From Thermomonas beijingensis (GTDB lineage Bacteria; Pseudomonadota; Gammaproteobacteria; Xanthomonadales; Xanthomonadaceae), in contig NZ_JAIQDJ010000002.1 of the NCBI RefSeq assembly GCF_020034655.1, positions 1 to 64,000 on the forward strand: a DNA stretch of 64,000 nucleotides, given 5' to 3'. Below are positions 1 through 64,000 of this stretch, one piece after another. The first letter of the stretch is position 1; each line of letters begins with the position of its first letter. Made by a program: the position numbers and the translations under genes. The notes beneath the pieces were generated by a model. The model was given only the letters and a program-made list of their open reading frames with translations. It did no database searches and had not been told where the DNA came from.

Positions 1-89
1 ACAACCGCATCCGCATGCACTCGGCCCTGGGCTACCGGACACCGATGCAGGCGGAGTGGGATTACCAAACCGTCAGGACTGTATCCTGA
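1..89 (+). CDS. IS3-family transposase OrfB, C-terminal end (partial)
   Basis: The reading frame is open from the window edge (first full codon at base 3) to a TGA at 87-89. The translated tail contains the motif NRIRMHSALGYRTP followed by an acidic/aromatic stretch, which is the hallmark end of the DDE integrase-type transposase (OrfB) of IS3-family elements, just after the catalytic glutamate region. The catalytic residues themselves lie outside the window. Family knowledge: OrfB is normally made by frameshifting from OrfA. Whether this copy is intact cannot be judged here. Confidence 0.85.
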   Translation, partial: NRIRMHSALGYRTPMQAEWDYQTVRTVS

Positions 90-119
90 CTACCTGTCTG
101 TGGAATGCGGGGCAGTCCA
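1..119 (+). mobile_element. Right end of an IS3-family insertion sequence
   Basis: Thirty bases after the transposase stop codon the sequence reads GGGGCAGTCCA, ending at about base 119. Many IS3-family ends begin TGGACTGCCCC on the opposite strand and finish with CA, so this is the likely right terminal repeat. The short target duplication would start at about base 120 (TAC or TACC), but the left end lies outside the window and cannot confirm it. The element ends about 30 bases from the 3' end of the VOC gene and does not interrupt it. Confidence 0.6.
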
Positions 120-147
120 TACCGTCCCCTTTTGCTGCGTTTGCGGG

Positions 148-528
148 CTATTGCCCGCTTGGCGGCTCCCAGAGCTCCACTTTATTGCCTTCCGGGTCGA
201 TCACCCAGCCGAATTTTCCAAATTCGGACGACTCCGAATCGCCCAGCACATTGCAGCCCTCCGTGCGCAATGCGGCGAGTAATGCATCGAGGTCGGCAAC
301 CCTGAGGTTCAGCATGAAGGGCGCAGGGCTGGGATCCATTTTGTCCGTGCCCATGTCAAACAGGCTCCAGATAGTCATGCCTGGGGCACTGTCGGGGCCA
401 CCCCAATGGAAAATGGCACCCCCCCAATCGGTCACGTCAAAGCCAAGGTGGTCGCGGTACCACGCACTCAGTGCTTTCGGGTCTTTTGACTTGATGAAAA
501 TGCCGCCAATGCCGGTAGCGCGTTGCAT
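148..528 (-). CDS. VOC family (glyoxalase/bleomycin-resistance fold) protein
   Basis: A 126-residue single-domain protein. The start is supported by CAGGAG about six bases before the ATG. It opens with a beta strand (GGIFIKSKDP), then LSAWYRDHLGF, and ends with GWVIDPEGNKVELWEPP, the usual second half of a vicinal-oxygen-chelate domain with the metal-ligand glutamate in KVELWE. Family members are metalloenzymes or binding proteins (glyoxalases, dioxygenases, antibiotic-binding proteins), and substrate cannot be inferred. The gene lies between the IS end and the FmdE-like gene on the same strand, 91 bases downstream of the latter, and could be a separate transcription unit. Confidence 0.85.
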   Translation of the reverse strand: MQRATGIGGIFIKSKDPKALSAWYRDHLGFDVTDWGGAIFHWGGPDSAPGMTIWSLFDMGTDKMDPSPAPFMLNLRVADLDALLAALRTEGCNVLGDSESSEFGKFGWVIDPEGNKVELWEPPSGQ

Positions 529-609
529 GAATGTCTCCTGGCCGGAAGGCTTGCTCTGCTGATGGATGCATGAGTGTAGCCGTACCGTAAAGCAGCGTTG
601 GCGTGGACG

Positions 610-618
610 CCCCCCCCC
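610..618. repeat. Homopolymer C tract (9 bases)
   Basis: Nine consecutive C residues sit immediately after the stop codon of the FmdE-like gene (G tract on that gene's strand). It is intergenic, so length change would not shift a reading frame, though it lies in the untranslated stretch before the VOC gene. Confidence 0.8.
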
Positions 619-619
619 G

Positions 620-1231
620 CTAGCGGCGCACCACCTTGATTACGCGGGCATCCTCCGCATGTTGCAGCAACAACTTGCGCACGCGGTCTTGCCACACCGA
701 GGCAAAGGCGGCACGCTCAGCGTCAGTGGCATCTGCGGCCAAGGCTCGCCCCATCAGCATCCGCATCTGCGGCGCAGGCGATACGCTGGAGAGATCCATC
801 GAGACATACACTGTATCGCCCGTATCACTGCGACAAAAACCAGCGATGCAGGATAAGTCGTTACTGCCGTAGCGCAGCAGGCCATGCCGCGCATGGTGCC
901 CTCCAATCCCGTGAAATCCGTTATTGCCCGCAGCACCCGTGAGCAAAGTGAACACCTGCGCGATAACGCCGGTGGTACCTTCCTCTTCTGCCATGCTCAT
1001 CGTTACCACCACACTGCCACGCTCTGGCACTGCATCGGGATACAGCGCGCGCAGGGCGGCGCGCGCCATCAGATACGCACCGGCCACCGTGGGGCAGGAA
1101 TGCCCGGCCAAGCGCACCGCATCGGCGTAGCCATATTCAATCAAGCCACCTTCCGCAGCACCTAATAATTCCGCCAATGGATCGCGCAGGACGATTCCTG
1201 GTGCCGCGGAAAAAAAGGCGGGTAGCGCCAT
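620..1231 (-). CDS. FmdE-like (formylmethanofuran dehydrogenase subunit E family) protein
   Basis: A 203-residue protein. The region around residues 38-60 (AGHSCPTVAGAYLMARAA) resembles the GHxCP...G signature of the FmdE family, in which cysteine and histidine residues bind metal. A second His-rich patch, GGHHARHG, lies near residue 107. In methanogens the family is linked to formylmethanofuran dehydrogenase, but stand-alone bacterial members have no settled function. It is translated three bases after the DUF2249 gene, so the two are almost certainly one operon. No membrane segment or signal peptide is evident. The family call rests on recognised motifs only; exact activity is unknown. Confidence 0.65.
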   Translation of the reverse strand: MALPAFFSAAPGIVLRDPLAELLGAAEGGLIEYGYADAVRLAGHSCPTVAGAYLMARAALRALYPDAVPERGSVVVTMSMAEEEGTTGVIAQVFTLLTGAAGNNGFHGIGGHHARHGLLRYGSNDLSCIAGFCRSDTGDTVYVSMDLSSVSPAPQMRMLMGRALAADATDAERAAFASVWQDRVRKLLLQHAEDARVIKVVRR

Positions 1232-1234
1232 GAC

Positions 1235-1501
1235 TTACTCCTCAGGCAAACCAACGATGCGGAAGTCGATCACTACGCCTGCTTGCTCACGCTGGCGATA
1301 TTCAACGGTGACATGCTCGCCAAAGCGCTGCTGGATTTGGCCCAGCAACGGGATGGGGTCATGGTCGTTGATGAAGCGCATGGTTTCGCCATTACGCAGC
1401 GCCCCCAATGCGCCAAAGATGGCGGAATGCCGAAACCGACGGGCGACTCCGCGTGCATCGAATACATGCACATTCGGGGCTGGATCAAGTTGAAAAGACA
1501 T
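1235..1501 (-). CDS. DUF2249 domain protein
   Basis: An 88-residue protein matching the DUF2249 pattern: DARG near residue 15, RHSAIF, LRNGETMRFINDHDP in the middle, and a basic/aromatic end (VEYRQREQAG). AGGAG lies about nine bases before the ATG. DUF2249 proteins often occur in clusters for anaerobic or nitrogen-oxide metabolism and hemerythrin-like genes, but their biochemical role is unsettled. It is the first gene of an operon with the FmdE-like gene (3-base gap). An FNR/CRP-type dyad sits at the position expected for an activator, suggesting low-oxygen or NO control (inference). Confidence 0.8.
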   Translation of the reverse strand: MSFQLDPAPNVHVFDARGVARRFRHSAIFGALGALRNGETMRFINDHDPIPLLGQIQQRFGEHVTVEYRQREQAGVVIDFRIVGLPEE

Positions 1502-1533
1502 CGCTGCTGACTCCTGTTTGCAACTACAACGCC

Positions 1534-1575
1534 ATGCTACGCAACCCCAATCCCGCTGCCCTGACCCATGTCAAG
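1534..1575 (-). promoter_or_regulatory. FNR/CRP-type site with class II -10 for the DUF2249-FmdE operon
   Basis: On the minus strand TTGACATGGGTCAG has the half-site layout of an FNR/Dnr box (consensus TTGAT-N4-ATCAA; seven of ten positions agree). The dyad centre is near 1567.5. A TAGCAT hexamer lies at 1539-1534 on the same strand. If transcription starts near 1526 the dyad centre is at about -41.5, the classical class II activator position. The site is about 65 bases upstream of the start codon. This is a motif match, not proof of binding. Confidence 0.45.
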
Positions 1576-1713
1576 GCGGCGCATGACCTTTGAAATTGGT
1601 CGCAGGCGTCATTGCTGGCAGCTGGCAGGCGTCCAGGCGCGAGCCATGCGAGCCATGACGTGGCAATCAGCGCGTACCCGGCATGCGTGGGGAAGTTGCA
1701 AGCGCAGCCCGGC

Positions 1714-1719
1714 TATAAT
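1714..1719 (+). promoter_or_regulatory. -10 element (TATAAT) upstream of class I aldolase
   Basis: A perfect TATAAT hexamer lies 36 bases before the aldolase ATG. No good -35 is found at 16-18 bases; TTGCAA at 1696-1701 is too close. A transcript from here would have a leader of about 30 bases. Confidence 0.5.
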
Positions 1720-1755
1720 TGGCGGATAACTCCAACCGCCAGCAGAGCCTACGCC

Positions 1756-2760
1756 ATGAGTATCGAACAACTTGCCGAAACCGCCCGTGCCATGGTTGCC
1801 CCGGGCAAGGGCATCATTGCCATTGATGAGTCTTCCGCTACCTGCAAGAAGCGCTTTGAGGGTGTGGGCATCGAGTGCACGGAAGACACCCGCCGCGCCT
1901 ACCGCGAGCTGCTGCTGACTGCGCCGGGCGCCAACCAGTACCTGTCCGGCGCGATCCTGTTTGACGAAACCATCCGCCAATCAACCAAGAGTGGGGTGCC
2001 GTTTGCCAAGTACATGCTGGACAACGGCATGATCCCCGGCATCAAGGTGGACAAGGGCACGGTGCCGCTGGCCGGCTTCCCCGGCGAACTGGTGACGGAA
2101 GGCCTGGACGGCCTGCGTGACCGCCTGAAGGAGTACTACAAGCTGGGCGCGCGGTTTGCCAAGTGGCGCGCGGTGATTACCATCGGCGACGACATCCCTT
2201 CCGGTACCTGCATCGAGGCCAACAGCCATGCGCTGGCCCGCTATGCCGCGCTGTGCCAGGAGTGCGGTCTGGTGCCGATGGTGGAGCCGGAAGTGTTGAT
2301 GGATGGCGATCACGACATCGGCACCTGCTATGAAGTGACTGAAGTGGTGCTGCGTTCGCTGTTTGATGCGCTGTACAACCAGAGCGTGATGCTGGAAGGC
2401 ACCATCCTCAAGGCCTCGATGGTGGTCCCGGGCAAGGCGTGCGATGAGCAGGCCAGCGTCGAGGAAGTGGCCGAATCCACGTTGATGTGTTTGAAGTCGG
2501 CGGTGCCGGCAATTTTGCCGGGCATCGTGTTCCTGTCGGGCGGCCAGAACGACCACGATGCCACCGCGCATCTGGACGCGATGAACAAGATGGGCCCGAA
2601 CCCGTGGCCGCTGTCGTTCAGCTATGGTCGTGCGATGCAGCAGGCCGCGCTGAAGCTGTGGGCCACCGACATGGCCGGCAACTACGCCAAGGCACAGGCG
2701 ACGGTGTTCGAACGCGCCAAGGCCAATGGCTTGGCTGCATTGGGACAGTGGCAGGGCTGA
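1756..2760 (+). CDS. Class I fructose-bisphosphate aldolase
   Basis: A 334-residue enzyme that reversibly cleaves fructose 1,6-bisphosphate to dihydroxyacetone phosphate and glyceraldehyde 3-phosphate in glycolysis/gluconeogenesis. It belongs to the eukaryotic-type class I family, as shown by GIIAIDESSATCKKRF near residues 19-34, FDETIRQ, and the Schiff-base lysine in LEGTILKAS (Lys219). The C-terminal half carries FLSGGQNDHDATAHL and PWPLSFSYGRAMQ. The frame is open further upstream, but ATG 1756 gives the family's usual N terminus and lies just after the TATAAT. Single gene, followed by a hairpin terminator. Class I aldolase of this type is typical of xanthomonads. Confidence 0.95.
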   Translation: MSIEQLAETARAMVAPGKGIIAIDESSATCKKRFEGVGIECTEDTRRAYRELLLTAPGANQYLSGAILFDETIRQSTKSGVPFAKYMLDNGMIPGIKVDKGTVPLAGFPGELVTEGLDGLRDRLKEYYKLGARFAKWRAVITIGDDIPSGTCIEANSHALARYAALCQECGLVPMVEPEVLMDGDHDIGTCYEVTEVVLRSLFDALYNQSVMLEGTILKASMVVPGKACDEQASVEEVAESTLMCLKSAVPAILPGIVFLSGGQNDHDATAHLDAMNKMGPNPWPLSFSYGRAMQQAALKLWATDMAGNYAKAQATVFERAKANGLAALGQWQG

Positions 2761-2789
2761 TCGCCTCGCGCCATCGCCGTGAAATCGAG

Positions 2790-2818
2790 CGCCAGCCGAG
2801 TGCTGGCGTTCGTCTTTG
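2790..2818 (+). terminator. Putative terminator after aldolase
   Basis: The stem CGCCAGC/GCTGGCG with a five-base loop (2790-2808) is followed by a moderately T-rich tail. It sits 30 bases after the aldolase stop and before the efflux adaptor. Confidence 0.55.
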
Positions 2819-2889
2819 TGGCGAAGCTTGACCGACGTCGTGGTTTGCCCCCCAGCCGATGGCACAGGAAGACGGTCATCCTCGCCAGT

Positions 2890-2895
2890 TAAAAT
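2890..2895 (+). promoter_or_regulatory. -10 element (TAAAAT) upstream of the RND adaptor
   Basis: TAAAAT lies 26 bases before the adaptor's ATG. The -35 is poor. The same TAAAAT hexamer recurs before yqgE, pyrB and the prolyl aminopeptidase gene. Confidence 0.4.
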
Positions 2896-2921
2896 CGGCA
2901 ACCCCACGCTTGAGTCCCCCC

Positions 2922-4004
2922 ATGTCACAGCGGTTCACTGGTCATTTCTGGGCTGCCTTGGTGGCCATGCTGATGCTCACGGCATGTGGCAAGCAAGACA
3001 AGCCCGGCAGTAGCGGCCCCGGCGGTGGGCGTGGCAATCAACCGGTACCCGTGGTGGTAAGCACGATTGCCTTGCAGGACTGGAACGACAACTTGCAAGC
3101 GCTGGGCACGGTGCGTGCGCACGAGGCCGTCACGGTCACCGCCAAGGTCAGCGAAACCGTGCAGCAGGTGCATTTCGAAAGCGGGCAGGACGTTGCCAAA
3201 GGCGCGCCGCTGGTGACTTTGAGTGGGCAACAGCAAGACGCGTTGTTGGCCTCGGCGCAGGCGCAACTGAAAGATGCCGAAGCACAATTGCAGCGGCTCA
3301 CCCAATTGGGCGGTCAGCAATTGGTGGCACGTTCCGCGGTGGATACCGCCCGCGCTACCCGCGACGCGGCGCGTGCGCAGGTGGGCCAGATTCGCGCCAA
3401 TCTGAGTGACCGGGTGATTCGTGCACCGTTTGCCGGTGTGTTGGGCATTCGCCAGGTCAGCCCGGGCGCGTTGGTGACACCGGGCACGGTGATCGCCACG
3501 CTAGATGATATTTCGCGCGTGTATGTGGATTTCCCGGTGCCGGAAACCGAGCTGGCGGACGTGGCGCCAGCGCAGGCGTTGACGGGTACTGCCGGGGCGT
3601 ATCCCGGAAAACGTTTTGATGGCCGCGTGCAGACGGTGGCGGCGCGACTGGATGCCGGCTCGCGTTCGGCCACCGTGCGCGGCGAGTTTGCCAACCCCGA
3701 GCGCTTGCTGAAGCCCGGCATGCTGGTACGCGTGGCTTTGCTGCGCAGTACCCGCAAAGCCTTGGTGGTGCCCGAATTGGCGGTGCAGCAAATTGGCAAC
3801 GAGACGTTTGTGTGGCGAGTAAAGGGTGATGGCACGGTGGAGAAGGCGGATGTGGTGGTGGGTGGCCGCATTCCCGGTCAGGTGATGCTGACCAGCGGCA
3901 TTCAAGCAGGCGACAGCATCGTCACCGAAGGCACCGGCAAATTGCAGCCGGGAGCGAAGGTGGCTGCAGGTGCTGCACCCATGGCCGATGATGCGAAGCA
4001 CTGA
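2922..4004 (+). CDS. RND efflux periplasmic adaptor subunit (lipoprotein)
   Basis: A membrane-fusion protein of about 360 residues that links an inner-membrane RND pump to an outer-membrane channel. The N terminus (MSQRFTGHFWAALVAMLMLTAC) is a lipoprotein signal with lipobox LTAC and acylated Cys22, followed by a Gly/Pro-rich linker. The biotinyl-lipoyl-like half motifs (VRAHEAVTVTAKVSE; RAPFAGVLGIRQVSPGALV) flank an Ala/Gln-rich helical hairpin, then come the beta-barrel and membrane-proximal domains. ATG 2922 is chosen because it starts the signal peptide; the upstream open frame lacks a signal. The pump gene begins four bases after the stop. No outer-membrane factor lies nearby, so a TolC-like partner is probably encoded elsewhere. 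Confidence 0.92.
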   Translation: MSQRFTGHFWAALVAMLMLTACGKQDKPGSSGPGGGRGNQPVPVVVSTIALQDWNDNLQALGTVRAHEAVTVTAKVSETVQQVHFESGQDVAKGAPLVTLSGQQQDALLASAQAQLKDAEAQLQRLTQLGGQQLVARSAVDTARATRDAARAQVGQIRANLSDRVIRAPFAGVLGIRQVSPGALVTPGTVIATLDDISRVYVDFPVPETELADVAPAQALTGTAGAYPGKRFDGRVQTVAARLDAGSRSATVRGEFANPERLLKPGMLVRVALLRSTRKALVVPELAVQQIGNETFVWRVKGDGTVEKADVVVGGRIPGQVMLTSGIQAGDSIVTEGTGKLQPGAKVAAGAAPMADDAKH

Positions 4005-4007
4005 GCC

Positions 4008-7000
4008 ATGAATCTGTCCGATCTTTCGATCAAGCGCCCGGTGCTGGCGGTGGTGATGAGCCTGCTGCTGATCGTGCTGGGGGTGATGTCGTTCCTGCGC
4101 CTGACCTTGCGTGAGTTGCCGGCCATCGACCCGCCCATCGTGTCGGTGCAGGTGGACTATCCCGGCGCTTCGGCGGGGGTGGTGGAGACCCGCATCACCA
4201 AGCCGCTGGAAGACGCACTGGCCGGCATCGAAGGCATCAACACGATTGATTCCAACAGCCAGAACGGCAGCTCGCGGATCAGTATCGAGTTCTATGCCTC
4301 GCGCGATATTGAAGCTGCGGCCAACGATGTGCGCAACGCAGTCAGCCGCGTGTCCGACCGCATTCCAACCGAGGCCACGCCACCTGAAATCAGCAAGGTG
4401 GAAGCCGATTCCGATGCGATTATCTGGCTGAATCTGCGCTCCACCACGATGGATCAAATGCAGATGTCGGATTACGCACAGCGTTATCTGGTGGATCGGT
4501 TTTCCAGTCTGCAAGGCGTGGCGCGGGTGTTTCTGGGCGGTAGCCAGCAATACGCCATGCGCGTATGGCTGGATGGCGACAAGTTGGCGGCGCGGGGGTT
4601 GACCGCCAGCGATGTGGAAAATGCGTTACGCCTTGAAAACGTGGAGCTGGGTGCGGGCCGGATTGAATCCACCAATCGCGATTTCATTTTGCGCGTGGCG
4701 CGTGACTACACCACCCCCGAGGCCTTCGCACGGATGCCGCTGGGCAAGGGCAGTGATGGGTATGTGGTGACGTTGGGGGATGTGGCGAAGGTGGCGTTGG
4801 AGTCCACCGAACGGCGCGCCTACTACCACAGCAATGGCGAACCGGCGATGGGCATCGGCATCGTCAAGACTTCCACCGCCAATAGTCTGGAAGTGGCGAA
4901 AGAAGCGATTGCAGAGGGCGACAAGATTCGCGCATCACTGCCCAAAGGCACTGATATTTATGTCGCCTACGACAGCACCACCTTCATTTCGGCGGCGGTG
5001 GAGCGGGTGTATGAAACCCTGATCGAAGCCATCGTGCTGGTGCTGGTGGTGATCTGGTTGTTCCTGGGCAGCGTGCGTGCGGCAATGATCCCGGCGGTCA
5101 CCGTGCCGGTGTGCGTGATCGCCTCGTTCATCGCGCTGTATGCATTCGGGTTTTCGATCAACCTGCTCACCTTGCTGGCCTTGGTGCTGTGCATTGGTCT
5201 GGTGGTGGACGATGCCATCGTGGTGGTGGAAAACATCCAGCGCCGGGTGGACTTGGGTGAGCCGGCATTGGTTGCCGCACGGCGTGGCACCAAGCAAGTG
5301 GCATTCGCGGTGTTGGCCACCACGGCGGTGTTGATCGCGGTGTTTTTGCCGGTGGGATTTTTGCAGGGCAATACCGGGCGGCTATTTCGCGAATTGTCGG
5401 TGGCATTGGCGGCGGCGGTGGCCATTTCTGCCTTCGTGGCATTGACGCTAACCCCGATGATGGCCAGCAAATTGCTGCGTCCGCATACCGGCCCACATGC
5501 GGTGCATGAAAACAAGGTGAGCGAGTGGTTGAATGCCCGGTTCCAGCGGCTGGCCGGTGGCTACCGCGGCGTACTGGGGCGCAATGTGCATCGGGTCTGG
5601 CTGTTTGCCGGCCTGCTGCTGGCAGCGGTCATTGCGCTGGTGGCCTTGTTCAAATTGCTGCCCACCGAATTGGCACCGTCGGAAGATCGCGGGTCCTTCC
5701 AATTGATGATGGAAGGTCCGGAAGGCGCGGGCTTTGATTACACCGTGGGGCAGATGAAAAAAGTCGAAGCCATTTTGGCCAAAGACATCGGCCCCGATAA
5801 AACCATCCTGCGCGCCAACCCACGGGTGCCGGGCAGTTTCGGGGCCAGCGAAGAAATGCATACCGGGCGGGCCATGGTGTTTTTGCAGCCCTGGGATAAG
5901 CGCAGCAAAAGTACGGTGGAACTGGCGGCCGAGTTGGAAAAGAAATTTGCCGGGCTTGCCGGGGTGAAAGTACGCACGCAGGCCGGTGGTGGGCTGGTGC
6001 GCACGCGCGGGCAACCATTCCAATTGGTCCTGGGTGGGCCCGATTACAAAGAGCTGGCCGGCTGGCGCGACATCATGCTGGCCAAGATGGCAGGCAATCC
6101 CGGGTTCATGGGGCCGGATTCGGATTACAAGGAAACCCGGCCGCAGATGCGGGTGGTGATCGACCGTGCGCGTGCGGCGGATCTGGGCGTCTCCGCCACC
6201 GACATCGGCCATGCACTGTCCACCATGATGGGCGGCATCCGCGTGACGACCTTTGTCGATAACGGCGAGGAATACGACGTCAAGCTGCAAGCCGACCGCA
6301 AAGGCCGTGACTCGGTGGCGGCGCTGGATGCCTTGCAGGTACGCGGGCGCGGCGGCGTGTTGGTGCCGCTATCGAATTTGGTGACGCTGAAAGAAGTGGC
6401 CGAACCGGGCACCTTGAACCGCTTCAACCGCCTGCGCTCGATTACCTTGAGTGCGCGTCTGGCGCAGGGCTATCCGCTGGGCGAAGCGGTGGCGTGGGCG
6501 CAAAAAACCGCACGCGAAAGCCTGCCGGACTACGCGCAAATCAGCTGGAAAGGCGAATCGCGTGAGTTGCAGCAATCCGGCGGCGAGGTACTGGTGACCT
6601 TCGCGCTGGCGCTGTTGATTGTGTATCTGGCGTTGGCGGCGCAATTTGAAAGCTTCCTGCATCCACTGGTCATCATGCTGACCGTGCCGCTGGGTGTGCT
6701 GGGCGCATTGATCGGGTTGTGGGTCACCAAGGGCACGGTCAATTTGTTCTCGCAAATCGGCATCGTGATGTTGGTGGGCTTGGCGGCGAAAAACGGCATC
6801 CTGATAGTGGAATTTGCCAACCAATTGCGCGATGAAGGCCGCAGCATCCACGATGCGATTGTCGAGGCTGCCGCCACTCGCCTGCGCCCGATTTTGATGA
6901 CATCGATTGCCACCGTGATGGGCGCAGTGCCGCTGGTGATTTTTGGTGGCCCGGGCTCGGCCAGCCGTGCCACGATTGGCATTGTGGTGATCTTCGGGGT

Positions 7001-7142
7001 GTCGTTCTCGACCCTGTTATCGCTATTCGTGGTGCCGGCGTTCTATGCGCTGCTGGCCAAATACACGCATTCGCCGGAACAACTTGCGCATACTTTGGAA
7101 AAACTGGAAGCGGAAACCCCGCAGGCAGGCGGTCATGCGTGA
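4008..7142 (+). CDS. RND efflux pump permease (AcrB/MdtB-like, HAE1 type)
   Basis: A 1044-residue inner-membrane drug/proton antiporter. The N terminus, SIKRPVLAVVMSLLLIVLGVM, is the first transmembrane helix. Two large periplasmic loops follow TM1 and TM7. The proton-relay pair is Asp401-Asp402 in LVVDDAIVVVEN of TM4, and TM10 carries LVGLAAKNGILIVEFANQ. Such pumps export hydrophobic or amphiphilic compounds; the substrate is not predictable from this reading. It directly follows the adaptor, and its stop codon overlaps the start of the RNA methyltransferase gene by eight bases, so all three may be cotranscribed. A single pump gene rather than an mdtBC-like pair suggests a homotrimer. Confidence 0.93.
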   Translation: MNLSDLSIKRPVLAVVMSLLLIVLGVMSFLRLTLRELPAIDPPIVSVQVDYPGASAGVVETRITKPLEDALAGIEGINTIDSNSQNGSSRISIEFYASRDIEAAANDVRNAVSRVSDRIPTEATPPEISKVEADSDAIIWLNLRSTTMDQMQMSDYAQRYLVDRFSSLQGVARVFLGGSQQYAMRVWLDGDKLAARGLTASDVENALRLENVELGAGRIESTNRDFILRVARDYTTPEAFARMPLGKGSDGYVVTLGDVAKVALESTERRAYYHSNGEPAMGIGIVKTSTANSLEVAKEAIAEGDKIRASLPKGTDIYVAYDSTTFISAAVERVYETLIEAIVLVLVVIWLFLGSVRAAMIPAVTVPVCVIASFIALYAFGFSINLLTLLALVLCIGLVVDDAIVVVENIQRRVDLGEPALVAARRGTKQVAFAVLATTAVLIAVFLPVGFLQGNTGRLFRELSVALAAAVAISAFVALTLTPMMASKLLRPHTGPHAVHENKVSEWLNARFQRLAGGYRGVLGRNVHRVWLFAGLLLAAVIALVALFKLLPTELAPSEDRGSFQLMMEGPEGAGFDYTVGQMKKVEAILAKDIGPDKTILRANPRVPGSFGASEEMHTGRAMVFLQPWDKRSKSTVELAAELEKKFAGLAGVKVRTQAGGGLVRTRGQPFQLVLGGPDYKELAGWRDIMLAKMAGNPGFMGPDSDYKETRPQMRVVIDRARAADLGVSATDIGHALSTMMGGIRVTTFVDNGEEYDVKLQADRKGRDSVAALDALQVRGRGGVLVPLSNLVTLKEVAEPGTLNRFNRLRSITLSARLAQGYPLGEAVAWAQKTARESLPDYAQISWKGESRELQQSGGEVLVTFALALLIVYLALAAQFESFLHPLVIMLTVPLGVLGALIGLWVTKGTVNLFSQIGIVMLVGLAAKNGILIVEFANQLRDEGRSIHDAIVEAAATRLRPILMTSIATVMGAVPLVIFGGPGSASRATIGIVVIFGVSFSTLLSLFVVPAFYALLAKYTHSPEQLAHTLEKLEAETPQAGGHA

Positions 7143-8076
7143 TCACGATGGCAATTCCCCGTGGGGTTCCGGCTCCAAAGCGCGGGGCCCGAAAGCGCAC
7201 AGCCCGCGCGCAACGGGTGAGGGCGCACCGCGCCCCTATCCTCCCAGAGAGGGTACGCCACGCCCTTATTCGCCACGCCACGCCCCCGCACGCGCCGCCG
7301 CGCCGCAGGAGGATGCAGTACCCGCACACTCCGCACGTGAGCGCCGTGATGCCGAGCTGCGCCTGTATGGCATGAACGCCGTGCAAGCGGTGTTTGCGCG
7401 CCGCCCGCAGGCATTGCGCAAGTTGTATTTGAGTGAGGCCCGCATTCCGCAGTTGCAGCCACTGTTGAAGTGGTGCGTGGCCAACCGCGTGGGCTATCGG
7501 GTGGTGGACGATGGCGATTTGCAGAAGCTTGCCGCCAGCGCGCACCACGAGGGCGTGGTTGCGGAAGTGCTGCGCGAGGAGCCGCTGCCGTTGTCGAGCT
7601 GGCTGCGCGATCTGCCGGCGGGGCCGCAATGTGCGCTATGGCTCGATGGTGTGGGCAATCCGCATAATTTTGGCGCGATCTTGCGTAGCGCGGCGCATTT
7701 TGGGGTCAGCGCCATGTTGCTGCCCAAGCACGCCACCTTGTCCCTGTCCGGCGCGGCGGCGCGGGTGGCCGAAGGCGGTGCGGAAACGCTGCCGATGGTG
7801 CGGCTGGGGCGCGAGGACAATAGTCTTGCGCAATTGCACGCCGCCGGGTTTCAGTTGGCGGCCACCGTGGTGCGCGGTGGCAGCGATGTGTTCAACATCA
7901 CCCTGCCGCAGCGCTTGATTTATGTGCTGGGCGCGGAAGCGGTGGGCATGTCGCCGGAACTGGCGGCGGCCTGTGACTTGCGGGTGTCGATCCCCGGCAG
8001 CGGCGCGGTGGAAAGCCTCAATGTCGCTTCTGCCACCGCAGTGCTGTTAGCGCAGTGGGCGAGCCGCAACCGATAA
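7135..8076 (+). CDS. TrmH-family (SPOUT) RNA methyltransferase, YfiF-like
   Basis: A 313-residue S-adenosylmethionine-dependent 2'-O-ribose methyltransferase candidate. After a disordered N-terminal tail (about residues 1-65, rich in Arg/Pro) comes a substrate-binding domain starting RLYGMNAVQAVF, then the knotted SPOUT domain. SPOUT motif 1 is NPHNFGAILRSAAHFG, motif 2 includes LIYVLGAEAVGMS, and motif 3 is SIPGSGAVESLNVASA. The length and two-domain plan resemble E. coli YfiF, whose RNA target is unclear, rather than RlmB. ATG 7135 overlaps the pump stop codon. The tail holds two tandem ten-residue repeats. Confidence 0.85.
   Translation: MRDHDGNSPWGSGSKARGPKAHSPRATGEGAPRPYPPREGTPRPYSPRHAPARAAAPQEDAVPAHSARERRDAELRLYGMNAVQAVFARRPQALRKLYLSEARIPQLQPLLKWCVANRVGYRVVDDGDLQKLAASAHHEGVVAEVLREEPLPLSSWLRDLPAGPQCALWLDGVGNPHNFGAILRSAAHFGVSAMLLPKHATLSLSGAAARVAEGGAETLPMVRLGREDNSLAQLHAAGFQLAATVVRGGSDVFNITLPQRLIYVLGAEAVGMSPELAAACDLRVSIPGSGAVESLNVASATAVLLAQWASRNR
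7219..7278 (+). repeat. Tandem 30-bp repeat in the methyltransferase N-terminal tail
   Basis: Two adjacent ten-codon units encode EGAPRPYPPR and EGTPRPYSPR. Eight of ten residues match, while the DNA differs at several third positions, so the duplication is not recent or is held at the protein level. Confidence 0.75.
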
Positions 8077-8086
8077 TTCGAAGTGG

Positions 8087-8113
8087 AAACGGGGCTGTGA
8101 TTGGCCCCGTTTT
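8087..8113. terminator. Bidirectional rho-independent terminator
   Basis: A perfect nine-base stem AAACGGGGC/GCCCCGTTT with an eight-base loop and T runs on both strands. It lies in the 43-base gap between the convergent methyltransferase and M28 peptidase genes and can serve both. Confidence 0.8.
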
Positions 8114-8119
8114 GTAGCC

Positions 8120-9535
8120 TCACTTCTGCGCCGTCTCCGGCGCTTTCAGCGCGCTACCGAAATCCCCCTCGGCATCGGCGGCCAGGTAGGCAAACGCGAC
8201 ATAGGCGGCCACGTTTTGTGCCAATTCAGCCGGGTCGATTTTGTCCAGCGTGTCGTCCGGGGTGTGGTGATAGTCGAAGTATTTGCTGGCATCTTGCGCC
8301 AGCCCGGCGCAGGCCATGCCGATGGCATTGAACGGGGAGGTATCGGGGCCGCAGCCTTCGGTGTCTTCGCGATGGGCAATGCCCAGTGGCGCGAGGACTT
8401 GCGCAATCCGTGCCACGGCCGGCTTGGCGTAATCGGGCACCTTGGCATTGAAGGCGTAGATGCGGCCAGCGCCCAGATCACTTTCTGCGCCAATCTGGTG
8501 CCGGGTGATTTGCGCCTTGTGCGCATCCGCATAGGCGCGGCCACCAAACAGGCCCTGTTCTTCATTGGCAAACGCAATCACGCGAATGCTGCGCGCCGGG
8601 CGCTGCGCTTTGGGCAATTGGCCAATCAAATGACCGGCGGCCATGCTGATGCCGACGCCGGCACCGTCATCAATCGCGCCGGTGCCAAGATCCCAGGAAT
8701 CCAGATGGCCGCCAATCACCACCACCTCATCCGGCTTGCTGCGCCCGGTGATTTCGCCGATCACGTTTTGCGAGGTGTACTCGCCATTCCAGCCGCAATC
8801 CAACGCCAGCCTCACGCGGATGCTGCCCAGTGCAGTCAGGCGCGCCAGTTGGTCGGCATCGGGCAACGACAGCGCCGCCATCGGGATCGGCGTAATGCCC
8901 GGCTGGAAGCGGCTGATCCCGGTGTGCGGATTGCGATGTGAGTCGGTGCCGGCCGAGCGCATCAGATAACCCATCGCACCGGCTTTGGCGGCGGCGGAAG
9001 GGCCTGCGCCACGCACATGCGAGCCCAGCCCATAGCCTTCTCCGGTTTGGCTGCGTGGCATGTGCACATCGACAAACGCAATTTTGCCGGCCAGCGAGCC
9101 CGGCGCTGCTTTTTCCAGCGCGTCCAGCGACTCAAAGCGCACCACCTCGGCCTCGACCGTACCGCCGGGACTGCCACCCAGGGCGGTCACCGCCAGTGCC
9201 TGCGCATGATCGCCGATGATGTGTGCCGATTCACTGCGGCGCTCCCATTTGGGGAACGTCACCGGCTCGGTCCACACCTTGTCATAACCCAATTGCTTGA
9301 ACTTGGCCTTGGCCCATTCGACTGCGCGGGCATCGGCGGGGCTGCCGGCCATGCGTGGGCCGACTTCGGTGGTCAGCGATTCGGTGACTTGCCAGCCAGT
9401 GCGGTCGGTCAGGGCGGCATCGCGCAGTTGCGCCGCTTTGGCCAGTGCCGCATCGCTGATGCGAGTGGGTTGCTTGGCAGCCAGTGGCATGGACACCAGC
9501 ACGGCGAGGGCGGCGGCAAGAACAGTGACGCGCAT
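8120..9535 (-). CDS. Secreted M28-family zinc metallopeptidase
   Basis: A 471-residue exported peptidase. The signal peptide is MRVTVLAAALAVLVSMPLAA. A PA-type insert (around VEAEVVRFESLDALEKA) precedes the M28 catalytic domain. Zinc ligands are visible in GGHLDSWDLGTGAIDDGAG and ANEEQGLFGG, with the final histidine in YFDYHHTPDDT. Family members are aminopeptidases or carboxypeptidases acting on peptides in the periplasm or outside. The start is placed at ATG 9535, eight bases after GGAG; a GTG two codons upstream would sit right on the ribosome-binding site. The gene is monocistronic and convergent with the methyltransferase gene. Confidence 0.9.
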   Translation of the reverse strand: MRVTVLAAALAVLVSMPLAAKQPTRISDAALAKAAQLRDAALTDRTGWQVTESLTTEVGPRMAGSPADARAVEWAKAKFKQLGYDKVWTEPVTFPKWERRSESAHIIGDHAQALAVTALGGSPGGTVEAEVVRFESLDALEKAAPGSLAGKIAFVDVHMPRSQTGEGYGLGSHVRGAGPSAAAKAGAMGYLMRSAGTDSHRNPHTGISRFQPGITPIPMAALSLPDADQLARLTALGSIRVRLALDCGWNGEYTSQNVIGEITGRSKPDEVVVIGGHLDSWDLGTGAIDDGAGVGISMAAGHLIGQLPKAQRPARSIRVIAFANEEQGLFGGRAYADAHKAQITRHQIGAESDLGAGRIYAFNAKVPDYAKPAVARIAQVLAPLGIAHREDTEGCGPDTSPFNAIGMACAGLAQDASKYFDYHHTPDDTLDKIDPAELAQNVAAYVAFAYLAADAEGDFGSALKAPETAQK

Positions 9536-9551
9536 CGGCACACTCCGGAAA

Positions 9552-9580
9552 CAGGAAACCCCGAGTCTAGGCCCGGGGCT
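9552..9580 (-). terminator. Putative terminator after mscL
   Basis: On the minus strand, CCCCG ... CGGGG with a ten-base loop is followed by TTTCCTGTTT. It lies between the mscL stop and the M28 peptidase start. Confidence 0.5.
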
Positions 9581-9603
9581 TGCTGGAGTTCCTGTGCCGA
9601 AAG

Positions 9604-10017
9604 TTATTTTTTCAGCGCATCGCGGATTTCACGCAGCAACAGCACATCTTCCGATGGCTCAGCGGGCGCGGCTGGCGCGGCTTCTGGTTGTTTGTGCAGC
9701 TTGTTGATGACTTTCACCACCATGAAAATGGCGAACGCGACGATCACAAATTGCAGGAGTGCGTTGATGAACTCGCCATACGCCAGCATCACGGCGGGCA
9801 CTTCCTTGCCGGCGGCATCCACGCTGGCAGCTTTCAGTACGACAGCCAATTTGGAAAAATCCACGCCGCCAATCAGCAGCCCAATTGGCGGCATGATGAC
9901 CTTATCGACCAGGGCGGTGACGATCTTGCCAAATGCACCACCGATCACCACGCCCACCGCGAGGTCGATCACGTTGCCACGCATGGCAAATTCTTTGAAT
10001 TCGGTGAGCATTCCCAT
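9604..10017 (-). CDS. mscL: Large-conductance mechanosensitive channel MscL
   Basis: A 137-residue inner-membrane channel that opens under high membrane tension to release solutes on hypo-osmotic shock. The family N terminus [28 protein letters not shown] covers the amphipathic helix and TM1. After a periplasmic loop, TM2 is [20 protein letters not shown]. The C-terminal charged bundle is preceded by an Ala/Pro-rich linker. AAGGA lies about seven bases before the ATG. Usual length for the family. Confidence 0.97.
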
Positions 10018-10049
10018 TTGCGATTCCTTCTGTATGTATGGATGCAGCG

Positions 10050-10775
10050 CTAGTACGCAGGCGGTGCAATCTTGCCGTGAACATTCAGCGTATCACCGAT
10101 GCGCGCATCGAATTCATCACCGGGTTGCAGTGCCGCCACGCCAGCAGGGGTGCCCATGAAGATCAGATCGCCGGCGCAGAGGGCGTAGAGTTTGGAGAGT
10201 TCGTGCAGGATCTCGGGTACATCCCAAATCAATTGATCCAAGGTGGAGGCTTGCCGGCGCACACCGTTGACATCCAGCGTGATCGGCAACGTGTCCAGCG
10301 CATCCAGCTCGGCCGCAGGCAACAGTGCACTGATCGGCGCGGAGTGATCAAAACCCTTGCCGGTATCCCACGGCAGACCCTTGGCTTTGGCTGCTGCCTG
10401 CAAATCGCGGCGGGTCAAATCCAGACCTACGCCAAAGCCGAACACCAAGCCCATGGCAGCAGTTGGCGGCAATACGCCGGGCGGCGCATCACTGCCCAGC
10501 GCCACCACCAGCTCCACTTCGTGATGCAGGTCACAGGTACCCGGCGGGTATGGCACCACACCATCGGTGACGATGGCATCGGCCGGTTTCATGAAGAATG
10601 TGGGGGTGCCGCGCTCGGCTTTGGACGCGGGCGCAATGGCACCCATTTCGCGGGCGTGGTCGGCAAAATTGCGGCCCACGCAGTAGATGCGATGCACCGG
10701 AAAACTACCCAGTTGGATGCCGCTGCGATCGCGCACCGGAACGCGCGGCGGCGCGGGTGCCGGGATCACGTCCAT
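10050..10775 (-). CDS. Fumarylacetoacetate hydrolase (FAH) family protein
   Basis: A 241-residue single-domain FAH-fold enzyme. [16 protein letters not shown] is the family's entry motif, and [12 protein letters not shown] and [12 protein letters not shown] (His and Glu metal ligands) form the active site. [13 protein letters not shown] follows near the end. Single-domain relatives include fumarylpyruvate hydrolase, acylpyruvases and oxaloacetate decarboxylases; the exact substrate cannot be assigned. The ATG at 10775 shares one base with the stop of the upstream small membrane gene (TGATG), implying translational coupling. Confidence 0.88.
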
Positions 10776-11059
10776 CAGTGGGTCAGTTGCGCTTTGCCAA
10801 CCACACGGTAATCGCCGTCGATGCTGTCGGCACGCGCACGCCCCGCTACCGGCTTGCCGCGCTGCGCCCACAACCGCCACAACAGGCCAGCGGCCAACAT
10901 CGCCGCACCTACAAACAGGCCCACCACCACCAATCCTAGCAAGAGTGCAATGCCAAGCACGCCTAGTGCGATGCGCAGCAATGGGTGGCGCGGGCGACGT
11001 GGGGTGTCGAACATGACGCTGCGGAAACGGCGAAAACGGCGGTGTTGGAAGATCGGCAT
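10775..11059 (-). CDS. Small membrane protein of unknown function
   Basis: A 94-residue protein with a basic N terminus (HRRFRRFRS) and one long hydrophobic stretch (around residues 27-60, including LGVLGIALLLGLVVVGLFVGAAM), probably one or two membrane spans with the basic end in the cytoplasm. The C-terminal tail is polar. I do not recognise a named family. ATG 11059 is favoured; an internal ATG at 11014 is possible. TGATG coupling to the FAH gene supports it being real. The frame is open further upstream but that extension overlaps the divergent Rieske gene. Confidence 0.6.
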   Translation of the reverse strand: MPIFQHRRFRRFRSVMFDTPRRPRHPLLRIALGVLGIALLLGLVVVGLFVGAAMLAAGLLWRLWAQRGKPVAGRARADSIDGDYRVVGKAQLTH

Positions 11060-11096
11060 CGTGATGCAGTCCTGTGGCGATAGGTGCCATGACACA

Positions 11097-11501
11097 ATGG
11101 AGGCAAGTATCGACAGAACCGGTGGGGCAGGTGTGAGCAGTTCGTTAAACGAAGGGTCTGCGGGCACAGTGTTGGCGAATTTGCAGGACCTTGCGCCCGA
11201 CAGTGTGCATGCGCGAGAGGTTTGGATTGATGGCGAACTGGAGGCGCTGATTTTGTACCGCGATGCAGCAGGCGATGTGCAAGGTTGGTTGAATATCTGT
11301 CCACATGCCGGGCGGCGATTGGACTGGAGCCCGGGGCAGTTTTTGCGCAGCAAGCAGGGCGAATTGGTGTGCGCGGTGCATGGTGCCACCTTCGCGTTGC
11401 CGCAAGGGGCTTGCGTGGCAGGACCCTGCCGTGGCGAGAGTCTGCGCAAAGTGGCGTTGCTGTGTGAAAACGGCGAAATCCGGCTGGTTGCGGCGGCTTA
11501 A
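11097..11501 (+). CDS. Rieske [2Fe-2S] domain protein
   Basis: A protein of up to 134 residues whose core is a Rieske fold: NICPHAGRRLD gives the first Cys-x-His pair and VCAVHGATF the second. The spacing matches Rieske ferredoxin-like proteins that carry electrons to oxygenases or act as stand-alone redox proteins. The region before the core is variable. ATG 11097 is given; a GTG about 37 bases later, behind a G-rich stretch, is an alternative. Its stop codon overlaps the stop of the convergent SLC13 gene. No oxygenase partner lies nearby. Confidence 0.8.
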   Translation: MEASIDRTGGAGVSSSLNEGSAGTVLANLQDLAPDSVHAREVWIDGELEALILYRDAAGDVQGWLNICPHAGRRLDWSPGQFLRSKQGELVCAVHGATFALPQGACVAGPCRGESLRKVALLCENGEIRLVAAA

Positions 11502-13336
11502 TAAAGCAGGTTGATCATCACCACGATGATGGTGGTGTAGATCAGGGTCAGCGGGCCACCGCTGCGCCACATATCGCGTGCGGTGTAGCCAGCAGGACCA
11601 GTGATCATTGAAATCGACGGGTTCGATGCGGTGATGAAATTGTTCGACGCTGACAATGCCACGATCAAGGCAAACGCCGTGGGATTACCACCCACCGCCA
11701 GCGCCAAGTTGATCGCCAGTGGCACCATGACAATCGTTGCCCCCACATGGCTGATCACCATCGAAAACGCAGTGGTGAACAGCGCCAGTGCCAGTTCGAT
11801 CAGCCACGGCGGCATGCCCTGTGGCAATCGGTCGATGCTGTGGCCGGCCACCCATGCCGCTGCGCCACTGCTATCCATCGCCCAGCCCAAAGGGATCAGG
11901 CAGGCCATCAGGAATACAGTCTTCCAATTAATCGCGGCGTAGGCCTCGTCCATCTTCAAGACACCGGCCACCAACATGCCGGCCACGCCGGTCATCAGTG
12001 CGATCGAAGTGGGGATGCGCGAGGACAATGCCAGCAACATCGATATCGCAAAAATGGCCATGGCGATCTTGAACTTGTGTGGGCGTTGCTCGTCTTTCGG
12101 ATAGTCGGTGACCACCACAAAGTCATTGCTCTTGGCGGCGTCGGCAAGATCGCTCCAGATGCTGTGCAGCACCAGCATGTCGCCGGCGCGGATCGGGAGG
12201 TTGCGCACATCGTCGCGCAAAACCTGCTTGTCGCGGTTGATCGCCAGCAGGCTCAAGCCGTGTTGTTTGCGCAGCCGGAGTTTCGATGACGGTTGGCCGA
12301 TGAAGGTCGAATTCGGCGGCACCACCGCTTCGGAAATGCCAGCGCGGCTGGGATTGAACAAGTCAGCCAGCGCGCGCAAACGCGAAGACATGCGCAGAAA
12401 GTTTTTTTGTGCGAAATCGGAAATTGCATCACGCTGGCCCATCACGCCCAGCACGCTGCCTACCCAGATGCGGGTGTCACCGGGCGGCGCAAGCCGCGAT
12501 TCGTTGCCGGTCAACAGTGCAAGTAACAACGGCGCATCCACTTGGCTTTCGGCATCCCCCACGCTCATGCCTACCAGGGGGCTATCGGCGGTCACGGTGA
12601 GCTCGAAAATGTCGCCATCAATTCCGTAAGCACGTGCGAAATAACTCTGGGTGCGTGCTGGTGTTACCGCATCCGGGCTATCTTGCGGGAGTAGCCGGCG
12701 GCCAAAAAAATGGAAATAGAGCAGTGATGCCGCCAGCAATATCAAGCCGATGGGCAGTGGGGCAAACATTTTCAGCGGCTGCAGCGATGCTGCGCCGGAG
12801 GGCATGTTGGCATTGGCCGAAACCAATAAGTCGTTGAGCAGGATCAGCGGTGAATTGCCGACCATGGTCAAGCTGCCACCCATGATGATGGCCGCCGAAA
12901 CCGGCATCAGCAGGCGTGACAGACTGATGCCGGTACGTGCGGTCAACCGCGAGACCACCGGCAGATACAGCGCGGTGGCGGAGGTGTTTTGTATGATGGC
13001 CGAGTTCAGGCCAGCCACGGCCTGCGCCAGCAACAGTAGCCGTTGTTCCATGCCGTGCGCACGGCGCAGCAACCAGCTGGCCAAACGATTGAGTGCACCG
13101 GTGCGATCGAGGCCAGCACCCAGGATCATGGTGGCGATGACGTTCATCACCGCGTCCGAGGAAAAGCCGCCAAACAGGTCTTCAGGTGCCACCAGCCCGG
13201 TCAGCCCCAGCAGTACCAACACCACCAGTGACACCACGTCGGCGCGAATGCGTTCGAACAGGAACATCACCATGGTGAAGCACACCAAGCCCAGCACCCA
13301 TTGCATATCGGTGGTAAGGGTGAGGGTGGTGTCCAT
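11498..13336 (-). CDS. SLC13-family permease with RCK-C (TrkA-C) domains
   Basis: A 612-residue inner-membrane transporter. Hydrophobic helices at both ends enclose a cytosolic middle (about residues 200-410) with two RCK_C-like units (LTVTADSPLVGMSVGD and EAVVPPNSTFIGQPSSKL). Transport motifs IQNTSATALYLPV and NNFITASNPSISM are typical of the divalent anion/sodium symporter superfamily. Relatives move sulfate, dicarboxylates or other anions; the substrate is not predictable. ATG 13336 is chosen; a TTG four codons upstream is in frame but lacks a better ribosome-binding site. The stop overlaps that of the Rieske gene. Confidence 0.85.
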   Translation of the reverse strand: MDTTLTLTTDMQWVLGLVCFTMVMFLFERIRADVVSLVVLVLLGLTGLVAPEDLFGGFSSDAVMNVIATMILGAGLDRTGALNRLASWLLRRAHGMEQRLLLLAQAVAGLNSAIIQNTSATALYLPVVSRLTARTGISLSRLLMPVSAAIIMGGSLTMVGNSPLILLNDLLVSANANMPSGAASLQPLKMFAPLPIGLILLAASLLYFHFFGRRLLPQDSPDAVTPARTQSYFARAYGIDGDIFELTVTADSPLVGMSVGDAESQVDAPLLLALLTGNESRLAPPGDTRIWVGSVLGVMGQRDAISDFAQKNFLRMSSRLRALADLFNPSRAGISEAVVPPNSTFIGQPSSKLRLRKQHGLSLLAINRDKQVLRDDVRNLPIRAGDMLVLHSIWSDLADAAKSNDFVVVTDYPKDEQRPHKFKIAMAIFAISMLLALSSRIPTSIALMTGVAGMLVAGVLKMDEAYAAINWKTVFLMACLIPLGWAMDSSGAAAWVAGHSIDRLPQGMPPWLIELALALFTTAFSMVISHVGATIVMVPLAINLALAVGGNPTAFALIVALSASNNFITASNPSISMITGPAGYTARDMWRSGGPLTLIYTTIIVVMINLLY

Positions 13337-13375
13337 CCGTCCGTTCAATGTCCTGATGAGTTGTGGCGCAGTGTC

Positions 13376-14110
13376 TCAATAACGGGTGTACAGCAAATCC
13401 CAGACGCCGTGGCCAAGGTTCTGGCCGCGAGTTTCAAAATGCGTCTGCGGCCGCCACGATGGGCGAGCCACATGGCCACGCGGGCCGGCCGTGTTGGAAA
13501 GCCCTGCGGTGGCCTCCAGTACGTCCCACATGTGCTCGGCATAGTCCTGCCAGTCGGTGGCAAGGTGCAAGCGGCCAGCGCTGGCCAGCTTGCGCACCAG
13601 CAGGGCGGCGAACGCATCGTTGATCAGTCGCCGCTTGTGGTGGCGCTTTTTGTGCCAAGGGTCGGGGAAGTAGATGCGCACCTCATCCAGCGTGCCATCG
13701 GCGATCTCGTGTTGCAGCACTTCCACCGCATCGTGGTGGTACAGACGCACATTGCCCGTATTGTCTTCCGCCAGTGCATTGAGCAGCCGCCCCACCCCCG
13801 GGGCGTGCACTTCGATGCCAATATGGTCGCGTGCGGGATCGTGCCGGGCGGAATAGCGCAAGGCTTGCCCATTGCCGAAGCCGATTTCCAGAATGCGCTT
13901 GGCGCTGCGCCCGAAGGCAGCGTCGAAGTCGCGCAGCGTGCCGGTGTAGTCCAGCCCGAAGCGCGGCCAGAGGTCATCAAACGCACGCTGTTGTGCTTCG
14001 GTGAAGCGGCCCTGACGCAGCACGAAGCTGCGCACCTTGCGCACGCCGTCGGTGACGGTAAAGGGTTTCGGCGGGGTCTTGGCGCCGGCGCTGGAGAAGG
14101 GATCGGTCAA
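13376..14110 (-). CDS. trmB: tRNA (guanine-N7-)-methyltransferase TrmB
   Basis: A 244-residue enzyme that methylates G46 in the tRNA variable loop using S-adenosylmethionine. [12 protein letters not shown] is the SAM-binding motif, [17 protein letters not shown] is the conserved TrmB signature, and [10 protein letters not shown] lies near the end. The N terminus MTDPF is what xanthomonad TrmB proteins show, which means translation starts at a TTG (14110-14108); no in-frame ATG or GTG fits better. The C terminus [17 protein letters not shown] is also characteristic. Monocistronic, 39 bases downstream of the SLC13 start on the same strand. Confidence 0.95.
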
Positions 14111-14196
14111 GGGGGCTCACGCGACAAGGACTGCAACCTGCCTATTGTCGCCGGATCTTGACAAAATGTGACGCAGCGCAGCGTGAGAGCGTTATG

Positions 14197-14208
14197 ATTT
14201 CATGAAAT
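14197..14208. promoter_or_regulatory. Perfect 12-bp palindrome upstream of the esterase autotransporter
   Basis: ATTTCATGAAAT is fully self-complementary. It overlaps the end of a TATGAT hexamer at 14193-14198 and lies about 107 bases before the esterase ATG, so it could be an operator for a dimeric regulator. No regulator is identified. Confidence 0.3.
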
Positions 14209-14314
14209 GATGCGCGCCATTCGCGGGCGTATGTCACGACGAAGCTGGCCCCGCAACCAGAGCCAGAGCTGCGACCACCTCCCCATGACTTTCCATGACT
14301 TTTCGAGGATACCC

Positions 14315-16249
14315 ATGAAAACCCTGTTGCGTAGAACCCTGCTGTCGGCTGCCCTGGCTTTGGTTGCGCTGCCCGCAATGGCGCAGAGCACGCCTGATTC
14401 GCCGTTTACCAAGACCGTATTCTTTGGTGACAGTCTGACCGATGGCGGCTTCTTCCGTCCGTTGCTGCCTGCTGCCTCGCAGTCGGTGACTGGACAGTTC
14501 ACCACCAATCCCGGTTATGTCTGGTCGCAATACATGGCCGATTACTTCCGCAGCAATGCGGATGTGGCGTGGAAGGCAACCGGTGCCACCCCCGCCAAGG
14601 CCAATGGCAATAACTGGGCCGTGGGCGGCGCGCGGATCAAAATCGATTCAGTAGGTGGCCTGGGCTATACCCCGTCGTTGGTGAGCCAGTACAACGCGTA
14701 TTTGGCGGCCGGCAATACGGTCGATCCCAATGCTCTTTATGCCATCTGGGGCGGTGCCAATGACGTGTTCCAGGCGATCACCGATTACCAAACGGCCTAT
14801 GTCACTACTCTGATGGGGGGGGGTAACCCGACCCAGGCCGATGCGGCTGGCCAAGCGGCTGCTGGCGCCACCATCAGCCCGGCAATCGCCGCGCAAATCG
14901 GGTTGATCGGTGCACTGAAAACCGCCGGCGCGCAGTACATTCTCGTGCCCACTTTGCCGGATATGGGGCTGACTCCGTCGGCCGCAGCCGGGGGTGCACA
15001 GGGCATCGCATTGGCGCATGGTCTGTCGACAAATTACAACAACGCGTTGTTCGGCGGCTTGTCCAGCGCCGGGCTGCACGTGATTCCAGTAGATACCTAT
15101 CACTTCCTGCAGGAAGTCGTGGCCAACCCGGCCGCATTTGGCTTGACCAATGTGACGGGGGTAGCGTGCTTGACCCAGCCGCCGCCGGCAGGTGCTTCGT
15201 CGTTGTTCTGCAACCCGCTATCCACCGTACCCAATGGCGCCAACACCTACCTGTTTGCCGATGGCGTGCACCCGACCTCGGGTGCGCACAAGGCGCTGGC
15301 GGATCTGGCTGTCTCGATGATCGATGGGCCGCGCCAGATCGCCGTGTTGCCACATTCGGCAGCGATGGTGGGGCGTTCACGCGCCTCCATGGTGGAGACT
15401 ACGGTCACCAGCATGGCGATGTCGAAGGGCGAGGGCATGCAATGGTGGGCTGATATCCGTGGCGATCAACAGCGCTTCAATCAATCGGCCGGATTTGATG
15501 GCTTGGGTGGTACCGGTTCATTCGGGATCGGCTGGCACACCGGGAATGTGGTGTACGGCGCATTTGCAGGTTATGGCCGGCAAAAACTCGACTTCGGGTT
15601 TGATCGCGGTGATTTCCGCCAGACCGATGCCAGTATTGGCGGGTTTGCTGGCTGGGCTGGCGACAGCGGGCTGTGGGCCAATGGCCAATTGAGCTGGACC
15701 AAGCTGAGCTACAAGGTGAACCGCCAAGTCAATTTGGGCCAAGCGGTGCGCGTGCATAGCGGCTCGCCGGACGGCACCAACCTCAGCGCGGGTGTCAGCG
15801 CCGGCTGGACCTTCAAGCACAACAAATGGCAGAGTGGCCCGGTGTTGTCCTTGCTGTGGCAGAACATCAGCGTGGACGGTTATGCCGAAAACAGCACCCA
15901 ATCCAGCGCGCTGGCGTTTGCCAAGCAAGACGGTGATTCACTGATGGGTAGCGCAGGCTGGCAGGCCAGCTACAGCATCAACGAACACTTGCAACCGTAT
16001 GCACGCGTGACTTGGAATCATGAATTCAAGGATGCTCCGGCGCAGGTGTGGGCACAGTCGCAGTCGATGGCCAATACACTGCCCTATGCAGTGCCGGGTG
16101 TGCCCTTCGATGACAGCTACGGCACCCTTGGCATCGGTCTGCGCAGCAAGCTGCTGGGGATGGATGTCACCGCCGGCAGCAACCTGAGCATCAACCAAAA
16201 GGGCGGTCACGACACCAATTTCTTCGTCACCGTGGGCGGCTCGTTCTGA
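14315..16249 (+). CDS. GDSL esterase/lipase autotransporter (EstA-like)
   Basis: A 644-residue type V secreted, surface-anchored esterase. The signal peptide is MKTLLRRTLLSAALALVALP with cleavage after AMA. The passenger (about 25-390) has the GDSL block VFFGDSLTDGG with nucleophile Ser40, the Gly/Asn oxyanion region IWGGANDV, and the catalytic Asp/His in LFADGVHPTSGAHK. The C-terminal part (about 390-644) is a beta-barrel ending VTVGGSF with a terminal aromatic residue, as in autotransporter barrels. GAGGA is placed well before ATG 14315. A run of nine G lies in the passenger-coding part. Relatives hydrolyse short- and medium-chain esters and affect motility and biofilm in pseudomonads. Confidence 0.92.
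   Translation: MKTLLRRTLLSAALALVALPAMAQSTPDSPFTKTVFFGDSLTDGGFFRPLLPAASQSVTGQFTTNPGYVWSQYMADYFRSNADVAWKATGATPAKANGNNWAVGGARIKIDSVGGLGYTPSLVSQYNAYLAAGNTVDPNALYAIWGGANDVFQAITDYQTAYVTTLMGGGNPTQADAAGQAAAGATISPAIAAQIGLIGALKTAGAQYILVPTLPDMGLTPSAAAGGAQGIALAHGLSTNYNNALFGGLSSAGLHVIPVDTYHFLQEVVANPAAFGLTNVTGVACLTQPPPAGASSLFCNPLSTVPNGANTYLFADGVHPTSGAHKALADLAVSMIDGPRQIAVLPHSAAMVGRSRASMVETTVTSMAMSKGEGMQWWADIRGDQQRFNQSAGFDGLGGTGSFGIGWHTGNVVYGAFAGYGRQKLDFGFDRGDFRQTDASIGGFAGWAGDSGLWANGQLSWTKLSYKVNRQVNLGQAVRVHSGSPDGTNLSAGVSAGWTFKHNKWQSGPVLSLLWQNISVDGYAENSTQSSALAFAKQDGDSLMGSAGWQASYSINEHLQPYARVTWNHEFKDAPAQVWAQSQSMANTLPYAVPGVPFDDSYGTLGIGLRSKLLGMDVTAGSNLSINQKGGHDTNFFVTVGGSF
14815..14823 (+). repeat. In-frame poly-G tract (9 bases) in esterase gene
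   Basis: Nine G residues around codon 167, encoding the Gly run of LMGGGNP. Slippage by one base would shift the frame and remove the barrel, so the tract is a candidate for phase switching of a surface protein. Confidence 0.6.
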
Positions 16250-16256
16250 GCAGTAC

Positions 16257-16284
16257 TGCAATGCGCGTTCACGCGCGCATTGCA
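16257..16284 (+). terminator. Hairpin after esterase gene
   Basis: A perfect 11-base stem TGCAATGCGCG/CGCGCATTGCA with a six-base loop begins eight bases after the esterase stop. The following T content is modest (TCTTCAAT). The 3' arm overlaps the proposed -35 of the tRNA promoter. Confidence 0.6.
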
Positions 16285-16309
16285 TCTTCAATGGGCAAGG
16301 TCTTAGACT
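16280..16309 (+). promoter_or_regulatory. Promoter for tRNA-Gly
   Basis: TTGCAT at 16280-16285 and TAGACT at 16304-16309 are spaced by 18 bases. A GC-rich discriminator follows, as in stringently controlled stable-RNA promoters. The tRNA starts 10 bases after the -10. Confidence 0.5.
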
Positions 16310-16319
16310 GGCGGCGCTC

Positions 16320-16393
16320 GCGGGTGTAGTTCAATGGTAGAACTGCAGCTTCCCAAGCTGCTAGCGTGGGTTCGATTCCCATCACCCGCTCCA
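16320..16393 (+). tRNA. tRNA-Gly (anticodon CCC)
   Basis: A 74-base cloverleaf: acceptor stem GCGGGTG/CACCCGC, D arm with AGTTCAATGGTAGAAC, anticodon stem GCAGC/GCTGC around the loop TTCCCAA (anticodon CCC, reading GGG), T arm GTGGG TTCGATT CCCAT, discriminator T and an encoded CCA. All stems pair. It resembles E. coli tRNA-Gly(CCC). Its own promoter and terminator frame it. Confidence 0.97.
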
Positions 16394-16402
16394 AAACGCT
16401 TA

Positions 16403-16428
16403 AACCCCTGGTTTCCAGGGGTTTTTTT
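16403..16428 (+). terminator. Rho-independent terminator after tRNA-Gly
   Basis: The stem AACCCCTGG/CCAGGGGTT with a three-base loop runs into seven T residues. A textbook terminator ten bases after the tRNA CCA end. Confidence 0.92.
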
Positions 16429-16713
16429 GTTGTCCGTGATTTATGCGGAACCGCCCTCTGGGGATCGTCCTGGGTATCGCGTCTAGTCCTGATCCGCCCC
16501 GAATCTGCTTCGGGATGCGTGATGGGCAGTTTGTTGCCTCCATTTTCAGTGGATGTGCCACGCCTAGCACACCCACTGCAGCACAGCCGGGAAGCCGAAG
16601 ATGCGGAAATCAGCAAAAAATTGAAATACCCGGGCATAATAAAAATTGAGCTGCACTGCAGCATTCGGTTGCCTGCAGAGCTTGCTAGACTGGCGCTTCG
16701 AACTGAACCGGGA
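16429..16713 (+). promoter_or_regulatory. Leader region upstream of aceE
   Basis: About 285 bases without a supported gene. A CATAAT hexamer at 16635-16640 within an A/T-rich patch is the best -10 candidate for aceE, about 85 bases before the start; its -35 is poor. The patch has 10-13 A/T bases in a row, rare in this window. I see no riboswitch or attenuator structure. Confidence 0.35.
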
Positions 16714-16725
16714 ATGGAGCGCGCA

Positions 16726-19413
<2,688 letters not shown>

Positions 19414-19471
19414 TGCATGGCAGGATTTTCTAATCGCGAGCGACTTCAAGCAGCACGATTTCGGCTGTGGG

Positions 19472-19515
19472 AACGGCATGCCAGCAAGTGCAGGTCAAGC
19501 AAGTGGCATGCCGTT
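19472..19515. terminator. Long-loop hairpin between aceE and the EAL protein gene
   Basis: A perfect 12-base stem AACGGCATGCCA/TGGCATGCCGTT separated by 20 bases lies in the 101-base convergent gap. T residues follow on both strands. The loop contains GCAAG twice. It may act as a bidirectional terminator, though the loop is long for one. Confidence 0.45.
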
Positions 19516-22500
19516 TACGGTGTGGAATTTTGGCCATCATGGTGCAGAAATGCATCACGTACCTGTGCGCGCAGGTTGTCGTCGTCCCATGGTTTTGTCA
19601 GGAAGCGGAACACTGCGCCACGGTTGACGGATTCGGTGATGACATTCAAGTCGGTGTATCCGGAGAGCACCATGCGGATGGTATCCGGATACAGGATCTT
19701 GACTTTGTCGAGGAGCTCGGTTCCCGACAAGCCGGGCATGCGCTGATCCGAAATGATCACCTGGACTCGATGCATGGCAAGCATCTCCAATGCCTGTTCT
19801 CCACTGCCAGCCACCAGGATGTGGTATCCGTCGCGACGTAATAGGCGTGTCAATGCCTTGCCGATGCTGAGCTCGTCATCCACGATAAGCAGGCTGCGAC
19901 CGTTGCTGGCAGCAGATTGTCGGCGATCCAGCCGCGGACGTTCCCGTAGCAATGTGGCGAACGTTTCTGAGTTCAAGGGGGCACTGAACAAATATCCTTG
20001 CATCTCGTCGCAGTGATTTTGGGCGAGGTAATTGAGTTGGGCAAAGGTCTCCACGCCTTCCGCCACTGAGGTCAAGCCCAGGCTCCTTGCGATTGCGATG
20101 ACTGCCAGCGCGATGGTGGCGTCTTCAACGCTGCGGGTGATGTCGGTGATAAAGCTGCGATCAATTTTGACGCTGTGAATCGGAATTCGCTTGAGATAGG
20201 ACAGCGACGAATAGCCGGTTCCGAAATCGTCCAGCGATAGCTTGATACCCAACTCGCGCAATTTTTCGAATGACTTTATTGCCCGGGTGACGTCCTGCAT
20301 GGCCGCACTTTCGGTTAATTCAAGCCCAAGCCACTCGGGTTCGAGTCTGTTATCGTCCAGCGCTTCGCGTACGACGCGTATCAAATTGTCGCGGCTGAGC
20401 TGTGCGCCGGACACATTGGCAGCAACTGGGACTATCCGCAAACCAGCTGCTCGCCAAGCACTTTGCTGCTTGCAGGCCATGTGGATAACGCGTGCACCAA
20501 GCGGTGAGATCAGCCCTGATCGCTCCGCCAGCGCGATGAAGTCGGCAGGCGGCAACAAGCCGTGCTCTGGATGCTGCCAGCGAACCAGGGCTTCGGCGCC
20601 GACGATTTCGCCGCTGATGATATCGACCCTCGGCTGATAATAGAGCAGGAATTCATCTCTCTCGATAGCATCGCGTAGCTGCGATTCGGGAGATTTGCTG
20701 CGTGTCAGAAATGTATCATCCACCCGGGAATAGCGAACGATCTGATCACCCCAAATTTTTGCTGCCTTGAGTGCGCGAACCGCGTGATCCAACTCGACCG
20801 GATCATCATATGATCCGTCAGTATCGGGGTAGTCCGCGACACCTGTATGCACCAGTACCGGAATTTGATGGCCGTCCAATTCGAATGGCTTGCCAAAGGC
20901 ATCGGATAAATGGTGGTCGAAACTAGCGGCATAGTCGGATTCCGCCGACAAATGAACGAGCGCGAAAGTATCGCCTCCAATTCTGCCGGCGATGAACGTT
21001 TCGCTGGACAGTGCTTGCAATCGTTCGCCAATGCAACGCAGCAGATGGTCGCCACCCTCCCGACCAAAACGTTCGTTGAATTGCGCGAAGTCATCAAGAT
21101 CAATTGCACAGACGCACAGGTGTTGACCGCGCTCCCGTGCAACTTCAATGAATCTTGCAATTTGTTCGCGCACACCTTGTGCGTTGAACAGCCCGGTCAA
21201 TGGGTCGTAATAAGTCAGATGCTGGAGTTGCTGCGAGGCGACGAGCTGATCAAGCGCAAACGACAGATCACTGGCCATCCATTCCAGCACATCCACCTCC
21301 TCGGCACCGAAGATATCCGGATCGGGTGACAACAACACCATCGCGTACAGCGTACGGCCCCCCAACCACAATGGGATTGCCGCTACCGAGCGAATGCGCG
21401 GTGCCGACCAGGGGCTATCAGTCGCCGTTGCAGTACGCAGATGGATCGGGTTGTTATCCAACACCGACTTGCCGGTACGCAATGCTTGCAGGATCAATTG
21501 ATTGCAGGCGGTGATGGAAAAGCGGGCATCGGCTTCGGTCTGATTGTTGCCGACATCCCGCTGCTGTATGCAAAAGACATGGGAATTATTGCTGGCAGGG
21601 TCGAGTTCGACGATGGCCGCCAGTGTGAAATCGCCTTGGGCGACCGCGAGGCGGCAGGCATCGGTCAGCAGGTGGCTGCGATCGCTGTGGCGCAACATCG
21701 CAGAGTGGATGCCGCCGATCATGGTGCGCAGTCGCTCTAGGCGTGCGACTTTTTGTTGCTGGGCCTTGCGGGCGGAAATGTCCTCGAGCAGAACCATGAT
21801 TTTGCCATCGACTTGGGTCGAATTGGCGCTGAAGGGAATGCTGTGGCCGTCGCGATGCAGCATGTCCCATTCCCCATGGTCTGGGTTTCCCGCAAGGATT
21901 TGGGTGATCACCGGCTCCACGCGGTGTCGATCTCTGGGGGCGACGGCGGTCGATACATACTTGCCGGTCAGGCCACCGGCGGGGTAGCCAAGTAGTTGAT
22001 TCAACGTTAGGTTGCTATCGAGGAAAACCCCACTGGCATCCACTATCGCGATGCCGAGTGACGACGATTCGAACAGTCTGCGGTAGAGGTTTTCGGTTTG
22101 CTGGCGTGCGCTTTCTGCTTGGATGCGGTTGGAAATATCGATTCCGATGCCTACCAGGCAATCGACATGGTCGAACTGTGCCCGCCTGGCCGACAGCAAG
22201 TACGGATGTGGTGCGCCATGCTTGTCGATCAGGCTGGCTTCGACATGGTCGGACCCGTCAGCAAAACTGACTTCAATCATGGCCAGGACTCTGGCACGGT
22301 CATCGGCTGAAAAGAATTCCAGTGAATTCATGTTGCGCAGTTCATCGTCCGTATAGCCGGTTGCCACGCACATGTTTTGATTCCAGCGCAGGCAGCGGAG
22401 TTGGCGGTCGAACAGACAGACGATGCCAGGTGAGCTCTCGATCAGAGACTCAGTCAACTTGCGTTCTCGTTCCAGGACTAGGTTTGCAAGGCGTGTCTCC

Positions 22501-23909
22501 TCGGCCTGACGGAAGCTGGCAAGACCAATGCCGATGGCGCGCGCAACATCTTCAAAAACAGCGATTTCGGTGGCGCCGAAGTAACCCGCATGGCGCGCGT
22601 AGATGGCCAGGCTGCCGTATGTGCAGCCATCCTTTTCAATCGGGATCGCAGTACCCGCACGCAGGCGGGCTTTGCGCATTTGCTCCAGCCAAGGTCTCGC
22701 GGTGGGCTCGTTCAACAGGTCATTGCAGGTCTGGGTTTTTCCACTACGAAAGGCGAGTCCAGAGGGCCCGTTTCCTTCCGGACGATCATCGGCATAAACA
22801 TGAATGCTATTTACATAGGCAACCTGCCGGCCGCTTGCTGCAACCGGGTTGAGGCGTTGGGTGGCGGGATCGATCAGCCCTATCCACGCAAGCGCTAGTG
22901 CGCCGTCTTGAGTCAGAATTCGACAGGCGTCATGCAATAGCTGCTCGCGGTTGGCCGCGCTCAGGACCAGCGCATTGATCTGACTCAGGGTGTTGAATAA
23001 ACGAGACAGGCGCTGAGACTCACGCTCGCGCCGGATCAGTGGGGTAATGTCGTGGATGAATTTACTTGCGCCAACCACGTTGCCGCTGTGGTCGGTGATC
23101 GGTGCCGCGCTGATCAGTACGTGCAGCGAGCGGCGGGTCCGAGTCAGGCGAATCGACTCATAGGGTGCAATGGATTCTCCCTTGGCAACTGTCGAAAGTG
23201 TTTGATTCTCCTCGAACTGCCGCGATTTCGGAACGAGGCGATACACCGAGTCCCCCAGGATTTCATTCCGGGAGTACCCGAAAATGATCTCGGCACCTTC
23301 GTTCCAATGCGTGATCGTGCCGTTCAGCGTCATTCCCACGATAGCCGCTTTGGATACTTCGATGGATGCGAATAGCTTGGTTGCAGGCACACTGCCCGCA
23401 TCGGACAGGACGGCCGGCTTACCGGTCGCTGATGGGGGGGGCGTGCAGTCGGTATTTGCGGCAATGCCGCGCGCCAGCACCGATAGCGAATCCATCACTT
23501 CTTTGCCAGGGGTGCCCTCAGCGCATAACAGGTTCAGGGCTCCGAGAATTTCGCCGGAAGGTGTGGCGATCGGTGCGCATATGAGGATTGCAGAAGGATA
23601 GTCGTCCGCTATGGACAGCTGGGCCAAAAAGTCGTGATCGTCAAAGCAATCGACGATATGCGCTTCGTCTTGGTCTGCAATGCCGGCAGCACCACGCTCG
23701 GCAAGCGCGAGCGCCTCAAATGGGTTCAGGCCGATCGCTGCGATGGGATGCACCCGGTCATCGCAATGCCAGGACATCACTGCAATGGGCGCGCGCGCCA
23801 ACTGGGCCGCCATCATCAGATATTCCGCCGCTGTCGTCGCACACTGCAGACGCACGGGGCTGGGGCCGAAAGCCGCGGAGAGTTCGGTGGATGTCAACGA
23901 CTTTCGCAT
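19515..23909 (-). CDS. Multidomain c-di-GMP phosphodiesterase: GAF-PAS-GAF-PAS-PAS-GAF-GGDEF(degenerate)-EAL-REC
   Basis: A soluble protein of 1464 residues. Approximate domains: GAF 25-165, PAS 185-300, GAF 310-475, PAS 485-605, PAS 610-725, GAF 735-890, GGDEF 895-1065, EAL 1085-1325, receiver 1337-1455. The GGDEF signature reads GRIGGDTF, so the catalytic glutamate is replaced and cyclase activity is unlikely. The EAL domain keeps AEALVRW, NVSGAQL, ELTES, DDFGTGYSS, VKIDRSFI, AEGVET and QGYLFSAP, so it should hydrolyse c-di-GMP. The receiver has SLLIVDDE, SDQRMPGLSG and KPW, similar to RpfG-type receivers, and sits unusually at the C terminus. No membrane span. ATG 23909 has GAGGT upstream; a TTG seven codons earlier is less likely. 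Divergent from the kinase/regulator pair. Confidence 0.9.
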   Translation of the reverse strand: MRKSLTSTELSAAFGPSPVRLQCATTAAEYLMMAAQLARAPIAVMSWHCDDRVHPIAAIGLNPFEALALAERGAAGIADQDEAHIVDCFDDHDFLAQLSIADDYPSAILICAPIATPSGEILGALNLLCAEGTPGKEVMDSLSVLARGIAANTDCTPPPSATGKPAVLSDAGSVPATKLFASIEVSKAAIVGMTLNGTITHWNEGAEIIFGYSRNEILGDSVYRLVPKSRQFEENQTLSTVAKGESIAPYESIRLTRTRRSLHVLISAAPITDHSGNVVGASKFIHDITPLIRRERESQRLSRLFNTLSQINALVLSAANREQLLHDACRILTQDGALALAWIGLIDPATQRLNPVAASGRQVAYVNSIHVYADDRPEGNGPSGLAFRSGKTQTCNDLLNEPTARPWLEQMRKARLRAGTAIPIEKDGCTYGSLAIYARHAGYFGATEIAVFEDVARAIGIGLASFRQAEETRLANLVLERERKLTESLIESSPGIVCLFDRQLRCLRWNQNMCVATGYTDDELRNMNSLEFFSADDRARVLAMIEVSFADGSDHVEASLIDKHGAPHPYLLSARRAQFDHVDCLVGIGIDISNRIQAESARQQTENLYRRLFESSSLGIAIVDASGVFLDSNLTLNQLLGYPAGGLTGKYVSTAVAPRDRHRVEPVITQILAGNPDHGEWDMLHRDGHSIPFSANSTQVDGKIMVLLEDISARKAQQQKVARLERLRTMIGGIHSAMLRHSDRSHLLTDACRLAVAQGDFTLAAIVELDPASNNSHVFCIQQRDVGNNQTEADARFSITACNQLILQALRTGKSVLDNNPIHLRTATATDSPWSAPRIRSVAAIPLWLGGRTLYAMVLLSPDPDIFGAEEVDVLEWMASDLSFALDQLVASQQLQHLTYYDPLTGLFNAQGVREQIARFIEVARERGQHLCVCAIDLDDFAQFNERFGREGGDHLLRCIGERLQALSSETFIAGRIGGDTFALVHLSAESDYAASFDHHLSDAFGKPFELDGHQIPVLVHTGVADYPDTDGSYDDPVELDHAVRALKAAKIWGDQIVRYSRVDDTFLTRSKSPESQLRDAIERDEFLLYYQPRVDIISGEIVGAEALVRWQHPEHGLLPPADFIALAERSGLISPLGARVIHMACKQQSAWRAAGLRIVPVAANVSGAQLSRDNLIRVVREALDDNRLEPEWLGLELTESAAMQDVTRAIKSFEKLRELGIKLSLDDFGTGYSSLSYLKRIPIHSVKIDRSFITDITRSVEDATIALAVIAIARSLGLTSVAEGVETFAQLNYLAQNHCDEMQGYLFSAPLNSETFATLLRERPRLDRRQSAASNGRSLLIVDDELSIGKALTRLLRRDGYHILVAGSGEQALEMLAMHRVQVIISDQRMPGLSGTELLDKVKILYPDTIRMVLSGYTDLNVITESVNRGAVFRFLTKPWDDDNLRAQVRDAFLHHDGQNSTP

Positions 23910-24117
23910 CGTGTGACCTCGATTGTTCAAACCATATTTTTGCGCCGCACAAAACTGACCAAGCTGCTCCTGCCAATCAACAGAATAGACGAACCGGCAT
24001 CAATCTGCATGGGGGGTTCCGGTTCCCGCGGCAGGCGAGTATTTTTTGTGATCGAGTGCGGATGAATTGCAGCAGATGTGCGTTAATCTGCATGCGCTTG
24101 CACAGGAGGCGGATGCG

Positions 24118-25401
24118 ATGAAGCTGCATCAGCAGATAGGTGTTGATATGCCCGATCCGGTGGCTGTCACCGCGCCCGGGATGGATAGCGCCGCCGTTTC
24201 CGAGTACCTCACGCAATATATGAATGCTGCGCAGGATGCGTTGCTGTTGCTTGATGATGCTGGGTGTATTCAGTATTGCAATTTGCAGGCACGCCTGTTG
24301 GCACACTCCCTTAATCCCGATAAAAATCAGGATGAGTTGCTGCATCTCCGTGATTGGCAACCGGGCCTGCTGAGTGACTCGGCGATGCACACGTGCCGGG
24401 AGTCAGGCAGTTGGATTGGCGCGGTACGGATCGCCGGGGCGGTACTGCGGAATCGTATTGCACAGGTTCATCTGGTCGCGCTTGGGCCACAGCGAACCCA
24501 GCCATTTGCAATGTGTATTCGCGATATCACCCTGGAATATGCGCGGGAGCAGGAGCTGCATGAGCGCAATGCAGAACTGGAGATCGCCTATACCAAGCTC
24601 AAAAGCGCTCAGGAGATGGCCTTCCACACCGAGAAGTTAGCGTCAATCGGGCAGCTGGCGGCAGGGGTGGCGCATGAGATCAACAATCCGATCGCATATG
24701 TGAAATCCAACCTCAACATGCTTCGACTGCCGTTAGCTCAGTTGCTTAGGCAGGCGCGGATACCCGAGTGCGAGGATGATTTGCGACAAGCAGTCAGCGA
24801 TGAGCTGAATGAAGATGCGATGAATGCGTGTGACGAGGCGCTGGCTATTGATGTTCGTGACCTGATCACGGAGTCCCTTGAAGGAGTGGATCGCGTTTGC
24901 AGAATAGTCAGTGACCTGAAGGATTTTTCGCATCAGGATCAGGCTGAGAACTGGACGATGGCGGATGTCCACGCCGGTCTTGATTCGACCCTGAACATCG
25001 TATGGAATGAAATCAAGTACAAGGCTCATGTGGTGAAGTCGTATGGCGACCTGCCTTTGATCGAGTGCATTCCGTCGCAATTGAATCAGGTGTTCATGAA
25101 CCTGCTGGTGAATGCTTCGCAAGCGATCGATAACAACGGCATCATCACCATCACTAGCGAATGCAGTGGTGACCAAGTCAGAATTTCGATCGGGGACAAT
25201 GGCAAGGGTATTCCTGCCGAGGCCTTGCCACGGATCTTCGATCCGTTCTTTACAACCAAGGACGTTGGGCATGGAACAGGCCTCGGGCTGGCCATATCTT
25301 ACGGCGTCATCGCAAAGCATCACGGCGTCATCGAAGTAACTAGCGTGCCCGGGGAAGGTACTCTGTTCATGTTGAAGTTGCCGATTGCTCAACCGCGCTG
25401 A
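24118..25401 (+). CDS. Soluble PAS-domain sensor histidine kinase
   Basis: A 427-residue cytoplasmic kinase. A PAS-like sensor (about 35-150) is followed by a coiled coil ([20 protein letters not shown]) and the dimerisation/phosphoacceptor motif [18 protein letters not shown] with His186. The ATPase part has the N box [16 protein letters not shown]1 [10 protein letters not shown] box FDPFFTTK and G2 GTGLGLAI. No transmembrane helix, so the signal is intracellular. AGGAGG sits eight bases before ATG 24118, fixing the start despite an open frame upstream. The response regulator begins 19 bases after its stop. The gene diverges from the EAL-REC protein gene across about 208 bases. Confidence 0.93.
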
Positions 25402-25420
25402 TCGCGACAGGGAGAAACGA

Positions 25421-25942
25421 ATGTATCGAGTACTGCTGCTGGATGACGAAGCCAATATTCTTCGCGCCTTGCGTCGCAACCTCGCATCGATTCCTTCGTC
25501 ACGCCTGGGGGGGGAAGCGCTGATAATTGAAGTATTCACTGACCCCAACGCCGCGCTTGATCGCTGCGAGGATATGCAGTTCGATTTGTTGGTATCCGAT
25601 TACCGGATGCCGGAAATGAGCGGTGTCGAGTTCCTGGCACGCTCCATTGCCAGTCATCCCAATACACCACGGGTCATCGTGTCGGGATTCGCTGATCGTG
25701 ATGCCATTATCGCCGCGATCAACGAGGCACAATTGACGCGCTTTATCGAGAAACCCTGGGTTGATGCAGAGCTCCAGCGGATCGTGGTGGCTATCCTCAC
25801 CTCTCAGGGGGGGCGCATTGCCGGAAAATTTGCTGCAGAAGCCAGTGCGCAACGGGAACGGGATCGACTGGAGCAGGAAAGCCCTGGAATCACCGAGGTG
25901 GACTGGAATCCGGATGGATCCATATCGATCGATCCGGATTGA
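25421..25942 (+). CDS. Single-domain response regulator
   Basis: A 173-residue protein with one receiver domain (about 1-130) and a charged tail, with no DNA-binding or enzymatic output. The acidic pocket is LLLDDEANIL, the phosphoacceptor Asp60 lies in VSDYRMPEMSG, and the conserved lysine is in IEKPW. SYR-type sequence and KPW closely resemble the receiver at the end of the neighbouring EAL protein. GGGAGA precedes ATG 25421. It is cotranscribed with the kinase and probably acts by protein contact or as a phosphate carrier or sink (inference). Runs of eight and seven G occur in the coding sequence. Confidence 0.9.
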   Translation: MYRVLLLDDEANILRALRRNLASIPSSRLGGEALIIEVFTDPNAALDRCEDMQFDLLVSDYRMPEMSGVEFLARSIASHPNTPRVIVSGFADRDAIIAAINEAQLTRFIEKPWVDAELQRIVVAILTSQGGRIAGKFAAEASAQRERDRLEQESPGITEVDWNPDGSISIDPD

Positions 25943-25956
25943 ATATCAAGTTCGGA

Positions 25957-27051
25957 CTAGCCGCGCAACGCCTGTAGCACCGCAGCTTCATTCACATCCT
26001 TCACCACACTGGCCGTGCCCGGGCCGTTCCAGAGGATGAAGCGCAGGCCGCTGGCTTGTGCTTTCTTGTCCAGCCGCATGCGTGCAAGCAGGGCATCGGG
26101 TGCCAACCCAGTAGGCAGCTCTACCGGCAGGCCGAAGCGTTGCAGCAGGCTGCGTAGGGTGCTGGTATCGGCATCGCTGGCCATCCCCAGCAAGCCGGAA
26201 AGCTTGGCTGCCAACAGCATGCCTACCGCCACCGCTTCGCCGTGGTTGAAGCCGTGGGCATAGCCTTGCTCGGCCTCGATCGCATGGCCAAAGGTATGGC
26301 CGAAATTGAGCAGCGCACGCTCGCCGTGTTCGAACGGGTCGCGCTCGGTGATCGCTGCCTTGTGCGTGCAGCTACGTGCAATCGCGGCCGACAGGGCGGC
26401 ATCGTCGGCGGCCAGCAAGGCATCGCAGTGCGCCTCCAGCCAGCGTAGGAATTCGGCATCCACAATCGCGCCGTATTTGATGACTTCGGCCAAGCCGGCG
26501 CGCAGCTCGCGGGGGGGCAGGCTGCGCAGGGTGGCGGTGTCGGCAATCACCGCGCGCGGCGGATGGAACGCACCCACCAAATTCTTGCCCTGCGGGATGT
26601 CCACCGCGGTCTTGCCACCGACCGAAGAATCCACCATGGCCAGCAAGGTGGTGGGCAGTTGTACCACGTCAATGCCGCGCATCCAGCACGCGGCGGCAAA
26701 CCCGGCCATATCACCCATCACCCCGCCACCCAGCGCATAGATGCAGGCGTCGCGGGTGGCGCCCAGGGTGGCCAATGCATCGATCACGCCACCGAAATTG
26801 GCCAGCGTTTTTTCCGCTTCACCGGCATCGATGACATGACGCGCGATACGCAAGTCGGGTTGTGCGGCACGCAGCGCGGCCTCCACGCGCTTGGCATACA
26901 GCGGTGCCACATTGGCATCACTGACGATCAGCGCGTGGCGGCCACGCAGGGTGGCGGTGAGCAGCACGCCGTCATCCAGCAGGCCTGCGCCAATGTGGAT
27001 GCGATACGGCGCGTTGCCACCGACAGCGACGATTTGCGGTGCAGTGCTCAT
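25957..27051 (-). CDS. aroB: 3-dehydroquinate synthase
   Basis: A 364-residue NAD- and metal-dependent enzyme converting DAHP to 3-dehydroquinate, the second step of the shikimate pathway. Key segments are [51 protein letters not shown] (nucleotide and substrate binding), and [11 protein letters not shown] with metal-ligand histidines. Length is normal. Its ATG overlaps the stop of aroK by four bases (ATGA), so the pair is translationally coupled, the common aroK-aroB order. Confidence 0.97.
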
Positions 27052-27578
27052 GCGTGAGGATCCTTGAGGGCGTGCAGCCGCAGCACCAATGCCGCGGCCA
27101 GTTGTTCGGGCGTCTGCACGCTGGTGTCAATCACGAGATTGGCGATTTGCCGATACAGCGGTTCGCGCTGGCTTTGCAATTCGGCCAACCGCTGCGCGGG
27201 GGCGTCGCTGTCCAGCAGCGGACGATTACGGTCCCCTTCGATGCGCCGCAGTTGTTCTTGCGTCGATACATGCAAATACACCACGCAACCGACGGCCTGC
27301 ATTGCGTCGCGGTTGGCTTGGCGCAGCACCGCGCCACCGCCGGTGGCAACCACCGCGGGCTGGTGGGCGAGTGCGTCGGCCAGTGCTTGCGCTTCGCGGT
27401 CGCGAAACCCGGCTTCGCCTTCGGTTGCGAAAATATCCGGAATCGACATGCCCGCCATCGCCACGATGCAGGCATCCACATCCACGAAGCCAAGCCCCAA
27501 TCGCGCCGCCAATGCCGCACCCAGCGTGCTTTTGCCGCTGCCCATCGGGCCGACCAGGATGATGTGCTGTTTTTGCAT
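27048..27578 (-). CDS. aroK: Shikimate kinase
   Basis: A 176-residue P-loop kinase that phosphorylates shikimate with ATP. The Walker A is [18 protein letters not shown] carries the shikimate-binding aspartate, [13 protein letters not shown] and ATGGGAVLR bind shikimate, and DRNRPLL is the lid. It is the first gene of the aroK-aroB operon and diverges from pdxH. Confidence 0.96.
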
Positions 27579-27621
27579 CGCAACATGCTAACAGCAGGGT
27601 GCACCAAGGATGCGGACAGGG

Positions 27622-27627
27622 CACAAT
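27622..27627 (+). promoter_or_regulatory. -10 element close to the pdxH start
   Basis: CACAAT lies six bases before the pdxH ATG, which would put the transcription start at or next to the start codon. No ribosome-binding site is visible, consistent with a leaderless mRNA. Confidence 0.4.
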
Positions 27628-27633
27628 ATCACC

Positions 27634-28230
27634 ATGAGCACACTTCCTGACGATATCCTCGCGACCTTCAACACTCTGTTTGCCGAGGCCTTGGCCGCCG
27701 GCGAGCCTGACCGCACGGCGATGACCGTGGCCAGCGTAGATGCGCAGGGCCGGCCGTCGGCGCGGATTGTGTTGCTGAAAACATGGGATGCGCGTGGTTT
27801 CGTGTTCTACACCCATCTGGATGGGCGCAAGGGGCGTGAGCTGCAAGCCAATCCGCAGGCGGCGTTGTTGTTTCATTGGCCGCGGGTGCGCAATGGCGTG
27901 CAGGTGCGCATCGAGGGCGGGGTTGAAATCGTGTCTGCAGCCGAGGCGGATGCCTATTTCGCCAGCCGCCCGCGCGGTAGCCAGTTGGGCGCGTGGGCAT
28001 CGCAGCAGTCGGAAACCTTGGATGCGCGTGAGACCTTCGATGCGCAGTTGGATAAATTCGACGCCGAGTTTGCTGGCCGCGACGTGCCGCGCCCGCCGCG
28101 CTGGAGTGGATTCCGGATCAGGCCACGGGTGGTGGAGTTCTGGTACGGCGCGCAATACCGCCTGCACGAGCGGCACCTGCACGAATGCGCCGCCGATGGC
28201 AGTTGGTCGCAGCGAATGTTGTATCCGTGA
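27634..28230 (+). CDS. pdxH: Pyridoxamine 5'-phosphate oxidase
   Basis: A 198-residue FMN enzyme that oxidises pyridoxine or pyridoxamine 5'-phosphate to pyridoxal 5'-phosphate. Motifs: [21 protein letters not shown] (FMN/PLP binding), [20 protein letters not shown], and the C-terminal block [17 protein letters not shown] with the conserved arginine pair. ATG 27634 gives the standard N terminus; eight further in-frame codons upstream lack support. Divergent from aroK. Confidence 0.96.
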
Positions 28231-28293
28231 GCTGGCGATCAGCGGTGCAGCTCATCCGGGTCCAGTAGTTGCGCTGAGCGTTGGCGTCGAGCC

Positions 28294-28785
28294 TCAGCGC
28301 TGAAGATCCACCGTGGTGGTCACTTCGCTGCGCTCCGTGCCGCGTTTGGCCACCAACTGGAATTGTACGCTGGCGGGCGCATTGGCCTGCACCACGCCGA
28401 TGTAGTCGGTCATGCCTGCGGTTTGAATGGCGCGCAGGGACAACGGCTTGGGCGGATCTGGCAACACGCTGGTCGTGGCACTGAGCTGCAAGTCGGCAGG
28501 GCTTAGTGAATTGCCGGCGGCATCGCGCACGGTCACCAACCACAGAACCCCTTCCTTGGTGGTGTCGATGCCGTAGTGCTTGGCGGTGGCTGCATTGATT
28601 GACGATAACGGCACGGTTTGGGTTTGCAGCACGGCATCACCAACCTTGGCCTGATGGATGGCGGCGCTAAGGTTCAGCGGTTTGGCAGGGGTGGGGGCAG
28701 CACCTTGGCTGCACGCGTCCAACGCGCCGACCAAAACGACAACAAAAGCGCTAGCCAAATAACGATAAAAGGTGGCCATGCGCAT
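28294..28785 (-). CDS. DUF4426 domain protein, exported
   Basis: A 163-residue protein. The N terminus has a basic start and hydrophobic stretch (YLASAFVVVLVGAL) ending LDAC, which may be a lipoprotein signal, although Asp at -2 is unusual. The mature part shows the DUF4426 pattern VPLSSINAATAKHYGI and LVTVRDAAG. Function is unknown, although genes of this family are often next to proC and yggS, as here. AAGGA precedes ATG 28785 by eight bases. It is the last gene of the yggS-proC operon, ten bases after proC. Confidence 0.8.
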   Translation of the reverse strand: MRMATFYRYLASAFVVVLVGALDACSQGAAPTPAKPLNLSAAIHQAKVGDAVLQTQTVPLSSINAATAKHYGIDTTKEGVLWLVTVRDAAGNSLSPADLQLSATTSVLPDPPKPLSLRAIQTAGMTDYIGVVQANAPASVQFQLVAKRGTERSEVTTTVDLQR

Positions 28786-28795
28786 ATTCAGATCC

Positions 28796-29617
28796 TTAAT
28801 CATTGGCCGCAGATAGTTCCTGGCCGCGGCGGCGGGCGGCGTGGATGGCGGCCTTGACAAGGCCACGGAAGCCGCCGGCTTCCAACATTTCGATTGCCGC
28901 CTGGGTGGTGCCATTGGGCGAAGTCACGCGGCGGCGTAACTCGGCGGCATCCACATCGGATTCCGTCAGCATCCGCGCTGCGCCCAACACGGTTTGCAGC
29001 GCAAGGCGGCGCGCCGCATCGGCAGCGAGCCCTTCGGTGATGCCAGCATCGACCATCGCTTCAGTCAGCAAAAACACATACGCCGGGCCGCTACCCGACA
29101 CCGCGGTCACCGCATCCATCTGGGCCTCGTCGGCAAGCCACACGGTCTTGCCGGCGGCCGACAGCAGGCGATCGGCGAAGTCGCGGCCGGCTGTATCCAC
29201 GCGTGCGCTGGCGTACAGGCCGGTGACCCCGGCGCCGAGCAGCGCAGGGGTGTTGGGCATTGTGCGCACCACTTTGATGCCTCCACCCAGCCAACGCTCA
29301 ATTTGCGCGGCCGTGATCCCGGCGGCGATTGAAACCACCAGCGGCGCACTGGTTTGTGCGTGGCTTGCCAGTGCCCCGCACACTTGGCGCAGTACCTGCG
29401 GTTTGGTGGCTAGCACCCAGGTATCGGCACCCGCGACCGCCTGTGCGCCATCGTCGAACACCGCCACGCCAAAGTCGGCGCGCAGTGCATCGCGTAGCGC
29501 AGGCACGGGTTCAGCAACGTGGATCGATGCGGGTGCGTGGCCCTGTGCCAGCAGGCCGCCAATCAGGCTGCGCGCCATATTGCCGCCGCCGATAAAAGCG
29601 ATTGGGTGGTCATTCAT
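28796..29617 (-). CDS. proC: Pyrroline-5-carboxylate reductase
   Basis: A 273-residue NAD(P)H-dependent enzyme for the last step of proline synthesis. IAFIGGGNMARSLIGGL is the Rossmann nucleotide-binding motif, VRTMPNTPALLGAGVTGL and AVSGSGPAYVFLLTEAM are family blocks, and LRRRVTSPNGTTQAAI is the C-terminal signature. Its start overlaps the yggS stop by four bases, the usual yggS-proC arrangement. Confidence 0.96.
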   Translation of the reverse strand: MNDHPIAFIGGGNMARSLIGGLLAQGHAPASIHVAEPVPALRDALRADFGVAVFDDGAQAVAGADTWVLATKPQVLRQVCGALASHAQTSAPLVVSIAAGITAAQIERWLGGGIKVVRTMPNTPALLGAGVTGLYASARVDTAGRDFADRLLSAAGKTVWLADEAQMDAVTAVSGSGPAYVFLLTEAMVDAGITEGLAADAARRLALQTVLGAARMLTESDVDAAELRRRVTSPNGTTQAAIEMLEAGGFRGLVKAAIHAARRRGQELSAAND

Positions 29618-30324
29618 GCTGCGGGCTCCGTCTTGGGTTGGCGTGCGCCAAATAGCGCGCTGCCGATGCGCACCATGGTCGCACCTTCTTCAATGGCGGC
29701 CACAAAATCCTCGCTCATTCCCATCGACAGGGTATCGATGCCGGGGTGTCGCATGTGTACGGCGGTGAACAATGCAGTCATCGCCCGAAACGCTGATCGA
29801 CGGCGCTGCATATCAGGCGCAGGGGCGGGAATGGCCATCAAGCCACGCAGGTGCAGGCGCGGCTCATGGGTGATGGCAACCGCGAGCGCGGCGACTTCAT
29901 CGGGATGGCAGCCGCTCTTGCTGGCTTCATCATCGATATTGACCTGGATCAGCACATTCAGTGGTGACAACGAATCTGGGCGATGCTTTGCCAGTGCAGT
30001 GACCAGCTTGAGTCGATCCAGTGTTTGCACCCAGTCGAACGCAACAGCTGCCTGCTCCGCTTTGTTGGATTGCAGGTGGCCGATGAGATGCCATTCCAGC
30101 CCGAGTCCGCGCAGTGCCTCGATTTTAGGCAGGGCTTCCTGTACGTAATTTTCGCCAAACGCCTGCTGGCCACAAGCCGCCATGGCGGCAATCGCTGCAG
30201 CTGATCGGGTCTTGGAGACCGCCAGCAGGCGAGCGTTTGGCCTGCCGCAGCGTTGACTTGCGTTGTCGATCAAGGACACGGCCGAATGCAGGGCTGTGCA
30301 TGCGTTGGTTTCGGAATTTGGCAC
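29614..30324 (-). CDS. yggS: YggS/PLPBP family pyridoxal phosphate homeostasis protein
   Basis: A 236-residue PLP-binding protein with the alanine-racemase-type barrel fold but no known catalysis. LLAVSKTRS contains the PLP lysine, FGENYVQEALPKI and WHLIGHLQSNK are family signatures, and LSMGMSEDFVAAIEEGATMVRIGSALFG binds phosphate. Known members balance PLP and amino-acid pools. The encoded start is GTG at 30324 with no clear ribosome-binding site. First gene of the yggS-proC-DUF4426 operon, divergent from pilT across 141 bases. Confidence 0.94.
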   Translation of the reverse strand: MPNSETNACTALHSAVSLIDNASQRCGRPNARLLAVSKTRSAAAIAAMAACGQQAFGENYVQEALPKIEALRGLGLEWHLIGHLQSNKAEQAAVAFDWVQTLDRLKLVTALAKHRPDSLSPLNVLIQVNIDDEASKSGCHPDEVAALAVAITHEPRLHLRGLMAIPAPAPDMQRRRSAFRAMTALFTAVHMRHPGIDTLSMGMSEDFVAAIEEGATMVRIGSALFGARQPKTEPAA

Positions 30325-30465
30325 GGTGGTAGTTGTACGCGGGCAGGGGTGACGCTCATACTGCCTGCGGGGCGCGGGCGGTGCCAGCGGTTTAGCGAAG
30401 GCACGAGTCGTTACACAAGGGACTGCACGCCGGCTGACAATTCACATTCGGGTTGGGGAGTACGC

Positions 30466-31503
30466 ATGGATATCGCTGAACTTCTGGCATTTTCGGTCAA
30501 GAACAAAGCATCGGACTTGCATCTGTCGGCAGGTTTGCCGCCGATGATTCGTGTGGATGGCGACGTGCGCCGCATCAATATCCCCGCTCTGGATCACAAG
30601 CAGGTGCATGCGCTGGTGTACGACATCATGTCGGACAAGCAGCGGCGCGACTTCGAAGAATTCTTGGAAGTGGACTTCAGCTTTGAAATTCCGAGTCTGG
30701 CGCGCTTTCGTGTCAATGCATTCAATCAGAACCGTGGCGCCGGTGCGGTGTTCCGCACCATTCCGTCGGAAGTGCTGACGCTGGAAGACTTGGGTTGCCC
30801 GCGCATCTTCAAGGAACTCATCGAGCAGCCGGTGGGGCTGATTCTGGTGACCGGGCCGACAGGGTCCGGCAAATCCACCACGCTGGCAGCGATGGTGGAT
30901 CACATCAACAAAACCGAATACGGCCACATCCTGTCGGTGGAAGATCCCATCGAATTCGTCCACACCTCGCAGAAGTGCTTGATCAACCAGCGCGAAGTGC
31001 ACCGCGACACCCACGGCTTCAATGAAGCCTTGCGCTCGGCCCTGCGCGAAGACCCCGACTATATTCTGGTCGGCGAATTGCGTGACTTGGAAACCATCCG
31101 CTTGGCACTGACCGCCGCCGAAACCGGGCATTTGGTATTCGCCACCTTGCATACCAGTTCGGCGGCCAAGACCATCGATCGCATCATCGACGTGTTCCCC
31201 GCCGGCGAAAAGCCGATGGTGCGTTCGATGCTGTCCGAATCATTGCGTGCGGTGATTTCGCAGGCGCTGCTGAAGAAAGTCGGCGGCGGCCGTACTGCCG
31301 CGCACGAAATCATGGTGGGCACCCCCGCCATCCGCAACCTGATCCGTGAGGACAAGGTGGCGCAGATGTATTCGTCGATTCAGACTGGCCAAAACGTGGG
31401 CATGCAGACGCTGGATCAAAACCTGCAAGAGCTGGTCAAGCGCGGCATGGTCAGCCGCCAGCAGGCACGTGAATACGCCAAAGACAAGCGCTTGTTCGAG
31501 TAA
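30466..31503 (+). CDS. pilT: Type IV pilus retraction ATPase PilT
   Basis: A 345-residue hexameric cytoplasmic ATPase that depolymerises type IV pili and powers twitching. N-terminal MDIAELLAFSVKNKASDLHLS is diagnostic. The Walker A is GPTGSGKSTTLAAM, the Asp box [12 protein letters not shown], Walker B ILVGELRDLETI and His box TGHLVFATLHTSSA. AIRNLIREDKVAQMYS is the PilT C-terminal AIRNLIRE motif needed for retraction. GGGGAG precedes ATG 30466. Followed by pilU 23 bases later. Confidence 0.97.
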   Translation: MDIAELLAFSVKNKASDLHLSAGLPPMIRVDGDVRRINIPALDHKQVHALVYDIMSDKQRRDFEEFLEVDFSFEIPSLARFRVNAFNQNRGAGAVFRTIPSEVLTLEDLGCPRIFKELIEQPVGLILVTGPTGSGKSTTLAAMVDHINKTEYGHILSVEDPIEFVHTSQKCLINQREVHRDTHGFNEALRSALREDPDYILVGELRDLETIRLALTAAETGHLVFATLHTSSAAKTIDRIIDVFPAGEKPMVRSMLSESLRAVISQALLKKVGGGRTAAHEIMVGTPAIRNLIREDKVAQMYSSIQTGQNVGMQTLDQNLQELVKRGMVSRQQAREYAKDKRLFE

Positions 31504-31526
31504 GCACCGGGCCGCAGGAGAGCGCC

Positions 31527-32657
31527 ATGAGCAGCATTGATTTCACCTCGTTCCTTAAACTGATGGCGCACCAAAAGGCGTCGGATCTGTTCATTACGGC
31601 CGGTATGCCGGCGTCGATGAAGGTCAACGGCCGCATCAGCCCGATCACCCAGAGCCCGCTCACGCCGCAGCAGTCGCGTGATCTGGTATTGAACGTGATG
31701 ACGCCGCTGCAGCGTGAGGAATTTGAAAAAACCCACGAGTGCAATTTCGCGATCGGCGTGGCCGGGGTCGGGCGCTTCCGTGTCAGTTGTTTCTATCAGC
31801 GCAACCAGGTGGGCATGGTGCTGCGTCGTATCGAAACCCGCATCCCCACCGTGGAAGAACTCAGTCTGCCCCCCATCATCAAGACCTTGGCAATGACCAA
31901 GCGCGGCTTGATTATCTTCGTGGGCGCCACGGGTACCGGTAAATCCACCTCGCTGGCGGCGATGATTGGCTATCGCAACGCCAATTCCACCGGGCATATC
32001 ATCACGATTGAAGACCCGATTGAGTTCGTGCACAAACACGATGGCTGCATCATTACCCAGCGCGAAGTCGGCATTGATACCGACAGCTGGGAAAACGCGC
32101 TGAAGAACACGCTGCGGCAAGCGCCTGACGTGATCATGATCGGCGAGGTGCGCTCCCGCGAAGGCATGGATCACGCCATTGCGTTTGCCGAAACCGGCCA
32201 CTTGGTGTTGTGCACGCTGCACGCCAACAATGCCAACCAGGCCATGGATCGCATCATCAATTTCTTCCCCGAGGAGCGCCGCAGCCAGTTGCTGATGGAC
32301 TTGTCGCTGAACCTCAAGGGTGTGGTCGCGCAGCAATTGATCCCCACCCCGGATGGCAAAGCGCGGCGGGTGGCGATGGAGATCCTGCTGGGCACCCCGC
32401 TGGTGCAGGACTACATCCGCGACGGCGAGATCCATAAGCTGAAGGAAGTGATGAGGGAATCCGTGCAAATGGGCATGAAGACCTTCGATCAAAGCCTGTT
32501 TGAGCTGTATCAAGCGGGTGAAATCAGCTACGAGGACGCGCTGCGCTTCGCTGACTCCAGCAACGAAGTGCGCCTGCGGATCAAGCTGGCACAAGGTGGC
32601 GATGCGCGCACCTTGGCGCAGGGCCTGGATGGGGTGGAGGTGGCCGAAGCGCGCTGA
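31527..32657 (+). CDS. pilU: Type IV pilus PilT-like ATPase PilU
   Basis: A 376-residue accessory retraction ATPase that works with PilT. It begins [21 protein letters not shown]. The Walker A is [14 protein letters not shown], then [23 protein letters not shown], Walker [14 protein letters not shown] and [21 protein letters not shown]. The longer C-terminal tail than PilT is typical of PilU. GGAG precedes the ATG. In an operon with pilT. Confidence 0.96.
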
Positions 32658-32684
32658 GCCCTTCGGCCGTCGCCCACGGCGCGC

Positions 32685-32690
32685 TAAAAT
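32685..32690 (+). promoter_or_regulatory. -10 element (TAAAAT) close to the yqgE start
   Basis: TAAAAT ends seven bases before the yqgE ATG, and there is no ribosome-binding site between them, so the transcript is likely leaderless. Confidence 0.5.
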
Positions 32691-32697
32691 ATGCGCT

Positions 32698-33264
32698 ATG
32701 GACGAGTCACGGCAAAACTTTGGCAATCACCTGTTGATCGCGCTACCCGCGTTGCGAGACTCGCAGTTCGAGCGCAGCGTCACCTTGATCTGCCAGCACG
32801 ATGCTGACGGCGCGATGGGGGTGATCGTCAATCGGCCCTCCGATTACACCGTTGGCGAAGTGCTGCAACAGATGGGTGTGGCCAGCGACAACGACGCATT
32901 GAAGGCGCAGGTGGTGCTGGCGGGTGGGCCAGTACATCCCGAGCGCGGTTTTGTGCTGCATGAAGGCGATCGCACTTGGGATTCCAGTTTGGAAGTGGGT
33001 AATGGTTTGTATCTGACCACCTCGCGCGATGTGCTGGAAGCGATGGCGCGCGGCGAAGGTCCCGCCCAAGCACTGGTGGCATTGGGATGCGCCGGCTGGG
33101 GCGCAGGTCAATTGGAACAAGAGCTGGTGGATGACAGTTGGCTGTTGGTACCCAACCGCCGTGACGTGCTGTTTCAGCTGCCGATGGCATTGCGTTGGCA
33201 ATCCGCTGCCGGCAGCATTGGCGTGGACTTGCTCAACCACGCCAGCCACAGCGGCCACGCATGA
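32698..33264 (+). CDS. yqgE: YqgE/AlgH family protein
   Basis: A 188-residue protein of the UPF0301 family. The conserved start is [28 protein letters not shown], followed by [28 protein letters not shown] and [16 protein letters not shown]. Molecular function is unsettled; AlgH in Pseudomonas was linked to alginate regulation. Its stop overlaps the ruvX ATG by four bases, and yqgE-ruvX linkage is very common. Confidence 0.95.
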
Positions 33265-33749
33265 GCGAGCCGAGCGCGGCCAGTTTCACCTTGCGTGCCG
33301 ATGGCACGGTATTGGGGTTCGATGTCGGCGCACGTCGAATCGGGGTAGCTGTTGGCAATGCGTTAACCGGCAATGCCACTGCGATTGCGGTCATCGATGT
33401 GCATGCAGGCGGCCCGGACTGGGTGCTTTTCGACAAACTCCTGCGTGAATGGCGACCCGACGGCTTGATCGTGGGTGACCCGATGACCTTGGATGGCGGT
33501 GATCAACCGATCCGCAAAGTTGCCAAGGCATTTGCCCAGCAAATCCACGCCCGCAGCGGCCTGCCCGTGGCGATGATCGACGAACGCAACAGCTCACAAG
33601 AAGCCGCTCGCCGTTTTGCCGCCGCCCGCGCCGCCGGTACCCGCAAACGTCGCGATGCGGATGTGCTGGATGCCGTAGCGGCTGCAGTGATTGTCGAGCG
33701 CTGGTTGTCTGCAGGTACCCAAGACCGACTGTCGCCTCCACGCGATTGA
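33261..33749 (+). CDS. ruvX: Holliday junction resolvase-like RuvX (YqgF)
   Basis: A 162-residue RNase H-fold protein, implicated in 16S rRNA maturation and named as a Holliday-junction resolvase homologue. [17 protein letters not shown] is the first acidic motif, [13 protein letters not shown] the second region, and [14 protein letters not shown] and [15 protein letters not shown] carry further acidic residues. ATG 33261 overlaps the yqgE stop (ATGA). Confidence 0.93.
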
Positions 33750-33817
33750 ACTGCGGCAGGAGGTCGTGCACTGGGAGGGCGAGGCCGCAGGCAGGATCAT
33801 TTTGTGGGTGCCTGGAA

Positions 33818-33823
33818 TAAAAT
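33818..33823 (+). promoter_or_regulatory. -10 element (TAAAAT) upstream of pyrB
   Basis: TAAAAT lies 30 bases before the pyrB ATG in an A/T-rich patch that contrasts with its surroundings. The -35 is poor. Confidence 0.4.
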
Positions 33824-33853
33824 ACGAATTCGCCCCCTTTTCTGACGCTGCCC

Positions 33854-34795
33854 ATGAGTCTGCATCTCGACGCCAACGGTCAATTTCGCCACTTGCTCGA
33901 TCTGGAACATCTGCCGGTGGATGGGTTGGATCGCTTGTTGCGCCGCGCCCAAGCTTTTGCCGACGGTGCGCAGGCCGCACAGGCGCTGGCTGGGGTGGCG
34001 GTGTGCACGTTGTTCTTCGAGCCGTCCACCCGCACCCGCTTGAGCTTTCAATTGGCGGCGCAGCGGTTGGGGGCGCAGATCCTCAATTTCGATGCTTCCA
34101 CATCATCGGCGACCAAGGGCGAGACCGATATGGACACCTTACGCACCATCCAGGCGATGGGTGTGCGCGGGTTTGTGGTACGGCATAAACAGGATGGTGC
34201 GGTGGCGGCGCTGGCGGCGGTAGCCAATCCTGGCGTGGCGGTGGTCAATGCCGGCGATGGCCGCAGCCATCATCCCACCCAAGGCCTGCTGGACATGTTG
34301 ACGCTGCGGCAAGCGCACGGTGACGATTTTTCCACGCTCAAAGTGGTGATGGTGGGCGATGTGAAGCATTCGCGGGTGGCGCGGAGTGACCTGCATGCGT
34401 TGCGTGCGCTGGGTTGTGGCGAAATCCGGGTGTGCGGGCCGGCGGCGTTGTTGCCGGATGACGACACCTTGCATGGCTGCGTCGTCACCGATGATTTTGA
34501 TGCCGCGCTGGACGGTGTGGACGCCATGATGATGCTGCGCTTGCAACGCGAACGCATGACCGAAGGGCTGGTGGATTCGATCGAGGATTACCACCGCGAC
34601 TATGGGCTGACCAGTCTGCGCGTGCGGCGTGCGGCGGTGAACGCCATCGTGATGCATCCGGGGCCGATGAATCGCGGGGTGGAAATCAGTGACGAGGTAG
34701 CCGACGGTGCGCAGTCGCGCATTTTGCAGCAAGTGGCCAACGGCGTGGCGGTGCGCATGGCGGTGCTGGAGTCGCTGCTCAGCGCACCAGAATAA
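33854..34795 (+). CDS. pyrB: Aspartate carbamoyltransferase catalytic subunit
   Basis: A 313-residue enzyme joining carbamoyl phosphate and aspartate, the committed step of pyrimidine synthesis. FFEPSTRTRLSFQLAAQRLG is the carbamoyl-phosphate signature, SSATKGETDMDTLRTI follows, GDGRSHHPTQGLLDMLT and VMVGDVKHSRVARSD form the hinge and second domain, and MHPGPMNRGVEI is the aspartate-binding end. No pyrI is present, as in the regulatory-subunit-free class. It ends 17 bases inside the convergent mgtE gene. Confidence 0.96.
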   Translation: MSLHLDANGQFRHLLDLEHLPVDGLDRLLRRAQAFADGAQAAQALAGVAVCTLFFEPSTRTRLSFQLAAQRLGAQILNFDASTSSATKGETDMDTLRTIQAMGVRGFVVRHKQDGAVAALAAVANPGVAVVNAGDGRSHHPTQGLLDMLTLRQAHGDDFSTLKVVMVGDVKHSRVARSDLHALRALGCGEIRVCGPAALLPDDDTLHGCVVTDDFDAALDGVDAMMMLRLQRERMTEGLVDSIEDYHRDYGLTSLRVRRAAVNAIVMHPGPMNRGVEISDEVADGAQSRILQQVANGVAVRMAVLESLLSAPE

Positions 34796-36140
34796 GCGTC
34801 GCCAGGCCGAGGAAGGACAAGAATCCCATCACATCGGTGACGGTGGTCAGGATCACCCCGCCGGCCAGGGCCGGATCGAAGCCAAAGCGTTTGACCGTCA
34901 CGGGCACAAACACACCGGCCAGCGCAGCGGAGGTGAAATTGACGGTCAGTGCCAAGGCAATGACCAGCGACAGTTTGGCATCGTGGAACCACGCCAGCAC
35001 GATCAGCGCCAGCAACAGGCCAATGCCGATGCCGTTGATGATGGCGATGCGCACTTCCTTCCACACCAGCACGCCGATATTGGTGCCACCAATCTGGCCC
35101 AACGCCAGCCCGCGTACCATGAGTGCGAGGACTTGCGTGCCTGCATTGCCGCCCATGCCGGCCACAATCGGCATCAGCACCGCCAGCGCAACCAGATGCG
35201 CGATCGTGTCCTGGAATTGGTTGACCACCGATGAGGCAAGGAAGGCGGTGGCTAGGTTGATCGTGAGCCACAACATGCGGCGGCGAAATGCGCGCCGTAC
35301 CGGTGAGAACAGGTCCTCGTCCTCGTCCAGGCCGGCGGCCGACATCACCTGGTGCTCGGCCTGCTCGCGGATGATGTCGACCACGTCATCGATGGTGATG
35401 CGGCCCAGCAGGATGTTGCTGTCATCCACCACTGGCGCACTGATCCAGTCGTGGTCGGAAAATTGCCGGGCGACTTCCGCCGAGGTTTCGTTGACGTCAA
35501 TCGCAGGTTGTTCGTCATCCAGCAGTTGGTTGATCGGGGTGCCGGCCTCGTGGGTCAGCAAGGCTTGCAGTGCGATCCGCCCCAGATACTGGTGACGCTT
35601 GCTGACCACATACAGATGGTCGGTGTGGTCGGGCAGTTCACCGCGCAGGCGCAGGTAGCGCAGCACGACGTCGATGGTGGTGTCGGCGCGGACGGTGACT
35701 ATATCCGGGTTCATCAAGCGGCCGGCACTGTCTTCGGCGTAGGACAGCACCTGTTCGAGGCGCTCGCGGTTTTCGCGGTCCATCGACTTCAACACTTCGT
35801 CGATCACCGTGTCTGGCAGGTCTTCCACCAGATCGGCCAAGTCGTCGATGTCGAGGTCCGAGGCCGCAGCCACCAGCTCGTCCTGATCCATGTCGGCAAT
35901 CAGGCTTTCGCGCACTTCCTCGCCAACATGCACCAGCACTTCGCCGTCATCCTCGGCGTCCACCAGCCCCCACACCACGCTGCGCTTGCCCGGCGGCAGC
36001 GATTCCAGCAGGTTGCCGATCTCGGCCGGCGACAGCGTGTTGACCATGCGCCGCACCGGCCCCAGCCGACCGCTGTCCAGCGCATCGGACAGCAGGCGCA
36101 GCTGGCGCGCAGTCTTGTCGTGGCGAATGGGCTCGGCCAT
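34779..36140 (-). CDS. mgtE: Magnesium transporter MgtE
   Basis: A 453-residue Mg2+ channel. The cytosolic N domain (about 1-135, with DDLADLVEDLPDTV), two CBS domains (about 140-260, including DIVTVRADTTIDVVLRYL and SAPVVDDSNILLGRI) and five C-terminal membrane helices are in normal order. The pore signature is VAGMGGNAGTQVLALMVRGLA. Known members are gated by Mg2+ at the CBS/N domains. Its stop overlaps the 3' end of pyrB on the other strand. Confidence 0.96.
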   Translation of the reverse strand: MAEPIRHDKTARQLRLLSDALDSGRLGPVRRMVNTLSPAEIGNLLESLPPGKRSVVWGLVDAEDDGEVLVHVGEEVRESLIADMDQDELVAAASDLDIDDLADLVEDLPDTVIDEVLKSMDRENRERLEQVLSYAEDSAGRLMNPDIVTVRADTTIDVVLRYLRLRGELPDHTDHLYVVSKRHQYLGRIALQALLTHEAGTPINQLLDDEQPAIDVNETSAEVARQFSDHDWISAPVVDDSNILLGRITIDDVVDIIREQAEHQVMSAAGLDEDEDLFSPVRRAFRRRMLWLTINLATAFLASSVVNQFQDTIAHLVALAVLMPIVAGMGGNAGTQVLALMVRGLALGQIGGTNIGVLVWKEVRIAIINGIGIGLLLALIVLAWFHDAKLSLVIALALTVNFTSAALAGVFVPVTVKRFGFDPALAGGVILTTVTDVMGFLSFLGLATLILVR

Positions 36141-36255
36141 GCGTGGTTCCGGCGGATAAGAGGGACGCCGCGATGCAGGGCACGCAGGCGAGGGGTCAGG
36201 CGTTCATGATGCGCACATTATCGCTTGTGCAGATGACAACTGTCCAAGCATGATG

Positions 36256-36278
36256 TCGCGCGCAGGGCGCGCTCCTAC
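36256..36278. repeat. REP-like palindromic element at the ptsI 3' end
   Basis: On the minus strand GTAGGAGCGCGCCCTGCGCG resembles the GTAGGAGCG-type repetitive extragenic palindromes common in gammaproteobacteria. GCGCGC/GCGCGC arms can form a stem. The TAG stop codon of ptsI lies inside it. I see no second copy in the window, so the call rests on resemblance to known families. Confidence 0.45.
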
Positions 36279-37996
36279 GGTTGGGAATGGGTGTTCAGCC
36301 AGCGCAAAATCGAAGCACGGTTGCGCGCACGCAGCAAGCTGGGGGCAGCGGCCCGCAACTGTGCATGCATGCTGTTGCGAATGGTCTGGCGAACTTCCAG
36401 CAAGGTTGCTGGATGCAAGCTGAGTTCGGTCAGGCCCAGCGCCAGCAGCAGTGGCACGAAGGTGGGATCGGCCGCGATTTCCCCACACACCGTGACTGGA
36501 ATCCGTCGCCGCAGGCCGGTGCGGATCACATCGTGCAATACCCGCAACACCGCAGGATGCAGTGGTGAGTACAACTCGCCCAAGGATTCATTGGTGCGGT
36601 CGGCTGCCAGCAGGTATTGCACCAGGTCATTGGTGCCTACCGAGATGAAATCACAGCCACCAATAAAACTTCGCAGCGCCAGTGCCGCCGAAGGCACTTC
36701 GATCATCGCCCCCAGCGGAATGTGCGCGGCTACTTCAAGCCCTTCGGCGCGCAACTCTGCCAGTGCCGCATGCAGCGCGCTACGCACCGCTTGCAGTTCT
36801 TCCGCAGCAGTCACCATCGGCACCAGAATGCGGATTGGTCCATAGCCAGACGCCCGACCGATGGCTCGCAGTTGTGCGCGCAGCAATTCCGGGCGCGCCA
36901 ACGACAGTCGGACCCCGCGCAAACCCAATGCCGGATTGGGTTCATCGCGTAGTGCCAGCCCGGTTTTGTCGGCCTTGTCTGCGCCCAGATCCAGCGTGCG
37001 AATGGTTACGGTGCGCCCGGTCATCGCCAATACCGCGTCACGGTAAGCACGGAACTGGGCATCCTCATCCGGCAATACATTGCTGCCCAGGAATAAAAAT
37101 TCAGTGCGATACAGGCCGACACCCGCTGCGCCTAGGGCGTGCGCTTCGCTGACATCGTCACGGGATTCGGCATTGGCCCACAGCTTGATATCGATGCCGT
37201 CGCGGGTGCGCGACGGTTCACGCCGTAGCCGATTGAGCTGGCGGCGTTCGCGCCGCGCTTCGGCCACGCGGGCATGGTGCGCGCGCAGGTCACCGGCATT
37301 GGGCTCCAGCACTACCAACCCGGTGCTGCCATCGATGATCAACACATCACCATCGTTGGCTTTTTGCAGCAGATGTGGACTACCCACCACCAATGGCAGA
37401 TGCAGACTGCGGGCCAGGATGGCGCTGTGCGAGAGGGGGCTGCCGCCGGCGGTGACCACGCCGACCACGCCCTGCGATTGCAGCAGTGCCAACTCGGCGG
37501 GGGCCACGCTGTCGGTCACCAGAATTTCGCCCGACACGCCTTGCAGCACTGCATGCTGGCTGTGCAGTGCCGCATGCAAGCGGCCGATGACTTGGTCGAT
37601 GTCGTCGATGCGGCTGCGCAGGTACGCATCGTCCATGCTTTCGAATACCGCAGCCAAGCGGTTGCGTTGCAGGCGCAGGGCGTAGTCGGCCGAATAATGG
37701 CCGGTGCGAATCAAATCATCAATGCCCGAGAGCAGCTCGGGGTCATCCAGCAACAGCGCATGCAGGTCGATGAATTCACCAACCTCGTGCGCCAATGCGC
37801 CGTGCAGGCGGTCGCGCAGATCGCGCATTTCCGCACGCACCGTGGTCACTGCAGCGTGAAAGCGTTGCAGCTCAGCCGCAACTGCCTCGGTCGCGATTTT
37901 GGTTTCTTCGACATCCAACGCATGCGGTAAACGCACGCGTGCTTGCCCGAGTGCGCAACCGCGCGCGGCAGCGGTTCCGGGCAGCAGTTGGCGCAT
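36275..37996 (-). CDS. ptsI: PTS enzyme I (phosphoenolpyruvate-protein phosphotransferase)
   Basis: A 573-residue protein that takes phosphate from phosphoenolpyruvate and passes it to HPr. The phospho-histidine is His190 in GGSPLSHSAILARSL. The PEP-binding barrel has GVGLYRTEFLFLG, IRTLDLGADK, SVGTNDLVQYLLAADRTN and VTVCGEIAADP. ATG 37996 shares one base with the ptsH stop (TGATG). No sugar-specific IIB/IIC genes are in the cluster, so the chain is likely regulatory. The stop codon is inside a REP-like sequence. Confidence 0.96.
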   Translation of the reverse strand: MRQLLPGTAAARGCALGQARVRLPHALDVEETKIATEAVAAELQRFHAAVTTVRAEMRDLRDRLHGALAHEVGEFIDLHALLLDDPELLSGIDDLIRTGHYSADYALRLQRNRLAAVFESMDDAYLRSRIDDIDQVIGRLHAALHSQHAVLQGVSGEILVTDSVAPAELALLQSQGVVGVVTAGGSPLSHSAILARSLHLPLVVGSPHLLQKANDGDVLIIDGSTGLVVLEPNAGDLRAHHARVAEARRERRQLNRLRREPSRTRDGIDIKLWANAESRDDVSEAHALGAAGVGLYRTEFLFLGSNVLPDEDAQFRAYRDAVLAMTGRTVTIRTLDLGADKADKTGLALRDEPNPALGLRGVRLSLARPELLRAQLRAIGRASGYGPIRILVPMVTAAEELQAVRSALHAALAELRAEGLEVAAHIPLGAMIEVPSAALALRSFIGGCDFISVGTNDLVQYLLAADRTNESLGELYSPLHPAVLRVLHDVIRTGLRRRIPVTVCGEIAADPTFVPLLLALGLTELSLHPATLLEVRQTIRNSMHAQLRAAAPSLLRARNRASILRWLNTHSQP

Positions 37997-38265
37997 CAGC
38001 TGTCCTCGTCGAAGCGGCACTCGAACAGGGCAGCCACCGCCTCGGCGGCGGCCTCGGCATCCTCCCCATCCACTTGCAGGATCACCTGCGAGCCAGGGCC
38101 GGCGGCCAGCAACATGACCCCCATGATGCTTTTGGCGTTGACCTCGCGACCGCGTGCTTCCAGCGTGGCTTGGCAGCGGAAGGTGGACAGCAACTGCACC
38201 AGTTTGGCGGTGGCACGCGCGTGCAAGCCCAAGCGGTTGCTGATGGTCAGCTCGCGACGAATCAT
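37996..38265 (-). CDS. ptsH: Phosphocarrier protein HPr
   Basis: An 89-residue PTS phosphocarrier. His15 in RLGLHARATAK receives phosphate from enzyme I. Ser46 in VNAKSIMGVMLLAA is the site phosphorylated by HPr kinase, whose gene is nearby, so both control sites are present. It lies 36 bases after the EIIA gene and overlaps ptsI by one base. Confidence 0.97.
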   Translation of the reverse strand: MIRRELTISNRLGLHARATAKLVQLLSTFRCQATLEARGREVNAKSIMGVMLLAAGPGSQVILQVDGEDAEAAAEAVAALFECRFDEDS

Positions 38266-38301
38266 GCACGGCCTCCGCGGCGGGATAGTGCTGGGGTGTG
38301 C

Positions 38302-38694
38302 TCAAGCATCATCGGTAATCGCTCCATTGCGTGCACCTGCGGCGGCCACCGCAGGCAGATCATCCAGATCCAAATCGGCGTAATTCATCACGCGCAGCAA
38401 CATGGGCAAGCTCAGAGCGGATACCCGCCGCACCGGTGTCCCCAGGCGTGCCAAGCGCGCTGCGATATTGCTGGGAGTGGCGCCGTACAAATCGGTCAAT
38501 ACCAGCACGCCACTGCCGCTATCGACGCGGCGCATCGCTGCGCTGGCTTGTGGCAACAAGCTGTCCGGATCACCATCGAAGGGGACATCGAAGGCTTCGC
38601 AAGCCAGGGGCAAGTTGCGCATCAGACGCAAGGCAACCGCCAGCAAGGTGCTGCCAATGCCTTCATGGGTGATGAGGAGAATGCCGACGGCCAT
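38302..38694 (-). CDS. PTS EIIA component, mannose/fructose family
   Basis: A 130-residue EIIA-Man type domain with phosphorylatable His10 in ILLITHEGIG, followed by SGVLVLTDLYGATPSN. It stands alone without IIB/IIC/IID partners, as in other proteobacterial regulatory PTS loci, where the protein works as a sensor or effector and not in sugar uptake. It lies 56 bases downstream of rapZ on the same strand and just upstream of ptsH. Confidence 0.92.
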   Translation of the reverse strand: MAVGILLITHEGIGSTLLAVALRLMRNLPLACEAFDVPFDGDPDSLLPQASAAMRRVDSGSGVLVLTDLYGATPSNIAARLARLGTPVRRVSALSLPMLLRVMNYADLDLDDLPAVAAAGARNGAITDDA

Positions 38695-38750
38695 GCTGCA
38701 AACTTAACAGACGCAGAGGATGCTGCGAAAGCACATTGCGCAATTGTGGG

Positions 38751-39617
38751 TTAATCCAGTTCCCGATGGTGCACCGCCACTTCCGGCCAATCAGCGCTGC
38801 GGAAGTGCTGCGCCAGGCGTTCGGCCAGATACACTGAGCGATGCCGCCCGCCGCTGCAACCAAATGCCACGGTGACATAACTGCGGGTTTCCGAGCGCAA
38901 CTTGGGCAGCCAACGATCCAGGAACGTCTGTACTTGCTCGACATAGACGCTGACATCGGCCTGCGCGTCTAGGTAGTGGCGTACTAACTCGTCGCGCCCG
39001 GACAGCGGGCGCAGTCGGGCATCCCAATGTGGATTGGGCAGCACGCGGGCATCAAATACGAAATCGGCATCGATCGGTACCCCGTGGCGATATGCGAACG
39101 ATTCAAACATCAGTGCAACGCCGGCACCTTCCAGCCCAAACTCGGCCAGGATCCGGCGGCGCATCTGATGTACGTTCATCTCGCTGGTATCCAGCAAAAT
39201 GTCGGCAATCTTGCGCAACGGGCGCAGTGCTTGCCGATCCAAGGCAATCGCATCGGCCAAGCCCAGGCCAAGGTGGCTCAATGGATGCCGACGCCGGGTA
39301 TCGGCATAGCGACGCAGCACGACCTCGTCGCGGGCTTCCAAAAACAAGAGTCGCGGATTGGCACCCAATGCGCCGATCTGCGACAGGGCTTGCGGCACCT
39401 CCGATAAATCCCCCAGGTTGCGGGCGTCAATCACCACCGCGATTCTGGACGGCGCCGAATCATTGGCCAACATGCGGCGAACGAAGTCCGGCAGCAATTC
39501 TGCCGGCAGATTATCCACGCAGTAATAGCCCAGATCTTCCAGTGTATGCAGGGCGCCGGATTTGCCCGAGCCGGACATGCCACTGACGATCAGCAGGCTG
39601 GGCAAGGTGACGCTCAT
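38751..39617 (-). CDS. rapZ: RNase adapter protein RapZ
   Basis: A 288-residue P-loop protein. Walker A is [22 protein letters not shown] and a Walker B-like AVVIDARNL follow. The C-terminal domain has [23 protein letters not shown] and [18 protein letters not shown]. In E. coli RapZ binds small RNA GlmZ and directs RNase E to control GlmS, sensing glucosamine 6-phosphate. Whether a GlmZ-like RNA exists here is unknown. It overlaps hprK by four bases (ATGA). Confidence 0.96.
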
Positions 39618-40570
39618 GACGCGGCGCGTTCCAGAAAATGACTGTGACGGGCCATGAATGCGGCGGCCGGGTCGATGCCTTTACTGCGCAGGATATGCAT
39701 GCGGGTGGCAGCCTCGGTCAACACCGCCAGGTTGCGGCCGGCCATCACCGGGATGGTGATCATGGGCACGTCCAAATCCAGTACGCGGCGGCTGCCAAGA
39801 TCGCCGGTGAGTCGCTCCATACCGCTGCTGCCTGGGGTAGGGGATGGCTTGCTCAGATGCACGATCATGCGCAGGTATTTATTGCGCTTGACCGCCGTAT
39901 CACCAAACATTTGCCGGATATTGAGCACCCCAAGGCCGCGCAATTCCAGCATATCCTGCAGTAATTCAGGGCAGGTGCCATCCAGCACATCGGGTGCGAT
40001 TTGGGTGAACTCGGGGGCATCGTCGGCCACCAAACGATGGCCACGGGTGACCAACTCCAGCGCCAACTCGCTTTTGCCTGAACCCGACTCCCCGGTGATC
40101 AATACGCCGATGGAATAGATCTCCATGAACACCCCGTGCAAGGTGACGCGCGGGGCCAAGGTGCGTGCCAATACATATTGCAGGTGGTTGAGCAGTTCAT
40201 GCCCGCGCCGGGGCGATAGCCACAGAGGCGTGTCGGATTCTTCGGCGGCACTGCGCAGGTCTTCCGGGCAGCTTTGGTTTTTGCTGATGACGAGCGCCAG
40301 CGGGCGAAAGTCGATGATCTTGTGAATGGTCTCCCAACGCTGACGCGCATCCAACCCGTCCAGCCATTCCAATTCTTCGGTGCCAAGAATCTGCACCTTG
40401 TTCGGATAAATGGCATTCAAGTAACCCGCCAGCGAGGGCCGACGGGCGACGGTGTTGACGGCTTCCAGTATCCGTTGGTCGCCGCGTTCCTGTCCGGCCA
40501 GCCAGCGCAGCGCCAAGCGCTCCTGCTGGCTGGCGAACAGTTCACTGGCGGTAATCCGCGTGGTGCTCAC
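39614..40570 (-). CDS. hprK: HPr kinase/phosphorylase
   Basis: A 318-residue enzyme that phosphorylates and dephosphorylates HPr at Ser46. The N-terminal domain (about 1-130) precedes the kinase domain with Walker [15 protein letters not shown], the HPrK signature [16 protein letters not shown], and a C-terminal [14 protein letters not shown]. The start is GTG at 40570. Its genomic link with rapZ, ptsH and ptsI argues for control of PTS phosphorylation state by metabolism. Confidence 0.96.
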
Positions 40571-40601
40571 GCAGCCACCCGGTGCTTACGGAGCCCAGTG
40601 T

Positions 40602-40928
40602 TCACTCGAATACGCCACTCTTGGCCAGACCATCACCCTTGCGTTGTTCCAGCTGTTTTTCCTTGTGCTTGATCAGTTGCCGGTCCAGCTTGTCCACCAG
40701 GATGTCAATCGCGGCGTACATGTCCGGGCCCACCGCATCGCCATGCAAGGTGCGGCCGGCCACATTGATCGTTGCAATCGCCTTGTGCAACGGCTTCTCC
40801 AGCGCCAACTGCACACGGATTTCGCAGTCGCCTTCGAAATGCCGCGCAAGGCGTTCAAACCGGGTTTCCACGTGGCTGCGCAGGGCAGGCGTGACATCCA
40901 TTTGCTGGCCATAGGTTTCGATCTGCAT
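40602..40928 (-). CDS. hpf: Ribosome hibernation promoting factor (HPF/YfiA family)
   Basis: A 108-residue short-type HPF that binds the 30S subunit and inactivates ribosomes in stationary phase. It begins MQIETYGQQMDVTPALRSHVE, with RFERLARHFEGDCEIRVQL and a basic end LDRQLIKHKEKQLEQRKGDG. AAGGAGG lies a few bases before the ATG, one of the strongest ribosome-binding sites in the window. It directly follows rpoN (59-base gap), as in many gammaproteobacteria. Confidence 0.94.
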   Translation of the reverse strand: MQIETYGQQMDVTPALRSHVETRFERLARHFEGDCEIRVQLALEKPLHKAIATINVAGRTLHGDAVGPDMYAAIDILVDKLDRQLIKHKEKQLEQRKGDGLAKSGVFE

Positions 40929-40987
40929 CTTGACCTCCTTCTGCTGATGCTGCGGACGGGTGCCCGCAACGGGTGCACGGAACGGTG

Positions 40988-42427
40988 TCAGCCGATCCGC
41001 ACGCGCTCATGCGAAGCTGGAATTTGCAATGCTTCGCGGTACTTCGCGATGGTGCGCCTAGCCACCGGCACACCCTCGGCCTTCAACGTATCGGCAAGTC
41101 GTGCATCCGACAAGGGCTTGCGTGGATTTTCAGCGGCCACCAGTTGCCGAATGCGGTCCTGGATGGCGGTACTGGAGGTGCTGCCACCGGCGTCGGTATC
41201 AATGCCAGAGGCGAAAAAATCCCGCAAGGCCAAGGTGCCGCGAGGGGTGCGTACATACTTGCGCGCCACTGCCCGCGAGATCGTGGATTCGTGCAAGCCC
41301 AAGGTGTCGGCCACGTTGCGCAAGGTCAGTGGGCGGAGTGCCTGCGGGCCAAATTCCAAAAACCCGGCTTGCTCGGCAACCAGACAACGCACTACGCGCT
41401 GCAGGGTGTCGGCGCGCGATTCCAAGCCTTTGAGCAGCCACCGCGCTTCTTGCAGATGCCCGCGCAAATAGTCGGCATCGGCACTGCCGGCATGCCGAAT
41501 CATTTGCTGGTAATCGCGCTGGATGGCCACCTTGGGCATGGCTCCGGCACCCAGCGCCACGTGCCAAAGCCCTTGCTGCCGCCAAATCACGCAATCGGGG
41601 ATCACATAACTGCCGTTGGGCAGCGCGCCGTATTGTGCGCCGGGCCGTGGGTTCAGTGACCGCAGCAGGTCTACCGCGGCCTGGGCTTGTTCCTGGCTGC
41701 AGCCGACCTCTTGGCAGATGCCTGCGATCCCTAATTTGGGCAGGCGTTGCAGACTGTCTGCCGCCAGCTGCAGAGCCACCGTGCGCCCGACGGTATCGGC
41801 GGGCAGCGCACGCAATTGCAGGCTCAGGCATTCACCCAGATCGCGTGCCCCCACCCCCACCGGGTCAAATTGCTGGATGCGGTGTAACACCGGCAATGCA
41901 TCCTCCACCCGGGTGTCGATCTCCGGGCGCAGGCTGCTCAGCAAGTCGCCAAGGTCTTCGCGCAGGTAGCCATCATCATCAATGGCATCGATCAGGGCGA
42001 TACCGATTCGCGTGTCGCGTGGGCTGAAGTGCCCCAGATGCAATTGCCACAGCAGGTGGTCGTGCAGGCTGTCTGCATCCTCCGAATGCTCGAAGTCGTC
42101 GTTGTTGCGTGCGCTGTGGCTGCCTGCCTGTTCGGCCCATGTATCCGGTGCTGACTCCCAACTGTCCTCAGGAACCTGTTGGGGCTCTTGTGGCTCACTG
42201 CTTGCCGCAGGTGCAGCGGCGGAAAACTCGGCATCACCGGTGGCATTGCCGTGGTCGGCATCTTCCACCCAGTCCAGCAACGGGTTGCTGGCCACCGCCT
42301 CGGCTACTTCGGCTTCCAGCTCCGCGGTGGACAACTGCAGCAAATGAATGGCTTGACGCAGTTGCGGCGTCAGTACCAGTTGCTGTTGCGTGGTGGCGGA
42401 TAAATGCGGCTTCATCATCTGCAGCAT
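40988..42427 (-). CDS. rpoN: RNA polymerase sigma-54 factor
   Basis: A 479-residue alternative sigma factor recognising GG/GC (-24/-12) promoters. The Gln-rich activator-interacting region begins QQLVLTPQLRQAIHLLQLS. A central core-binding domain follows (about 130-330), then the helix-turn-helix VADTLGLHESTISRAVARKYV and the RpoN box VARRTIAKYREAL near the C terminus. ATG 42427 is used; other ATGs three and four codons later are possible. It sits between lptB and hpf, the classical lptB-rpoN-hpf order, and in xanthomonads controls flagella and pili. Confidence 0.96.
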   Translation of the reverse strand: MLQMMKPHLSATTQQQLVLTPQLRQAIHLLQLSTAELEAEVAEAVASNPLLDWVEDADHGNATGDAEFSAAAPAASSEPQEPQQVPEDSWESAPDTWAEQAGSHSARNNDDFEHSEDADSLHDHLLWQLHLGHFSPRDTRIGIALIDAIDDDGYLREDLGDLLSSLRPEIDTRVEDALPVLHRIQQFDPVGVGARDLGECLSLQLRALPADTVGRTVALQLAADSLQRLPKLGIAGICQEVGCSQEQAQAAVDLLRSLNPRPGAQYGALPNGSYVIPDCVIWRQQGLWHVALGAGAMPKVAIQRDYQQMIRHAGSADADYLRGHLQEARWLLKGLESRADTLQRVVRCLVAEQAGFLEFGPQALRPLTLRNVADTLGLHESTISRAVARKYVRTPRGTLALRDFFASGIDTDAGGSTSSTAIQDRIRQLVAAENPRKPLSDARLADTLKAEGVPVARRTIAKYREALQIPASHERVRIG

Positions 42428-42498
42428 AGCGCCAGTCGCGCGAAAATTGGCTGTCTCTGACGCTTCGATTCTCTCCGCGATGGGCGCGTCACCAAAAG

Positions 42499-43218
42499 TT
42501 ACAAACGGAAGTCTTCACCCAGATAGACGCGGCGTACGTCTTGGTTTTCCAGCAGCTGGGCAGGCGCGCCCTGGGCCAGTACACCGCCCTCGGCAAGAAT
42601 GTAGGCACGATCGCAAATGCCCAGGGTTTCGCGCACGTTGTGGTCGGTGATCAAAACGCCGATGCCGCGTTGTTTGAGGTGGCGCACGATGCGTTGGATT
42701 TCGTTGACCGAAATGGGGTCCACACCGGCGAATGGTTCGTCCAGCAAGATCATGCGCGGCTTGCCAGCCAAGGCGCGGGCAATTTCCACGCGCCGCCGCT
42801 CGCCGCCCGACAAACTGGCACCTGGCTGCTCGGTGACGTGACCAATCTGCAATTCATCGAGCAGTGAATTGAGCTCGTGTTCGCGGCCATCGTCATCCAG
42901 ATCCGGACGCAACTCCAGCACCAGACGGATATTGTCGGCCACGCTCAATTTGCGAAAGACCGACGGCTCCTGCGGCAGATAGCCAAGCCCGAGGCGCGCG
43001 CGGGCATACATCGGCAGGTCGGTGATGTCGGTGTCATCCAGCAGGATGCGCCCGGCATCGGCGGCCACCAAACCCACGATCATGTAAAAACATGTGGTCT
43101 TGCCGGCACCGTTGGGGCCCAGTAAACCGACCACTTCCCCCGCGTTTAGCTGCAGACCGAAATCGCGCACGACTTCGCGTGAGCGATAGCGTTTGCGCAG
43201 GCCTTCGGCGACCAGCAT
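42499..43218 (-). CDS. lptB: LPS export ABC transporter ATP-binding protein LptB
   Basis: A 239-residue ATPase of the LptB2FG complex that extracts LPS from the inner membrane. Walker [13 protein letters not shown] loop [12 protein letters not shown], signature [15 protein letters not shown], Walker [15 protein letters not shown] loop [12 protein letters not shown] 43218 overlaps the lptA stop by one base (TGATG). lptF and lptG are not in the window. Confidence 0.97.
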
Positions 43219-43751
43219 CAGGGCGTGCCCTTAGCGCTGCTGGGTGCAGCTGGAGCAGCGGTATCCTTGGGCAGAATCCGCATCTTGACCCGCCCACCAC
43301 CTTCGCCACCGCTTTGCAGCTGGCCGGACTTGAGGTTGTACACCACCCGTTCGCCATTGATGCTGCCGCGCGATTGCTTGATCACCACGTTGCCGGTAAA
43401 CACCATGGTTTCATTTTTCATGTCGTAATCGACATTGGTAGCGGCGGCGTCGATGCGATCACCATCGTCCATCTCCTGTTGCAAGGTCACCCCGCCACTG
43501 AGCAGGGCGCGGCTGGGGTTGCCGTTGGCTTGTTGGATCACGGCCTTGGCCGATTTCACATGCAAGCTGCCTTGGTCAATGGTGACATTACCGATCAGGG
43601 TGCAGCTGGCGTTGGCGCCCAGGCTGCTGCAATCGCTGCTATTGGAATTGATATCCATCGGCTGGTTGCGGTCGGTGCTGCGGGCACTGGCGGTACCACC
43701 CACGGCGAGCAGAACCAGCAAAGAGGCGCACAGATCAATGTTGCGGGACAT
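43218..43751 (-). CDS. lptA: Lipopolysaccharide transport periplasmic protein LptA
   Basis: A 177-residue periplasmic protein that forms the LPS bridge. The signal peptide ([18 protein letters not shown]) is followed by OstA/LptA beta-jellyroll repeats: [39 protein letters not shown] and [22 protein letters not shown] 43751 begins the signal peptide; the frame is open further upstream but overlaps lptC. Two cysteines before the first repeat may form a disulphide. Coupled with lptB. Confidence 0.93.
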
Positions 43752-44289
43752 AGCGGGCCTTAACCTGTGAAAGAAGGGAGACGTGCTGGCGATCCAAATC
43801 CGCGCGCATGCCAATGCCACGCATTGTAAGACCGGGTTGGGTAATGGTCACGGCATCGCTGGTTTGGGCGTGGTGTTCGCCCAGCAGGAGGGTCAGTGAT
43901 TCGGTTTCGATGCGGGTGGCGGGTGGTGATTGTGGCGGACTGATGGCAATCACCTCGCCGGTCAATTGCAGCTGGCCGCCACCGGCAGGAACAAAGCCGC
44001 GCTTGGCATCCACATTCCAGTAATGCCCCGTCCGATCCGGAACTTCGAAGTGTGGCGTGTTCAATGTCATGGTTTTATCGGCCGGGTCGCGTTGCAATTG
44101 CGGCCCGCGCAGGGTGAACGATTCCTTGCCGAGTTTGTCCAGCGATACGATTTCGTAATCGTGCAGCACATAATCGGGGCGGCTTGTGAGCACCACATCC
44201 TGGTCGGGGTGATATTGCCGCCACACCGACCAGCCGGTGACCCCTGCCGCCAGCAACAAGCACAGAATCATCCCGGTGCGCCAGTTCAT
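43735..44289 (-). CDS. lptC: LPS export protein LptC
   Basis: A 184-residue bitopic inner-membrane protein that receives LPS from LptBFG and passes it to LptA. One N-terminal helix (MILCLLLAAGVTGWSVW) is followed by a periplasmic jellyroll with SRPDYVLHDYEIVSLDKLG and TLNTPHFEVPD. It overlaps kdsC by four bases and lptA by 17 bases, so lptC-lptA-lptB are tightly coupled. Confidence 0.92.
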   Translation of the reverse strand: MNWRTGMILCLLLAAGVTGWSVWRQYHPDQDVVLTSRPDYVLHDYEIVSLDKLGKESFTLRGPQLQRDPADKTMTLNTPHFEVPDRTGHYWNVDAKRGFVPAGGGQLQLTGEVIAISPPQSPPATRIETESLTLLLGEHHAQTSDAVTITQPGLTMRGIGMRADLDRQHVSLLSQVKARYVPQH

Positions 44290-44837
44290 GGGTGCTCCCC
44301 GTGCTGCAGAATGGCCTGCACCCGATCTTGTGCATGCAACAACAAGTCGCAAGCATCACGTGCGGCCCCGTGACCGGCCGTGCGTGGGGTGACCCAATGG
44401 GCGGCGGGCATGACCCAGGCATGCGCATCGGCAGGCACGATGGCCAACCCGACGGCGCGCAAGGTAGCCAGATCCGGCAGGTCGTCGCCCATGAATGCCA
44501 CCGCATCCATGCTTAGCCCTGACTCCGCAGCGAGCTTGCGTATGCAGTCCAGTTTGCGGGTTTCGCCAATGTGCAGATGCGGGATCTTCAATTCACGCCC
44601 CCGCGCAGCTGTGACCGCGCTGTTGCGCGCACTGACCAGTGCGGTGGCAATGCCGGCATGGCGCAGCAGCACCAGCCCCAGCCCGTCCTGCACGTGAAAG
44701 CATTTTTGTTCGTGGCCATCACTGCCAAACAGCAGACCGCCATCGGTCAGGGTGCCATCCACATCAAACCCGATCAGGCGGATGTTGGCAGCGCGTGCCA
44801 GCACATCGGCGGGATAGTGAGGAGGTTGTGCCATCAC
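44286..44837 (-). CDS. kdsC: 3-deoxy-D-manno-octulosonate 8-phosphate phosphatase KdsC
   Basis: A 183-residue HAD-family phosphatase releasing Kdo from Kdo 8-phosphate. The catalytic motif is GFDVDGTLTDGGLLF, then LVSARNSAV, and the Mg-binding motif MGDDLPDLATLRAVGLAIVP. Overlaps kdsD and lptC by four bases each, forming the kdsD-kdsC-lptC-lptA-lptB run seen in many gammaproteobacteria. Confidence 0.96.
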   Translation of the reverse strand: MMAQPPHYPADVLARAANIRLIGFDVDGTLTDGGLLFGSDGHEQKCFHVQDGLGLVLLRHAGIATALVSARNSAVTAARGRELKIPHLHIGETRKLDCIRKLAAESGLSMDAVAFMGDDLPDLATLRAVGLAIVPADAHAWVMPAAHWVTPRTAGHGAARDACDLLLHAQDRVQAILQHGEHP

Positions 44838-45832
44838 ACCACCCGCGCCCGGAGCAGGTCATGGATGTTGAGCGCGCCCACCACCTGGCCTTGCCCATTG
44901 GTGACGAGGAGGGCGTTGATTTTGTGGGTTTCCATCAATTGCGCGGCTTCCGCGGCCAGAGCATCGGCATCAATGGTGCGGGGTGCGCGGGTCATCACTG
45001 CATCAATGCGGGTGTGACGCAGGTCCACGCCGGCATCGTCCAGGCTGCGGCGCAGGTCGCCATCGGTGTACAGGCCCAGCAAGTGATCCTCGGCATCCAC
45101 CACTGCGGTCATGCCCAAGCGCTTGCGGCTCATTTCCACCAGCGCCGCGCTGATGCTGGCGTCCGGACCGACTTTCGGCACGTCATTGCCTACATGCATG
45201 ACATCAGTGATATGCAACAACAAGCGGCGGCCCAAGGCTCCCGCCGGGTGCGAACGAGCGAAGTCGTCGGCGGTGAAGCCGCGAGCCTCCAGCAAGGCGA
45301 CCGCCAACGCATCGCCCATCGCCAGTGCGGCGGTGGTGCTGGAAGTGGGGGCCAGTTGCAGCGGGCAGGCTTCCACCGGCACTGCCACGTCGAGATGAAC
45401 ATCGGCTTCACGCGCGAGGGTTGATTGTTCGCGCCCGGTCATCGCCAGCACCACATTACCTTGGCGCTTGAGTGCCGGCAGCAACAGCAAGACCTCGTCA
45501 CTTTCACCCGAATATGACAGCGCCAGCACTACATCGGCGTCGGTCACCATGCCCAAGTCGCCGTGCGCAGCCTCGCCCGGATGCATGTAAAACGCGGGGG
45601 TGCCAGTCGAGGCCAAGGTGGCGGCGATCTTGCGCGCCACATGCCCGGATTTGCCCATCCCCGTGCAGACCACGCGCCCGCGACAGGCCAGGATGGCCCG
45701 GCACGCGGCACTGAAGGCACCATCCAGGCGTGCAGCCACGACAGTCAGCGCATCGCCCTCAATGGCGAACACGCGGCGACCGCTGGCGGCGAAATCAAAA
45801 TGGTCAAAACGGGCAGGATGGGCGGGGGGCAC
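44834..45832 (-). CDS. kdsD: Arabinose 5-phosphate isomerase KdsD
   Basis: A 332-residue enzyme that makes D-arabinose 5-phosphate for Kdo synthesis. SIS domain: VVCTGMGKSGHVARKIAATLASTG, HPGEAAHGDLGM, SYSGESDE and LAPTSSTTAALAMGDALA. Two CBS domains follow (ITDVMHVGNDVP; IDAVMTRAPRTI). The start codon is GTG at 45832. First gene of the Kdo/LPS-export operon, divergent from ibaG across 54 bases. Confidence 0.96.
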   Translation of the reverse strand: MPPAHPARFDHFDFAASGRRVFAIEGDALTVVAARLDGAFSAACRAILACRGRVVCTGMGKSGHVARKIAATLASTGTPAFYMHPGEAAHGDLGMVTDADVVLALSYSGESDEVLLLLPALKRQGNVVLAMTGREQSTLAREADVHLDVAVPVEACPLQLAPTSSTTAALAMGDALAVALLEARGFTADDFARSHPAGALGRRLLLHITDVMHVGNDVPKVGPDASISAALVEMSRKRLGMTAVVDAEDHLLGLYTDGDLRRSLDDAGVDLRHTRIDAVMTRAPRTIDADALAAEAAQLMETHKINALLVTNGQGQVVGALNIHDLLRARVV

Positions 45833-45886
45833 GTGGGTTTCCGCTAAACTTGTCCGTTCAGTTTACTTCAGTCCCCCTGCCAGCCC

Positions 45887-47376
<1,490 letters not shown>

Positions 47377-47436
47377 AGCAGGCCGAAATTTAAGAGCGCA
47401 GGTTTCCGATAATCGATGGTTCGCGATTCCGCGCAG

Positions 47437-48525
47437 TTAGCTGCGCCCGGCTTGCATCGCCAATACCGTGATTTCTTCACGGTCGTGATACAGCTGCTTG
47501 GCGCGAACCGTCAGCGGCTTCTGGGCTTGCTGCGCAAATAGATCCAGGCACAGTTGGGTTTCTTGCCAACGTTTTTTCATCGGCAATTTCAGATTGAAGA
47601 TGGCGTGCCGGCACCAGCCTTCGCGCAACCAGGTGGCCATGCGTTCGGCCACCCGGCGTGGTTGTTCCACCATGTCGCACACCATCCAGTCCAGTGGGTG
47701 TTGTGGCTGCCAAGCAAACCCATCGGCACGCAGGTGTTCCACCAAGCCGCTGTCCAGCACATGCTGGCGCAGCGGGCCGTTATCCACCGATTGCACGCGC
47801 AGGCCGTGGCGGGTCAATACCCACGTCCAACCGCCGGGGGCGGCGCCCAAGTCGGCGGCGCGCATGCCTTCACGCAGAATTTTTTTGCGCTCCTCATCGG
47901 TCAGCAGCACCAGCAGTGCCTCTTCCAGCTTGAGCGCCGAACGCGAGGGGGCATCGGCATGCATGCGCAGACGCGGGATACCCAGCGGCCACGGCGCGCT
48001 GTCGGCCGCCACGCTGCGCGCCAGCAGCGCGTGATCGCCGGCCAGCAGGCACACGTGCAGGCGCGGCAGGCTGGGGTTGTCCTTGGCGGTCAGCACCCCG
48101 GCCTTGCGCAAGGCGGGGCGCAGCGCATTGCCCAGGCTGCGCGCCAGCCCTGCAAACGGTTTGCCGGCATCGCTGTCGGGGTGTTCCATCACCAGTTCGC
48201 CAAAACGCATCTTTTCGAATGCGGGGTCCGCCAGCGCTTCCAGCATCGGCGCGATGCGATCGGCAGGATTCAAGCCGCGCAACTCGGCCAGCAGGCGCAA
48301 TTTTTGCCGCGCAAAAATCAATTGCGAAAACGGCAAGGCATGATCCAGCGGGATGGCGTCTTCGCTGAAAAACATCACCACGCTGCTGTCGCGCTCGGTG
48401 CGCGCATACCCGGCGATGCCGACGCGGGCGGCGCGTTCACTCAGCTCGCCGGCAAGCTCGGGTTCGAAGCCTTGGCGGCAGTAGCACAGCAGGCCGTTAA
48501 TAATTCGGCCCGCCCAATTCGCCAT
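47437..48525 (-). CDS. rlmM: 23S rRNA (cytidine-2'-O)-methyltransferase RlmM
   Basis: A 362-residue SAM-dependent methyltransferase for C2498 of 23S rRNA. GLLCYCRQGFEPELAGEL is the family's N terminus, a THUMP-like region follows, then the Rossmann domain with AADLGAAPGGWTWVLTRHG, DWMVCDMVEQPRRVAERM and FNLKLPMKKRW. ATG 48525 makes an N-terminal extension of about ten residues and overlaps the deaminase stop by 29 bases, so a slightly later non-ATG start is possible. Confidence 0.95.
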   Translation of the reverse strand: MANWAGRIINGLLCYCRQGFEPELAGELSERAARVGIAGYARTERDSSVVMFFSEDAIPLDHALPFSQLIFARQKLRLLAELRGLNPADRIAPMLEALADPAFEKMRFGELVMEHPDSDAGKPFAGLARSLGNALRPALRKAGVLTAKDNPSLPRLHVCLLAGDHALLARSVAADSAPWPLGIPRLRMHADAPSRSALKLEEALLVLLTDEERKKILREGMRAADLGAAPGGWTWVLTRHGLRVQSVDNGPLRQHVLDSGLVEHLRADGFAWQPQHPLDWMVCDMVEQPRRVAERMATWLREGWCRHAIFNLKLPMKKRWQETQLCLDLFAQQAQKPLTVRAKQLYHDREEITVLAMQAGRS

Positions 48526-49071
48526 ACATCTTCAATACGGCGCAGGCGGCGTCGCGTTCGAGGTCGCGCACCACGTCAATGCCGCGCTTGTCGAGTTCGC
48601 CCACCCAGTCGGCGGGCAGCGGGCCTTCATCGAACGGCGTCAACGCCATCACGTCTTCGGCGCGGGCACCGATCAGCAGGCGGTCGATGCCGGCCCACAT
48701 GGTGGCGCCGTAGCACTGGCAGCAGGGCTGCGCAGAGGTTGCCAGGGTGACCGGGCTGCCCAGTTCGTTCAGTCGGAATTGCTGCAGGCGTTGCTGAGCC
48801 AGCATGTAGGCCATGGTTTCAGCGTGCGCCAGCGAACAGCTTTGACGCACCACCCGGTTGACGCCGACCGCGATCAACTGGTGCTGCGCACTGAACACCG
48901 CCGCCCCGAACGGGCCGCCGCTTTGGCGCTCGATATTGTGTTTGGACAGCTCGATGGCGAACGCGACCTTGGCCGCATCGGTGGAAAAATCGCGGCCGGC
49001 AATGTCCAGCTCCATCACCCAGATCGGCAGGGTGATGTGCAGTTGCACGGGCAGCGGCATTGGCATCGCCA

Positions 49072-49072
<1 letters not shown>
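48497..49072 (-). CDS. Nucleoside/guanine deaminase-like protein (CDA fold)
   Basis: A 191-residue zinc deaminase of the cytidine/deoxycytidylate deaminase superfamily. GPFGAAVFSAQHQLIAVG precedes the catalytic SLAHAETMAYM (His zinc ligand, Glu proton shuttle) and QPCCQCYGATMWAGIDRLLIG (two Cys ligands). Relatives include guanine deaminases and tRNA-adenosine deaminases; the DPF-type end suggests a guanine or nucleoside deaminase but substrate is uncertain. The N-terminal 25 residues are atypical. ATG 49072 overlaps the glnS stop by one base (TAATG). Confidence 0.87.
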
Positions 49073-50811
<1,739 letters not shown>

Positions 50812-50841
50812 GGCGTTATCGCAATTCAAATGCAATCGCGC

Positions 50842-50847
50842 ATTCTA
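50842..50847 (-). promoter_or_regulatory. -10 element (TAGAAT) for glnS
   Basis: TAGAAT on the minus strand ends six bases before TTG 50835 and 30 bases before GTG 50811. It would place the transcription start at the TTG. Confidence 0.4.
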
Positions 50848-50903
50848 GCGGAGCTGCGGGCGTATGCTGATGGCCCGCTCCATTCCGATGTGGTCGCCCT
50901 TCC

Positions 50904-51167
50904 ATGCGCACCGTGTACGACGCCGAAAATGTGATTGATGCCCACTTGATCAAACAGGCGTTGGAGGCAGAAGGCATTCCTGCGTTTGTGCGTGGCGAGG
51001 CGTTGATCGGCGGGATGGGCGAACTGGGGGTGTTTGGCCTAGTGGCGGTGATGGTGCCCGAAGCGGCATGGCCACAGGCGCGCAGCGTGGTGGAGGCGCT
51101 GCACTTGGGCGAAATTGCGGCATTGCCGGAGGATGACGCGGCATTGCCGGGCGCATTGCCCGCATGA
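50904..51167 (+). CDS. DUF2007 (putative signal-transducing) domain protein
   Basis: An 87-residue protein matching DUF2007: VYDAENVIDAHLIKQALEAEGIPAFVRGE with a GGMGELGVFGLVAVMVPE core. These small proteins have a PII-like fold and no established function. It overlaps the EamA transporter gene by four bases (ATGA) and diverges from glnS. Confidence 0.85.
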   Translation: MRTVYDAENVIDAHLIKQALEAEGIPAFVRGEALIGGMGELGVFGLVAVMVPEAAWPQARSVVEALHLGEIAALPEDDAALPGALPA

Positions 51168-52081
51168 GTCTGGCGCAGTCCAGGCAAACGGCCACGCTGG
51201 AGTTGTTGATCGGGGCGGCCATCATCGGCAGCAATGGCTTGATGGTGCGCCTGACCGCGATGCCGCCGACGGCGGTGGCGTTCTGGCGGATGTTGCTGGC
51301 GGGTGTGTTACTGGCGTTGTTGGTCAGTGCGCGGCATGGCTGGCAGCCGTTATCGCGCACAACATGGCGGTGGCTGCTGGTGCCGATGCTGGCTTTCGCG
51401 ATTGATCTTTGGATGTGGCACAAAAGTATTTTGCTGGTGGGGCCGGGGCTGGCCACCCTGCTGGCCAATACGCAGGTGTTTTTCATGGCGCTGGCCGGCG
51501 TGTTGCTGTTTGGTGAACGCTTGGGCCTGCGGTTTATTGCCGGGGTGCTGTTGGCATTTTTTGGGCTATGGCTGCTGCTGGGTGCGGACTGGGCCAGTTT
51601 GCCCGCGCAATACCGCTGGGGGATGTGGCTGGGGTTGACCACCGGAATGGCTTATGCCGCCTACAACGTGGGGATCAAGCGCTCGCAGCATGCGGCCGGC
51701 ATAGGTCGTGCCCGCGCACCGGTGGAGCAGGTGCTGTGCATGGCTGCGTTTGGCAGTGCGCTGTGTTTGGGCGCAATGGGCTGGGCCGAAGGTGAGGTGT
51801 TTACGCCGCCATCGCTGCAAGTGTGGGGCTTGCTGTTGGCATTGGCGGCGGTTGGCCATTGCCTGAGCTGGATCTTGATTTCGCGCTCGATGGTGGTACT
51901 GCCGGTGGCGTTGGCGGGCTTGCTGTTGCTGGCGCAGCCCATCGTGGCGTATGTGCTGGATGTGCTGGTGTTGGATCTATCGCCCAGCCCGCGCCAGTGG
52001 GCGGGGCTGGCGGTGAGCCTGGCCGGGATTTTTGTGGCTGGGATGAAGTCCAGGCAAGCCGGCGCCGCGCAAGAGGCGTGA
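51164..52081 (+). CDS. EamA family (DMT superfamily) transporter
   Basis: A 305-residue inner-membrane protein with ten predicted helices in two EamA halves (about 10-145 and 160-295). Hallmarks: FWRMLLAGVLLALLV, ATLLANTQVFFMALAGVLLFGE, and the second-half VALAGLLLLAQPIVAYVLDVL. Relatives export amino acids, nucleosides or other metabolites. Coupled to the DUF2007 gene. Confidence 0.9.
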   Translation: MSLAQSRQTATLELLIGAAIIGSNGLMVRLTAMPPTAVAFWRMLLAGVLLALLVSARHGWQPLSRTTWRWLLVPMLAFAIDLWMWHKSILLVGPGLATLLANTQVFFMALAGVLLFGERLGLRFIAGVLLAFFGLWLLLGADWASLPAQYRWGMWLGLTTGMAYAAYNVGIKRSQHAAGIGRARAPVEQVLCMAAFGSALCLGAMGWAEGEVFTPPSLQVWGLLLALAAVGHCLSWILISRSMVVLPVALAGLLLLAQPIVAYVLDVLVLDLSPSPRQWAGLAVSLAGIFVAGMKSRQAGAAQEA

Positions 52082-52087
52082 GTGTGG

Positions 52088-52483
52088 CTATGCTAGGTAT
52101 TGGCACCAATACTGGAGTTCACTGCCTTTGCTGGGTTCATACACGTATTGAAAGCCGGTGAAGCCCCAATCTGCATTGCGGGCATCGAACGGCGGCCGAT
52201 ACGAGGCTTGATGGATGAGTACTGGATCACCGCTGCTCATGGCATAGGTGTAAATACGCACGAAACGGCCGGTGTTGGACAGTTCGGCATTGATGAGTTT
52301 GAATTCGAAATAGCGCCCGATTTTCTGGTTGCGAACTTGATACGGCGACGTGGTGGGTGCGGCATCCAGCGTCCAGGTTTCACCGCCGTAAATCACATGG
52401 CAGCGCACGCTGTCGGCGGATGCCGAGGCACTGGCCGCAACACCCACGAGGGCAACCAAAATGTGCATCGTGCGACGGTTCAT
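52088..52483 (-). CDS. Secreted hypothetical protein
   Basis: A 131-residue protein with a signal peptide (TMHILVALVGVAASASASA) and a mature domain with two cysteines (CHVIYGG near its start, WCQYLA at its end), perhaps a disulphide. The order of beta strands (GRYFEFKLINAEL, RFVRIYTYAM) suggests a small beta-rich periplasmic protein. I do not recognise the family. AAGGGGG precedes ATG 52483, which overlaps the capA stop by four bases, so it is the last gene of that transcription unit. Confidence 0.75.
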   Translation of the reverse strand: MNRRTMHILVALVGVAASASASADSVRCHVIYGGETWTLDAAPTTSPYQVRNQKIGRYFEFKLINAELSNTGRFVRIYTYAMSSGDPVLIHQASYRPPFDARNADWGFTGFQYVYEPSKGSELQYWCQYLA

Positions 52484-53466
52484 GGTGCCCCCTTGCATTG
52501 CTGAACCACGGTATCGCCGGCGTGGCCGCACGGGCTGCTGGCAGCGCTGGCAGGATGCGGCACCCCGTCCGCATCCAGTCTGGCCACATGGGTGCGCCAC
52601 TGCCGCACGCCTTCCGGCCCAAGCTTGGCCGATAGCACCCAGCCGGTGGTAGTGGCCACGGTGTCAAAGCTGTTGAACAGGAAATTGCCCAAGCTGTAGA
52701 TGATTGGCTTGCCCTTGTACACATCGGCACCTTGGGTGACGTGTGGATGATCGCCCACCACCATGTCGGCACCGGCGTCGATCATGCGCCGGGCAAATTC
52801 ACGCAAGCGCGGGCTGGGCTGGGCTTCTTCTTCCCAGCCCCAATGCATGAACGGGATCACGATGTCGGCATGCTGCACGCGGCGCGCCGCGATGATGTCT
52901 TCGATCACCTGCTCGTCTTCACCACTCCAGGCCACGCCGGGGTGGGTGGCATCGGCTTCGAACGCACGTGGCTTGAACTCCACATAGCCCAGCAGTGCGA
53001 TACGCAAGCCGTTGCGCTCCAGGATCAGCGGCCTGTGTGCTTCTTCCAGCGTGTGGCCGCCCCCGAACCACGGCAGGCCGGCTTGCTGCATCAGGCCCAG
53101 CTGTTCGGCAAAGGCGGTCTTGCCGAAGTCGCCCGAGTGATTGTTGGCCAGCGAGACCGCGTCGAAATGCCGCTTCAGCACCGGCAACACCTGCGGGTCG
53201 GCACGGAAGGTAAATGGTTTGAGCAAGGCATTGCCGCCACGTGCCACCACGCATTCCAGATTGCCGATACGCAGGTCGTGCGCATCCAGCAGCGACTGGA
53301 ACGGTTGGAAGGGGTCGGTGCCGCGCGCAATCAGCTCGCCGGGGCGTTCGGCCACCATGATGTCGCCGACGAACACGATGGACACTTCACGCGAGGGCGT
53401 TGCTGCATGGGTCGGCAACGCGGCCAGCAGCGCGGGCAAGACCAGCAAGGGGAGGGTGCGTTTCAT
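52480..53466 (-). CDS. CapA family protein (poly-gamma-glutamate/capsule-type metallophosphatase fold)
   Basis: A 328-residue exported protein. The signal peptide (LPLLVLPALLAALPTHA) is followed by the PGA_cap domain: VFVGDIMVAERPG, NLECVVARGGN, SLANNHSGDFG, PFMHWGWEEE and VVGDHPHVTQGADVYKGKPIIYSLGNFLF. The fold is calcineurin-like with conserved Asp/His/Asn metal ligands. CapA in Bacillus is needed for polyglutamate export, but in proteobacteria the role is unclear and no capB/C genes are here. It follows the hypothetical gene after oxyR by 42 bases. Confidence 0.88.
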   Translation of the reverse strand: MKRTLPLLVLPALLAALPTHAATPSREVSIVFVGDIMVAERPGELIARGTDPFQPFQSLLDAHDLRIGNLECVVARGGNALLKPFTFRADPQVLPVLKRHFDAVSLANNHSGDFGKTAFAEQLGLMQQAGLPWFGGGHTLEEAHRPLILERNGLRIALLGYVEFKPRAFEADATHPGVAWSGEDEQVIEDIIAARRVQHADIVIPFMHWGWEEEAQPSPRLREFARRMIDAGADMVVGDHPHVTQGADVYKGKPIIYSLGNFLFNSFDTVATTTGWVLSAKLGPEGVRQWRTHVARLDADGVPHPASAASSPCGHAGDTVVQQCKGAP

Positions 53467-53508
53467 TCATGCATCTTGACCGAAACCGGTGCCGCCTGCA
53501 TGGCGTGT

Positions 53509-54156
53509 TTATTCCCGCGTGATGGCGCAGGTATAGACCAGCTCGCAAGCGCCATTGCCGCTGTCATCGCGGCTCAAGGAGCTGACCCAATGCCAGCCGT
53601 TGTCGGCATCCAGCCGCACCAGCCAGCCGTCGATGCGCACGCTGTCATCCGCGTGGATGGTGTCGAGTACGCGGGCCACTTCAGGTGTCGCCGGGATGAT
53701 GTGCATATTGCTGGCGCTGCGCACGATTTCAGCGGGCGGAATGGGCGGCGTATTGCGCCAGCGGTAGTAAAAAAAGCGGCCCCCTTGGCTGATCGCAAGC
53801 TTGTCCAGTACCGCATCCTCGCGCATGCGGCCCCAGCCCAAGGCCAGATCGGCAGGGGAAAATTTGGCACCGGCATCGGCAAAATAATTTTCACGGCCCA
53901 GCACCCGCGCTTCCACGCTGAAGCCGGCCAATGGCGTGATCCGCACCTGATGCAGTGCGGGCAAGACCAGCCCATCGGGCACGTTGGTTTGCAGCGGTAC
54001 ATCGCCGCGTGCCACATGCGGCGGCATCGGGCAGGCCGCGTTGGCCAGTGCCGTGCGGGTGTCTTGCGACAGTTTGGTGCCAGGTGGATGCGCTAGCCAC
54101 CACGCCAGCAGCAAGCACGCGGCGATGCATAGCACGATGGCATGACGTGGCCGCAT
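53509..54156 (-). CDS. Membrane-anchored hypothetical protein downstream of oxyR (orfX position)
   Basis: A 215-residue protein with a single N-terminal hydrophobic helix (AIVLCIAACLLLAWWLA) and a periplasmic domain containing VRITPLAGFSVEARVLGRENYF and a cysteine pair near the end (GACELVYTC). Not recognised. It starts 15 bases after the oxyR stop, the same place as the gene called orfX in the Xanthomonas ahpC-ahpF-oxyR-orfX cluster, but I cannot tell whether it is homologous to that protein. Confidence 0.75.
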   Translation of the reverse strand: MRPRHAIVLCIAACLLLAWWLAHPPGTKLSQDTRTALANAACPMPPHVARGDVPLQTNVPDGLVLPALHQVRITPLAGFSVEARVLGRENYFADAGAKFSPADLALGWGRMREDAVLDKLAISQGGRFFYYRWRNTPPIPPAEIVRSASNMHIIPATPEVARVLDTIHADDSVRIDGWLVRLDADNGWHWVSSLSRDDSGNGACELVYTCAITRE

Positions 54157-54171
54157 TGGGGCGTCCGGTAA

Positions 54172-55077
54172 TCAGGGGTGCGTCAATTGTGCCTGTGCCA
54201 GTTTGCCAATGGCATCGCCCAAGGTTTGCAGGAAATCATCCCGTGCCGAGGACTTGCGCCAGACCAGTGCAATCTTGCGGCTGGGCACCGGGGCGCGAAA
54301 CGGAATCAGTTGGATATTGGGCGATGCGGCAATCGGTGCTTGCACCGAGAGGGCAGGTAGCAGGGTGACACCGACACCTGCGGCCACCATCTGCCGCAAG
54401 GTTTCCAAGCTGGTGGCGCGAAAGCCGGATTTTTCCTGCGCGCCGGACAGCCGGCACACATCCAGGGCCTGGTCACGCAGGCAGTGGCCGTCTTCCAGCA
54501 GCAGCAAGGTTTCGTGGCCGAGTGCATCCATCGCCATGCTGGGCTGCTTGGCCAAGGGGTGAGTGCTGGGTGCGGCAAACAGGAAGGGTTCTTCAAACAG
54601 GAATTGCGCGTGCAGTTGCTCGTCGTGCAACGGCAATGCCAACAAGGCGGCATCCAACTTGCCGTCGCGCAGGCGTTGCAGCAACACATCGCTTTTTTCT
54701 TCCACCAGCAACAGCTCCAACTGCGGAAAACGCTGATGCAGCGGCGCAACCACATGCGGCAACAGATACGGGCCCAAAGTGGGGAACACACCCAGCCGCA
54801 GGCTGCCGGCTTGTGGGTCGCGGCTGCGGCGCGCGGCTTGTTTCATTTCTTCCACTTCCGCCATGATGCGGCGCGCACGCTGCACGGCATCCTGCCCGGC
54901 GGGGGTGAGCATGACCTTGCGTGGCGCACGTTCGATCAGGGCCACACCCAACTCGTCCTCCAATTTTTTGATCTGGGTGGACAAGGTGGGTTGGCTGACA
55001 AAGCACGCCTGCGCGGCCTTGCCGAAGTGGCGTAGGTCGGCCAACGCGATGAGGTAGTTGAGGTCGCGCAGGTTCAT
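54172..55077 (-). CDS. oxyR: LysR-type peroxide sensor OxyR
   Basis: A 301-residue redox-sensing activator. The N-terminal helix-turn-helix begins MNLRDLNYLIALADLRHFGKAA with CFVSQPTLSTQIKKLEDELG. The sensor has LEDGHCLRDQALDVC, placing the redox pair at Cys199 and Cys208 as in E. coli OxyR. ATG 55077 is one base after the ahpF stop; an open frame continues upstream but overlaps ahpF. Disulphide formation by H2O2 would activate the ahpC promoter, where a matching operator exists. Confidence 0.96.
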   Translation of the reverse strand: MNLRDLNYLIALADLRHFGKAAQACFVSQPTLSTQIKKLEDELGVALIERAPRKVMLTPAGQDAVQRARRIMAEVEEMKQAARRSRDPQAGSLRLGVFPTLGPYLLPHVVAPLHQRFPQLELLLVEEKSDVLLQRLRDGKLDAALLALPLHDEQLHAQFLFEEPFLFAAPSTHPLAKQPSMAMDALGHETLLLLEDGHCLRDQALDVCRLSGAQEKSGFRATSLETLRQMVAAGVGVTLLPALSVQAPIAASPNIQLIPFRAPVPSRKIALVWRKSSARDDFLQTLGDAIGKLAQAQLTHP

Positions 55078-55078
55078 C

Positions 55079-56665
55079 TCACGCGGCCTTGGCCTCAGTG
55101 GGTGCCGAAACACGAATCAGATGGTCGAAGGCTGACAGTGCGGCAGTCGAACCTGCGCCCATCGCCACCACGATTTGTTTGTACGCTTCGGTGGTGGCAT
55201 CGCCCGCCGCAAACACGCCTGCCACATTGGTGTGGCCGCGGTCATCGATGATGATTTCGCCACGCGGGCTTAGCGCCACCGCGCCTTGCAGCCATTCGGT
55301 ATTGGGTAGCAGGCCGATCTGCACGAACACGCCGCCCACTGCCAAATCCCTGGCCTCGCCGCTGCTGCGATCGGTGAAGCGCAGCCCGGTGAGCTTGCTG
55401 CCATCGCCCAGCATTTCGGTGGTTTGCGCGTTCAGATGTACGGCTGTGTTGGGCAAGCTGTGCAGCTTGCGTTGCAGGACGTCATCGGCGCGCAGCTTGC
55501 TGTCAAATTCCAACACCGTCACATGCTCGACCACGCCGGCCAAGTCAATCGCCGCTTCGATGCCGGAATTGCCGCCACCGATCACCGCCACCTGCTTGCC
55601 TTTGAACAGCGGGCCATCGCAGTGTGGGCAATAGGTGACACCCTTGGTGCGGTAGTCGGCTTCGCCGGGCACGCCGGTTTGCCGCCAGCGTGCGCCGGGA
55701 GCCAGGATCACGGTCTTGCTGCGCAAGGTGGCGCCGCTTTCCAGGGTTATGCTGGCCAAGCCATCACTCCCGGCGGCGTGCAGGGTCTTGGCGCGTTGCG
55801 AGGTGATCACCTCCACACCGTAGCTGCGCACATGCGCTTCCAGCGATGCGGCCAGTTTCGGGCCTTCGGTGTATTCCACCGACGGAAAATTCTCGATCGC
55901 CATGGTGTCTTGCACTTGGCCGCCAAAGCGCTCGGCCAGCAAGCCGGTGCGGATGCCTTTGCGTGCGGCATAAATCGCTGCCGCTGCGCCGGCGGGGCCG
56001 CCGCCTACGATCAGCACATCGTAAGGCGCACGATCATTGAGTGCTTCTGCGGCGCGTGCGGCTGCGCCGGCATCAAGCTTGCTCAACACCTGCTCGATAC
56101 TCATGCGGCCCGCATCAAATTCCACACCGTTCATGTACACGGTGGGCACCGACAAAATGTGTTTGGCCGCCACTTCCGCTTCAAACAGCGCGCCATCGAT
56201 GGCGATATGGCGAATGCGCGGGTTCAGCACGCTCATCATATTCAGCGCTTGCACGGTATCCGGGCAGCTCTGGCAATGCAGCGACATGTAGGTTTCAAAC
56301 TGATAATCACCTTCAAGCGCACGCACTTGCGCGGCCAGCGCCGCATCGATTTTCATCGGATGGCCACCCACATGCAGCAGCGCCAGCACCAACGAGGTGA
56401 ACTCGTGGCCCAGCGGAATACCGGCAAATGCCACCGCAACATCGCTGCCGATGCGGCGAATTTCAAACGATGGCTTGCGTGCGGCGTCGCCGTTGCTGCG
56501 GGAAATCTTCGGCGATAGCGCGGCGATTTCGTCCAGCAATGCATCCAGCAATGCATCCAGCTCGCGTGCGGCATCGGAATCGTCCAGCGAGGCAATCAAG
56601 GCGATCGGCTGCTGCAGTTTTTCCAGGTAAGCGGCAAGTTGGGTTTTGAGCGTGGCATCCAACAT
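55079..56665 (-). CDS. ahpF: Alkyl hydroperoxide reductase subunit F
   Basis: A 528-residue NADH-dependent flavoenzyme that reduces AhpC. The N-terminal double thioredoxin-fold domain has the active CQSC ([11 protein letters not shown]). The thioredoxin-reductase-like part has [18 protein letters not shown] (FAD), CPHCDGPLF (redox Cys pair) and [13 protein letters not shown] (NADH). AAGGAG precedes ATG 56665. It lies 144 bases after ahpC with a stem-loop between them, and one base before oxyR. Confidence 0.96.
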
Positions 56666-56772
56666 GGGGGCTCCTTCGAAATTGAGGCGCAGTTGCCCGT
56701 TCTGCGCATCAGGCAGAGGGGTGGAAGAGAACAGGGCTGCGGGAAAGTGACGCGCGGCATCGCTTTCACGCA

Positions 56773-56796
56773 ACCCTCTCCGAAGGTGGAGAGGGT
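56773..56796 (-). other. Intercistronic stem-loop between ahpC and ahpF
   Basis: A perfect nine-base stem ACCCTCTCC/GGAGAGGGT with a six-base loop lies 13 bases after the ahpC stop. There is no T run on the minus strand, so it is more likely an mRNA stabiliser or attenuator that lets ahpC be made in excess of ahpF than a full terminator. CCTCTCC/GGAGAGG inverted repeats are also common as dispersed elements in xanthomonads. Confidence 0.5.
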
Positions 56797-56809
56797 GCGT
56801 TGTAAAGGC

Positions 56810-57373
56810 TTAGATCTTGCCGACCAGGTCCAGCGACGGCGCAATGGTCTTGGCACCTTCCTTCCACTTGGCCGGGCACACTTCGCCGCTGTGGCTGGCC
56901 ACGTATTGCGCGGCTTGCAGCTTGCGCACGGTTTCGGCCACGTCACGCGCAATCGCGTTGTCGTGCACTTCCATGGTCTTGATCACGCCATCGGGGTTGA
57001 TCACGAAGGTGCCACGCAGGGCCAAGCCTTCTTCCGGGATATGCACGCCAAAGGCGTTGGTGAGCTGATGGGTGGGGTCGCCGATCAGCGGGAACTGCGC
57101 CTTGCCCACCGCCGGGCTGGTTTCGTGCCACACCTTGTGGCTGAAGTGGGTGTCGGTGGTGACGATATAGACCTCGGCACCGGCTTTCTGGAACTCGGCG
57201 TAATGCTCGGCGGCGTCTTCGATCTCGGTCGGGCAATTGAAGGTAAATGCGGCCGGCATGAAGATCAGTACCGACCAATGGCCTTTCAGGCTGGCTTCGG
57301 TCACTTCGATGAACTTGCCATTATGGAAGGCGTTGGCCTTGAACGGCTGCACTTGCGTGTTGATCAGGGACAT
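56810..57373 (-). CDS. ahpC: Alkyl hydroperoxide reductase subunit C (2-Cys peroxiredoxin)
   Basis: A 187-residue typical 2-Cys peroxiredoxin reducing H2O2 and organic peroxides. Peroxidatic Cys47 is in FTFNCPTEIED and resolving Cys166 in GEVCPAKW. The start MSLINTQVQPFKANAF is the canonical AhpC N terminus. It is the promoter-proximal gene behind a well-matched OxyR operator and is recycled by AhpF. Confidence 0.97.
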   Translation of the reverse strand: MSLINTQVQPFKANAFHNGKFIEVTEASLKGHWSVLIFMPAAFTFNCPTEIEDAAEHYAEFQKAGAEVYIVTTDTHFSHKVWHETSPAVGKAQFPLIGDPTHQLTNAFGVHIPEEGLALRGTFVINPDGVIKTMEVHDNAIARDVAETVRKLQAAQYVASHSGEVCPAKWKEGAKTIAPSLDLVGKI

Positions 57374-57449
57374 GAGAATGCTCCGGTGTGGTGTGGGTGG
57401 GTTGGATCGGAAGTGGAGCCAGCTTAGGGTATCCCTATCAATAATTGAA

Positions 57450-57486
57450 ATTGATTATAGATATCCTATCGATAGGCAGGGACTAT
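57450..57486 (-). promoter_or_regulatory. OxyR operator upstream of ahpC
   Basis: Four tetramers spaced by seven bases fit ATAG-N7-CTAT-N7-ATAG-N7-CTAT: ATAG, CTAT, ATAT and CAAT on the minus strand, 14 of 16 key bases. A TATAAT hexamer on the minus strand overlaps the distal end, and a short TAGGG/CCCTA inverted repeat lies just downstream (57425-57437). The operator ends about 77 bases before the ahpC ATG and 52 bases before prmC on the other strand. Confidence 0.75.
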
Positions 57487-57526
57487 TATCATGCCGGCAA
57501 GGCCCCGGCGCTTCGGCGCGGCCAGC

Positions 57527-57532
57527 TACCAT
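57527..57532 (+). promoter_or_regulatory. -10-like element close to the prmC start
   Basis: TACCAT ends six bases before the chosen prmC ATG, with no ribosome-binding site between. It fits the leaderless pattern seen before tsaB, pdxH and yqgE. Confidence 0.35.
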
Positions 57533-57538
57533 GCTGCG

Positions 57539-58369
57539 ATGACTGCCACTGCCCCCACCGTTGCCAGCCTGCTGACTCAGGCACGTACCCGGATTGATCC
57601 TGTCGATGCCGACTATTTGCTGCTGCATGTCTTGCACCAGTCGCGCAGTTGGCTGTTTGCGCATGCTGACGACGGCGTGAGCGCAGCCGATGCGGCGCAT
57701 TTTGAAGCGTTGGTGCAGCGGCGCGGGATCGGGGAACCGGTGGCGTACCTGACCGGCAGTCGTGGGTTTTGGACGCTGGACTTGGCAGTGTCACCGGCCA
57801 CCTTGATTCCGCGCCCGGAAACCGAGTTGCTGGTCGAGCAAGCCTTGCTGCGTATCCCCAACGATGCCGCCGTGCGGGTGGCCGATCTTGGCACCGGTAG
57901 TGGCGCGATTGCGCTGGCGTTGGCCAAGGAGCGCCCGCAGGCGCAGCTGGTGGCCACCGATGCCAGTGCAGATGCCTTGGACGTGGCGCGCGGCAATGCG
58001 CAGCGCAATGCCATCGGGAATGTCGAATTTCGCCAAGGCGATTGGTTGGCGCCGGTGCTGGGCGAGCGCTTCGATGTCATCGTCAGCAATCCGCCGTACA
58101 TCGCGGAGCATGACCCGCATCTGGACGCCGGCGACCTGCGCTTTGAGCCGCTGCTGGCACTGGCCTGCGGCGTGGATGGGCTGGATGCCATTCGCATGAT
58201 TGCAGTCGCCGCCCCAGCGCATCTGCGTGCCGGGGGGTGGTTGTTGCTGGAGCACGGGCTCGACCAAGGCCCGGCAGTGCGCACCCTGCTGCGCGACGCC
58301 GGGTTTTATGGGGTCAAAACCGTGCGCGATCTGGAGTCGCGTGATCGAGTCACATTGGGGCAACGATGA
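57539..58369 (+). CDS. prmC: Release factor glutamine methyltransferase PrmC
   Basis: A 276-residue enzyme that methylates the GGQ glutamine of peptide release factors. The N-terminal helical domain ([21 protein letters not shown]) is followed by [27 protein letters not shown], the SAM motif [16 protein letters not shown] and the NPPY motif [16 protein letters not shown] 57539 gives the usual N terminus; an earlier ATG would add 16 odd residues and overlap the OxyR operator region. Divergent from ahpC. Confidence 0.95.
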
Positions 58370-58467
58370 CGCTGATGGCGAGCGCATCGGGTAGATCGCG
58401 CAGCCTATGAGCGATGTAGCGATTGCCCTGCGCCAGGCGCCAACACCGGCCCGCACCGCGACCGGGT

Positions 58468-58473
58468 TAAAAT
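58468..58473 (+). promoter_or_regulatory. -10 element (TAAAAT) upstream of prolyl aminopeptidase
   Basis: TAAAAT lies 28 bases before the ATG at 58502. An earlier ATG overlaps this hexamer and is unlikely to be used. Confidence 0.45.
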
Positions 58474-58501
58474 GAAAGCCAACACCCCCGCTGGAACCCG
58501 C

Positions 58502-59446
58502 ATGCGCGCGCTGTATCCCGAAATCACCCCGTACCGCACCGGTAGCTTGGCCGTTGATGCCCGCCACACCTTGTATTGGGAAGAATGCGGTAACCCCCAC
58601 GGCAAGCCGGTGGTGATGCTGCACGGCGGGCCGGGTGCGGGATGCACCCCCAATATGCGGCGTTTTCACGACCCTGCGAAATACCGCATCGTGTTGTTTG
58701 ATCAGCGCGGTGCCGGGCGCAGCACCCCGCATGCGGATCTGACCGACAACAGCACATGGGATCTGGTCGCCGATATCGAACAATTGCGTGAACTTCTGGG
58801 AATTGTGGCATGGCAAGTGTTCGGCGGCAGCTGGGGCTCCACCCTGGCGTTGGCGTATGCGCAAACCCACCCGCAGCGTGTGACCGAGCTGGTGCTGCGT
58901 GGCATCTTCATGCTGCGCCGCTGGGAATTGGAATGGTTCTATCAAGAAGGTGCATCGCGCCTGTTCCCGGATGCATGGGAGCACTACATCAATGCGATCC
59001 CGATGGTGGAGCGGCACGATTTGATTTCCGCCTTCCAGCGCCGCCTCACATCCAGTGACGAGGCCACCCGTCTGGCCGCCGCACGTGCATGGGCGATCTG
59101 GGAAGGAGCCACCAGTTATCTGCATATCGATCCCGATTTCATGGATAGCCACGGTGACGCAGCATTCGCCTTGGCTTTTGCGCGGATCGAAAATCATTAC
59201 TTCGTCAACGGTGGTTTTTTTGAAGTAGAAGACCAGTTGCTGCGAGATGCGCACAAAATTGCGCATATTCCCGGGGTGATCGTGCATGGCCGTTACGACG
59301 TGGTGTGCCCAATCCAGAACGCATTCGATTTGCACAGGGCGTGGCCGAAGGCTGAGCTCATCGTCAGTGCCGCCTCCGGGCATTCCGCATTTGAAGCGGA
59401 GAACGTGGCGGCATTGGTAGCGGCCACCGATCGCTTTGCTGCCTGA
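58502..59446 (+). CDS. pip: Prolyl aminopeptidase (proline iminopeptidase)
   Basis: A 314-residue alpha/beta hydrolase of family S33 that releases N-terminal proline from peptides. It starts MRALYPEITPYRTGSLAVD, a Pip signature. HGGPGAGCTPNMRRFHDP gives the oxyanion region, GGSWGSTLALAYA the nucleophile serine, WAIWEGATSYL the cap, and HGRYDVVCP and SGHSAFE the Asp and His of the triad. No signal peptide; cytoplasmic. Confidence 0.95.
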   Translation: MRALYPEITPYRTGSLAVDARHTLYWEECGNPHGKPVVMLHGGPGAGCTPNMRRFHDPAKYRIVLFDQRGAGRSTPHADLTDNSTWDLVADIEQLRELLGIVAWQVFGGSWGSTLALAYAQTHPQRVTELVLRGIFMLRRWELEWFYQEGASRLFPDAWEHYINAIPMVERHDLISAFQRRLTSSDEATRLAAARAWAIWEGATSYLHIDPDFMDSHGDAAFALAFARIENHYFVNGGFFEVEDQLLRDAHKIAHIPGVIVHGRYDVVCPIQNAFDLHRAWPKAELIVSAASGHSAFEAENVAALVAATDRFAA

Positions 59447-59491
59447 CCTGCAGCGAATGTGCGTGGTCAGGGCAAGAACGTCAGCAGCCGC

Positions 59492-59497
59492 TACACT
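59492..59497 (+). promoter_or_regulatory. -10-like element close to the tsaB start
   Basis: TACACT ends six bases before the tsaB ATG with no ribosome-binding site between, consistent with a leaderless transcript. Confidence 0.4.
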
Positions 59498-59503
59498 CGG
59501 CGC

Positions 59504-60211
59504 ATGAACTTACTCGCCTTTGAAACCGCTACCGAAGCGTGTTCGGTCGCTATTTGGGTCGATGGGCAGGTGCGCGAGCGCTTCGAAATCGCGCCGCGTC
59601 GGCACACCGAGCTGGCTTTGCCTTGGGCCGAAGCGTTACTGGCCGAGGCTGGCATCAAACGCGCGCAACTCGATGCGATTGCGGTGGGCCGTGGACCTGG
59701 CGCGTTTACCGGTGTGCGCCTGGCGATTGGTATTGCGCAGGGCATCGCCCTGGCACTGAATCGCCCTGTCATCGCAGTATCGAGTTTGGCGGCGTTGGCG
59801 TTGCGTGCCAATGCGCCCGGCCGATGCCTTGCGGCGATAGACGCACGCATGGGTGAGGTCTATCTGGGTGCGTTCGAATGTGATGGTGATGGTGCACGGG
59901 CACTTGCACCGGAGGCCGTGATCAAGCCCGAGCTTGCACAGATTCCCGAAGGCGACGGCTGGCATGCGGTAGGCACCGGGTTTGCAGCGGTCGATGGTGC
60001 ATTGCAACTACGTTTGCAGGGGCGTTTGCTGGGGCTGGATGCCAGCGCCTTGCCGCACGCCGGCGATGTGGTCCGCTTGGCTGCGCAGGCATTTGCGCGA
60101 GGCGAAGGGCAGGCACCCGAGCGCATCGAGCCGGCATACTTGCGCAATGATGTGGCGCTGACCTCGGCTCAACAGCAGGCGCTGCGCAAACAGGCATCCA
60201 GCACGGCCTGA
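59504..60211 (+). CDS. tsaB: tRNA threonylcarbamoyladenosine biosynthesis protein TsaB
   Basis: A 235-residue inactive ASKHA-fold partner of TsaD in t6A37 tRNA modification. LLAFETATEACSVAIW, AIAVGRGPGAFTGVRLAIGIAQGIA and DARMGEVYLGAFE are family signatures. ATG 59504 is chosen because the LLAFET strand follows at once; the open frame upstream is unsupported. Confidence 0.94.
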   Translation: MNLLAFETATEACSVAIWVDGQVRERFEIAPRRHTELALPWAEALLAEAGIKRAQLDAIAVGRGPGAFTGVRLAIGIAQGIALALNRPVIAVSSLAALALRANAPGRCLAAIDARMGEVYLGAFECDGDGARALAPEAVIKPELAQIPEGDGWHAVGTGFAAVDGALQLRLQGRLLGLDASALPHAGDVVRLAAQAFARGEGQAPERIEPAYLRNDVALTSAQQQALRKQASSTA

Positions 60212-60261
60212 TTTTTTTTCGCTATGCTCCCGCGTATGGTGTCTGTTACAGGGGAGGATGC

Positions 60262-60753
60262 GTGAAGGCTCGTAATCTGTTGCTATCAGGCGTTTTACTG
60301 GCTACGCCGGCATTTGCCGAAGATGTTGCCTATGGTGGCCGAACCTTGGATGTGGCGCTCGATCAAGAGGCAAAGCCCATTCGCAGCATGCAAGGCTCGC
60401 ACTATTCCATTTCATTGCCGCCCGATCAGCTCATCAGCAAGGCGCAAACCTGCCTTGCTGCACAAAGTGGCATGCATGTGGACTCCTCAGATCAGGCATC
60501 AGGTCAACTGCAGGCGACTGTCAAGCTTTCCTACCGCGCTCGATTTTCGTCTTTCACGGTCAGTAGCCGGTTGACCTTGCTGGCCGCAGGAGGGGGGTTT
60601 CAGATCACTGAAACCGGGCTTGGAGTCGCTGCAGCGGGTAGCGAAGCAGCGGCTGACGTGCAGCCGTTGTCGCAAAAGGAAAGCGGCTGGGAAAAGTCGC
60701 TGGATGCATTGATCCTGGGCGAAAATGCATTGGTCGATTGCCTGTATCGCTGA
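60262..60753 (+). CDS. Secreted hypothetical protein
   Basis: A 163-residue protein with a signal peptide (ARNLLLSGVLLATPAFA) and GTG start at 60262 behind GGGGAGG. The mature domain has SHYSISLPPDQLISKAQTCLAAQSG, then several beta strands (LQATVKLSYRARFSSFTVSSRLTLL), a pattern like TBP-fold DUF4468-type domains, but that is only a suggestion. Two cysteines (CLAAQ and DCLYR at the end) could pair. It follows tsaB by 50 bases and converges on tonB. Confidence 0.75.
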   Translation: MKARNLLLSGVLLATPAFAEDVAYGGRTLDVALDQEAKPIRSMQGSHYSISLPPDQLISKAQTCLAAQSGMHVDSSDQASGQLQATVKLSYRARFSSFTVSSRLTLLAAGGGFQITETGLGVAAAGSEAAADVQPLSQKESGWEKSLDALILGENALVDCLYR

Positions 60754-60761
60754 GTGGTGCG

Positions 60762-60776
60762 GCGCCATGCTGGCGC
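60762..60776. terminator. Small hairpin in the convergent gap before tonB
   Basis: GCGCCA/TGGCGC with a three-base loop lies between the secreted protein gene and tonB. T residues are few on either side, so termination is uncertain. Confidence 0.3.
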
Positions 60777-60790
60777 TTCACGGCCATTGC

Positions 60791-61678
60791 TTAGCGATCG
60801 ACTAATTCGCCACCGGGCATGAATTGCCAAGTGCGGGTGATGTGCAAGATGTCGGGGTCTTCCGGCGTTTTCGGCAGTGGCGCGAACGGAATCGAGAGCT
60901 TGACGATGCGCAGGGCAGCATCGTCGAGCATCGGGATATTGCTGCTGCGGATGATGCGCATGCTTTCCACGCTGCCGTCACGGCGCACGGCGACACTGAT
61001 CACCACCAGTCCGCCAATGTGACGGCGGCGTGCTTCATCCGGGTAGTTCAAGTTGCCTACCCGCTCAACCCGGGTCACCCAACTCCGCAGGTATTGCGCC
61101 CACGCGTATTCCTTGGTGCTGGCCGAAACAAACTTGCGTTTCGGGCGTTTGGCGTATTCGGCCGAACGCAACTGGATTTCCGCTGCCAGCCGCGCCATTT
61201 CAATGTCACGGTCGATTTTTTCGCGCCCCGGCGGTTGTCCATTGCTGGTGGCTTCCGGGGTTGGTGTGGGTAGCGGCAGACTCGTGTTGCTTTGCGTGGA
61301 GGTCACCAAGGGTGCATTTTGCGGTGGACTGGGCGTAGGCGACTGCGCATGCAGCGGTCGTGGAGCCAGCCCGTCCACCGGCTGTGGCAACGGGCCGGCT
61401 TGTGGCGCACTGGGGCGGTTGGCCTTGTCGTGTTCACCTCCACCCTGATTGTTCGCTTGCGCAAGGAAATCCGCTTGCGCCGGCGTGAGCGGTGTTTGGG
61501 TACGGGTTTGGATCACGTCAAGGGTCGGTACCAAGGGTGCGGCATCTTCAATCGTGAAGCCAATCCCAAGGATCACCAAGGCATGCAGGAGTAGCGACAG
61601 CACAACGGTTGCACGCATGCGCTCCGTGTCGCCGATTCGAGACGGGGCCGGCAGGGCAGGGGCGGTACTGGCGACCAT
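60791..61678 (-). CDS. Energy transducer TonB
   Basis: A 295-residue TonB-like protein that couples proton-motive force to outer-membrane receptors. The N-terminal anchor (MRATVVLSLLLHALVILGIGF, preceded by about 20 cytoplasmic residues) is followed by a Pro/Thr/Ser/Gln-rich periplasmic linker (about 60-155), a helical part (RDIEMARLAAEIQLRS) and the C-terminal TonB domain with LNYPDEARRRHIGGLVVISVAV and DDAALRIVKL. No exbB/exbD here. ATG 61678 overlaps the gshB stop by one base (TGATG). Confidence 0.88.
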   Translation of the reverse strand: MVASTAPALPAPSRIGDTERMRATVVLSLLLHALVILGIGFTIEDAAPLVPTLDVIQTRTQTPLTPAQADFLAQANNQGGGEHDKANRPSAPQAGPLPQPVDGLAPRPLHAQSPTPSPPQNAPLVTSTQSNTSLPLPTPTPEATSNGQPPGREKIDRDIEMARLAAEIQLRSAEYAKRPKRKFVSASTKEYAWAQYLRSWVTRVERVGNLNYPDEARRRHIGGLVVISVAVRRDGSVESMRIIRSSNIPMLDDAALRIVKLSIPFAPLPKTPEDPDILHITRTWQFMPGGELVDR

Positions 61679-62640
61679 CAGGACAGGGCGAGGGCTTCGA
61701 TGCAATCGAATAATTGCGCGGCGATATTCAGGCCGAATTGCGCATCCAACTCGCGGATACAGGTCGGACTGGTGACGTTGATTTCAGTCAGTGAATCACC
61801 AATCACATCCAGGCCAACAAACAGCATTCCGCGCCGGCGGAGTTCAGGGCCGACCTGTGCCGCGATCCAGCGGTCGTGCTCGGTCAGTGGCCGGCCTTCA
61901 CCGCGGCCACCAGCGGCAAGATTGCCGCGGAATTCATCACCTTGCGGAATCCGTGCCAGGCAGTAATCCACCGGTGTGCCATCCACCAACAGTATGCGCT
62001 TGTCGCCATGCACGATCTCCGGCAAATAGCGTTGCGCCATCGCCAGTTGCCGGCCACCTTCGGTCAGGGTTTCCAGAATGACATTCAAGTTGGGGTCGCC
62101 GGCGTGGCTGCGGAAGATCGAGCGCCCGCCCATCCCATCCAATGGCTTCAGTACAACTTCGCCCTGTTCACTGGTAAATGCTTTCAGTGCCTTGTTGTCG
62201 CGGCTGACCAGGGTCGGCGGGCAGCACTGCGGAAACAGCAGGGCTGCCAGTTTCTCGTTGAAATCGCGCAGACCCTGCGGATTGTTGACCACCAGAGCGC
62301 CCTGGCGTTGCGCAAACCCCAGAATCTGGGTGTCATGCAGGTAATTGGCGTCCACCGGTGGGTCGGTGCGCATCAGCACGGCCTGGCCGGGGCCAAAGGT
62401 CAGGGTTGACCAATCGCCCAGCATGAAATGCTCGCCCGGGATGTCGTGCACTTGCAGTGGCGCCACTACCGCAGTCGCTTGCCCGTCGCGCAGGGCCAGG
62501 CCGCCGGGGCGCACATAGTGCAGGCGGTGGCCACGGTGCTGGGCTTCCAGCAGCATGGCAAACGTGGAGTCTTTGGCCGGCTTGATGGCGCCAATCGGAT
62601 CCATGACCACCACCACATCAAGAGCTGCGGAAACTGGCAT
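61678..62640 (-). CDS. gshB: Glutathione synthetase
   Basis: A 320-residue ATP-grasp ligase joining gamma-glutamylcysteine and glycine. VVVMDPIGAIKPAKDSTFAMLLEAQ is the N-terminal signature, MRTDPPVDANYLHDT and NNPQGLRDFNEKLAALLFP follow, VVLKPLDGMGGRSIFR is the ATP-binding loop, and GLDVIGDSLTEINVTSPTCIREL is the Mg/ATP end. First gene of a gshB-tonB unit, divergent from pilG across 157 bases. Confidence 0.96.
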   Translation of the reverse strand: MPVSAALDVVVVMDPIGAIKPAKDSTFAMLLEAQHRGHRLHYVRPGGLALRDGQATAVVAPLQVHDIPGEHFMLGDWSTLTFGPGQAVLMRTDPPVDANYLHDTQILGFAQRQGALVVNNPQGLRDFNEKLAALLFPQCCPPTLVSRDNKALKAFTSEQGEVVLKPLDGMGGRSIFRSHAGDPNLNVILETLTEGGRQLAMAQRYLPEIVHGDKRILLVDGTPVDYCLARIPQGDEFRGNLAAGGRGEGRPLTEHDRWIAAQVGPELRRRGMLFVGLDVIGDSLTEINVTSPTCIRELDAQFGLNIAAQLFDCIEALALS

Positions 62641-62712
62641 TACGAAGAGTCCATACGGGGGGGCGAAGCATGGTAGCAGGCAGACAAATCGAACATCAGA
62701 TGCGGTAAATGC

Positions 62713-62741
62713 TTGACACGCTGCGCATAGACTGGGATATA
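62713..62741 (+). promoter_or_regulatory. Promoter of pilG
   Basis: A consensus TTGACA at 62713-62718 is followed after 17 bases by GATATA (62736-62741); TATAGA two bases later is an alternative -10. It is about 57 bases before the pilG start and is the best -35 match in the window with proper spacing. Confidence 0.6.
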
Positions 62742-62797
62742 GAGAGCTGTTGTCGCCGCTGGGTGCGGCACTCAGGATTCAAGCGCAAGGGGAACAC

Positions 62798-63199
62798 ATG
62801 GCGCAGCAAGACAGTGCAGATAGCAACCTGAAGGGATTGCGGGTGATGGTCATTGACGACTCCAGAACAATCCGACGCACGGCGGAAACCCTGCTTGCGC
62901 GCGAGGGTTGCGATGTCGTTTCGGCAACCGATGGGTTCGAGGCGTTGTCGAAGATCGCAGATCACAATCCGCAGATCATTTTCGTCGATATCATGATGCC
63001 GCGACTGGACGGATATCAGACCTGTGCCCTGATCAAGAACAACCAAACGTTTAAAAACGTGCCGGTGATCATGCTTTCGTCTAAGGACGGTTTATTCGAC
63101 AAGGCAAGAGGCCGTATTGTCGGCTCCGAGCAATACCTGACCAAGCCGTTCACGCGAGATGAGCTGCTTGGTGCAATTCGGACGTACGTTAACGCCTGA
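62798..63199 (+). CDS. pilG: Type IV pilus response regulator PilG
   Basis: A 133-residue CheY-like single receiver of the Pil-Chp chemosensory system controlling pilus extension and twitching. LKGLRVMVIDDSRTIRRTAE holds the acidic pair, IIFVDIMMPRLDGYQTC the phosphoacceptor aspartate, and TKPFTRDELL the conserved lysine. AAGGGG lies about seven bases before ATG 62798. Followed by pilH. Confidence 0.95.
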   Translation: MAQQDSADSNLKGLRVMVIDDSRTIRRTAETLLAREGCDVVSATDGFEALSKIADHNPQIIFVDIMMPRLDGYQTCALIKNNQTFKNVPVIMLSSKDGLFDKARGRIVGSEQYLTKPFTRDELLGAIRTYVNA

Positions 63200-63219
63200 C
63201 CGGGGGGGACAGGATCAGC

Positions 63220-63585
63220 ATGGCACGCATACTGCTTATCGAAGATTCACCGACTGAGACTGCAGTCATGGTGCAGTTGCTGGAACGCAACGGTCACCAG
63301 GTCACGACGTCGGGTAGCGCGGAAGACGGCATTACTGCCTGCAAGCGCGACAAGCCCGATCTGGTGCTGATGGATGTGATTCTGCCCGGAATGAATGGCT
63401 TTCAGGCCACCCGTGCACTGTCGCGGGATAGCGAAACCAGCCATATCCCGATCGTGATCGTCAGCACCAAGGGGCTGGAAACCGATCGCGTATGGGGCAT
63501 GCGCCAAGGGGCCAAGGATTACATCACGAAGCCGCCGCGCGAAAGTGAGTTGGTTGCGCGCATCAACGCATTGATTGGGCACTGA
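63220..63585 (+). CDS. pilH: Type IV pilus response regulator PilH
   Basis: A 121-residue CheY-like receiver that pairs with PilG; in Pseudomonas it favours retraction or acts as a phosphate sink. MARILLIEDSPTETAVMVQLL, LVLMDVILPGMNGFQATRAL and DYITKPPRESELV show the receiver residues. It is 20 bases after pilG. Confidence 0.95.
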   Translation: MARILLIEDSPTETAVMVQLLERNGHQVTTSGSAEDGITACKRDKPDLVLMDVILPGMNGFQATRALSRDSETSHIPIVIVSTKGLETDRVWGMRQGAKDYITKPPRESELVARINALIGH

Positions 63586-63587
63586 CT

Positions 63588-64000
63588 ATGGCCAAGCGCG
63601 GCAAGCAAAAGCAAAAAGGCAAAGCCCAGACCGAAGCCGCCAAGGCGGCACCAGTACCGGTCGTGCATGACAGCGCTGCCGAGAGGGTCGATGAAACCCG
63701 TGCGGCCAATGCTGTTGCCGCACTGCCGGAACCGCAGGCTATGGCCGACGATACGGCTGAGGCAGCGGTGCCTGCCAGCGATGCGGCGGAAGAAGTAGAA
63801 ACGGGGCACGTAGAAATAACGGCAGCAGTCGCGTCGGGTCCGGATGCCGATGCCAGTGCCGTTATTGCCGAACATGATGTTTCACAGGCCGCGGCGGAAG
63901 CGGCCGTGGTTGACGTCCAGGTGGCGCAAAAACCCAAGCGCCCACGGCGTGCGCCAGTGCGCCCACGTGAGCAACGGCCCCCATTCCTGGTGTTGGCCGA
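63588..64000 (+). CDS. PilI-like gene, N-terminal low-complexity extension (partial)
   Basis: The frame starts with ATG 63588, two bases after the pilH stop, and stays open to the window end. About 137 residues are visible: a basic start (AKRGKQKQKGKAQ), then a long Ala/Glu/Val-rich stretch without structure signals, then a basic Pro/Arg patch (PKRPRRAPVRPREQRPP) and the onset of a hydrophobic strand (FLVLA). Position after pilGH suggests PilI, a CheW-like coupling protein, with a long disordered N-terminal tail; the CheW domain itself is outside the window. Confidence 0.6.
   Translation, partial: MAKRGKQKQKGKAQTEAAKAAPVPVVHDSAAERVDETRAANAVAALPEPQAMADDTAEAAVPASDAAEEVETGHVEITAAVASGPDADASAVIAEHDVSQAAAEAAVVDVQVAQKPKRPRRAPVRPREQRPPFLVLA

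Follow-up and report, generated by a model that had tools for sequence, protein, structure and literature searches.

A likely RavA/RavR-type c-di-GMP two-component system in a rarer three-gene form in Thermomonas beijingensis

Background

In Xanthomonas, RavR and PdeR are described as proteins uniting GGDEF, EAL and receiver domains, each encoded next to a histidine kinase, RavA and PdeK respectively (PMC6707612; PMC6637768). In these reports, RavR is an active phosphodiesterase phosphorylated by both RavA and RavS (PMC6707612), and PdeK and PdeR act as a pair (PMC6637768). The two accounts are at odds on the consequence of phosphorylation: the phosphodiesterase activity of RavR is described as unaffected by the action of RavA (PMC6707612), whereas that of PdeR, as told in PMC6637768, is triggered by PdeK. 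In Stenotrophomonas maltophilia, RavR is reported to compete with another protein, FsnR, for RavS (PMC9600515). As far as these sources extend, their accounts of Rav signalling mention no receiver protein standing alone at the locus.

We analysed three genes of Thermomonas beijingensis located in a 64,000-nucleotide stretch of contig NZ_JAIQDJ010000002.1 (positions 1 to 64,000, hereafter the window), which encode a soluble kinase, a lone receiver and a giant protein ending in GGDEF, EAL and receiver domains. The combination of a kinase and an EAL-receiver protein is already a recognised arrangement; RavA/RavR of X. campestris and PdeK/PdeR of X. oryzae are its known counterpart. On the basis of the sequences and of the comparative analyses presented here, we consider it likely that the locus encodes a c-di-GMP two-component system of the RavA/RavR (PdeK/PdeR) type, present in a rarer three-gene form and working through the whole circuit outlined below.

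Results and discussion

Organization of the locus and genomic context

The three genes are present as open frames between aceE (ending at 19413) and aroB (25957-27051, minus strand), both named from their translations, as had been proposed. The giant protein, with a RavR/PdeR-like layout, has 1464 aa and is encoded on the minus strand (19515..23909, ATG at 23909), the ORF list showing its frame to be also open from a TTG (19515-23930, minus). On the plus strand are found a RavA/PdeK-like histidine kinase of 427 aa (24118..25401, ATG at 24118) and the lone receiver protein of 173 aa (25421..25942, ATG at 25421), whose start lies 19 nt after the kinase stop. The giant and the kinase diverge from an intergenic region of 208 nt (23910..24117) that presumably contains promoters for both sides; a sigma-70 consensus scan of this region returned no site, and a promoter and terminator scan gave no excess over shuffled sequences (3 versus 3.8; 6 versus 5.7). 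The earlier statement that none of the three proteins has a membrane span is upheld, with a maximal 19-residue hydropathy of 1.06 for the kinase, 1.11 for the lone receiver and 1.81 for the giant, the latter peak falling within its EAL domain.

The GC3 of the three genes (0.59-0.64) is below that of five flanking genes (0.72-0.79), and three 2-kb segments within 20001-26000 have the lowest GC among the 32 of the window. In G018, whose aceE is 95% identical, aroB, aroK and pdxH come directly after aceE and the island is missing. The island likewise follows aceE in G017 and G020, in the same arrangement and with 53-75% protein identity; no match to aroB was found downstream of it within about 11-12 kb in these two genomes, and in G011 aceE sits on a separate contig from the island. 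The GC3 contrast, the island-free G018 and the aceE context in G017 and G020 together suggest that the island was inserted after aceE, in one or more events. A clean insertion scar at aceE/aroB was sought and not found, the spacers of G018 and of the window aligning weakly past the gene ends, and no flanking repeats of note were detected at the island. Elsewhere in the window, positions 14207-16249 encode a 680-aa protein that, when its translation is read by eye, looks like a GDSL esterase autotransporter.

Domain composition of the three proteins

All the Pfam matches of the giant exceed their cut-offs and follow the order PAS-GAF-PAS-PAS-GAF, GGDEF, EAL and Response_reg, residues 1-185 having no Pfam match. 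The PAS-GAF-PAS-PAS-GAF sensor array, delimited by Pfam on in-frame segments, covers residues about 175-900 (21210..23387, minus). It is followed by the GGDEF domain (20757..21212, minus; PF00990), which reads GGDTF at residue 978, the EAL domain (19977..20681, minus; PF00563, E 6.3e-73) with the motifs EAL, DDFGTG, KIDR, AEGVET and MQGY, and the C-terminal receiver (19560..19889, minus; PF00072) with Asp1388 as likely phospho-acceptor and a KPW motif. We take GGDTF to be a degenerate motif and the EAL motifs to be fit for hydrolysis; the GGDEF domain is probably inactive with a regulatory role only, and the EAL domain, with its motifs intact, is probably a c-di-GMP phosphodiesterase. A receiver placed after the EAL domain had been regarded as an unusual order, a view that no longer holds: it is the RavR/PdeR layout, and the same order occurs in 60 of 62 fused open frames, a set gathered with the giant's receiver as bait and of which 20 come from one genus. 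A scan of genome contigs with the giant recovered four loci. One is identical to the window's protein along residues 1-1130; the other three are GGDEF-EAL or GGDEF-region matches, two of which serve as rows of the GGDEF-EAL tree described below. Residues 1-1130 are encoded, with 100% identity, on a public MAG contig (L001, Proteobacteria bacterium isolate SZAS CTRL-64).

The kinase displays HisKA and HATPase_c domains over the Pfam cut-off. Its description as a PAS kinase stands in part, the PAS domain remaining under the cut-off in the window's protein (13.9 of 21.8 bits) and passing it in the G371 orthologue (23.7). The likely site of autophosphorylation, His186, lies in an HEINNP motif. PMC12570481 attributes phosphatase activity as well to kinases bearing H-E/D-x-x-T/N, and the HEINN motif suggests that this kinase likewise doubles as a phosphatase. 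Its score against the T2SS_HK subfamily (NF038348), 326.8 of 450 bits, is under the curated cut-off, and a structure model made without alignment was unusable (mean pLDDT 37.7).

The lone receiver possesses the usual receiver residues, with Asp60 as likely acceptor, followed by a linker and a tail. It had been described as a single-domain regulator, a term that needs correction, since comparison of 26 sequences (excluding the truncated duplicate of the G280 receiver) reveals a conserved C-terminal tail at residues 149-168, PGIT...DGSI (25865..25924, plus). The commonest residue makes up, on average, a share of 0.65 per tail column, against 0.61 per receiver column and 0.52 per linker column; the tail pattern, which was written after viewing the alignment, is fitted by 21 of the 26 and its G-[ASG]-[IV] part by 25. 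A structure model of the lone receiver without alignment is weak overall (pLDDT 54.4), only block 161-170, in the tail, reaching a pLDDT of 85 as part of a predicted strand pair. Beyond the receiver domain, no family of Pfam or NCBIfam matched this protein over its cut-off.

The resemblance between the two receivers of the locus is borne out, the giant's receiver being the nearest to the lone receiver (35.8% identity) among 38 other receivers of the genome; reciprocally, the nearest to the giant's receiver is L106, marginally, and the lone receiver comes second. The window also holds two small receiver proteins in tandem at 62843-63567, with another receiver about 8.5 kb further on, in a 1940-aa frame beyond the window; we presume that this may be a chemotaxis-type cluster.

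Distribution among genomes

The sample consisted of 398 genomes of the order (taken as Xanthomonadales, class Gammaproteobacteria), the best few candidates per genome being scored. The kinase was retrieved in 98 of them (E<=1e-70), a receiver of the giant's kind in 107 (E<=1e-25) and the lone receiver in 17 (E<=1e-25). The kinase adjoins a receiver of the giant's kind, carried by a frame of at least 573 aa, in 87 of the 98 kinase genomes, the presence of GGDEF-EAL in the neighbour frames being verified in the fetched loci only; 86 of these 87 pairs lie within 2 kb and are convergent, and the remaining one, in the window, is adjacent but divergent. Among the 11 kinase genomes devoid of an adjacent EAL-receiver gene, four have a receiver 9.6-13.8 kb away, four lack one on the contig of the kinase, and three (G291, G347, G380) have a same-strand frame of 471-487 aa with 45-47% receiver identity, which is probably another protein. 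Rare co-occurrence in related genomes had been put forward as an argument against a functional unit. With 87 pairs among 98 kinase genomes, this argument does not hold for the kinase and EAL-receiver gene; it holds in part for the full trio, since the threshold applied revealed no lone receiver in most pair-bearing genomes.

Wherever the lone receiver is found, the kinase is beside it (17/17), and an EAL-receiver gene lies beside this pair in 14 genomes, being otherwise 8.8 kb away (G048), 15 kb away (G280) or on another contig (G086). Among the 25 genomes of the window's genus, the trio is present in four: G000, which is that of the window, G017, G020 and G011, where it extends over two contigs. 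Nine others have the kinase and the EAL-receiver gene without lone receiver (on different contigs in G014), G003 has one weaker and different match, and 11 show no receiver match at 1e-11, three of them being less than 90% complete.

Outside the order, a protein resembling the lone receiver was present in five (G445, G599, G660, G706, G765) of 15 fetched genomes, picked among the best matches (64 of 369 genomes of other orders). In the scanned loci of these orders, receivers are carried by HD-GYP and PAS proteins in G599, by a T2SS-type ATPase in G679, by hybrid kinases in G530 and G541 and by a GGDEF-EAL protein in G660. A receiver of the giant's kind stands at the head of a REC-PAS protein in G599 and of REC-GGDEF-EAL proteins in G541 and G660. 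In the G679 locus (L268:8881-11136), the receiver shares its protein with MshEN and a T2SS/T4P-type ATPase domain (PF00437), and kinases broadly of this type lie next to it. Frames of 748 and 751 aa with a similar receiver were seen at L272 and L277.

Relationship with the Rav proteins

The published landmarks Asp496, GSDEM and EAL of RavR and His164 of RavA were compared with four genomes, of which G295 and G360 fit all, provided that one start among several candidates is taken for His164; from the listed starts, Asp496 is not matched in G346 and G374. Genus g35, to which G295 and G360 belong, would then be the genus of the published Rav proteins. In genus g7, Asp is at position 496 from an ATG in 16 of 20 genomes and at 495 in one, three having longer frames, and GSDEL and ESL are read in all 20. 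The three long frames (G061, G076 and G077; L130, L145 and L146) are RavR-type, with 1316-1317 codons and an ATG giving 1289 aa, and correspond either to a longer protein or to a chance open frame.

Compared with the RavA/RavR match of G295, the receiver of the giant is identical at 69 of 114 positions (61%) and the kinase core at 142 of 262 (54%), versus 144 of 406 (35%) for GGDEF-EAL and 27 of 99 for the kinase N-terminus. Judged from these identities, conservation is at its peak where kinase and receiver would meet. A well-kept receiver set against a poorly kept GGDEF-EAL part fits with receivers moving between c-di-GMP enzymes while the contact with the kinase is kept.

In the receiver tree (101 rows on few columns, with an unsettled bootstrap and without the truncated G280 duplicate), the lone receivers form one group (100/97), in which that of the window stands with G011, G017 and G020, followed by G362, G371 and G322, then by G280. 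For the giant's receiver, the group comprises G011, G017, G020, G371 and G322 (97/94) and lies outside the group of 37 holding the RavR type. The kinase tree, built without kinase pieces of less than 200 aa and without the second G280 locus, brings together the same eight genomes as the lone receiver group, and this window group of eight joins 21 kinases of family f1, including G295 and G360, in a group of 29 (100/94). From these two trees 17 of the 19 genomes G060-G078 had been dropped, and 18 of the 19 from the GGDEF-EAL tree and AU test. In the GGDEF-EAL tree (67 rows), 34 RavR-type cores form one group (100/100) with the window's core outside; the latter belongs to a group of six (window, G011, G017, G020, G371, G322) on the paralogue side, whose position among the paralogues is not settled by the tree. 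The AU test does not reject the RavR-type and window-type cores as one clade (p 0.149). The whole giant may or may not be a simple RavR orthologue, its core falling outside the 34-row group while this p-AU leaves a common clade tenable. G362 and G280 have a kinase and a lone receiver near those of the window; because their EAL-receiver proteins fall outside the window group, the partners appear exchangeable.

Proposed circuit and alternative readings

In the circuit that we favour, the kinase would autophosphorylate on His186 and transfer the phosphoryl group to Asp1388 of the giant's receiver and Asp60 of the lone receiver. The giant would sense intracellular cues via its PAS/GAF array and, judging from its residues, hydrolyse c-di-GMP through its EAL domain, the degenerate GGDEF domain being regulatory. 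The lone receiver would compete with the giant for phosphoryl groups, and its tail may act back on the kinase or pass the signal to a further target. We infer the phosphotransfer from the Rav precedent, synteny and kinship.

The kinase and the lone receiver might instead be the true pair, forming one operon, with the giant a sensor phosphodiesterase whose receiver gets its phosphoryl groups chiefly from a different kinase, on the model of RavS and RavR; the locus would then be a mere neighbourhood of genes and not a single circuit. Such an organization would agree with the lone receiver having the kinase beside it in 17/17 genomes (19 nt apart in the window), with the giant lying on the opposite strand, with the EAL-receiver partner varying in G362 and G280, and with RavR accepting phosphoryl groups from a second kinase, RavS (PMC6707612). 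We nevertheless consider it unlikely, as most kinase genomes keep an EAL-receiver neighbour though no lone receiver was found there, and as the giant's receiver is far better conserved than its GGDEF-EAL part. That the locus is a decaying or silent foreign island without a working circuit, as the lower GC3, the lowest-GC 2-kb segments and the island-free aceE-aroB of G018 might evoke, is very unlikely in view of three open frames with the expected motifs and of an arrangement kept after aceE in G017 and G020 at 53-75% identity. A nitric-oxide relay of the NosP/NosK/NosR kind appears more improbable still. NCBIfam NosR is the best match of the lone receiver (113.6 of 400 bits; 150.9 for the giant's receiver) and a related kinase in G599 adjoins a NosR match over the cut-off (569.9), but both scores of the window are far under it, no HD-GYP domain is present, and the FIST family (PF08495), found in 4 of 23 genomes searched, was not found in G000, G011, G017 and G020. 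Nitric oxide sensing via FIST/NosP thus has no support in the window's genome. In G280, the EAL-receiver match has a FIST-domain gene (L302, G280:C1:2821595-2822164) about 8.5 kb away, while the kinase/lone-receiver pair is about 23 kb from this gene.

Another alternative concerns history and is compatible with the favoured mechanism: the giant may not descend from RavR, the same kind of receiver having been fused independently to another GGDEF-EAL protein. The RavR-type group of 34 rows (100/100) that leaves the window out, the window's group of six on the paralogue side and the same receiver kind heading REC-PAS (G599) and REC-GGDEF-EAL (G541, G660) proteins make this quite possible, although we lean somewhat against it, the AU test failing to reject the joint clade. 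More tentatively, the lone receivers would constitute an unnamed family (receiver, variable linker, PGIT...GSI tail) tied to one kinase lineage in Xanthomonadales and other orders of the class; they would act as a dedicated third component metering phosphate to the phosphodiesterase and signalling via the tail; and the giant would have arisen when the same portable receiver was joined a second time, independently, to a GGDEF-EAL enzyme. We regard this reading as possible but less likely than not.

Comparison with known systems

The locus resembles RavA/RavR and PdeK/PdeR by its neighbouring soluble kinase, its GGDEF-EAL protein with a C-terminal receiver and its degenerate GGDEF. It differs from the RavR matches of G295 and G360 in several respects: counted from their first ATG, these are 573 aa long and too short to accommodate a sensor array, whereas the giant contains a large one of PAS/GAF type; they are convergent with their kinase, whereas the genes of the window are divergent; and their EAL domain reads DN and ANG where that of the window reads DD and AEG. 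A RavR-type EAL with DN and ANG in place of the usual DD and AEG was observed at L210, L211 and L059, although RavR is reported to be an active phosphodiesterase (PMC6707612). No lone receiver was found in G295 and G360, whereas the window has a tailed one, and none of the listed titles and abstract beginnings mentions a lone receiver next to ravA/ravR, which is weak evidence of its absence.

The RavS/RavR/FsnR case offers a likeness in that two receivers compete for phosphoryl transfer from a single kinase (PMC9600515), with the difference that FsnR is a DNA-binding regulator (PMC9600515). In the three-gene form, removal of the lone receiver should show directly whether competition for phosphate sets the phosphodiesterase output. 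With NosP/NosK/NosR, described in PMC12570481 as a soluble HEINN kinase with c-di-GMP-linked output, the locus also shares receivers of related kind, but the FIST family was not found and the HD-GYP output is absent. Single-domain response regulators described in Xanthomonas, VemR and McvR among them, are small receivers without known output domain, and the lone receiver of the window, set beside VemR and McvR by description, has in addition a conserved tail and a position 19 nt after the kinase; this tail offers a concrete starting point for learning how a receiver protein acts when it lacks any known output domain. The pair of a kinase and an EAL-receiver protein is already known from the Rav/Pde systems, and what sets the three-gene form apart is the tailed lone receiver as a third gene.
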